This document shows positions 1 to 40,106 of a stretch of DNA of 40,106 nt, piece after piece. The translations under genes and the position numbers were made by a program. Under the pieces are notes generated by a model, which was not told the DNA's origin, searched no databases, and saw nothing but the letters and a program-made list of their open reading frames with translations. The stretch comes from Actinomycetota bacterium. Its GTDB lineage: Bacteria; Actinomycetota; Actinomycetes; Actinomycetales; Microbacteriaceae. The stretch lies in assembly GCA_013297625.1 (NCBI GenBank), contig JAAFHT010000012.1:1-40106 (forward strand). Direction: 5' to 3'. The stretch's first letter is position 1; the number at the start of each line of letters is the position of its first letter.

Positions 1-1545
1 CGTCGCGGCCGTCCCGGCCACGACGCCCCCTACCTGACGGTGCTCGGCACCCCCGGTTTCGGCTTCCGCTCGGGCGAAGTGTGGGCGCTCCACCACGCCT
101 GGAGTGGCAACAGCACGACGGGCGTCGAGTCGATGCCCACGGGCCACCGCCGTCTGCTCGCCTCAGAGCTACTCGACCCCGCCGAGATCGTGCTCGCCCC
201 GGGCGAGACCTACACAACCCCCGAGACCGTCCTCGCGTGGTCGAACACCGGACTAGACGGCCTGAGCGACCGCTTGCACCCCTTCGTGCGCGCCCTCACT
301 CCCCCGACGCACCGCCCTGTCGTGCTCAACACGTGGGAGGCCGTCTACTTCGACCACGCGCTCGAATCACTCATGCCCCTCGTCGACGCGGCGGCTGAGC
401 TCGGCATCGAGCGCTTCGTGCTCGACGACGGGTGGTTCACGGGCCGCACTGACGACCGCCGCGCGCTGGGCGACTGGACGGTTGACCCGGAACGCTGGCC
501 ATCCGGGCTGCACCCCCTTGCCGACGCCGTTGTCGAGCGCGGGATGGAGTTCGGCCTGTGGGTCGAGCCCGAGATGGTGAGCCCCGATTCGCGGCTGGCG
601 CGGGAGCATCCCGAGTGGATGCTCGCCGATGCCGCCGACGACACCCAGCATCCCCCCACCTGGCGCTTCCAGCACACGCTCGACCTCACGATCGACGAGG
701 CGCGCGCCCACGTGCTCGAGGCCCTGAGCGCGCTGCTGGCCGAGGACCCCATCGCCTTTCTCAAGTGGGATCACAACCGCGACCAGCACGCCGGCACCGC
801 GGCGGCCCACACGCGCGCGGTGTATGCGCTCATTGATGACCTGCGCGCGCGTTTTCCGCATGTCGCCATCGAGAGTTGCGCCTCGGGCGGGGCGCGCGTC
901 GACCTCGGCATGGCCGCGCGGGTGCATCGCTTCTGGACGAGCGACACCAACGACGCCCTCGATCGGCAGCGCATCCAGCGCTACAGCGGTCTGCTCATGC
1001 CACCCGAGTTGCTCGGCGGCCACGTCGGCGCACCGCGCGCGCACATCACAGGACGCACGCACGACCTGTCGTTCCGCCTCGCCACGGCGCTGTTCGGCAG
1101 CGCGGGCATCGAGTGGAACGTCACGACCGCCGACTCCGCCCAGCTCGAGGCGTTGCGTGAGTGGGTCGCGACGGTCAAGCTCGTGCGCCCGCTGCTCACG
1201 ACGGGCCGCACGGTGCGCACCGACGAACCCGGCGACGACCGCTATGTGCACGGCCTCGTCGCGCACGATGGTTCTGAGGCGCTCATCGCCCTTGTGACGC
1301 TGTCGACGGCGGCCGTCGCGGTGCCGCCTCCCCTGCGTTTTCCGGGGCTCGACCCCGACCGGCGCTATCGCATTGAGCCCCTCACCGTGGGCGGGCCGCC
1401 GCATGCGGTTCAGGATGCTCCCCCCGCGTGGCTCGCCGACGGAGGCATCACCCTCACGGGTCGGCTGCTTGCCGACCTCGGGCTGCCCGTTCCGCTACTC
1501 GCGCCCGAGCAGGCGCTGCTGCTGCGTGCGGTCGCGGTCGACTAG
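1..1545 (+). CDS. alpha-galactosidase, GH36 family (5' end outside window)
   Basis: This is the C-terminal two thirds or so of a clan GH-D alpha-galactosidase, which hydrolyses terminal alpha-galactosides such as melibiose and raffinose. The frame is open from the first base, so the GTG at 40 is internal and the true start lies upstream. The catalytic barrel is clear: VLNTWEAVYF, the VLDDGWF segment, GLWVEPEMV, then KWDHNR, whose Asp (bases 769-771) is the expected nucleophile. SCASGGARVDLG follows, then RFWTSDTND, whose Asp (943-945) is the expected acid/base. A short beta-sandwich tail ends the protein. No signal peptide can be judged. The next gene points towards it, so any operon partners lie upstream of the window. 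Family assignment is secure; substrate range is inferred. Confidence 0.93.
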   Translation, partial: RRGRPGHDAPYLTVLGTPGFGFRSGEVWALHHAWSGNSTTGVESMPTGHRRLLASELLDPAEIVLAPGETYTTPETVLAWSNTGLDGLSDRLHPFVRALTPPTHRPVVLNTWEAVYFDHALESLMPLVDAAAELGIERFVLDDGWFTGRTDDRRALGDWTVDPERWPSGLHPLADAVVERGMEFGLWVEPEMVSPDSRLAREHPEWMLADAADDTQHPPTWRFQHTLDLTIDEARAHVLEALSALLAEDPIAFLKWDHNRDQHAGTAAAHTRAVYALIDDLRARFPHVAIESCASGGARVDLGMAARVHRFWTSDTNDALDRQRIQRYSGLLMPPELLGGHVGAPRAHITGRTHDLSFRLATALFGSAGIEWNVTTADSAQLEALREWVATVKLVRPLLTTGRTVRTDEPGDDRYVHGLVAHDGSEALIALVTLSTAAVAVPPPLRFPGLDPDRRYRIEPLTVGGPPHAVQDAPPAWLADGGITLTGRLLADLGLPVPLLAPEQALLLRAVAVD

Positions 1546-1569
1546 GACTGCAGCGCACTGTGCTTCTTG

Positions 1570-2299
1570 CTACGCCTGCAAGGCGTAGAGCGCCACGGCG
1601 CTCGCGGCCGCGACGTTGAGCGAATCAACGCCATGCGCCATGGGGATCGTCACGCTCGGGCGCGCTCGCCGCGAACTCGCGCAAGCCCACGGCGTCGTCG
1701 GCCAATGCGAGAGCGGCAATCGTGAAGCCCGCGGCATGCAGCTCGGGCACGGCGTCGCTCCACTCGGGCAGCCGCGTCCACGGCACCTGCAGAACCGTGC
1801 CCATCGACACGCGCACACTGCGACGGTAGAGCGGGTCGGCGCAGCGCGGCGTGATGAGCACGGCGTCTGCTCCGAGGCCCGCCACCGAGCGGAAGATCGC
1901 TCCGACGTTGGTGTGGTCGACGACGTCTTCGACGATGACGACACGGCGGGCATCCCCTAGCACGTCAGCAACCGTGGGCAGCGCGGGCCGGTGCATGCTC
2001 GCGAGGGCTCCGCGGTGCAAGTGAAAGCCCGTGAGTTCTTCGAGCAAACCGGCCTCGCCGACATACACGGGCACGTCGAGGTCACCCACGAGAGCCTCGA
2101 GATCGGGGAGCCACTTCTCGCTCGTGAGCACCGACCGCGGCTCGTGCCCGGCCCGCAGCGCGCGGCCGATGACCGTGATCGACTCGGCGATGTAGAGGCC
2201 GCCTCCAGGCTCGGTCGCGACGCGCAGAGCGACGTCGGTGAGCCGCGCGTAGTCGGCGAGAGCGGGTTCGTCGAGCGTCGTAATGTGCTCGATGCGCAT
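1570..2299 (-). pseudogene. SpoU/TrmH-family RNA 2'-O-methyltransferase, broken by an out-of-frame internal deletion
   Basis: The gene reads well from ATG 2299 (MRIEHITT) through the RNA-binding N-domain and SPOUT motif I (VEDVVDHTNVGAIFRSV) to about base 1655. The rest of this frame (PERDDPHGAWR, stop at 1625) is not family-like. The conserved C-terminal motif III, IPMAHGVDSLNV followed by AAASAVALYAL, lies in a different frame and ends at the stop at 1570; the two frames meet at base 1654. SpoU enzymes normally carry motif II (a GxEGxGL-type loop of the SAM-binding knot) between these blocks, and here it is absent. About 25-30 codons therefore seem to be missing as well as the frame being lost. 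This fits a real deletion better than a one-base sequencing error. ORF callers that start at 2419 extend too far upstream. Confidence 0.8.
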
Positions 2300-2403
2300 G
2301 GATGCCCGCCTTTCGCTCGCAACGCGTCGGTCGCCCTGCCAGCCTCCGGAAACATACTCGAAATCAGAGCGTTCTAGTCTGCAAGGGAACCACCGGAGGC
2401 CCC

Positions 2404-3255
2404 ATGTCGATCGCCGCACCGCTCGTCGAGCTTGATGCGGCCGCGCGTGCCTCCGTCGAGCAAGCGATCGAGCTGCTGCGTGGCCGTCGCATCGCGGTGC
2501 TGACGGGGGCGGGCGTGAGCACCGACTCCGGAATCCCCGATTACCGCGGTGTCGGCGCTCCCGTGCGCACGCCCATGACCTACAGCCAGTTTTTGGCTGA
2601 CGAGCCCTACCGCAAGCGCTATTGGGCCGGCAGTCACCTCGGGTGGGAGCGCTTTGCCGCCGCAGGCCCCAACGCGGGGCACCGCACGCTCGCCGACCTT
2701 GAGCAGGGTGGCGTCGTCACAGGAGTCGTGACGCAGAATGTCGACGGCTTGCACGTGCGCGCGGGCAGTCGTCGCGTCGTCGACTTGCACGGCAGCATGG
2801 ATCGCGTCACGTGCTTGCACTGCGGCCAAACCTTCGACCGCGGAGCCATCGCCGAGCGCATCGCTCGCCTCAACCCCTGGCTGACCGACGCCGACGCCAC
2901 GATGAACCCTGATGGCGATGCCGAGGTTGCCGACGTCTCGCGCTTTCAGGTTCCTGAATGCTCGGTGTGTGGGGGCACGCTCAAGCCCGACATCGTGTTC
3001 TTTGGCGAGTTCGTGCCGCCCGTCAAGTTTGAAGAGGCGCGCGGCATTGTGGCTCGATCGGATGCTCTGCTCGTGCTCGGCTCCTCCCTCGTCGTCAACT
3101 CGGGCATCCGGCTCGTGGGCCTCGCCGCCAAGAAGCGCATTCCCACGATCATCGTCAACCGCGGTGAGACGAAGGCTGACGCTCGCGCCGCGCTCAAGAT
3201 TGACGCGGGAACGACGGAAACCCTCGCGGCGTTCAGCGAGGCCTTGCTCGCCTAA
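2404..3255 (+). CDS. SIR2-family NAD-dependent protein deacylase (sirtuin)
   Basis: A 283-residue sirtuin that removes acyl groups from lysine using NAD. The start is ATG 2404, preceded by GGAGG with good spacing; an in-frame extension to 2302 has no support. The NAD-binding GAGVSTDSGIPDYRG lies at residues 35-49, TQNVDGLH at about 110-117, and the catalytic His in LHG at 129. Four zinc cysteines are visible: CLHC (137 and 140) and CSVC further on. GSSL and IIVNRG complete the Rossmann fold. The GIPDYR motif and the segment after it resemble class II (SIRT4-like) sirtuins rather than the CobB class, but this sub-class call is an inference. The gene diverges from the broken methyltransferase across about 100 bp and has no partner downstream. 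Confidence 0.93.
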   Translation: MSIAAPLVELDAAARASVEQAIELLRGRRIAVLTGAGVSTDSGIPDYRGVGAPVRTPMTYSQFLADEPYRKRYWAGSHLGWERFAAAGPNAGHRTLADLEQGGVVTGVVTQNVDGLHVRAGSRRVVDLHGSMDRVTCLHCGQTFDRGAIAERIARLNPWLTDADATMNPDGDAEVADVSRFQVPECSVCGGTLKPDIVFFGEFVPPVKFEEARGIVARSDALLVLGSSLVVNSGIRLVGLAAKKRIPTIIVNRGETKADARAALKIDAGTTETLAAFSEALLA

Positions 3256-3291
3256 CGGCGAAGTCGCCACTCATGTGAGAGTATCTCGATC

Positions 3292-3756
3292 ATGACTCGA
3301 CGAATCGCCGTGCTGCCGGCGCTGATCATTGCCACGTTCGTGATGGCCGGATGCAGTGCGCCCGAAGCTGAGCCGACATCCGCTCCCACCGGCGACTCGG
3401 AATCCAGCGCGACCAGTCCGCTCATGGACGTTCCCTCCAGCGATGCGAACTGGGAGTGCGGACACGTGAGCGCGCTCCTTGGCATTCAGACCCGATCAGA
3501 GTGGGAACTCGAGAACGGTGTGATCGACCAGGCCACCTTTGACGCGCGCGCTGCGGGGCTGGTTGATGCCTGGACGCAGCTTCCCCAGGGTCAGTCCGAT
3601 GTCTCCCCTGCCCTGCAGGAAGCCAGTGCCGCCGCGCCGGATGGCATTGGTGGCGAGAATGTGGTGTTCACACGCGCAATCGACTCACTCGGCTCGACGT
3701 GCGATGCGGCGGGGTCTGTCGTCATCTTCGGCACCCTGCCTGAGATGGGCGGCTGA
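3292..3756 (+). CDS. small secreted lipoprotein of unknown function
   Basis: A 154-residue protein with a type II signal peptide: two Arg residues near the N-terminus, a hydrophobic stretch at about 5-19, and the lipobox VMAGC with the lipidated Cys at 21. A Ser/Thr/Pro/Glu-rich spacer (22-50) should tether a small globular domain to the outer face of the membrane. That domain contains two further cysteines (56 in WECGHV and 137 in STCDAAG), which could form a disulfide. I recognise no enzyme or binding family. The gene stands alone, 36 bp after the sirtuin and 56 bp before the phosphatase. Confidence 0.85.
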   Translation: MTRRIAVLPALIIATFVMAGCSAPEAEPTSAPTGDSESSATSPLMDVPSSDANWECGHVSALLGIQTRSEWELENGVIDQATFDARAAGLVDAWTQLPQGQSDVSPALQEASAAAPDGIGGENVVFTRAIDSLGSTCDAAGSVVIFGTLPEMGG

Positions 3757-3812
3757 GCAACGCGACCTTCGACCCCGCCTAGGCTGATGAGGTTGGACGA
3801 AAGGGAATCCTC

Positions 3813-4448
3813 ATGACGGTCTTCGCACTCGTGCGGCACGGCGAAACCGATTGGAACCGCGAGCGGCGCATCCAGGGCTCGACCGACATCCCGCTCAACG
3901 ACACGGGGCGTGAGCAAGCTCGCGTCACGGGAGCCCTTCTCGCGAGTCGCCGCTGGACCGCGCTGGTCGCCTCGCCTCTGTCACGCGCATCCGAAACCGC
4001 GCGTCTCATCGGCGCCGAGGTGGGTCTCGGTGACCCCGAGCTTGAGCCGCGGCTCGCCGAGCGCGACTACGGCGCGGCTGAGGGACTCACCGGCCCCGAG
4101 ATTGACCTTCGCTACCCCGACGGCGCTGACGTGCCGGGTCGCGAACCGCGCGAAGCCGTCGCCGAGCGGGCCGTTGCCGCCCTGCACGACCTGGCCGCGC
4201 GTCACCCGGGCGAAGCCGTCATCGTCGTCGCGCACGGCGGTGTCATCCGCAGCCTGCTCGAGACGGTTGCACCGGGTCGGCACCGCGAGCCGATCACCAA
4301 TGGTTCGGTGCATTCGTTCCGGCACGCCGACGGGGCCCTCGAGCTCGTCGCCTTCGATGACCCCATCGACGAGCAGTCGATCTTTCCAATGGCAGTCGAC
4401 TTTGAGCAGCAGAACCGGCTCGCCGAGCGCGAGCGCGAGGGCCGCTGA
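3813..4448 (+). CDS. histidine phosphatase family protein (phosphoglycerate mutase-like)
   Basis: A 211-residue member of the histidine phosphatase superfamily. LVRHGETDWN at residues 6-15 contains the phospho-accepting His (9) and its Arg (8). RIQGSTDIPLNDTGREQA follows in the usual place, and VVAHGGVIRSL carries the second catalytic His. The family includes cofactor-dependent phosphoglycerate mutases and broad phosphatases. The short length and divergent middle favour a phosphatase (PhoE/GpmB-like) over the glycolytic mutase, but the substrate cannot be read from sequence. The stop codon overlaps the start of the YbaK-type gene by one base (TGATG at 4446-4450), so the two are probably translated together. 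Confidence 0.93.
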   Translation: MTVFALVRHGETDWNRERRIQGSTDIPLNDTGREQARVTGALLASRRWTALVASPLSRASETARLIGAEVGLGDPELEPRLAERDYGAAEGLTGPEIDLRYPDGADVPGREPREAVAERAVAALHDLAARHPGEAVIVVAHGGVIRSLLETVAPGRHREPITNGSVHSFRHADGALELVAFDDPIDEQSIFPMAVDFEQQNRLAEREREGR

Positions 4449-4921
4449 TGGCGAGCGGCCCCGAGCGGTTTGTGGCGGCGACCGCGCACCTGCCGATTAC
4501 CCCGCAACGGATGCCCGACTCCACCCACACGGCCGCCGAAGCCGCGGATGCCGTGGGTTGTGAGGTCGGCGCGATCGTCAAGTCACTCGTCTTCGTCACC
4601 GTCACTGACTCCGAGCGTGAGCCCGTGCTCGCACTCGTGTGCGGCGACAACCGTGCCGACCTCGATGCCCTCGCGAGCGTCGTCGTCGCTCGCATCGAGA
4701 AGGCGGACGCGAACACGGTCAAGCAGGCGACGGGCTACTCAATCGGCGGCGTGCCCCCGCTCGGACATCCCGCGCCCGTGCGTACGGTGATCGACCGCGA
4801 CCTGCTGCGCTTCGAGACCGTCTGGTCGGCAGCGGGCAGTGCCTACGACGTCTTCGCGGCGACCCCACAGCAGCTCGTCGAGTGGACGGGCGGCGAGCTC
4901 GCCGACATCGGTTCGCGCTGA
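4448..4921 (+). CDS. YbaK/EbsC-family aminoacyl-tRNA deacylase
   Basis: A 157-residue single-domain protein of the YbaK/ProX superfamily, whose members hydrolyse mischarged tRNAs such as Cys-tRNA(Pro) or Ala-tRNA(Pro). Visible family features are TAAEAADAVGCEVGAIVKSLVF with the conserved Lys, the LALVCGDNRAD strand, and the SIGGVPPLGH loop that forms the substrate pocket. It begins on the last base of the phosphatase stop codon. Which mischarged tRNA it edits cannot be decided here; actinobacterial proteins of this type are often annotated only as YbaK/EbsC family. It converges on the minus-strand membrane-protein gene, with 22 bp between the stops. Confidence 0.92.
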   Translation: MASGPERFVAATAHLPITPQRMPDSTHTAAEAADAVGCEVGAIVKSLVFVTVTDSEREPVLALVCGDNRADLDALASVVVARIEKADANTVKQATGYSIGGVPPLGHPAPVRTVIDRDLLRFETVWSAAGSAYDVFAATPQQLVEWTGGELADIGSR

Positions 4922-4943
4922 CCCGCATCGTCAGGCCTTGTGG

Positions 4944-6101
4944 TCAGCGACCTGCCTCTTTCCTGGGCCCGGGGCCGGGGTATACGGCGCCCCACTCGGC
5001 GTCAGAGAGAAACGGCTTCCCTGCGTCGCGGATGATCTCGCCGCTAACTGGATGCCTCTGGTCCAAATCGATGAACTTGTCCCGATAACTGGTGTAACCC
5101 CGATCGAACTCTCGGTTGCTCTCGATGCGCGCCATGACGTGAAAGACGTACGAGGCAAGTGGGGGACCGAAGATGAGCACGGCGGCGATGGGAATGAACG
5201 GAACTCGTGCATCACCGAGTGACAGCAATACGAACGCGAAGAGGCCAGAACCAGCACTTGCCACTCCGGCAATGAAGCTCAAGCGCTGGAGACGAAAGGC
5301 TGAGATTCCCCGATGCACCTGCCGCGCATCGTAGGACGAGGCTCGGTGCGTTTCCTTGTGCGCAGGAGGACTTGTCCTCGGTGAGATCGGCGTGACCATA
5401 GTTTCTTCAGATCGCTGCGGAAGAGCGGGACCCGGGGACTGAGGGCTCGCCGCGTCAGTGCGGCCTCGGGCGATCTGGGAGACAAACTCGATGAGCTCAG
5501 CGCGTCGGTGAGGGCGGGTGTAGAACGTCCACTGACGATCGAGGGGTGAGAACGGAAAGCGTGAGTCCGGCTCGGCGAGTCGCAGAATGATCCTCCCCGG
5601 CTTGCTCGCTGCGGTCGCCGCTTCCGTTGTCACGTCGACAATCCGGCTCCAGGGAAGGACAATGTCGCCTTGAGATGACGGCTGCAGAAAGCGCACACCG
5701 CTAGTCGAGAAAACAAGAACACCGGCGAAGGGTAAGGCGGAGATCCAACCCCCTGAGTGAACGAAACGGGTCTTCTCTTGCCAACGGGTTTGAACCACAC
5801 CGACATAGAACGAGTCCGCGTGCTCAGTCGAGGCGACCCGAAGGAGACGAGACACAAGGACACCCTGCACGACCATATAGAGCACGAAGAGCGCAATGAG
5901 GCCAGCAAAGATGACGACGATGATCCCTAAAGTCATCCGGCTATCGCCCCGGCCACTCACCGCGATGTCAGGCAAAAACTGATCTAGTGCGAAGCCGCCC
6001 CAAAGTGCCAGCGCCGCGATAGCGGCAGCAACTCCGTTGATGATCCAGAAAGCTTGCGGGCCGGCCTTGTCTTGACTGCTCTCGCCATCGTGAGTCGTCA
6101 C
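4944..6101 (-). CDS. four-segment membrane protein with a PH-like middle domain, unknown function
   Basis: A predicted 385-residue membrane protein. I place the start at GTG 6101, because it overlaps the stop of the upstream glycosyltransferase gene in a 4-base GTGA; the longer frame to 6227 reads into that gene and starts with low-complexity Arg/Ala. Two hydrophobic segments lie at about 18-38 and 57-83. A soluble domain follows (roughly 90-215) with a short hydrophobic hairpin, VLPWSRIVDVTT, and an HRRAELIEFV end that looks like the PH-like folds of bacterial membrane proteins. A Pro/Ser linker comes next, then two more hydrophobic segments at about 274-295 and 300-322, and a charged C-terminus. 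I do not recognise a named family. Coupling to a glycosyltransferase suggests a cell-envelope role. Confidence 0.75.
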   Translation of the reverse strand: MTTHDGESSQDKAGPQAFWIINGVAAAIAALALWGGFALDQFLPDIAVSGRGDSRMTLGIIVVIFAGLIALFVLYMVVQGVLVSRLLRVASTEHADSFYVGVVQTRWQEKTRFVHSGGWISALPFAGVLVFSTSGVRFLQPSSQGDIVLPWSRIVDVTTEAATAASKPGRIILRLAEPDSRFPFSPLDRQWTFYTRPHRRAELIEFVSQIARGRTDAASPQSPGPALPQRSEETMVTPISPRTSPPAHKETHRASSYDARQVHRGISAFRLQRLSFIAGVASAGSGLFAFVLLSLGDARVPFIPIAAVLIFGPPLASYVFHVMARIESNREFDRGYTSYRDKFIDLDQRHPVSGEIIRDAGKPFLSDAEWGAVYPGPGPRKEAGR

Positions 6102-7201
6102 TGGGGGGCCGCCCGACGGCCTCCGAGAGCGGCCTGCTCGCGCAGCAACTCGAGCAGCACGGCTGCCGAACGACTCCAGTCGAAGCGCGCGGCCTCGGCG
6201 GGTGCGGTGGCCGAGCGACGCTCCCACTCCCCCGTGGCCAGCAGTTCGGTGATGCGGGCGGCGAAAGCATCCGCATCCCCTGCCGCCGCATAGAGCGCCG
6301 TGTCGCCGCCGATTTCGCGGAAGATCGGGATGTCGCTCACGACGACGGGCGTGCCGCGGCCCATGGCCTCGACGAGCGGGATGCCGAAGCCCTCATCGCG
6401 CGAGGCACTCACAAGCGCCGTCGCGCTGTCGAGCAGTGCGGCATACTCCTCGTCGGTCACGCCGTCATGCACGACAAGCGCGCCGGCGGGCGCTGCCGCT
6501 TCGAAACGCTCGCGATCGGCAGGGCGAATATGGCTCAACAGGTGCAGCCGTGCGCCGGGGAGCTGGCTGAGCGCCGCGACGAGCGTGTCGACGCCTTTGT
6601 AGGGCATGAACGAACCCATGTAGACGAGGTCGATACCCTCGGGCCGGGTTCGAGGTGCGACAACGGTCGGCCGGTCGGCGGCGTTCGGCACGACCGTGAT
6701 CGAGCGCTTGGTGAGCCGGTGCTGCCGCATGAGCTCGCGCGTGGTGTCGCTCACGGTCACGACGGCGTCGGCGCGATTAAGCAGCAGCCGCTGCGGCCAC
6801 CACGCGAGGTGGTACAGCCGCCAGCCGAGGCGCACGGGCCACGGCAGGTCGCGCGGTGGCGTCGGATGCGCGTAGTAGATCAGGTCGTGCAGCGTGAGCA
6901 CGAGCGGGTAGCGCCGACCGAAAGCTCCCATGGTCTGCATGGGGCTGAAGACGACGTCGGGCGACACGTGATTCACCTGCCGCGCCACAAAGGGCTCACG
7001 CGGGCTTGTGGGGCCGCTCACGCGATGCCATGGCAGCCCCCCGGGCAGCATGGCGAGTTGCCGCTCGTCGCTGATGAGCAGTTCGAGCGACTCGGTGTCG
7101 GCGAGTTGCGCGCGCAGGGCATCCACGAGGCTCGCCGTGAACCGGCTGATGCCGTCGTGGCGCGGAAACCGCACGTAGCGACAGTCGACGACGATCTTCA
7201 C
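6098..7201 (-). CDS. glycosyltransferase family 4 (GT-B fold)
   Basis: A 367-residue retaining glycosyltransferase of the GT4/GT1 group. The N-terminal acceptor domain begins MKIVVDCRYVRFPRHDGISR. The C-terminal donor domain shows VYMGSFMPYKGVDTLV, the donor-phosphate region, and the EX7E signature in DEGFGIPLVEAMGRG. There is no signal peptide or membrane segment, so it should act at the cytoplasmic face. The acceptor is unknown; lipid, wall glycan or glycolipid are all possible. It is the second gene of a tight operon: the hydrolase stops 3 bp upstream, and the membrane protein starts within its stop codon. Confidence 0.93.
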   Translation of the reverse strand: MKIVVDCRYVRFPRHDGISRFTASLVDALRAQLADTESLELLISDERQLAMLPGGLPWHRVSGPTSPREPFVARQVNHVSPDVVFSPMQTMGAFGRRYPLVLTLHDLIYYAHPTPPRDLPWPVRLGWRLYHLAWWPQRLLLNRADAVVTVSDTTRELMRQHRLTKRSITVVPNAADRPTVVAPRTRPEGIDLVYMGSFMPYKGVDTLVAALSQLPGARLHLLSHIRPADRERFEAAAPAGALVVHDGVTDEEYAALLDSATALVSASRDEGFGIPLVEAMGRGTPVVVSDIPIFREIGGDTALYAAAGDADAFAARITELLATGEWERRSATAPAEAARFDWSRSAAVLLELLREQAALGGRRAAPQ

Positions 7202-7204
7202 GGG

Positions 7205-8089
7205 CTACGCCAGAAACTCACGAATGGCCGCGGCCGCCTCGACGGGCTTCTCGTAGTGGACGAGGTGGCCGACGCCCTCGATGACGACGAGCTGGGCATC
7301 CGGAAAAAGCGTGACCAGGCGGCGCTGGGCCTCCAGCGGCGTGATGTCATCGTTGTCGGCGACGATCAGCAGGGTGTTTTGCGCGATGCCGGCGGCATAC
7401 TCCGAAACATCGTGAGAGACGGATGCGCGAAACGCCTCGAGCAGGCTGTCACGGTTCGCGAAGGCCGAGAAGTAGCGGTCGTGTTCTTCGTGAATCCACC
7501 GTCGCAGTTCTTTGTCGTCGGTCTTGGCCATCGTCACGCTCATGATGCGGGTCACGAGTCGGCTGCGAAGCGCGGCGAATCCGAGTCGTTGCGGCAGCGC
7601 GGCGCCGACGCGATAGAAGCCGACGGCGAGGCGCGTGAGAACGCCCCGCGGTCCCGCGAGCGCGTTCTGACCGATGGGGTTGATGAGCACAACCCGGGGC
7701 GTCGGCACCCCGCTTGCGACTGCGGCCGAGACCACGATCGACCCAAACGAGTGCCCGAGCAGCACCGCGGTGCCGCGCACGCCCGTGGCGGCGAGAAAGG
7801 CGTCGAGCCACGCGATGTAGCCCTCGATGTCGTGGGGGCGGTCGGCCAGCGGCTCGCTCGAGCCAAAGCCCGGGAGATCAGGGGCGAGAAAACGGATGCC
7901 CGGCAATTGCGCCACGACGGGCCCGAGCCCGTGGTGGTCGCCGCGAAAACCGTGCACGAGCACGACCGTGCGATCAGCGTCGGCCGGCCCGTATTCCACG
8001 AGGTGGGTCGAGACGCCGAGCACGTCGATCGTGCGATCGCGAGCGGGGATGAGCGCGAGGGCGTCGGCGTACGGGGAGGCGATAGGCAT
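7205..8089 (-). CDS. alpha/beta-fold hydrolase
   Basis: A 294-residue alpha/beta hydrolase starting at ATG 8089 (MPIASPYADAL); the longer frame to 8323 crosses the divergent exonuclease gene and is rejected. The oxyanion HGF sits at 46-48, the nucleophile elbow GHSFGS puts Ser at 114, VADNDDITP carries the likely acid, and GVGHLVHYEKP the catalytic His. These are carboxylesterase/lipase-type features with no clear substrate signature. It heads the operon with the glycosyltransferase and the membrane protein, so an acyl-ester or glycolipid substrate is a reasonable guess. The start faces the exonuclease gene across 51 bp, so promoters for both must overlap there. Confidence 0.9.
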   Translation of the reverse strand: MPIASPYADALALIPARDRTIDVLGVSTHLVEYGPADADRTVVLVHGFRGDHHGLGPVVAQLPGIRFLAPDLPGFGSSEPLADRPHDIEGYIAWLDAFLAATGVRGTAVLLGHSFGSIVVSAAVASGVPTPRVVLINPIGQNALAGPRGVLTRLAVGFYRVGAALPQRLGFAALRSRLVTRIMSVTMAKTDDKELRRWIHEEHDRYFSAFANRDSLLEAFRASVSHDVSEYAAGIAQNTLLIVADNDDITPLEAQRRLVTLFPDAQLVVIEGVGHLVHYEKPVEAAAAIREFLA

Positions 8090-8140
8090 TGCCTTCAGTC
8101 TAGGCAGGCCGCCGTCGGCGCACAGGCCTAGGCTGGCCGC

Positions 8141-8836
8141 GTGACCCTCTTGCAGCGCAGTCTGGCCGTCTTTGACCTCGAAACGACGGGGGTGGATGTT
8201 CGCACCGCCCGCATCGTCACCGCGTGCGTTGCCGTGCTCGACGCCTCCGGCGCTCTCGTTTCGCGCCGTGACTGGCTCGCCGACCCCGGCGTCGAGATCC
8301 CGGAGGGTGCCGCCGCTATTCATGGCATCACAACCGAGCGCGCGCGGGCCGAGGGTCGCCCGGCCGCCGAGGTGGTGGCGGAGATCGTTGGCGAGCTGAG
8401 CGCCCAGCTCAGCGCGGGCTTGCCCCTCGTGGTTTACAACGCCCCCTACGACTTGTCACTGCTGAGGTTCGAAGCCGAGCGGCACGGTGTCGCGCCTCTT
8501 GTCGACCCTGCTCCCGTCGTCGACCCGCTCGTCATCGACAAGGCCGTCGACCGCTACCGCAAAGGCAAGCGCACCCTCGAGGCGGCAGCCGCGCACTACG
8601 GGGTTGCCCTCGACGGGGCCCATGACGCCGGGGTCGATGCGATTGCCGCGGGCCACGTTGCCCGCGCCATCGTCGAAGCGCACGCGGCGAAACTGCCCAT
8701 CACGCTCTCCGAGCTGCACACATCCCAGGTCACCTGGCACGAGCAGCAAGCCTCGAGCTTCGAGGACTACATGCGCACGCAGCGCGACCAACACTTCATG
8801 GCCGACCGCGGTTGGCCCGTTCGCGTGGACTCCTAA
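8141..8836 (+). CDS. DEDDh 3'-5' exonuclease (DnaQ/epsilon-like)
   Basis: A 231-residue stand-alone exonuclease of the DnaQ/RNase T fold. Motif I is FDLETTG (Asp 12, Glu 14), motif II is YNAPYDLSLL, and motif III is HDAGVDAIA. These supply the DEDDh metal ligands. GIT and the IHGITTERA segment are also typical. Proteins like this are usually annotated as DNA polymerase III epsilon-like or as a general exonuclease; there is no polymerase domain. The start is GTG 8141. The C-terminal tail beyond the fold ends FMADRGWPVRVDS, and the DNA coding for the last 15 or so residues is repeated about 450 bp downstream. Confidence 0.92.
   Translation: MTLLQRSLAVFDLETTGVDVRTARIVTACVAVLDASGALVSRRDWLADPGVEIPEGAAAIHGITTERARAEGRPAAEVVAEIVGELSAQLSAGLPLVVYNAPYDLSLLRFEAERHGVAPLVDPAPVVDPLVIDKAVDRYRKGKRTLEAAAAHYGVALDGAHDAGVDAIAAGHVARAIVEAHAAKLPITLSELHTSQVTWHEQQASSFEDYMRTQRDQHFMADRGWPVRVDS
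8786..8824 (+). repeat. direct repeat, left copy (inside exonuclease 3' end)
   Basis: This 39-bp stretch encodes DQHFMADRGWPVR near the end of the exonuclease. It matches 9237-9275 at 37 of 39 positions; the two differences are T to C changes, one altering Met to Thr and one silent. Confidence 0.9.
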
Positions 8837-8856
8837 CGCCTTCCGTGCGAACCGGG

Positions 8857-9168
8857 TCAGCTCGACAAACCCCCGGTCGCAATGAACATGAACGACAGCA
8901 GGAGCGGGCTCAAAAAGAAAACGAGCGTGGCGGCAAGGGTCACGGAGGCGATGATCATGGCCGCGAGTGACACTCTCCATCCGGCCAGCCTTGGGTCGGC
9001 TCGCAGCACGGTTCGACTCCTCAGCGACAGCCACACTCCCACTGCTGCGAGAACCGCGCCAATTGCTGGTGCGATCATGGTGGCGATTCCGCCTGCTACT
9101 GCAACCGTGAGGGCCGCCAGAACGATGCCCGGGTAGGTGCGGGCAGTAGAAGTACGCTGCGTGGTCAT
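8857..9168 (-). CDS. small membrane protein, unknown function
   Basis: A 103-residue, very hydrophobic protein. Two hydrophobic stretches (about 14-47, probably one long or two short helices) are followed by a basic loop (SLRSRTVLRADPRLAGWR), then one or two more segments (about 66-97). The topology resembles many small actinobacterial membrane proteins, but I recognise no family. It is oriented opposite to the exonuclease and ends 20 bp beyond it. Copies of the exonuclease 3' end lie on either side of it, which suggests that it arrived as an insertion. Confidence 0.7.
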   Translation of the reverse strand: MTTQRTSTARTYPGIVLAALTVAVAGGIATMIAPAIGAVLAAVGVWLSLRSRTVLRADPRLAGWRVSLAAMIIASVTLAATLVFFLSPLLLSFMFIATGGLSS

Positions 9169-9236
9169 TCTCGAACACTAAAGCCTGTGTCGAGACCAGT
9201 GTGCTGTGCATCCTCACTGAGCACGAAACGACGAAG

Positions 9237-9275
9237 GACCAACACTTCACGGCCGACCGCGGCTGGCCCGTTCGC
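9237..9275 (+). repeat. direct repeat, right copy (relic of exonuclease 3' end)
   Basis: A relic of the exonuclease C-terminus, encoding DQHFTADRGWPVR and then Ser and an in-frame TAA (stop ending at 9281). It has no start or body and is not a gene. It lies between two copies of a 14-bp sequence, CGAAACGACGAAGG (9224-9237 and 9291-9304); the second copy is the left arm of the rpmE2 terminator. Confidence 0.88.
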
Positions 9276-9298
9276 TCGTAACCTAGCGCGCGAAACGA

Positions 9299-9331
9299 CG
9301 AAGGGCCCCGCCATCATGGCGGGGCCCTTCG
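9299..9331 (-). terminator. intrinsic terminator hairpin after rpmE2
   Basis: A perfect 14-bp stem (9299-9312 with 9318-9331) closes a 5-base ATCAT loop. The stem contains GGGCCCC and ends in AAG/CTT. There is no long T-run, as is common for actinobacterial terminators. It starts 16 bp beyond the L31 stop on the minus strand and could also stop transcription arriving from the plus strand. Confidence 0.85.
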
Positions 9332-9346
9332 CGGTGCAGTAGGTGA

Positions 9347-9595
9347 CTACTGACCGAAGTTCTTGAAGCGCTGGTTGAACTTCTCGACGCGACCGGCCGA
9401 GTCGAGGATGCGCTGCTTGCCCGTGTAGAACGGGTGTGAAGCCGACGAGATTTCAACGTCGATAACGGGGTAGGTAACGCCGTCAAGGTCGATGGTCTTG
9501 TCGCTCGTCACGGTCGAACGCGTGAGGAACGTCTCGCCCGAGGCCAGGTCGCGGAACACGACGGCGGCGTACTCGGGGTGGATGTCAGTCTTCAT
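9347..9595 (-). CDS. rpmE2: 50S ribosomal protein L31 type B (zinc-free)
   Basis: An 82-residue L31 type B (MKTDIHPEY to FKNFGQ), a protein of the large ribosomal subunit that contributes to the bridge with the 30S subunit. It has no cysteines and so lacks the CxxC zinc site of the type A paralogue. Type B forms often replace type A when zinc is scarce, under Zur control. The start is ATG 9595, with the typical [10 protein letters not shown]-terminus; the in-frame extension to 9664 has no support. No clear Zur palindrome is visible upstream, and no other zinc-stress ribosomal genes are nearby. Confidence 0.96.
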
Positions 9596-9644
9596 GAGCG
9601 GATTCCTTGGAAGTGTGTGGTGAGCGCAAGCGATTCGGTGCGCA

Positions 9645-9671
9645 GCGATAGGCACGAGGCCCAACGGTCAA
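9645..9671 (-). promoter_or_regulatory. possible rpmE2 promoter
   Basis: On the minus strand TTGACC (9671-9666) is followed after 15 bp by TATCGC (9650-9645), about 50 bp before the L31 start. The -35 match is good, but the spacer is short and the -10 is weak, so this is only a candidate. Confidence 0.3.
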
Positions 9672-9701
9672 GAATAGCAGAGGCGCAGAGGTACGAGAGC
9701 G

Positions 9702-10484
<783 letters not shown>

Positions 10485-10496
10485 GATGCCTCCAGC

Positions 10497-11678
10497 CTAG
10501 AGCAGGCTGCGATACAGCTCGGTCGTGCGCTGGGCGATGCGGTCCCACGAAAACATCTGTTCGGCTCGCTCTCGACCTGCGGCGCCCATTGCGTAGGCGA
10601 GGTTCTCGTCACTCACGACCTCGGTGAGTGTAGCCGCAAGATCGGCAATGAACTGCTCGGGGTCGAGCGGGGTGCCCGAGCCGTCGTGTACCTGGTCAAT
10701 CGGAACGAGTCGGCCCGTGACGCCATCGTCGACCACCTCGGGAATACCGCCCGTGTTCGTGCCCACGACGGCGACTCCGCACGCCATGGCTTCAAGATTG
10801 ACGATTCCCAGGGGCTCGTAGACGCTCGGGCAGACGAAGCTCGTGGCGGCAGAAAGCACCGCCGAGAGTTCGATGGGCGACAGCATGCGTTCGATCCACA
10901 CCACGCCCGTGCGCTCCGTCTGCAGCGCCGCGACGCCGTGCTGCACCTCGCGCAGAATCTCGGGGGTATCGGGGGCACCCGCACACAGAATGAGCTGCAC
11001 GTCGGGTGGAAGCCGACGCGCGGCCTCGAGCAAGTACGGCAAGCCCTTCTGCCGCGTGATGCGGCCCACGAAAACAACCGAGGGACGGTCGGGGTCGATC
11101 CCGAGCGCGCGCACGGCATCGTGGTCGATCGTGCGCTGCCAGCGCTCGAGATCAATGCCGTTGTGAATCACCGTCACGCGCGACTCGTCAATGTCGGGGT
11201 AGCACCGTAGGATGTCGCGACGCATGCCGTCGCTCACGGCGATGACAGCATCCGCCGATTCGAAGGCGTTCTTTTCGATCCAGCGCGAAATGCGGTAGCC
11301 GCCGCCGAGTTGCTCGGCCTTCCACGGGCGCAACGGTTCGAGGCTGTGGGCCGTCACGACGTGCGGGATGCCGTGCAGCAGTTGCGCCAAGTGGCCTGCC
11401 GCATTGGCGTACCAGGTGTGCGAATGCACGATGTCCGCACCGTCGACATCGTCGGCAATCGCCAGGTCAACGCCGAGGGTGGCAAGGGCAGGATTCGCCG
11501 AGCTGAGTGCGCCCGGAACGAGGTAGGCGTGCGTGTCGGCCTCATTGCGCGGAGCGCCAAAGCACCGCACGCGAACGTCGTGATCGTCGCGCAAAGCACG
11601 CACGAGTTCGGCGACGTGCACCCCCGCTCCCCCGTAGACCTCGGGCGGATACTCACGGCTAATCACATCGACGCGCAT
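10497..11678 (-). CDS. glgA: glycogen synthase / alpha-maltose-1-phosphate synthase, actinobacterial type
   Basis: A 393-residue GT4 enzyme beginning MRVDVISREYPPEVYGGAGVH, with the nucleotide-sugar binding and EX7E motif in EPLGIVNLEAMACG. This is the actinobacterial GlgA type. In mycobacteria its counterpart (also called GlgM) joins ADP-glucose to glucose-1-phosphate to make maltose-1-phosphate, feeding GlgE-dependent glucan synthesis. Whether this enzyme lengthens glycogen directly or makes maltose-1-phosphate cannot be told from sequence. It faces glgC across 63 bp, which makes the ADP-glucose it needs; the shared region holds a palindrome likely to be an operator. Confidence 0.93.
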   Translation of the reverse strand: MRVDVISREYPPEVYGGAGVHVAELVRALRDDHDVRVRCFGAPRNEADTHAYLVPGALSSANPALATLGVDLAIADDVDGADIVHSHTWYANAAGHLAQLLHGIPHVVTAHSLEPLRPWKAEQLGGGYRISRWIEKNAFESADAVIAVSDGMRRDILRCYPDIDESRVTVIHNGIDLERWQRTIDHDAVRALGIDPDRPSVVFVGRITRQKGLPYLLEAARRLPPDVQLILCAGAPDTPEILREVQHGVAALQTERTGVVWIERMLSPIELSAVLSAATSFVCPSVYEPLGIVNLEAMACGVAVVGTNTGGIPEVVDDGVTGRLVPIDQVHDGSGTPLDPEQFIADLAATLTEVVSDENLAYAMGAAGRERAEQMFSWDRIAQRTTELYRSLL

Positions 11679-11695
11679 GTCGATGACGCTAGTAC

Positions 11696-11730
11696 AGGCG
11701 AGCCTCTATGACGTCACCCGTTGCTCGCCT
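11696..11730. promoter_or_regulatory. candidate operator between glgA and glgC
   Basis: AGGCGAGC (11696-11703) and its exact inverse GCTCGCCT (11723-11730) flank a central perfect 8-bp palindrome, TGACGTCA (11709-11716), on nearly the same axis. The site fills the middle of the 63-bp space between the two divergent start codons. It looks like the binding site of a dimeric regulator acting on both genes. The protein that binds it is unknown. Confidence 0.5.
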
Positions 11731-11741
11731 AAGGTGGGGCC

Positions 11742-12977
11742 ATGTCGACTCCCAAGATCTTCGGAATCGTGCTCGCCGGTGGTGAAGGAAAGCGGCTCAT
11801 GCCCCTCACCGTCGACCGCGCCAAGCCTGCTGTGCCCTTCGCGGGCGGCTATCGACTGATCGACTTCGCGTTGTCGAACCTGATCAACTCGGGGCTTCGC
11901 CAGCTCGTCGTGTTGACGCAGTACAAAAGCCACTCGCTCGACCGCCACGTCTCGCAGACCTGGCGCTTGAGTGGCATGCTCAACGCCTACGTGGCCTCGG
12001 TGCCCGCGCAGCAGCGGCTCGGTAAGCGCTGGTTCTCGGGTTCGGCCGACGCCATTCTGCAGAGTCTCAACCTCATCCGCGACGAGAAGCCCGACATCGT
12101 GGTCGTCGTCGGCGCCGACCACGTCTACCGCATGGACTTCCGCCAGATGATCGAGGCGCACATCGCCAACGGTGCCGGCGTCACGGTCGCGGGCATCCGT
12201 CAGCCCATCTCGCTCGCCGACCAGTTCGGGGTGATCGAAACAGACCCGACCAACCCCCAACGCATCGCCGCCTTTCACGAGAAGCCGAAGAACGCCGTGG
12301 GTCTCGCCGACTCGCCCCTCGAAGTGCTCGCTTCGATGGGCAACTACGTCTTCGACGCCGACGTGCTCGTCGACGCCGTCACCCGCGACGGTGACGATGC
12401 CGATAGTTCGCACGACATGGGCGGTGACATCGTGCCGGCCTTCGTGCGCGATGGCCGTGCCTTCGTCTACGACCTCAACAACAACGAGGTTCCGGGGTCG
12501 ACCGAACGCGATCGCTTCTACTGGCGCGACGTGGGCACGATCGAGTCGTTCTTCGACGCCCACCAAGACCTCATTTCGGCCCTGCCCGTGTTCAACCTCT
12601 ACAACAGCGACTGGCCGATCTACTCGCAGCAGCTCAACTCGCCTCCCGCGAAGTTCGTGCGCGACGCCGCCGGCAACACCGGCAACGTTGTCGACTCGAT
12701 CGTGTCGCTCGGCGCCGTCATCTCGGGCTCGCTTATCGAGCGCAGTGTGCTCGGGCCCTGGGTGACGATCGAGTCGGCAGAGGTGACCGACACCGTGGTG
12801 TTTGAGCGCGTGAAGATCGGCGCGGGTGCTGTCGTGCGCCGGGCTATCCTCGACAAAGAGGTAGTCGTGGCGCCGGGCGCCCAGGTGGGAGTCGACCACG
12901 ACGCCGACCGCGCTCGCGGCCTCACGGTCACCGAGACGGGAATCGTGGTCGCCGGCAAGGGCGTCCGCATCGAGTAG
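11742..12977 (+). CDS. glgC: glucose-1-phosphate adenylyltransferase
   Basis: A 411-residue ADP-glucose pyrophosphorylase: ATP plus glucose-1-phosphate gives ADP-glucose, the committed step of bacterial glycogen synthesis. The nucleotidyltransferase domain begins [16 protein letters not shown] (residues 8-23) and carries [17 protein letters not shown], the metal-site [13 protein letters not shown], and the sugar-site FHEKPKN. A left-handed beta-helix C-terminal domain follows ([27 protein letters not shown]). The length is typical, and AAGGTGG lies just before the start. A long open frame on the opposite strand is only a codon-bias shadow. Regulation is probably shared with glgA through the palindrome upstream. 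Confidence 0.97.
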
Positions 12978-13020
12978 AGCGGCTTCTGTCGCCCCGAGCC
13001 GCGCAGGAGCATCCACGATC

Positions 13021-13656
13021 ATGGCGTCATTTCTCGTGGTGCTCGACGTCGACTCGACCCTGATCGAGCAAGAGGCCATCGAGCTTCTCGCCGATGAGGC
13101 GGGCGTGGGCGCTGAGGTCGCCGCGATTACCGCGCGTGCGATGGCCGGCGAGCTCGACTTTGCCGCATCACTCGCCGAGCGCGTGTCGTTGCTCGCGGGC
13201 CTCGACACCGCGGCGGTCGACAGGGTTGCCCCGCGGATCACGCTCACGCAGGGCGCACGTGAACTCGTCGCGGGTGCGCACGCGGCGGGCGGATGCGTCG
13301 CCGTGGTTTCCGGCGGATTCCACGAGCTGCTCGACCCGATCGCGCGAGAGCTCGGCCTCGAGGCGCACCGCGCCAACCGACTCACCGCTGCCGAGGGCCG
13401 CTTCACGGGTACGACAACTGGGCCCGTGATTAATGCCGCGGCGAAGGCCGAGGCGCTCCTCGAATGGGCAACACGGTTCGAGGTGCCGTTGCACCGCACG
13501 GTTGCCGTGGGCGATGGCGCTAATGATCTCGCGATGATGGCGACCGCAGGTCTCTCGATTGCCTTCGACGCGAAGCCCGTGGTGCGCGCCGCGGCGCACG
13601 TCAGCCTGCCCGAGCGCGACCTGTCGGCAGTGCTCGCGGTGTTGGGGTTGCGCTAA
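13021..13656 (+). CDS. serB: phosphoserine phosphatase
   Basis: A 211-residue HAD-superfamily phosphatase that carries out the last step of serine synthesis, phosphoserine to serine. Motif I is LDVDSTLI (Asp 9 nucleophile, Asp 11 acid/base), motif II is VVSGGFHEL, the Lys motif lies in AAKAEALLEW, and motif IV is VGDGANDLAMM. There is no N-terminal ACT domain, so it is a short form compared with mycobacterial SerB2. It begins 43 bp after glgC and could be co-transcribed with it. It converges on fabG with 3 bp between the stops. Confidence 0.93.
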   Translation: MASFLVVLDVDSTLIEQEAIELLADEAGVGAEVAAITARAMAGELDFAASLAERVSLLAGLDTAAVDRVAPRITLTQGARELVAGAHAAGGCVAVVSGGFHELLDPIARELGLEAHRANRLTAAEGRFTGTTTGPVINAAAKAEALLEWATRFEVPLHRTVAVGDGANDLAMMATAGLSIAFDAKPVVRAAAHVSLPERDLSAVLAVLGLR

Positions 13657-13659
13657 GCC

Positions 13660-14370
13660 TCAGTGGCCCATTCCGAGGCCGCCGTCGACCGGAATCACGG
13701 CGCCGCTGATGTAGGCCGCGTCATCGCTTGCAAGCCACGTCACGACGCGCGCAACCTCGAGCGGCGTCGCAAAGCGTCCGGCCGGAATGGCCTCTTGGTA
13801 TGCCTTCTGTTGGTCTTCGGGCAAAGCAGCCGTCATGTCGGTCTCGATGAATCCCGGGGCGACGACGTTTGCCGTGATGCCCCGGCCGCCGAGCTCACGC
13901 GTCAGCGAGCGCGCCATGCCGACGAGTGCCGATTTCGAGGCGCTGTAGTTGACCTGACCGGCCGAGCCGTAGAGCCCCACGACGCTCGAGATCAAGATGA
14001 TGCGGCCGAAACGGGCCTTGAGCATCCCCTTCGATGCCCGCTTGACGGTGCGGAAGGCGCCCGTGAGGTTAGTGTCGATGACGTCGGTGAAGTCGTCTTC
14101 TGACATGCGCAGCAGCAGGGTGTCGCGCGTGATGCCGGCATTCGCCACCACCACCTCGATCGGGCCGAGTTCGGCCTCAACGGTCGAGAACGCGGCGTCG
14201 AGCGACGCGGAATCGGTGACGTCGGCGATGACGGTCAGTGAGCCCTCGGGGCCTGAACCAGAACGGGCCGTGACGGCCACGCGGTGGCCCTGAGCCACGA
14301 ACTCTTGGGCGATCGAAAAGCCGATGCCGCGATTGCCGCCGGTGACAAGAACAGTGCGCTGGGTGGTCAT
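13660..14370 (-). CDS. fabG: 3-oxoacyl-[acyl-carrier-protein] reductase, SDR family
   Basis: A 236-residue classical short-chain dehydrogenase. TGGNRGIG (10-17) binds the cofactor and NAG lies at 77-79. The catalytic triad is Ser 129, Tyr 142 and Lys 146 (in SASK). The C-terminus ends VIPVDGGLGMGH, typical of FabG and of actinobacterial MabA-like enzymes, which reduce beta-ketoacyl-ACP with NADPH. The start is ATG 14370 (MTTQRTVLV); the in-frame upstream ATG at 14391 would overlap the divergent gene's promoter. It stands alone, with no other fatty-acid genes nearby, so FabG is a probable rather than proven role. Confidence 0.88.
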   Translation of the reverse strand: MTTQRTVLVTGGNRGIGFSIAQEFVAQGHRVAVTARSGSGPEGSLTVIADVTDSASLDAAFSTVEAELGPIEVVVANAGITRDTLLLRMSEDDFTDVIDTNLTGAFRTVKRASKGMLKARFGRIILISSVVGLYGSAGQVNYSASKSALVGMARSLTRELGGRGITANVVAPGFIETDMTAALPEDQQKAYQEAIPAGRFATPLEVARVVTWLASDDAAYISGAVIPVDGGLGMGH

Positions 14371-14413
14371 GGCTCCCCAGCATATGCGCAACGTCGCGGG
14401 CTACCATCGCCGT

Positions 14414-14707
14414 GTGTCGAAGCCCACCCCCAGCGCCATTACGAGCCTGCCGACGTCGCCCGACGACGAGCGCCGCGAGCGCATGGTGCGCTACGCGGTT
14501 GCCATGGGAATTCGCATGGTGTGCATCGGAGCATGCTTCGTGACCCCGGGTTGGTGGATGCTCATTCCCGCGTTCGGCGCCATCGCGCTTCCGTACTTCG
14601 CGGTCATCGCCGCGAACACCGTTCGCTCCTCGCCGCGCGCCGCAGTCGAGCGCCCTGGAGCCATCCTGCCCATCAACAACCGCCCGTCGTCGAGCGAGCC
14701 CGCGTGA
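14414..14707 (+). CDS. DUF3099 membrane protein
   Basis: A 97-residue protein from GTG 14414. A hydrophilic head (about 1-28) is followed by two membrane segments with GIRMVCIGACFVTPGWWMLI and IALPYFAVIAANTVR, the pattern of the actinobacterial DUF3099 family. Its function is unknown. Its stop codon overlaps the next start by 4 bp (GTGA), and SURF1 follows, so all three genes form one operon. That suggests, but does not show, a link to respiratory-chain assembly. Confidence 0.88.
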   Translation: MSKPTPSAITSLPTSPDDERRERMVRYAVAMGIRMVCIGACFVTPGWWMLIPAFGAIALPYFAVIAANTVRSSPRAAVERPGAILPINNRPSSSEPA

Positions 14708-14946
14708 TCGATCTGCCGGGTTCTATTTCGAGCGTGCGGTGCTCGCGCGCGGGATGCCGCGCCGAGGCCACGTGGGCCGTCAATTGGCGCAACCCTCGCA
14801 TCCACACACCCGATCGCGTCAAGGTGTGGCTCGCGTGCGATGAGCACCGCGACTTTCTCTACGACTACGTCGAGGCGCGCGGCTTTCCTGTGACCATCAC
14901 GCCCGCTGGAGTGGTCGTCGACCGGGTTCCTGAACCGGGAGAATAG
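14704..14946 (+). CDS. small Cys/His-containing protein of unknown function
   Basis: An 80-residue soluble protein (GTG 14704) with the conserved core CSRAGCRAEATWAVNWRNP, then DRVKVWLACDEHRDFL. The three cysteines and the EH pair (CX4C ... CDEH) look like a small zinc site. Homologues in Micrococcales are often labelled hypothetical or, with little basis, acetone carboxylase. It overlaps DUF3099 by 4 bp and lies 6 bp before SURF1, so its function may relate to them. I would not assign an enzyme activity. Confidence 0.85.
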   Translation: MIDLPGSISSVRCSRAGCRAEATWAVNWRNPRIHTPDRVKVWLACDEHRDFLYDYVEARGFPVTITPAGVVVDRVPEPGE

Positions 14947-14952
14947 GTCGTC

Positions 14953-15792
14953 GTGAGCATTCTCTCGCTGGCCCTCACGCGCCGCTGGCTGGGGTGGCTC
15001 GCCTTCACGACTGTCTTCGCGATTGCCTGCGTCGCCCTCGCGCAGTGGCAGTGGGCGCGCCGCGTCGAGACCGTGGCCGAGATTCGCGTTGTCGCTCAGA
15101 ACTGGGATGCGGCGCCCGTCGCTCTGCGCGAGGTTTTGCCGGGTGACGCCCCGCTCGACCCCGATGCGGAGTGGACCCCCGTTGCGCTCGAGGGCGAATA
15201 CCTCCTCGATCAGCAGCTGCTCGTTCGCAACCGGCCTCTCACGGGCCGCCCCGGCTTTGAAGTGCTCACTCCCCTGCTCCTCGAGTCGGGCGAGATCTTC
15301 ATCGTCAATCGCGGTTGGCTACCGACCGGTGAAGCTCAGGACTCGCCGGATGTCGTTCCGTCACCCCCTGCAGGCACGGTTGAGGTCATTGCCCGCCTCA
15401 AGCCCGGTGAGCCGACGATCGCGGGCCGTGGTGCCCCCGAGGGCCAAATCGCGACCATCAACCTTCCCGAACTCGTCGAACGCGTCGAGGGCGGCGTCGT
15501 GATCGCCGGAGCATACGGGTTGCTCGACTCCGAGTCTCCGGCGCCAGCTGAATGGCCCACCTCAGCGCTCCGCCCCGCGCCCGACGAAGGCCCGCACTTG
15601 AGCTACACGTTCCAGTGGTACTTGTTCGCCCTGCTCGGGTTCATTGGCTTCGGGTGGGCTTTGCGGCACGAGCACCGGGCGTTGCGCGCCGAAGAGACCG
15701 GCGTTCCGATTGAGCCCCGCAAGCCGCGCCGGCCCACCGACGCCGACATCGAAGACGAGATTCTCGACGCGGGATCACCACGAGGTAGCTAG
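14953..15792 (+). CDS. SURF1-family cytochrome oxidase assembly protein
   Basis: A 279-residue SURF1 protein with its typical layout: one N-terminal membrane segment (about 12-32), a large extracytoplasmic domain with VALEGEYLLDQQLLVRNRPL and IVNRGWLP, then a second membrane segment (about 216-238, YTFQWYLFALLGFIGFGWAL). SURF1 helps assemble the heme a3 centre of cytochrome oxidase. A charged tail with Arg/Pro follows. The heme A genes ctaA and ctaB lie about 7 kb away, which fits an aa3 oxidase. The start is GTG 14953. Its stop shares a CTAG with that of the convergent ABC-F gene. Confidence 0.93.
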   Translation: MSILSLALTRRWLGWLAFTTVFAIACVALAQWQWARRVETVAEIRVVAQNWDAAPVALREVLPGDAPLDPDAEWTPVALEGEYLLDQQLLVRNRPLTGRPGFEVLTPLLLESGEIFIVNRGWLPTGEAQDSPDVVPSPPAGTVEVIARLKPGEPTIAGRGAPEGQIATINLPELVERVEGGVVIAGAYGLLDSESPAPAEWPTSALRPAPDEGPHLSYTFQWYLFALLGFIGFGWALRHEHRALRAEETGVPIEPRKPRRPTDADIEDEILDAGSPRGS

Positions 15793-17387
15793 GCGAGCGA
15801 GATGAGTTCGGCGTAGTCCGCCGTCCAGAGGTCTTCGACCCCGTCGGGCATGATGAGCACACGCTCGGGGTTGAGCGCGGCAACAGCCCCCTCGTCGTGA
15901 CTCACGAGCACCACCGCACCCGAGTAGCTCGCGAGAGCCCCCAGAATCTCTTCCCGGCTCGCCGGGTCAAGGTTGTTCGTCGGCTCGTCGAGCAGCAGCA
16001 GGTTCGCCTTCGAGACCACGAGCGTCGCGAGCGAGAGCCGCGTCTTCTCGCCACCCGAGAGCACTCCTGCGGGCTTGAGCACGTCATCACCTACGAACAG
16101 GAATGATCCCAAGACGCTGCGCGCCTCACGCTCGGTGATCGACTCGCTCGCGCTCATCATGTTTTCGAGCACGCTGCGCTTGACGTCGAGGGTCTCGTGC
16201 TCTTGTGCGTAGTAGCCCACACGCAGGCCGTGACCGGGTTCGATGGCGCCCGTGTCGGGAGCATCCACGCCCGCAAGAATGCGCAGCAGCGTCGTCTTGC
16301 CGGCGCCGTTGAGCCCCAGGATGACCACCTTTGAACCGCGGTCGACAGCAAGATCGACCGCCGTGAAGATCTCCAGCGAGCCGTAGCTCTTCGAGAGATT
16401 GTGCGCCTGAAGCGGGGTCTTGCCCACGGGAGCCGGTTCGGGGAATCGAAGCTTCGCGACACGGTCGACAGCACGAACGTCGTCGAGGCCAGCCAGCATC
16501 TTCTCGGCCCGCGCGACCATCTGGTGTGAGGCCGCGGCCTTCGACGCCTTCGCGCCAAACTTCGCCGCCTGCAATTGCAGTGAGGTGGCCTTCTTCTCGA
16601 CGTTCGCGCGCTCTTTCTTGCGGCGCTCTTCGTCGGCCTCGCGCTGGCGCAAGTAGTTCTTCCAGCCCATGTTGTAGACGTCGATGACCGTGCGATTGGC
16701 ATCGAGATAAAAGACGCGGTTGACGGTCTCTTCGACGAGGTGCACATCGTGGCTGATGACGATGAAGCCGCCCTGATAAGCCTTCAAGAAGTCGCGCAGC
16801 CAGACGACCGAGTCAGCATCGAGGTGGTTGGTCGGCTCGTCGAGAATCATCGTCTCGGCATCGCTGAACAGGATGCGGGCGAGCTCGATGCGGCGGCGCT
16901 GACCGCCCGACAGCGTGCTGAGCGGCTGGCTGAGGATGCGATCCGGAAGACTCAGGTTGCTCGCAATCGCCGCCGCTTCTGCTTCTGCCGCGTAACCGCC
17001 GAGCGCGTGGAACCGGTCGGTGAGTCGCCCGTACTGGCCCATCGCCTTCTCCGCCACAGCGGGGTTACTGCTGCCCATGTCGATCGACGCGCGTTCCATG
17101 TCGATGACGATCTGGCCGAGCCCGCGGGCGTCAAGAATGCGTGTGCGCGCGAGCTGCTCGGGGTCGCCGGCGCGGGGGTCTTGCGGAAGATAGCCGATTT
17201 CGCCCGTGCGCGAGATCGTTCCGCCCGTGGGCTGGCCTTCACCCGCGAGGGCGCGCGTCATCGTCGTCTTGCCGGCACCGTTGCGGCCCACGAGCCCGAC
17301 TTTGTCGCCCTTATCGACGCGAAACGACACGTTTTCCATGAGCAGGCGCGCCCCGACGCGAATCTCGAGGTCTTGCACAGCGAGCAC
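15789..17387 (-). CDS. ABC-F family ATPase (ribosome-associated)
   Basis: A 532-residue protein with two ABC domains and no membrane segment. First domain: GRNGAGKTT, LSGGQRRRIELA, LDEPTNHLD. Second: GLNGAGKTT, LSGGEKTRLSLA, LDEPTNNLD. A charged Arg/Lys/Ala helical linker (about 225-300) joins them. ABC-F proteins act at the ribosomal E-site; some rescue stalled ribosomes, some give antibiotic resistance, and some, like EttA, sense energy. I cannot assign a subtype. The start is GTG 17387, which gives the family N-terminus MLAVQDLEIRVG; no strong ribosome binding site is visible. It diverges from bioY and overlaps the SURF1 stop by 4 bp. Confidence 0.94.
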   Translation of the reverse strand: MLAVQDLEIRVGARLLMENVSFRVDKGDKVGLVGRNGAGKTTMTRALAGEGQPTGGTISRTGEIGYLPQDPRAGDPEQLARTRILDARGLGQIVIDMERASIDMGSSNPAVAEKAMGQYGRLTDRFHALGGYAAEAEAAAIASNLSLPDRILSQPLSTLSGGQRRRIELARILFSDAETMILDEPTNHLDADSVVWLRDFLKAYQGGFIVISHDVHLVEETVNRVFYLDANRTVIDVYNMGWKNYLRQREADEERRKKERANVEKKATSLQLQAAKFGAKASKAAASHQMVARAEKMLAGLDDVRAVDRVAKLRFPEPAPVGKTPLQAHNLSKSYGSLEIFTAVDLAVDRGSKVVILGLNGAGKTTLLRILAGVDAPDTGAIEPGHGLRVGYYAQEHETLDVKRSVLENMMSASESITEREARSVLGSFLFVGDDVLKPAGVLSGGEKTRLSLATLVVSKANLLLLDEPTNNLDPASREEILGALASYSGAVVLVSHDEGAVAALNPERVLIMPDGVEDLWTADYAELISLA

Positions 17388-17446
17388 AGCGAACGTCCGT
17401 TTCTTTAGTGGGTTTCGACCACCACGCCGACGGGGTGCCAGCCCGA

Positions 17447-17452
17447 TAGTCT
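17447..17452 (+). promoter_or_regulatory. possible -10 element for bioY
   Basis: TAGTCT lies 41 bp before the bioY start, and its reverse reads AGACTA. No convincing -35 is seen 16-18 bp upstream, so the element is weak. Confidence 0.2.
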
Positions 17453-17493
17453 AACCCTGTCCCCCGCACCCGACTTCTCGTAAGGAAGCCCCC

Positions 17494-18105
17494 GTGTCGA
17501 TAGCCGCCACTCCGCTCGTCCGCCCCACGCTCATTGACCGCGTCGTGACCCGCACCTGGGTGAGCGACATCGCCCTCGTCGTCGCCGGAACCGCGCTTGT
17601 CGCAGTTCTCGCACAGGTCGCGATTCCGCTGTGGCCAGTTCCGGTGACGGGCCAGACGCTCGCCGTGCTCTTGGTCGGCGCTGGTCTTGGCGCCGCACGC
17701 GGAGCCGCGTCGCTCACGCTCTATGCACTTCTGGGCGCCATTGGCTTGCCGATCTACAGCGAAGCGTCATCGGGCTGGTCGGTGCTGCTCGGCCCCACCG
17801 GTGGGTACATCATCGGGTTCATCGCTTCTGCCGCGATCGTGGGCTGGGCCGCCGAGCGCTCGTGGGACCGCGGCTGGTACAAGCCCATCATTACCTTCAT
17901 CGGCGGCTCGCTCGTGGTCTTCGCTTTCGGATTGCCGTGGCTCGCTGTGTCGCTTGGCCAGCTCGGGCTCCCGAACGACCTTCAGTCTGTGCTGATCGCA
18001 GGCTTCTACCCGTTCATCATCGGCGGGCTCATCAAGGCTGCGATCGCTGCCGCCCTGCTTCCCGCGCTGTGGGCAGCTGCAGAGCGGTCTCAGCGCTCGG
18101 AGTAA
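17494..18105 (+). CDS. bioY: biotin transporter BioY (ECF S-component)
   Basis: A 203-residue membrane protein with about six helices. IPLWPVPVTGQTLAVLL, the GAARGAASLTLYALLGAIGLPIY stretch and GPTGGYIIGF are the conserved biotin-binding regions of BioY. BioY captures biotin and works with the ECF energising module (EcfA/EcfT). Those partners are not adjacent, so it probably uses a shared module encoded elsewhere, or works alone. AAGGAAG lies just before the GTG start. No obvious biotin operator is seen in the 106 bp between it and the ABC-F gene. A strong terminator follows. Confidence 0.95.
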   Translation: MSIAATPLVRPTLIDRVVTRTWVSDIALVVAGTALVAVLAQVAIPLWPVPVTGQTLAVLLVGAGLGAARGAASLTLYALLGAIGLPIYSEASSGWSVLLGPTGGYIIGFIASAAIVGWAAERSWDRGWYKPIITFIGGSLVVFAFGLPWLAVSLGQLGLPNDLQSVLIAGFYPFIIGGLIKAAIAAALLPALWAAAERSQRSE

Positions 18106-18112
18106 CGCCGTA

Positions 18113-18156
18113 ACGACGAAGGGCCCCCGCCAGTTCTGGCAGGGGCCCTTCGTCGT
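18113..18156. terminator. intrinsic terminator after bioY
   Basis: A 15-bp perfect stem (18113-18127 with 18142-18156) continues inwards with one C/A mismatch and three more pairs around an AGTTCT loop. It follows the bioY stop by 7 bp. The stem is symmetric, so it could also stop transcription coming from the suf operon side. It carries the same arm sequence (ACGACGAAGGGCCCC) as the rpmE2 terminator. Confidence 0.88.
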
Positions 18157-18200
18157 GCCTCAGGCTTGCACACGTTCCGAGCCGCCTATCGGCGGAGCGC

Positions 18201-18225
18201 TGGGCTCTGAGAGCCCACTGGGCTC
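18201..18225. repeat. short alternating inverted repeats before suf end
   Basis: TGGGCTC (18201-18207), GAGCCCA (18211-18217) and TGGGCTC (18219-18225) allow two alternative 7-bp hairpins. They touch the stop of the DUF59 gene and may help end the suf transcript, but the strong hairpin at 18113-18156 is the more likely terminator. Confidence 0.45.
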
Positions 18226-18555
18226 TCAAATGCTGAAACCGAGCGCTCTCATCATGTCGCGACCGTCGTCGGTGATGCGTTCGGGGCCCCACGGCGGCAT
18301 CCACACCCAGTTGATGCGGAACTGCTCGACGATGCCGTCGAGCGAATTGGCAATCGATTCTTCGATCACGTCAGTGAGCGGGCAGCCCGCTGACGTGAGT
18401 GTCATCGAGATGATGAGCGCGTCGCTTTCTTCATCCCATGCGAGGTCGTAGACCAGTCCGAGGTCAACAATGTTGACGCCCAACTCGGGGTCAACAACGT
18501 CTTTCAAGCCCTCTTCGACCTTGTCAAAGAGCTGCGGTTCGAGTGCGGTGGGCAT
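18226..18555 (-). CDS. metal-sulfur cluster assembly factor, SufT/PaaD-like (DUF59)
   Basis: A 109-residue MIP18/DUF59 protein. KDVVDPELGVNIVDLGLVYDL and the TSAGCPLTDVIE segment carry the conserved Asp-Pro and Cys of the family. These proteins act late in iron-sulfur protein maturation, probably handing clusters to target proteins. It is the last gene of the suf operon, 4 bp after the sufC stop. Similar genes in this position are usually annotated as metal-sulfur cluster assembly factor; SufT is a reasonable name but I leave the symbol blank. Confidence 0.93.
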   Translation of the reverse strand: MPTALEPQLFDKVEEGLKDVVDPELGVNIVDLGLVYDLAWDEESDALIISMTLTSAGCPLTDVIEESIANSLDGIVEQFRINWVWMPPWGPERITDDGRDMMRALGFSI

Positions 18556-18559
18556 GCGG

Positions 18560-19324
18560 TTAACCTACGGTCGAGCCGGTCAGGTAGCGGTCGTAACCCT
18601 CGTTCTCGAGCCGCTCGGCGAGCTCGGGGCCGCCCTCTTCCGCGACCTTGCCATCCACGAAGACGTGAACGAAGTCGGGCTGGATGTAGCGAAGAATGCG
18701 CGTGTAGTGCGTGATGAGCAACACGCCGAGTCCGGTGTTCTCCTTCACGCGGTTGACGCCCTCCGACACGATCTTGAGTGCGTCAACGTCGAGGCCCGAG
18801 TCGGTCTCATCGAGAACAGCGATCTTCGGCTTGAGCAGCTCGAGCTGCACGATCTCGTGACGCTTCTTCTCGCCACCCGAGAAGCCCTCGTTGACGTTGC
18901 GCTCGGCGAAGCTCGAATCCATGCGCAGGGCTTCCATCGAACCGCGCAGGTCTTTGATCCACGACCGCAGCGCGGGCGCCTCGCCGTCGAGCGAGGTCTT
19001 GGCGGTGCGCAAGAAGTTCGAGACCGTCACACCCGGAATCTCAACCGGGTACTGCATGGCCAAGAAGAGCCCGGCGCGGGCACGCTCGTCAATACTCATG
19101 GCCAGCACGTCGACACCGTCGAGCGTGATCGAGCCACTGTCGACCGTGTAGCGCGGATGCCCGGCAATCGTGTACGCGAGCGTCGACTTACCCGAGCCGT
19201 TGGGGCCCATGATGGCGTGCGTCTCGCCCGAGCTGATGGTGAGGTTGACGCCGCGAAGAATCTCTTTGCTGCCCTGGTCGGTCTCGATACTGACGTGCAG
19301 ATCGCGAATCTCAAGAGTGGTCAT
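18560..19324 (-). CDS. sufC: Fe-S cluster assembly ATPase SufC
   Basis: A 254-residue ABC ATPase of the SufC type. Walker A is GPNGSGKST (40-48), the signature FSGGEKKRHEI is diagnostic for SufC, and Walker B reads AVLDETDSGLDVDAL. SufC binds SufB and SufD, and its ATP cycle drives the opening of the SufBCD scaffold so that clusters can form. Its ATG follows the Rieske gene by 14 bp. Confidence 0.97.
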   Translation of the reverse strand: MTTLEIRDLHVSIETDQGSKEILRGVNLTISSGETHAIMGPNGSGKSTLAYTIAGHPRYTVDSGSITLDGVDVLAMSIDERARAGLFLAMQYPVEIPGVTVSNFLRTAKTSLDGEAPALRSWIKDLRGSMEALRMDSSFAERNVNEGFSGGEKKRHEIVQLELLKPKIAVLDETDSGLDVDALKIVSEGVNRVKENTGLGVLLITHYTRILRYIQPDFVHVFVDGKVAEEGGPELAERLENEGYDRYLTGSTVG

Positions 19325-19338
19325 GTGTCGAATAGTCC

Positions 19339-19680
19339 TTACGAAGTAGATGCCGAGCCGGCGATGTTCTGCGAGACGTCGACAAGTACGTCGTCACCAT
19401 CGATCGTCGCGGCGTAGACGGGAACCGGCTCATAGGCCGGGAAGTTGCGGGGCTTGCCCGTGTCGAGAGCAAACTTCGAGCCGTGCGCCCAACACTCGAT
19501 GGCGTCATCCTCGACGAAGCCCTCGCTGAGTGAAATCTCACCGTGAGTGCAGGTGTCGCCCAGTGCGTGAACGGCCCCGGCCGAATCCATGACCACCGCA
19601 ACGGGCACGCCATCGACAACAACCTTTTTGGCGGATGCCGGGCTCAGTTCAGTCAGCGAACAGACGCGGGTCGCGGTCAT
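19339..19680 (-). CDS. Rieske-type [2Fe-2S] ferredoxin inside the suf operon
   Basis: A 113-residue Rieske protein. Cluster ligands are in CTHGEISLSEG (Cys 44, His 46) and CWAHGSKF (Cys 63, His 66). It resembles the small ferredoxin subunits of ring-hydroxylating oxygenases, but no oxygenase gene is nearby. It lies between sufD and sufC, starting 1 bp after the sufD stop (ATG 19680). A role in electron supply or cluster transfer for SufBCD is inferred from position only. Longer in-frame starts reach back into sufD and are rejected. Confidence 0.93.
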   Translation of the reverse strand: MTATRVCSLTELSPASAKKVVVDGVPVAVVMDSAGAVHALGDTCTHGEISLSEGFVEDDAIECWAHGSKFALDTGKPRNFPAYEPVPVYAATIDGDDVLVDVSQNIAGSASTS

Positions 19681-19681
19681 C

Positions 19682-20881
19682 TCACACCACCGCCACAGCG
19701 TCGAGCTCGGCTTCAACCGCGGCGACGAGGCGCGCTTCGAGGTCGGGCGCACCGATCTTCTGAACGACATCGAGCAAGAAGCCCAGCACGACAAGCCGAC
19801 GGGCCTCTGCCTCGTCGATGCCGCGTGACCGCAAGTAGAAGAGCTGCTCGTCATCGAAACGACCCGTGGCGCTCGCGTGACCCGCACCGGCGATGTCGCC
19901 CGTTTCGATCTCGAGGTTGGGGATCGAGTCGGCGCGAGTGCCGTCGCTCAACACGAGGTTGCGGTTCTGCTCGTAGGAGTCTGTTCCGGTCGCGTCGCGC
20001 CCAATGAGCACGTCGCCCACCCAGACAGTGCGCGCTCCCTTGCCGTTCAGTGCGCCCTTGTAGTTGACGCGGCTGATGGTGTGCGGCGCGATGTGGTGCA
20101 CGTAGACGCGTTGCTCAAGGTGCTGGCCAGCATCCGCGAAATAGAGTCCGAGGAGTTGTCCGTCGGCGCCGGCTCCCGCGAGGTGAACCGAGGGGTTCAC
20201 GCGAACGATCGCGCCGCCCAGCGAGACCACGACGTGCTTGAGTCGTGCGTCTTTATCGACCCGCGCGAAGTGGCTCGAGAGGTGAACCGACTCGTCGTCC
20301 CACTCTTGCAGGGTCACGACGGTGAGGTCACTGCCCGCCTCGGCGACGATCTCGACGTTCTCGCTCAGTCGCGCGCTGCCGCGGTGATCAATGACCACGA
20401 GGCCGCGGGCGTTCGCGGCGGCGGTGATCACGGTGTGGGCGGCTCGCGGCGCACGGTCGGTACCCGTGCGCTCGATCGTCACAGCGACGGCCTCTTCGCT
20501 CGTGAGCGTCACGGCAAGAGCCTTCTCGGCGCTCGACCAGGCGTTAGCGGCGGCGCGCTCTTCGGCGAGACCTGCTGAACCGACGCGCGAGTCATCGAGA
20601 GCGATCCACTCGGTGGTGACGCCAGCAGCGCCCGAGACCTCAGCGGGAAAAGCAGAGCCGTCGAGTTCGCCATCGATGAGATCGCGAATCTTGTCGACGG
20701 GCGTGAGCTTCCACTCGAGCTCCCGACCGGTAACGGCCGGGAAGTCATCGTGCGACGCCGAGGCGAAACGTTCATTGCGCGTCTGCACGGGCACGGGAGA
20801 ACCCGGGCCATGAGCGTGCTGCTGCGTCTCGATCGTCGGTGCATGCGTTGTAGGGATACTGCGTGCGGGGGCGGAACTCAT
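19682..20881 (-). CDS. sufD: Fe-S cluster assembly protein SufD
   Basis: A 399-residue SufD, the partner of SufB in the SufBC2D scaffold. After a low-complexity N-terminus (about 1-45), the core beta-helix includes HHIAPHTISRVNYKGALNGKG and DSIPNLEIETGDIAGAGHASATGRFD, with the histidines typical of SufD/SufB ends. Then comes FYLRSRGIDEAEARRLVVLGF. The stop of sufB is directly before the ATG (20881), so the two are translated in tight coupling. Confidence 0.96.
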   Translation of the reverse strand: MSSAPARSIPTTHAPTIETQQHAHGPGSPVPVQTRNERFASASHDDFPAVTGRELEWKLTPVDKIRDLIDGELDGSAFPAEVSGAAGVTTEWIALDDSRVGSAGLAEERAAANAWSSAEKALAVTLTSEEAVAVTIERTGTDRAPRAAHTVITAAANARGLVVIDHRGSARLSENVEIVAEAGSDLTVVTLQEWDDESVHLSSHFARVDKDARLKHVVVSLGGAIVRVNPSVHLAGAGADGQLLGLYFADAGQHLEQRVYVHHIAPHTISRVNYKGALNGKGARTVWVGDVLIGRDATGTDSYEQNRNLVLSDGTRADSIPNLEIETGDIAGAGHASATGRFDDEQLFYLRSRGIDEAEARRLVVLGFLLDVVQKIGAPDLEARLVAAVEAELDAVAVV

Positions 20882-22300
20882 CTAGCCGACGCTGCCTTCC
20901 ATGCTCATCTCGATGAGCTTGTTCAGCTCAAGTGCGTACTCCATCGGCAGTTCGCGTGCGATGGGCTCGATGAACCCGCGCACGATCATGGCCATGGCTT
21001 CGTCTTCGGGGAGCCCGCGCGACTGCAAGTAGAACAACTGCTCTTCGCTCACGCGCGAGACCGTCGCCTCGTGGCCGAGCTGAACGTCGTCAACGCGAAT
21101 GTCGATCGCCGGGTAGGTGTCAGAGCGCGAGATCGTGTCAACGAGCAACGCGTCGCAGCGCACGGTGTTGGCCGAGTGGTGCGCGTTCGCGTCTACTCGA
21201 ACTTCACCGCGGTAGCCAGCGCGGCCACCGCCGCGCGCGATCGACTTCGAGACGATCGACGACGTCGTGTAGGGCGCCATGTGGATCATCTTGGCGCCAG
21301 CATCCTGGTGCTGACCGGGGCCCGCAAACGCGACCGAGAGGGTCTCACCCTTGGCGTGCTCGCCCATGAGGAAGATCGAGGGGTATTTCATCGTCACCTT
21401 CGAGCCGATGTTGCCGTCGATCCACTCCATCGTTGCGCCCTCGTGCGCGACCGCACGCTTCGTGACGAGGTTGTAGACGTTGCTCGACCAGTTCTGAATC
21501 GTCGTGTAGCGAACGCGGGCGTTCTTCTTCACGATGATCTCGACGACGGCAGAGTGCAGCGAGTCGCTCTTGTAGATCGGCGCCGTGCAGCCCTCGATGT
21601 AGTGAACGTACGAGCCCTCGTCGGCGATGATGAGCGTGCGCTCGAACTGGCCCATGTTTTCGGTGTTGATGCGGAAGTAGGCCTGCAGCGGAATCTCGAC
21701 GTGCACGCCCGGAGGCACGTACACGAACGAGCCGCCCGACCATACCGCCGTGTTGAGCGCAGCGAACTTGTTGTCGCCAGCCGGAATGACCGTGCCGAAG
21801 TACTCGGTGAAGAATTCGGGATGCTCACGCAGCGCCGTGTCGGTGTCCATGAAGATGACGCCCTGGGCCTCAAGGTCTTCGCGGATCTGGTGGTACACGA
21901 CCTCCGACTCGTACTGCGCCGCGACGCCGGCCACGAGACGCTGACGCTCAGCCTCGGGGATTCCGAGCTTCTCGTAGGTGTTCTTGATCTCTTCCGGCAG
22001 CTCTTCCCAGGTCGTGGCCTGCTTCTCGGTCGAGCGAACGAAGTACTTGATGTTGTCGAAGTCGATGCCTGAGAGATCGGCACCCCAGAGCGGCATGGGC
22101 TTCTGGCCGAAGAGCTTGAGGCCCTTGAGACGCAGGTCGAGCATCCACTGCGGTTCGTCTTTCAGGGCAGAGATGTTGCGCACGACGCTGTCGTCGATGC
22201 CGCGTCGAGCGGTCGAGCCCGCAGCGTCAGAGTCGCTCCAGCCAAACTCGTATTGCCCGAGACCCTCGAGCTCGGGGCGGTCGATGAGCACGTCAGACAT
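20882..22300 (-). CDS. sufB: Fe-S cluster assembly protein SufB
   Basis: A 472-residue SufB, the core scaffold on which clusters are built. Landmarks include the [20 protein letters not shown] region, whose Cys is the sulfur-accepting site in the family, [19 protein letters not shown], and [24 protein letters not shown] near the end. The start is ATG 22300 ([20 protein letters not shown]) after AGGAA; the in-frame ATG at 22333 is less likely. It opens the operon in the order B, D, Rieske, C, DUF59. No sufR lies upstream; the divergent neighbour is ctaA. Confidence 0.97.
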
Positions 22301-22535
22301 GCGGTTCCTCTTCTCTCTTCCGATCCCAACCACAGTTGGTTCGGTGACATTCCGTGGACATCGCGCGGGTGCGGCCTCTTCGGCAGACGCTCAACGAGCG
22401 TGCATACACTGAGGCCAGACGAGATGTCGTGCGCGGGGCCGCCGAGCAACCCCATAAAGCGTGGCCCGCGATCGACACTGATGATGAGCTTGGTCGATTC
22501 TATCGTGCGAAGCCTGAAAGAGGAGGAAGCAGACC
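22301..22535. other. divergent control region of suf operon and ctaA (235 bp, no gene)
   Basis: This stretch holds no supported gene. Purine-rich ribosome binding sites lie at both ends: AGAGAGGAA before sufB, and AAAGAGGAGGAAG before ctaA. It also contains the CCAAC/GTTGG palindrome listed separately. Confidence 0.6.
22326..22339. promoter_or_regulatory. candidate operator upstream of sufB
   Basis: CCAAC-CACA-GTTGG is a perfect 5-bp inverted repeat with a 4-bp spacer, ending 26 bp before the sufB start on the minus strand. An overlapping repeat, AACCA-N4-TGGTT, lies at 22328-22341. The half-sites resemble the CAAC/GTTG halves known for cyanobacterial SufR, but the spacing differs. Confidence 0.4.
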
Positions 22536-23480
22536 GTGAATCGGCTGTGGCAGTGGCTGCCCATCTCAACCGCTGATCGACGCGTTCGCGTGCTCGCGTG
22601 GGCATCACTCGTGAGTCAGACGCTCATTGTGGGCACGGGCGGTGCTGTTCGCCTCACCGGCTCGGGCCTCGGGTGCCCGACGTGGCCAAAGTGCACGGAA
22701 GACTCACTCGTTGCTACGCCCGAAATGGGCATCCACGGCATCGTCGAGTTTGGCAACCGCCTGTTGACCTTCGTGCTCGTGATCATCGCGCTTCTCGCGT
22801 TCATTTCGATCCTTCGCCTTCGTCGCGAGCGTCCGGAGCTTTTCCGTCTCACGGTAGCCCTCGGTGTTGGCATCATCGTCCAGGCACTTATCGGCGGCAT
22901 CACCGTGCTGACGGGCCTCAACTCGTGGATTGTCGGGCTGCACTACATCGTGTCTGCGGTTCTCGTCGCGCTCGCTACCGTGTACGTCTACCGCGTCTAT
23001 CACGGGCGCGCCTTGAGTGAGCTCGCGGTGCCGATCGGAGTGCGCATCCTCGCGATCGCCACGGCGGTCGGTGTCTGGGTGACCGTGCTGATCGGAATCG
23101 TCGTGACGGGATCTGGGCCCCACGCTGGCGACGCGAGCACGCCGCGCAATGGTCTCGACAGCGAGTTGCTGCAGCACTTCCACTCGTGGCCCGCATACGT
23201 GACGTTCGGCCTAACCCTACTTCTCATCGCCGTAGCCTGGCGCTCCGGACGGGCGCCGCTGCTCCGATGGTCGTTGGCGCTGCTCGCCGTCGAAGGCGTG
23301 CAGATCGCCGTCGGTCTTGCTCAGGCCCGCCTCGGTCTGCCGGTCATCCTCGTGGGTGTGCACATGGTGCTCGCCTGCGTGCTCATCGCCGTCATGACGG
23401 CGGTTGTGCTGACGACACGAAAGAGCGTCGGCGAGACAGCTCGCGCTGCGGACGCGGAGCGCGAGACCGTCGCCAGCTAG
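22536..23480 (+). CDS. ctaA: heme A synthase
   Basis: A 314-residue integral membrane protein of the COX15/CtaA family, about eight helices. It oxidises the methyl group of heme O to the formyl of heme A for aa3 oxidase. The family hallmarks are [54 protein letters not shown] and GVHMVLACV; the His residues in these bind heme. GTG 22536 follows a strong AGGAGGAAG. It converges on ctaB, whose product is its substrate source, and their stop codons share a CTAG. Confidence 0.95.
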
Positions 23481-24397
23481 AACGGCAACAGCGGGTCGAT
23501 TCCCACCGCGACGAAGAGCAACGTCAAATAGGTAATGCTCGCGTGGAACACGCGCATGGGCTTCGCTTCGAGACCGCGAACGGCACGGCCGTAGAGGCGG
23601 TGGCTCTCGACGATGAACCATCCGCCCGAAATGAGGGCAACGGCCGTGTAGAGCGCCCCCATGGGAGCAATGGGGATGAGCAAGAGTGACGCGGCGACGG
23701 TCGCCCACGCGTAGAGCACAACCTGCACGCCGACCGTCGCGCGGTCACGCAGCACCGCCAGCATGGGCACGTGAGCAACGGCGTAGTCATCGCGGTACTT
23801 CATCGACAGCGGCCAGTAGTGCGGCGGTGTCCACAGAAACACGACGAGAAACAGAATGAACGGCGGCCACGCGAGCGAGCCGGTCACCGCGGACCAGCCA
23901 ATGAGCACCGGAAAACAGCCGGCGATTCCGCCCCAAATGATGTTCTGCTCCGTGCGTCGCTTCAACACGAGGGTGTAAATCACGACGTAGAAGAGAATCG
24001 CGGCGAGTGAGAGTGATGCGGCCAACCAGTTTGTGGTGAGACCGAGCCACACGATCGAGACGATGCCGATCGTGTAGGCAAAGATGAGGGCCGCCCGGTC
24101 AGAGATCTCGCCCGTCACGAGCGGGCGATTCTGCGTACGGTTCATGACTCGATCGATGTCGCGATCGATGTACATGTTGAAGGCGCCGGCCGAGCCCGCA
24201 GACAGCGCGCCACCGATCAAGGTGGCTAGCACGAGCCAGATGCTCGGCAAGCCGTTGGCCGCAAGAATCATGACGGGTGCTGTCGTCACGAGCAGCAGCT
24301 CAATGACGCGCGGTTTCGTCAGAGCGACGTAGGCAGAGATGGTGCGGCGGATGCTCCGCGGTCGCGTCATGACGGCGTGATCGAGGGCGGTATCCAT
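23477..24397 (-). CDS. ctaB: protoheme IX farnesyltransferase (heme O synthase)
   Basis: A 306-residue UbiA-superfamily prenyltransferase that attaches a farnesyl group to heme B to make heme O. The first Asp-rich motif is [19 protein letters not shown], then [20 protein letters not shown], and [16 protein letters not shown] carries the second. About nine membrane helices are visible. I use ATG 24397 ([15 protein letters not shown]); it has AAGGAG only 2 bp before it, which is tight, and a later ATG at 24370 is possible. The longer frame to 24697 crosses the tkt promoter and is rejected. Divergent from tkt across 190 bp. Confidence 0.95.
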
Positions 24398-24481
24398 GGC
24401 TCCTTCATTCCTGGCACAGAATTGCGAGCAGTCTACGGGAGCCACCTTGAGAGCTGACCCGGTGCGAACCGCAGGCGGCAT

Positions 24482-24510
24482 ACGACCCTCTCTATACTGG
24501 CCAGGGTCGT
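24482..24510. promoter_or_regulatory. tkt promoter -10 inside an inverted repeat
   Basis: ACGACCCT (24482-24489) and AGGGTCGT (24503-24510) form a perfect 8-bp inverted repeat. The 13-bp spacer contains TATACT (24493-24498), a good -10 match, about 90 bp before tkt. No TTGACA-like -35 is seen at the usual spacing. A regulator bound to the repeat would cover the -10. Confidence 0.4.
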
Positions 24511-24516
24511 CGTTGC

Positions 24517-24540
24517 CCTGCACGCTTCCGATCGTGCAGG
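24517..24540 (+). promoter_or_regulatory. hairpin in the tkt 5' leader
   Basis: CCTGCACG (24517-24524) and CGTGCAGG (24533-24540) form a perfect 8-bp stem with an 8-base loop. If TATACT is the -10, this hairpin lies in the first 20-40 bases of the mRNA. It has no T-run and no ribosome binding site in its arms. Confidence 0.4.
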
Positions 24541-24587
24541 TGCGCAAACGGCCCGCATCCGTCTGAAGAAAGGGCAGTACCGACGCC

Positions 24588-26678
24588 ATGACCGATCTGA
24601 CCTGGGACGACCTCGACCGCCACGCCGTCGACACCGCACGGCTTCTCGCCGCCGACGCCGTTGAGAAGGTCGGCAACGGCCACCCCGGCACGGCCATGTC
24701 ACTGGCGCCCGTTGCCTACCTACTTCACCAGAAGGTCATGCAGCACGACCCCTCTGACCCGCACTGGCTCGGCCGCGACCGCTTCATTCTGTCGGCAGGC
24801 CACAGTTCGCTGACGCAGTACGTGCAGTTGTACCTCGGCGGCTACGGCCTCGAGCTCGATGACCTCAAGGCTCTGCGCACGTGGGGGTCGAAGACTCCTG
24901 GCCACCCCGAGTACGGCCACACCGATGGTGTCGAGATCACCACGGGCCCGCTCGGCCAGGGCCTCGCTTCGGCGGTGGGCTTTGCTTACGCCGCTCGTTT
25001 CGAGCGCGGGTTGCTCGACCCTGAAACGCCCGCGGGCGAGAGCGTTTTCGATCACCACATCTACGTCATTGCGGGCGATGGCGACCTGCAAGAGGGCGTT
25101 ACGAGCGAGGCCGGCTCGCTCGCTGGCCACCAGCAGCTCGGAAACCTCATCGCGATCTACGACTCGAACCAGATTTCGATCGAAGACGACACCAACATTG
25201 CGTTCACCGAAGATGTCGCTGCGCGCTACGAGGCGTACGGCTGGCAGGTTCAGACGGTCGACTGGAAGAAGACCGGCGAGTACGTCGAAGACCTCCACTC
25301 GCTCCACGCCGCTCTTGAGGCCGCGAAGGCAGAGACGGCCAAGCCCAGCCTGATCATCCTCAAGACGATCATTGGTTGGCCCGCGCCCACGAAGCAGAAC
25401 ACGGGCAAGATTCATGGCTCGGCCCTCGGCGCCGACGAGCTCGCAGCCACCAAGACCGTCATGGGCTTCGACCCCGCCGAGCACTTCGCCGTGAGCGACG
25501 ACGTGATTGCCCACACGCGCGGCGCGGTCGATCGCGGTCGCGAGCGTCACGCTGCGTGGAACACGCGCTTCGACGCGTGGGCCGCGGCGAACCCCGAGAA
25601 CGCCGCGCTGCTCGCGCGCATGCAAGCCGGGGAAATGCCCGCAGAGCTCGACGCAGCCCTTCCTGTCTTCGAGGGCGGCACGAGCGTCTCGACGCGCGCC
25701 GCCTCGGGCAAGGTCATCAACGCGATCGCGGGCGTACTACCCGAGTTCTGGGGCGGCTCGGCCGACCTCGCCGAGTCGAACCTCACGACGATCGCGGGTG
25801 GCGGCTCGTTCGCACCGACCGAGCACTCGACGCACGAGTGGAAGGCGAACCCCTACGGTCGCGTTCTGCACTTTGGCATTCGCGAGCACGCCATGGGAGC
25901 GATCCTCAACGGCATCGCCCTCCACGGCCGCACGCGAGTCTTCGGTGGCACGTTCTTGATCTTCAGCGACTACATGCGCCCGGCCGTGCGACTCGCGGCC
26001 CTAATGAACGTCGCTGTCACGTACGTCTGGACGCACGACTCGGTCGCGCTCGGCGAAGACGGCCCGACCCACCAGCCCATTGAGCAGCTCGCTTCGCTGC
26101 GCGCGATTCCCGGGCTGGCGATCGTGCGCCCGGCCGACGCCAACGAGACCGCCCACGCGTGGAAGGCCGTGCTCGAGCGCCGCTCCCCCGCCGGCATCGC
26201 GCTGACCCGTCAGAACATCCCCGTGTTCACGCGCGGCACGGGTGTTGCCTCGGGCGATGAACTCGCCGCTGCACACCACGTCTCGAAGGGCGCCTACGTG
26301 CTCGCTGAGGCCGCCAACGGTTCACCCGACGTGATTCTCATCGCGACGGGCTCCGAGGTTGCGGTGGCAATGGATGCTCGCGTGCAGCTCGCTGAGCAGG
26401 GCATCCACGCCCGCGTCGTTTCGGCCCCCTGCCTCGAGTGGTTCGACGAGCAAAGCGCGGAGTACCGCGAGTCGGTGCTCCCGGCGAGCATCACCGCACG
26501 CGTCTCGGTCGAAGCGGGCCTCGCCCTCAGCTGGCACAAGTACGTCGGCGACCGCGGGCGCACGGTGTCGATCGAGCACTTCGGGGCCTCGGCCGACTAC
26601 CAGACGTTGTTCCGCGAGTTCGGTATCACGCCCGAGGCTGTTGCAGCAGCGGCGCGTGAGAGCATCGCCGCCCACTAG
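24588..26678 (+). CDS. tkt: transketolase
   Basis: A 696-residue thiamine-diphosphate enzyme of the non-oxidative pentose-phosphate pathway, which moves two-carbon units between sugar phosphates. The N-terminus has [16 protein letters not shown]. The TPP-binding GDG segment is [18 protein letters not shown], followed by [14 protein letters not shown]. The pyrimidine domain has [12 protein letters not shown] and the [20 protein letters not shown] loop, and a C-terminal transketolase domain follows. It is the first gene of the pentose-phosphate operon. Full length for the family. Confidence 0.98.
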
Positions 26679-26732
26679 CTCGGTCGCCTGCGACCGCCCT
26701 GTTGATCACCACCTCTCACGATTGAAGGCACC

Positions 26733-27842
26733 ATGACTTCCACCCCGACCGCACAGCTCAGCGACCTCGGCGTCAGCATCTGGCTCGACGACCTCTCGCG
26801 TGACCGCATCACCTCCGGCGGTCTCGCCGCGCTCATTACGGACCGCAACGTCGTGGGCGTCACGACCAACCCGACGATTTTCGCGGCAGCCCTCGCGACG
26901 GGTACCACCTACGACGCTCAGATTCGCGAGCTCGCCGCAGCGGGTACGGATGTGACGCAGGCGGTGTTCGAGATCACGACCGATGACGTCGCCGCAGCGA
27001 GCGATATCTTCGCGACGGTCTCGGCGTCGACGAACGGCCGTGACGGTCGCGTCTCGATTGAGGTCGAGCCGGGACTCGCTCACGACGCCGCGGGAACGAT
27101 CGCACAGGCGCAGCAGCTCTGGAAGAAGGTCGGGCGACCGAACGCCATGATCAAGATTCCGGCAACGGTCGAGGGCCTCGAAGCGATCACCGAAACGATC
27201 GCCGCCGGCATCAGCGTCAACGTCACGCTCATCTTCAGCCTCGAGCGTCACCGCGCCGTGATCGACGCCTACCTCGCCGGTCTCGAGAAGGCGCACGCTG
27301 CCGGCATCGATCTGTCGACCATCCACTCGGTTGCCTCGTTCTTCGTGTCGCGCGTCGACACCGAGATCGACAAGCGACTCGTCGAGATTGGCACGCCCGA
27401 GGCCCTCGCCCTCAAGAGCAAGGCCGGCATCGCGAACGCGCGCCTCGCCTACGAGGTGTTTGAGCAGGCCTTCGCCACCGACCGCGCCGCAGCGCTGTTG
27501 GCCGCCGGTGCCAACGTGCAGCGTCCGCTCTGGGCGTCGACCGGTGTGAAAGACCCGAGCCTGCCCGACACCCTTTATGTGACCGAGCTGGCCGTGGCCC
27601 ACACCGTCAACACGATGCCCGAAAAGACCCTGCAGGCCACCTTCGACCACGGCGTCATGACGGGTGATCTCGTGTCGGGCAGCTACGACGGCGCACGAGC
27701 GGTGCTGGCCTCTCTCGACGAACTCGGAATCTCGTATGACGAGGTGACGGCGCTGCTCGAGAAGGAAGGCGTCGAGAAGTTCATCGTGAGCTGGAACGAA
27801 CTGCTCGACACCGTGAGTGCCGCGCTCGAGGCTGCGCGATGA
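26733..27842 (+). CDS. tal: transaldolase
   Basis: A 369-residue class I transaldolase of the actinobacterial long type. It transfers dihydroxyacetone units between sugar phosphates. [10 protein letters not shown] lies near the N-terminus, the Schiff-base Lys is in [14 protein letters not shown], then [11 protein letters not shown], and [15 protein letters not shown]. It begins 54 bp after tkt with GAAGG before the ATG. Its TGA overlaps the pgi start (ATGA, 27839-27842). Confidence 0.97.
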
Positions 27843-29434
27843 CCGTTACGGTCGCTGCCCGCGGCGACGCCCAGCTCGCCATCGAGCGGCACGTTCCAGC
27901 GCTCGTCGAGCAGCTCGTGGCGAGCCGCATCACGGCGGGTGACAGCACGCTGTGGGGCGCCGCCGCGGAGGCTGAGGCGAGCATCCGTCTCGGCTGGACG
28001 CAGGCCGTCGCTGTCTCACGTCCTCTCGTCGCCGAGATCGTCGCGCTGCGCGAGCAACTTCTCGAGCGCGGCATCTCGCGCATTGTGCTGTGTGGCATGG
28101 GCGGCTCGTCGCTCGCGCCCGAGGTCATCACGCAAACCTCGGGCGTTCCCCTGGTCGTTCTCGACTCGACCGACCCCTCGCAGGTTTCAGCCGCTCTCGG
28201 TGAACACCTCGGTCACACGGCCGTCGTGGTTTCGTCGAAGTCGGGTTCGACGGTCGAGACCGACAGCCAGAAGCGCAGCTTCGAGGCGGCATTCCGTGCC
28301 GCGGGAATCGACCCGGCCGAGCGCATCATCATCGTCACCGACCCGGGCTCGCCCCTTGAGCAGGCCTCGACGGCTGACGGGTACCGCATCTTCACCGCCG
28401 ACCCCACGGTGGGCGGCCGCTACTCGGCTCTGACCGCGTTTGGGCTCGTTCCTTCTGGCCTTGCAGGAGTCGACCTGGATGCCCTCCTCGACGAAGCCGA
28501 GGCAGCAAGCCTGCCCCTCGCAGTCGACAGCGCTTCGAACCCGGGCCTGCAGCTGGGTGCCGCGATCGCCGGCACCTCGCCTCTGCGCGACAAGCTCGTG
28601 ATCGTCGCTGATGGCACTCACATCGTGGGCCTGGGCGACTGGATTGAACAACTCATCGCCGAATCAACCGGCAAAGACGGCGTGGGCATCTTGCCGGTCG
28701 TTGTGGGCGTCGACGCTCCTGAGCTCACGAGCGGCGCGCCCGACATTCAGGTCGTTCGACTCGTCGCTGATGCCCGCGCCACGCGCGAGGTCGCTGACGG
28801 CGAGATCGAGTTGTCGGGAACTCTCGGTGCTCAGCTGCTCACGTGGCAGTACGCCACGGCGGTCGCCGGGGTGCTGCTCGGCATTAATCCTTTCGATCAG
28901 CCCGATGTCGAGTCGGCCAAGGTCGCTGCGCGCGGACTCCTCGACGCACGCCCCGAGCCGGTTGCCGCGGCGTTCGTTGACGGTGGCGTCGAGGTCGTCG
29001 GGCCATCTGAGGTGCTCGGCTCAGCATCCACGGTCGCCGACGCCGTACGCGCTCTCGAGGCGACCCTGTCGCCCACGGGCTACCTGTCGGTGCAGGCCTA
29101 CCTCAACCGCCTCGCGCACCCTGAGCTTGAGGTGTTGCGGCATCTCATTGCTGCGCGCACGCAGCGCCCGGTCACCTTTGGGTGGGGCCCGCGCTTCTTG
29201 CATTCCACCGGTCAGTACCACAAGGGTGGTCCGGCGATTGGCGCCTTCCTGCAGATCACGGGCTCGCTCGGTGACGACCTGCTGATTCCCGATCGCCCAT
29301 TCAGCTACGCCCAGCTCATCGCCGCTCAAGCGGCTGGTGACGCTGTTGTGCTGGCTGAACACGGCGCGCCGGTGGTGACCCTGCGGGTGAACGACTCCGA
29401 CGGCATCGCGGCCATCATCGCGGCGCTCTCCTGA
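27839..29434 (+). CDS. pgi: glucose-6-phosphate isomerase
   Basis: A 531-residue sugar isomerase linking glucose-6-phosphate and fructose-6-phosphate. The two SIS-type domains are visible: [13 protein letters not shown] and [10 protein letters not shown] (phosphate binding), then [24 protein letters not shown] and the C-terminal [19 protein letters not shown]. The sequence resembles the variant found in pentose-phosphate operons of actinobacteria, sometimes predicted to be bound to transaldolase. It shares 4 bp with tal and precedes zwf by 26 bp, so it can feed carbon directly to zwf. Confidence 0.95.
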
Positions 29435-29460
29435 CCCGCTCCGCCACCACGAGGAGAACC

Positions 29461-31002
29461 ATGGCTCCGGCCGCCATCGATCGCGACAACAATCCCCTGC
29501 GCTCCCCCGACGATCGTCGGCTCAACCGCATCGCGGGGCCCAGTGGGCTCATCATCTTCGGCGTGACGGGCGACCTCTCGCGCAAGAAGCTCATGCCCGC
29601 GGTCTACGACCTCGCCAACCGGGGTCTGCTTCCACCCGGCTTTGCCCTCATTGGCTTCGCTCGGCGCGACTGGGCGACGCAAGACTTCGAGCAGGTCGTG
29701 CACGATGCCGTGAAACAGTATGCGCGCACGCCGTTCAACGAAGATGTCTGGCGACAACTCGCTGCGGGCATCCGTTTCGTCTCAGGAGACTTTGACGACG
29801 ATGGAGCATTCGATCGACTGACGTCGACCCTCGCCGAGCTTGATCGCGAGCGGGGAACGATGGGAAACCACGCGTTCTATCTCTCGATTCCGCCGAAGTC
29901 GTTCCCCCTCGTGACCGAGCAACTGCGGCGTAGCGGGCTCGCCGAGGCCAAGCCCGGCGAGTGGCGTCGCGTGGTCATCGAGAAGCCATTCGGCAGTGAC
30001 CTCGAGACGGCACGCGAGCTCAACGATGTGGTCGAGTCGGTGTTCCCGCCTGACTCAGTGTTTCGCATCGATCACTATCTGGGCAAAGAGACCGTTCAGA
30101 ACATCCTCGCGCTGCGTTTCGCCAACATGTTGTACGAGCCGATCTGGAATGCAAACTACGTCGACCACATCCAGATCACGATGGCCGAAGATATCGGGGT
30201 CGGCGGTCGTGCGGGGTACTACGACGGCATCGGCGCTGCCCGCGACGTCATTCAGAACCACTTGTTGCAGTTGCTCGCCCTCACCGCGATGGAAGAACCC
30301 GTATCGTTCGACGCGGCCGACCTACGGGCCGAGAAAGAGAAAGTGCTGTCGGCTGTTCGCCTGCCGAAAGACCTGGCGACCGGCACGGCGCGTGGGCAAT
30401 ATGCGAGTGGCTGGCAGGGCGGTGAGTGGGTCACCGGCTTCCTCGAAGAGGAGGGCATGAACCCACAGTCGGTGACCGAGACCTACGCAGCGATGCGGCT
30501 CGACATCAACACTCGTCGGTGGGCCGGAGTGCCGTTCTACTTGCGTGCCGGAAAGCGGCTCGGCCGGCGCGTCACTGAAATCGCCGTCGTGTTCAAGCGG
30601 GCACCGCAGTACTTGTTCGCCGAAGCCCAGACCTCGGCCCTCGGGCAGAACGCTCTCGTGATTCGCGTGCAACCCGATGAAGGAGTCACGATTCGGTTCG
30701 GCTCGAAAGTGCCCGGCGCGGGAATGCAGGTTCGCGACGTCACAATGGACTTCGGCTACGGTCACGCCTTCACCGAAGCAAGCCCCGAGGCCTACGAACG
30801 CCTTATTCTCGACGTTCTTCTCGGCGACCCGCCTCTCTTTCCGCGGCACGAAGAGGTCGAACTCAGCTGGAAGATTCTTGACCCGATTGAGCAGTTCTGG
30901 GCGACGCAAGGCCGCCCTGAACAATACGCGCCGGGAACGTGGGGCCCTCAGTCGGCCGACGACCTGCTCGCCCGCGACGGACGCGTCTGGAGGCGCCCAT
31001 GA
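29461..31002 (+). CDS. zwf: glucose-6-phosphate 1-dehydrogenase
   Basis: A 513-residue enzyme that oxidises glucose-6-phosphate to the lactone with NADP, the entry of the oxidative pentose-phosphate branch. The N-terminal Rossmann fold has IIFGVTGDLSRKKLMPA, the substrate motif is RIDHYLGKETVQN, and VPFYLRAGKRL follows. GAGGAG lies before the ATG. It overlaps opcA by 4 bp; OpcA is thought to act on this enzyme as a partner. Full length for the family. Confidence 0.98.
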   Translation: MAPAAIDRDNNPLRSPDDRRLNRIAGPSGLIIFGVTGDLSRKKLMPAVYDLANRGLLPPGFALIGFARRDWATQDFEQVVHDAVKQYARTPFNEDVWRQLAAGIRFVSGDFDDDGAFDRLTSTLAELDRERGTMGNHAFYLSIPPKSFPLVTEQLRRSGLAEAKPGEWRRVVIEKPFGSDLETARELNDVVESVFPPDSVFRIDHYLGKETVQNILALRFANMLYEPIWNANYVDHIQITMAEDIGVGGRAGYYDGIGAARDVIQNHLLQLLALTAMEEPVSFDAADLRAEKEKVLSAVRLPKDLATGTARGQYASGWQGGEWVTGFLEEEGMNPQSVTETYAAMRLDINTRRWAGVPFYLRAGKRLGRRVTEIAVVFKRAPQYLFAEAQTSALGQNALVIRVQPDEGVTIRFGSKVPGAGMQVRDVTMDFGYGHAFTEASPEAYERLILDVLLGDPPLFPRHEEVELSWKILDPIEQFWATQGRPEQYAPGTWGPQSADDLLARDGRVWRRP

Positions 31003-31925
31003 TCATCGATCTGCCCGACACGACCGCGAGCAAGGTCTCGAAGACCCTCGTTCGCATTCGCGACGAAGCTGGCGCTGTCGCACTGGGCCGTGTGTTGACC
31101 CTCATCATTTCGAGCGAGATTGGTGACGAAGAAGACGTCATCGCGGCCGCCAACGAGGCGTCACGCGAGCACCCAATGCGCATCATCGTCGTCTCGACCG
31201 ACCCCGCCGCACCAGCAGCTCGCCTCGACGCTGAAATCCGCGTCGGCGGCGACGCGGGTGCTAGCGAGGTCATCGTGCTTCGCGCTCATGGCGAGACCGC
31301 GACTGACCTGCGGGGGCTCGTCACGGGCCTCCTGCTGCCCGACGCTCCCGTCGTGTCATGGTGGCCCGGTGAATGCCCTGACGCGGTGTGCGAGACGCCC
31401 CTCGGCGCACTGGCCCAGCGCCGCATCACCGACTCCGCAGCGTCGACTGACCCGCAAGCGGCGCTCGCGCGCATCGCTGCGGGCTACCAGCCTGGCGATA
31501 CCGACTTCGCGTGGACGAGATTGACCCTGTGGCGCGCACAGCTTGCCGCAGCGCTCGATCAGCCCCCGTACGAGTCGATCACGAGCGTGCGCGTCTCCGG
31601 GGCTCCCAACAGCCCCTCGACGGCGTTGCTGGCGGCCTGGCTCGGGCTACGGCTTCAGGTCGACGTTGAGGTCGACGTTGCCGGCGAGAACCCTTCGACG
31701 GGCATCCACCGCGTGGTGCTCAACCGCGCGAGCGGCGAGATCAGCCTCGAGCGCACACAGCCGACCGTCGCGACGCTGCACCAGCCCGGCCAGCCCACGC
31801 ACGAACTCTCGCTGCCGCGCCGCGGCCTGCGCGAGTGCTTGGCGGAAGAACTGCGTAGGCTCGACCCTGACGACGAGTTCGGTGCCGTGCTCGAGAGTGG
31901 TTTCGGCGGCTCCACCGCTGCGTGA
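30999..31925 (+). CDS. opcA: OpcA, G6PDH assembly/regulatory protein
   Basis: A 308-residue OpcA-family protein. In cyanobacteria OpcA assists assembly and allosteric activation of glucose-6-phosphate dehydrogenase; in actinobacteria it is a constant neighbour of zwf. Visible family features are MIIDLPDTTASKVSKTLVR, RVLTLIIS, the VSWWPGECPD segment, and SITSVRVSGAPNSPSTALLAAWL. ATG 30999 overlaps the zwf stop (ATGA); the frame open from 30939 lies inside zwf and is not the start. It is followed by pgl after 36 bp. Confidence 0.95.
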   Translation: MIIDLPDTTASKVSKTLVRIRDEAGAVALGRVLTLIISSEIGDEEDVIAAANEASREHPMRIIVVSTDPAAPAARLDAEIRVGGDAGASEVIVLRAHGETATDLRGLVTGLLLPDAPVVSWWPGECPDAVCETPLGALAQRRITDSAASTDPQAALARIAAGYQPGDTDFAWTRLTLWRAQLAAALDQPPYESITSVRVSGAPNSPSTALLAAWLGLRLQVDVEVDVAGENPSTGIHRVVLNRASGEISLERTQPTVATLHQPGQPTHELSLPRRGLRECLAEELRRLDPDDEFGAVLESGFGGSTAA

Positions 31926-31961
31926 GCTCGGCGCCCCCGCTCTCAAGAAAGGCTCCACCCC

Positions 31962-32771
31962 GTGACCACCGATCGCCGCGTTCTCGTGCACTCCAACCGC
32001 GCAGCCCTTGCGGGCTCGGTTGCCGCGAGATTTCTCACCAAGATGATCGACCTGCTCGATGACCAGGCCGATGCCCACGTCGTGCTGACGGGCGGCAGCG
32101 TGGGTATCGAGGTTCTCGCGGCGATTGCCGCGCATCCTGGTCGCGATCAGATCGACTGGAGCCGCGTACACCTGTGGTGGGGCGACGAGCGGTGGGTTCC
32201 GAAGGGCCACGCTGATCGCAACGAGCAGCAGGCGCGAGAGGCGCTCATAGATCTCATCGACATTCCTGCCTCGAACGTGCACGGTTTTCCGGCGTCTGAT
32301 GAAGGGCTCGATCTCGAGGCCGCCGCTGTTCGCTACAACGATGAGTTGCTCGCGGCGGGCGATGGCGCCTACCCCGTATTCGCGATCACCTTTCTCGGCG
32401 TGGGCCCCGACGGGCACATCGCCTCCCTCTTTCCTGAGCGTGAGGGCCCTCGGGTCGGTCACGCCGGCGTGATCGCGGTGCACGACTCGCCCAAGCCGCC
32501 GCCCCAGCGCCTTTCCCTCACACTGCCGCTCATCAATACCTCAGTGCGCATTTGGCTCGTGTTAGCAGGCGCCGACAAGGCAGCTGCTCTCGGGCTTGCC
32601 CTTGCGGGAGCGTCGGTGGCCGACGTCCCCGTTGGAGGCGTACTCGGAACCAAGCGCACGGTCTTCTTCATCGACCACGATGCGTCGTCAGAAGTGCCCG
32701 AAGCACTCATCGCCCCGACCAGTTACTGGACCGGGGCGATGGATCAAGCCAATTGGATGGCGGCCGAGTAG
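31962..32771 (+). CDS. pgl: 6-phosphogluconolactonase
   Basis: A 269-residue enzyme of the DevB/SOL family that hydrolyses 6-phosphogluconolactone. LTGGSVGIEVLAAI, HLWWGDERWVPKGHADRNE and FLGVGPDGHIASLFP are the family motifs. GTG 31962 is used with AGAAAGG upstream. It is the last gene of the operon; gnd (6-phosphogluconate dehydrogenase) is not in the window. It converges on rbpA with 3 bp between stops, and a hairpin lies in its final 60 bases. Confidence 0.96.
   Translation: MTTDRRVLVHSNRAALAGSVAARFLTKMIDLLDDQADAHVVLTGGSVGIEVLAAIAAHPGRDQIDWSRVHLWWGDERWVPKGHADRNEQQAREALIDLIDIPASNVHGFPASDEGLDLEAAAVRYNDELLAAGDGAYPVFAITFLGVGPDGHIASLFPEREGPRVGHAGVIAVHDSPKPPPQRLSLTLPLINTSVRIWLVLAGADKAAALGLALAGASVADVPVGGVLGTKRTVFFIDHDASSEVPEALIAPTSYWTGAMDQANWMAAE
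32709..32740 (-). terminator. hairpin inside the 3' end of pgl
   Basis: ATCGCCCCG (32709-32717) and CGGGGCGAT (32732-32740) form a 9-bp stem, with an inner CCAG/CTGG stem around a TTA loop, separated by one or two unpaired bases. It lies about 35 bp beyond the rbpA stop on the minus strand. It could end the rbpA transcript from within the coding region of the convergent gene. Confidence 0.5.
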
Positions 32772-32774
32772 TAG

Positions 32775-33131
32775 CTAGGCCGTGCCGCGGCGCTGACGCA
32801 GCTTGACGAGCGCTTCGTCGAGAATCTGCGCGGCCTCTTCGTCGGTACGCCGCTCTTTCACGTACGCCAAGTGCGTCTTGTAGGGCTCGTTCTTGGCAAC
32901 CTGAGGAGGGTTGTTCTTGTCGCGGCCCGCGGGAAGCCCCGTTGACGGCGAATCGATCATGTCGGGAATCTCGTCGTCGGGAAGGTTGGCGGCAAAGTGC
33001 CGAACCGTCTCGTTACCAAGGGCGTCCCAGTAGGAGATCGAGATGCGCTCGGCGTGAATGCCGCGATCTTGTTCGCCCATTGGGCCCGAACCGACGCGCG
33101 ATCCGCGGATGGCGCTGCCACCTGACACCAT
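32775..33131 (-). CDS. rbpA: RNA polymerase-binding protein RbpA
   Basis: A 118-residue actinobacterial transcription factor that binds the principal sigma factor and RNA polymerase and stabilises open promoter complexes. The conserved N-terminal AIRGSRVGSGPMGEQDRG and the ISYWDALGNETVRHFAAN core are clear. No cysteines are present, so it is a zinc-free form. The start is ATG 33131 (MVSGGSAIRG); the longer frame to 33179 overlaps the secG end. It follows secG by 10 bp and is the last gene of the gap/pgk/tpiA run. Confidence 0.96.
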   Translation of the reverse strand: MVSGGSAIRGSRVGSGPMGEQDRGIHAERISISYWDALGNETVRHFAANLPDDEIPDMIDSPSTGLPAGRDKNNPPQVAKNEPYKTHLAYVKERRTDEEAAQILDEALVKLRQRRGTA

Positions 33132-33141
33132 GATGTGCTCC

Positions 33142-33390
33142 TTAGGCCGCGTCGAAGCGCGTGATGAGACCGAGCACAACGATCGAGCTCACCCACACGA
33201 GCGCAAGAATGATGGTGATGCGGTTGAGGTTACGCTCGGCGACACCGGAAGCACCGAGGTTTGACGTCACGCCACCCCCGAACATGTCTGAGAGCCCGCC
33301 GCCGCGACCGCGGTGCAGCAGGATCATGAGGGTGAGCAGAAGGCTCGTGATCCCCAGGATGACCTGGAGCACGACCTGAAGAATTTCCAC
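33142..33390 (-). CDS. secG: preprotein translocase subunit SecG
   Basis: An 82-residue membrane protein with two helices (about 1-23 and 55-77) and the conserved RGRGGGLSDMFGGG loop. SecG joins SecY and SecE in the protein-export channel. I use GTG 33390 (MEILQVVLQVI), preceded at 8 bp by GAGAGG; the frame open to 33546 reads into tpiA and is rejected. Confidence 0.93.
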   Translation of the reverse strand: MEILQVVLQVILGITSLLLTLMILLHRGRGGGLSDMFGGGVTSNLGASGVAERNLNRITIILALVWVSSIVVLGLITRFDAA

Positions 33391-33454
33391 GAATTGAACC
33401 TCTCGCACGATTCGAACAGTCTCCAACCCTACCGGACGGCGGGCGGAGCAAGGA

Positions 33455-34246
33455 TCAGGCGGTTCCGACGTGCTTGGGGAAACGCGCGATGCTCGAAAAC
33501 TCATCGACGTCGAGGCTCGCGCCTCCCACGAGGGCGCCGTCAACATCCTTGTGCTTCATGAAGCCGGCAATGTTGGCCGCCTTGACGGAACCGCCGTACA
33601 GGATGCGCGTGCGCTCTGCTGCGTCGTCGCCCAGCGCTTTCGCAATCGCAACACGCAACGCTGAGCAGACCTGCTGAGCCTGCTCAGGCGTTGCCGCCTG
33701 GCCGGAGCCGATCGCCCACACAGGCTCGTACGCGATCACGATGTCAGCGTCGGCGGCGAGGCCATCGAGCACAACCTGCAATTGAGCCACCGGCACCGCA
33801 GACGGCCCATGCTTCTCAAGATCGTCGGCGGTCTCGCCCACGCAGACCACCGGAACGAGACCGTGCCGCAGGGCTGCAACCGTCTTGGCCGCCACCACCT
33901 CATCGGTCTCGGCGTGGTACTGCCGGCGCTCGCTGTGCCCGATGATCACGTACCGGCAATCAAGGGCTGCGAGAAACGCTCCCGAGATCTCGCCGGTGTA
34001 GGCGCCACTTTCGTGCACCGAGAGGTCTTGTCCGCCGTAGCGAAGCTCGAGCTTGTCGGCGCTCACGAGGGTCTGCACACTGCGCAGGTCGGTGTACGGC
34101 GGAAAAACCGCAACCTCGACCTGACCGTAGTCGTGCTTGGCGTCGCGCAGACTCCAGGCGAGCTTCTGCACGAACGCGATCGACTGCAAGTGGTCGATGT
34201 TCATCTTCCAGTTACCCGCAATGAGCGGGGTGCGTGTTACTGCCAT
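33455..34246 (-). CDS. tpiA: triosephosphate isomerase
   Basis: A 263-residue TIM barrel that interconverts dihydroxyacetone phosphate and glyceraldehyde-3-phosphate. AGNWKMN holds the active-site Lys 14, GHSERRQYH the His, and [11 protein letters not shown] the catalytic Glu and loop. The ATG lies within the last codons of pgk, a 10-bp overlap, so the two are coupled. Full length. Confidence 0.98.
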
Positions 34247-35451
34247 CCGAGCACCTCCAGGCCGGGGAGCTTCTTGCCTTCAAGAAACTCCAGGCTGGCC
34301 CCGCCTCCCGTAGAGACGTGGCCAAAGTCGTCATCGCTGAATCCGAGAGCTCGTACCGCAGCGGCAGAGTCTCCCCCGCCCACAACGCCCAAGCCTGAGA
34401 CGCGCGTGAGCGCCTCGGCGACGGCGCGCGTTCCCGCGGCAAAGGCGGGGAACTCGAACACGCCCATCGGACCGTTCCAGAACACGGTGGTCGATGACGC
34501 CACGAGTTCCGCAAACGCGGTCGCCGTATCGGGCCCGATGTCGAGTCCGATTCCGGATGCTCCGGCTGGCCCATCTTCGATCGCCGAGGCTGCCTGCACG
34601 GTGTGCGGAGCATCTGCTGAGAAGCGCTCGGCAACGACGACGTCGGTCGGCAACACGATCTGCACGCCACGCTTCTCAGCCTCAGCAAGGTATCCGCGCA
34701 CGGTGTCGAGCTGGTCGACCTCAAGCAGGCTTGCGCCCACCTTGTGCCCTTGAGCGGCGAGGAAGGTGAACAACATGCCACCACCGATCAGCAACCGGTC
34801 GACACGCGGCAACAGGTGGGCGATCACGCCCAGCTTGTCGCTCACCTTCGAACCGCCGAGTACGACCGTGTACGGCCGTTCTGGGCGCTCGGTGAGGCGG
34901 TCGAGCACGTCGGTCTCGGCTGAGATCAACGAGCCCGCGGCGCTGGGCAATGTCTGGGCGAGCTCGTAGACGCTCGCTTGCTTGCGGTGCACGACGCCGA
35001 AACCGTCAGAGACCATGGCGTCTCCGAGCAGAGCGAGCGAGTCGGCGAACACCTGACGCTCAGCGGCATCCTTCGACGTCTCACCCGGGTTGAAACGCAG
35101 GTTCTCGAGAACCGCGATCTCGCCGTCTGCCAGACCAGCCACGGCATCCGCAGCAGAAGCACCCACGGTGTCGGTCGCGAACGCGACAGGCGACCCCAAG
35201 AGCTCACTCAACCGCTGCGCGACGGGGTGCAGGCTATAGCGGGCGTCAGGGGCCCCCTCGGGGCGGCCAAGGTGCGAAACGACCACCACCTTCGCGCCGC
35301 GGTGCATGAGGGCGTTGAGGGTCGGCAGCGAGGCACGGATGCGCCCGTCGTCGGTCACGACGCCATCAGCGAGCGGCACGTTGAGGTCGCACCGCACGAT
35401 GACGCGCCGACCGCTCAGGTCGCCGAGAGATTCGATCGTACGCAGAGCCAC
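34237..35451 (-). CDS. pgk: phosphoglycerate kinase
   Basis: A 404-residue two-domain kinase that makes ATP from 1,3-bisphosphoglycerate. [15 protein letters not shown] at the N-terminus, [20 protein letters not shown] and the C-terminal [32 protein letters not shown] are the expected motifs. It lies 27 bp after gap. Confidence 0.98.
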
Positions 35452-35478
35452 GAAAACTCGTCCTGTCGTTGCTCCCGC

Positions 35479-36603
<1,125 letters not shown>

Positions 36604-37230
36604 TTACGACAGTAGCAGGAGCCCGTCGGTGTGCGAGCGCGCCGCCGCGAAGCGGTCAGCAACGTTCTTCCAGTTGACGATGTTCCAGAATGCCTTCACG
36701 TAGTCAGCCTTGACGTTCAGATAGTCGAGGTAGAACGCGTGCTCCCACATGTCGAGCTGCAGCAGAGGAACAGTCGCCTGAGCCGTGTTGCCCTGCTGGT
36801 CGAAGAGCTGCTGGATGATGAGACGGCGACCGATCGGATCCCACGACAGCACACCCCAACCGGAGCCCTGGATGCCCATGGATGCCGCCGTGAAGTGCGC
36901 AACGAACTGATCGAACGAGCCAAAGAACTCGTCGATCGCTGCAGCGATTTCACCCTCGGGCTTGTCTCCCCCGTCGGGCGAAAGGTTGGTCCAGAAAATC
37001 GAGTGGTTGATGTGGCCGCCTAGGTGAAACGCCAGGTCTTTCTCGAGACGGTTGATGTTGGCGAACGATCCGGTCGCTCGGGCCTCAGCCATCGCCTCGA
37101 GAGCGCCGTTGGCGCCGGCGACGTAGGCCGCGTGGTGTTTCGAGTGGTGAAGCTCCATGATGCGAGCGCTGATGTGCGGCTCGAGCGCGGCGTAGTCATA
37201 GCCGAGCTCGGGAAGCGTGTAGACAGACAT
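36604..37230 (-). CDS. sodA: superoxide dismutase (Mn/Fe type)
   Basis: A 208-residue Mn/Fe superoxide dismutase. The metal ligands are His 28 (in [12 protein letters not shown]), His 76 ([10 protein letters not shown]), Asp 160 and His 164 ([12 protein letters not shown]). [10 protein letters not shown] follows the usual pattern. Mn versus Fe preference cannot be settled from sequence alone. No signal peptide is present, so it acts in the cytoplasm or is exported by another route. It stands between whiA and gap with its own terminator. Confidence 0.97.
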
Positions 37231-37256
37231 GAGAGTGGTCTCTCCTCCTGGTAGGG

Positions 37257-37280
37257 CGTCCGGACGTCGGGCTGCCGACG
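37257..37280. promoter_or_regulatory. paired palindromes upstream of sodA
   Basis: CGTCCGGACG (37257-37266) is a perfect 10-bp palindrome, and CGTCGG-GCTG-CCGACG (37265-37280) a 6-bp inverted repeat that overlaps it. They lie 27-50 bp before the sodA start on the minus strand and may be an operator or leader hairpins. Confidence 0.35.
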
Positions 37281-37373
37281 ACCGTGCTGACGGTGCGCCA
37301 GTCTATCGAGGGCAACCGTCCAGTAGCCGAGGTTGTTCCCACTCGGTCACACGGACCGTCGCCAACTGCAGCC

Positions 37374-38354
37374 TCAGTCGAGGTCGAGATCAGGGGGCAA
37401 GTTGGCGTCGGTGCCCGGCACACCGAGCTGCTCAGCGCGTTTGTCGGCCATCGCGAGCAATCGCCGAATGCGCCCTGCAACAGCGTCTTTGGTCATAGGC
37501 GGGTCGGCGTGATGTCCGAGCTCGTCGAGACTCGAATCACGGAAGTCGAGACGCAACTGACCGGCATAGCGAAGATGCTCGGGCACGTCATCGGCCAAAA
37601 TCTCGAGGGCGCGCTCGACCCGCGAGCACGCGGCGACGGCGGCCTGCGCCGAGCGACGCAGGTTGGCGTCGTCAAAGTTCACGAGCCGATTGGCCGTTGC
37701 GCGCACCTCACGCCGAGCGCGCAGCGCTTCCCAGTCCCCCACCGTCGATTCGGCGCCCATCAGACGCAGCATCTGACTGATCTTCTCGCCGTCACGGATC
37801 ACCACACGGTGCACCCCGCGAACCTCTCGCGCTTTCGCGGCAATGCCCAAACGGCCTGCTGCCCCTACGAGAGCCATCGCCGATTCGTTTCCTGGGCAGG
37901 TGATCTCGAGAGCGGCTGATCGCCCTGGGTCAGTCAACGAGCCGTGCGCCAAGAAAGCACCGCGCCAGACGGCGGCGAGCTCGTCACGAGATCCGGTCGT
38001 GAGCCGGTTCGGCAAGCCGCGCACGGGCCGGCGGCGCGCATCGAGCAGGCCCGTCTGTCGAGCGAGTGTCTCGCCGCCCTCGAGAACGCGCACGACGTAG
38101 GCCGGAGTCTTGCGCATTCCGCCGGGCGACAGCATCGCGGCATCGCTGCGCATCCCGTAGAGCTCTACAAGGTCTTTGCGCACGCGCCGTGCGATCTCGG
38201 GGGTGTCGAGTTCAACCTCGACGGCAACGCGCCCCGAGATCAGATGCAGACCCCCCGCAAATCGCAAGACCGTGGCCAGTTCGGCCGCGCGCACGGTGGT
38301 TTTCGTGACTGCCAATTGCGAGAGCTCATGCTTCACATCAGCGGTCAAGGCCAC
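37374..38354 (-). CDS. whiA: DNA-binding protein WhiA
   Basis: A WhiA transcription factor of about 326 residues. The N-terminal half has the LAGLIDADG-homing-endonuclease-like fold ([27 protein letters not shown]); the C-terminal half carries the helix-turn-helix ([27 protein letters not shown]). In Streptomyces WhiA works with WhiB for sporulation; in non-sporulating actinobacteria its role is in cell division. The start is uncertain: GTG 38354 gives the family N-terminus MALTADVK with an 11-bp spacing to GAGAGG, while GTG 38363 has the same site only 2 bp away. Confidence 0.96.
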
Positions 38355-38406
38355 AGCGGGCACATCCTCTCGAGTAGATCAGGTCGCAGGGGTACGACAT
38401 TCGACC

Positions 38407-39279
38407 TTACTCGCGTCCGAGGTCGCGATGCTTCACCGTGACGTTCACATGTTGCAGTTGGCGCATGCGTTCAGCCAGTTGCTCCACAAGAGCTACTGAG
38501 CGGTGTTTGCCGCCGGTGCAGCCGATCGCGATTGTCGCGTGCCGCTTGTTTTCGCGCCCGTAGCCGGCGAGCACGGGCGCAAGCATCGCGACGAACGCGT
38601 CAAGAAACTCCTGTGCTCCTTCTTGAGCGAGAACGTAGTCGCTGACGGGGGCATCGAGTCCGTTGCTCGCCCGCAACTCGGGCTGCCAGAACGGATTGGG
38701 CAAGAAGCGGGCGTCGGCAACGATGTCAGCGTCTGACGGGGTGCCGTACTTGAAGCCAAAACTCTGCAGCGTGACCTTGACGCCCCCGCTGTCGTGGGCC
38801 GAGAACACCTCGGTCACCGTTGTCGCCAACTGGTGAATGTTGAACTCGGTGGTGTCGATGATGATGTCGGCGAGCTCGCGTACTTCGAGCATGCGCTCGC
38901 GCTCGCGGGCGATGCCATCGAGCAGCGTGCCGTCTTCTTGCAAGGGATGCGGGCGCCGAACTTGCTCGAAGCGGCGCACGAGCACCGCATCCGTCGCCTC
39001 CAAGAAGACAACACGAACCGTCTCGCGAGCACGCAACTCGATGATGATGGCGGCGAGGTCGGCAAACAGCTTGCCCCCGCGCACGTCAACCACGGCAGCG
39101 ATGCGCGGCAACGCGCTTCCGGGGTGAACCGCAAGGTCGACGAGCGGTCGCAGCATCTGCGGCGGCAGGTTGTCGACCACATACCAACCGAGGTCTTCGA
39201 GAGCATTCGCGACGGTCGAGCGCCCGGCACCAGACATGCCGGTGACGATCAGTACGTCGTGCGGAACCGTGTCGGGCAT
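38407..39279 (-). CDS. rapZ: RNase adapter RapZ / nucleotide-binding protein YvcJ-like
   Basis: A 290-residue P-loop protein. Walker A is GMSGAGRS (14-21), then DNLPP, FLEATDAVLVRRF, and the C-terminal SFGFKYGTPSDADIVADARFLPNPF and GCTGGKHRSVALVE. In E. coli RapZ adapts RNase E to sRNAs and senses glucosamine-6-phosphate; the role in actinobacteria is less clear. It sits between uvrC and whiA. In many Gram-positives yvcK lies between rapZ and whiA; here the gap is about 50 bp and no such gene exists. Confidence 0.96.
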   Translation of the reverse strand: MPDTVPHDVLIVTGMSGAGRSTVANALEDLGWYVVDNLPPQMLRPLVDLAVHPGSALPRIAAVVDVRGGKLFADLAAIIIELRARETVRVVFLEATDAVLVRRFEQVRRPHPLQEDGTLLDGIARERERMLEVRELADIIIDTTEFNIHQLATTVTEVFSAHDSGGVKVTLQSFGFKYGTPSDADIVADARFLPNPFWQPELRASNGLDAPVSDYVLAQEGAQEFLDAFVAMLAPVLAGYGRENKRHATIAIGCTGGKHRSVALVEQLAERMRQLQHVNVTVKHRDLGRE

Positions 39280-39313
39280 GCGTCCTCACGAATCAAGGGT
39301 CGGGGGTTCAAGA

Positions 39314-40106
39314 CTAACTGTCAGAGCGGAGTGCCCGATGGACGAGCTGCGCAATCGCAGGGCCGACGCCGTCGACAGCGGTGAGCTCATCCACGGTCGC
39401 CGCACGCAACTGAGCTACCGAACCAAAGTGCTTGAGCAGGTCACTCGTGCGCGCCGGGCCGAGCCCGGGGATGCTCGAGAGGCGACTGCGAATGTCGCGT
39501 GATCGAGTGGTGCGCTGGTACCTCAGCGCGAAGCGGTGAGCTTCGTCTCGAAGACGCTGCAACAAGAACAGTGCGTCAGACGATCGAGGAAGGATGACCG
39601 GAAAATCGATGTCAGGAAGCCACACCTCTTCGAGCCTCTTAGCGATGCCGCACACCGCAATGTCGCTCAAGCCCTCGTCGCGGAGGGCTCGCGCCGCGGC
39701 GGCGACCTGCGGCTGACCACCATCGATCACCAGGAGCCCTGGTCGGTAGTGGAATGACTTGCGCGTCGCCGGTGCCTCACCGAGTGGTGTCGCGCTCACG
39801 CTCTGTTCGTCATGCAGATAGGCCAATCGGCGGCGCAGCACCTGGTAGACGGCATCGGTGTCATCGCGAGCATCTGCGATGGCGAACTTTCGGTACTGGT
39901 CTTTGCGCGGCAGGCCATCTTCGAAGACGACCATTGACGCCACCGGATTCGTTCCCCCGAAGTGAGACACGTCGAAGCATTCGAGTCGCAAGGGCGCTTC
40001 GGAAAGGCCGAGTGCCTCTTGAATGTCGGCCAACGCCTGGGAGCGGGCCGTGAAGTCTCCGCTGCGACGCGTCTTGTACTGCACGAGAGCGCCTAGCGCA
40101 TTCGTG
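39314..40106 (-). CDS. uvrC: excinuclease ABC subunit C, C-terminal part
   Basis: The last 263 codons of UvrC, the nuclease of nucleotide excision repair that cuts on both sides of a lesion marked by UvrAB. The frame is open to the window edge, so the N-terminal GIY-YIG domain and the UvrB-binding part lie outside. Visible are the RNase H-like 5' nuclease domain ([36 protein letters not shown]) and the C-terminal helix-hairpin-helix pair ([30 protein letters not shown]). It precedes rapZ by 34 bp, the common uvrC/rapZ/whiA order. Confidence 0.97.

Follow-up and report, generated by a model that had tools for sequence, protein, structure and literature searches.

How did the end of an exonuclease gene come to stand twice in the same stretch of DNA, once in the working gene and once on the far side of a small membrane-protein gene that is read in the opposite direction? 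The question is raised by the window, meaning here the whole 40,106-base stretch that was analyzed (Table 1). The duplicated sequence is a direct repeat (8786-8824 and 9237-9275) in which 37 of 39 bases are identical at a spacing of 451 bases, and a comparison of 39-base pairs at spacings of 40-2000 over the entire window found no further locus with at least 33 matches. The first copy corresponds to the 13 codons that precede the exonuclease ending VDS*, the C-terminus of the protein being ...DQHFMADRGWPVRVDS*. The second copy, which we call the relic, keeps the codon phase of the repeat (DQHFTADRGWPVRS), and extends into a serine codon and a TAA (9279-9281); after it comes the hairpin (9299-9331). 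The extent of the repeat, its phase and the stop of the relic were all as originally predicted, and so was the lone opposite-strand ORF of 103 residues between the copies, which has two long hydrophobic stretches (approximately residues 11-51 and 61-103).

Table 1. Features of the window at and around the duplicated gene end.
Feature	Position	Strand	Basis
DnaQ-like exonuclease gene, 231 aa	8141..8836	+	ORF; NCBIfam NF005927; Pfam RNase_T
39-base repeat, copy 1, within the end of the working gene	8786..8824	+	37/39 versus second copy
Gene end VDS* and 20-base spacer	8825..8856	+	Comparison of 24 genus loci
Hydrophobic membrane-protein gene, 103 aa	8857..9168	-	ORF, hydrophobicity
14-base direct repeat, copy 1 (terminator leader of the occupied allele)	9224..9237	+	Exact match
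67 bases missing from G008	9224..9290	+	Alignment; placement within the 14-base repeat arbitrary
Relic: duplicated exonuclease gene end, TAA included	9237..9281	+	Repeat comparison, G008 alignment
14-base direct repeat, copy 2, running into the terminator hairpin	9291..9304	+	Exact match
Terminator hairpin between the exonuclease and rpmE2 sides	9299..9331	n/a	Pairing and folding
rpmE2, type B ribosomal protein L31, right flank of the variable gap	9347..9595	-	NF002462

The exonuclease scored 301.6 bits against NF005927, a DNA polymerase III subunit epsilon subfamily (cut-off 186), and rpmE2 scored 129.4 bits against NF002462 (cut-off 86), while the membrane protein matched no Pfam or NCBIfam family at cut-off. 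The arms of the hairpin (9299-9314 and 9316-9331) are paired at 16 of 16 positions. Rfam gave no match at gathering scores over positions 8000-10500. A scan for sigma-70 promoters and T-run terminators over 8600-9700 returned zero sites; sigma-70 scans of this kind cover actinobacterial promoters poorly, and the hairpin has neither the T run nor the loop length that the terminator scan requires.

The gap between the exonuclease and rpmE2 was compared across 26 genomes of the genus (Microcella group), with one genome per species. The exonuclease was present in 25 of these (G015 has none, and G025 has only a fragment of it, at the end of a contig). In the 24 genomes other than these two, the distance from exonuclease to L31 was readable. 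Fifteen of the readable gaps were short, at 72-172 bases, and were judged empty by length; the remaining nine were occupied by genes of at least five kinds. The membrane gene alone fills the gap in the window, G008 and G022, and it is accompanied by an ABC exporter pair in G016. The other occupied gaps hold an ABC pair (G012), a GNAT acetyltransferase (G005), a GNAT acetyltransferase with a 123-aa ORF (G017), an 86-aa ORF (G002) and larger ORFs without a name (G003). A wrong-frame ORF of the G005 gap had no Pfam match and was discarded in favor of the correct frame, which is the acetyltransferase. The G003 gap (L138 1364-2662) includes a 432-aa ORF with TAGHC and GDSGGP, which we take to be trypsin-like protease motifs, and this ORF had no Pfam match. 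With 15 empty and nine occupied loci, the site is variable. Both expectations of the original prediction were borne out: gene-free relatives join the exonuclease directly to the terminator (15 of 24), and other genes are found in the gap where it is occupied (9 of 24).

Whether the relic is particular to the window was assessed in two ways. A gene-end pattern allowing up to three mismatches was found at two places in the window's genome, at one place each in 11 others and nowhere in 14; the pattern reaches 12 of the 26 genomes, and in the remaining 14 only a scan of the gaps would reveal a second copy that had diverged. That scan covered 97 gaps (94 plus three longer ones) with 200 shuffles each, and among them no further clear repeated gene end was found: the window scored 34 and every other gap 12 or less. 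The 94 gaps, among them that of the window and those of several genomes entered under two ids, came from 112 rows. The 18 rows left out were L001 and L002 (window repeats), five without L31 in reach, of which three genomes were covered by the longer loci, and 11 exonuclease frames without a near stop. One locus, L070, exceeded its 200 shuffles (11.5 versus 10) and three more (L112, L073 and L054) fell near the top of theirs; these scores lie far below that of the window and were taken as chance. Furthermore, the membrane gene occupies the site in G008, G016 and G022 with no repeated gene end. The suggestion of an insertion hot spot holds insofar as the gap between the convergent genes varies, but the repeat, clear in one of 97 gaps, does not mark a mechanism dedicated to insertion.

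These comparisons bear directly on site-specific integration at the gene's 3' end, in which the 39-base repeat would represent attL/attR-like ends, the element would restore the gene end and a recombinase would act in trans. A 451-bp unit flanked by direct copies of a gene 3' end is what some integrase targets look like. However, the one gene of the unit has no Pfam or NCBIfam match at cut-off, so no recombinase was seen within the unit; three other species carry the same gene at the site without the repeat; and no other clear repeated end was present among the 97 gaps. That many kinds of cargo occupy the site without a repeat likewise disfavors such integration, which we consider highly improbable.

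The closest comparison is with the sister species G008, where gene order and spacer are the same and the exonuclease has the same unusual end (ADS* instead of VDS*); among the 24 genus loci, the end and spacer at 8825..8856 are common only to these two species. Between CACTGAGCA and the terminator, exactly 67 bp are missing from G008, equivalent to the relic plus one copy of CGAAACGACGAAGG, and differences counted in the alignment of the excised spacer were 2 of 55 and 2 of 110. Since CGAAACGACGAAGG is an exact 14-base direct repeat flanking the relic, a deletion between its two copies in the window would yield the G008 arrangement. The left joint of the relic, at 9236-9238, is abrupt and has one base common to both sides, where the occupied allele reaches CGAAACGACGAAGG and the empty allele begins GACCAAC. 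In the occupied allele this edge corresponds to a point six bases into the first arm of the hairpin.

To the right of the exonuclease, identity to G008 was 88-98% per 500-base step (mostly 93-98%), and the window contig was colinear with G008 over 31 kb. Two other stretches of the genome were 93% (3,255 of 6,000 bases) and 98% (5,998 of 6,000) identical to it. By 500-base step, identity was 85-94% over window positions 1-8720 and mostly 93-98% over 8720-40106. Low values (85 and 88%) were observed at 10700-11299, within the glycogen synthase gene, with neighboring steps at 94% and 98%. Positions 5000-5900, in the region of a minus-strand ORF (4944-6227), had no counterpart in the compared G008 and G016 stretches; the part of this ORF at 4944-6014 had no NCBIfam match.

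An assembly or chimera artefact, perhaps from mixed strains, would also explain a relic that is present in one genome only, and that genome is a draft. However, the single base shared at the left joint would be too little for an overlap-based misjoin, and rightward the contig remains colinear with G008 over 31 kb. We regard an artefact as quite unlikely.

The relic itself carries several signs of its ancestry. It has a Thr codon (ACG) where the window's gene has Met (ATG) and that of G008 has Ala (GCG), and a Thr codon, one or another, stands at that position in all 22 of the other genus genes. The gene ends of the window and G008 differ at 4 of 39 bases; the relic differs from each at two, and at each of the four it matches one or the other. 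Its codon CAA is common only to the window's and G008's genes among the 24 of the genus, which suggests that the relic comes from the same species group. The stop of the relic lies 17 bases from the hairpin, just short of the range of 19-72 measured at empty loci (12 of 15 were measurable, as G021, G020 and G007 have no perfect stem of at least 8 and hence fall outside this measurement). The gene end and terminator of the empty loci in G006, G013 and G019 each give one continuous alignment to window positions 9234/9237-9331, with identities of 77%, 73% and 78%, respectively. These sequence comparisons make the gene end of an empty allele in the same species group the most likely source of the relic. 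No empty allele of that species group was found, and its form is reconstructed from the relic together with relatives that are more distant. The original prediction held that an ancestral gene ended at the relic and its terminator; this describes the form of the empty allele, while the order of events that it implies is one of two that would be possible.

We propose, with a probability of roughly 0.7, that the window is a hybrid of occupied and empty alleles of one site, joined by recombination. The gap between the exonuclease and the convergent rpmE2 holds either the terminator and little else, or one to a few genes. The occupied allele would have contributed the gene end VDS*, the membrane gene and the terminator leader. 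The empty allele, from the same species group, would have contributed the last 45 bases of the gene (stop included), the spacer and the terminator, and the two would have been joined at the foot of the terminator hairpin with one base of shared sequence. The putative empty parent would read ...GWPVRS* TAA, then CCTAGCGCG, then the terminator. Such a joint could have formed between incoming and resident DNA, with one side homologous and the other illegitimate, or by template switching at the hairpin, and it would require no function of the relic. As the 14-base direct repeats lie 67 bases apart, the relic would presumably be easily lost, with the G008 arrangement as the product. The overlap of one base counts against this explanation, since 3-10 bp is given for most comparable joints (PMC3240628), and so does the relic-to-hairpin distance, which falls slightly outside the range of the empty loci.

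An identical order of parts would result from a tandem copy of the whole exonuclease gene (e.g. by single-crossover integration of a circular donor) of which all but the tail was then deleted, and the relic does run into the terminator. This route requires an extra large deletion, however, and a tblastn search of the 12 other loci with an exonuclease match showed a single copy at each and no longer remnant; it appears unlikely.

The history of the membrane gene bears on the order of events within the hybrid. Relatives of its product were found in G008 (90% amino acid identity), G016 (66-67%), G022 (58-59%) and G025 (59%, partial). In G016 and G022 the gene lies in the same exonuclease-L31 gap, and in G025 it adjoins L31 at a contig edge, with the exonuclease side outside the contig. 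The genus protein search gave matches at E ≤0.001 in 16 of 26 genomes, those beyond the window and these four species being weak (E 8e-8 to 1e-3, 39-50%, partial length). A family-wide search with an alignment of the protein gave weak matches (E 2e-11 to 1e-5) in 6 of 149 other genomes sampled evenly from the family. The window thus shares the membrane gene with other species, and the gene, lying at the site in G016 and G022 and beside L31 in G025, is older than the relic. The original proposal that the gene arrived with the event that made the relic finds no support in that form, as G008 has the gene and the new end without the relic, and G016 and G022 have the gene as well.

Of the 312 bases of the membrane gene, 13 are different in the window and G008, giving 11 replacement and 2 silent differences. 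Two silent changes in 13 do not depart from an expectation of one-quarter (P 0.54), and the differences from G008 would thus be compatible with no purifying selection. Estimates of dN/dS were ∼0.18 to G016 and ∼0.33 to G022.

Two orders of events would produce the hybrid. In the first (order A), which is also that of the original prediction, an occupied segment would have entered an empty ancestor of the window and G008, placing the new end and the membrane gene upstream of the old end, and G008 would later have lost the relic between the 14-base repeats. The membrane gene and right flank are similarly close in the window and G008 and so were probably inherited in common, the deletion between the repeats gives the G008 arrangement, and the relic carries genus-like states. 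However, G016 and G022 carry the gene in this gap and G025 carries it beside L31, so that an empty ancestor would probably require loss followed by regain; we consider this order less likely than not. In the second (order B), DNA from an empty strain would have entered the window's lineage, making the relic a late gain. Order B would need fewer events, given the presence of the membrane gene in G016, G022 and G025. The relic was seen in one genome, a 2.43-Mb draft in 181 contigs, and on this evidence either allele may have been the donor.

Recombination at this locus is also suggested by the divergence between the window and G008. Values of dS were 0.02-0.16 in the membrane gene, L31, an ABC gene, glgC and fabG, with glgA (0.42) and serB (0.22) as exceptions on the right. 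For the exonuclease and the two genes to its left, dS was 0.48-0.60; the same three genes gave 0.44-0.57 to G016, i.e. G008 is as distant here as G016. Within that gene of the exonuclease, positions 8600-8723 show 24 differences from G008 in 124 bases and positions 8724-8797 show 1 in 74, the latter being an interval in which the 22 other genus genes differ far more from the window. This drop in divergence places a recombination boundary inside the gene, approximately 60 bases before the repeat, and on these substitution patterns a large homologous import probably took place in either the window's lineage or that of G008. At 8798-8847, 9 of 50 bases differ compared with 18 of 560 in the surroundings (P 2.8e-5, for a stretch picked after looking); the excess may reflect a new gene end that is less constrained, or a small patch of gene conversion.

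Most likely the relic is not a new system but an ordinary mark left when bacterial genes are shuffled. A more ambitious reading would make the gene end the target of an exchange process that works without an integrase: short cassettes would be swapped at the hairpin foot, each bringing a replacement gene end, and the relic would be a rare uncleaned intermediate. We give this very little credence. The clean joint shows small genes coming and going between two convergent housekeeping genes, and it indicates that a duplicated gene end need not signal a mobile element. Locally, these results are of use for the annotation of this genus.

Among known systems, some integrases target gene 3' ends and leave a repeat of the gene end around the inserted unit. 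The window resembles such target sites in that a gene 3' end is repeated around a unit, and differs from them in that the unit shows no recombinase and the other occupied loci show no clear repeat. The nearest described process is homology-facilitated illegitimate recombination (HFIR) during uptake of linear DNA (PMC3240628). HFIR has one homologous and one illegitimate joint, exchanges a small segment at an otherwise conserved place, and forms joints that mostly have 3-10 bp of overlap and are accompanied by deletion (PMC3240628). Unlike these products, the window carries an insertion with a short duplication rather than a deletion, its overlap is one base, and the event, its homologous side included, is a reconstruction. 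Small variable segments, or microdiversity loci, are described as common within species and different between close relatives, with 23-48% of them intergenic and 10-18% of segments having flanking direct repeats (PMC2884548). Although such loci are defined within species and our comparison spans the species of a genus, the window is like them in being a short segment that differs between close relatives.
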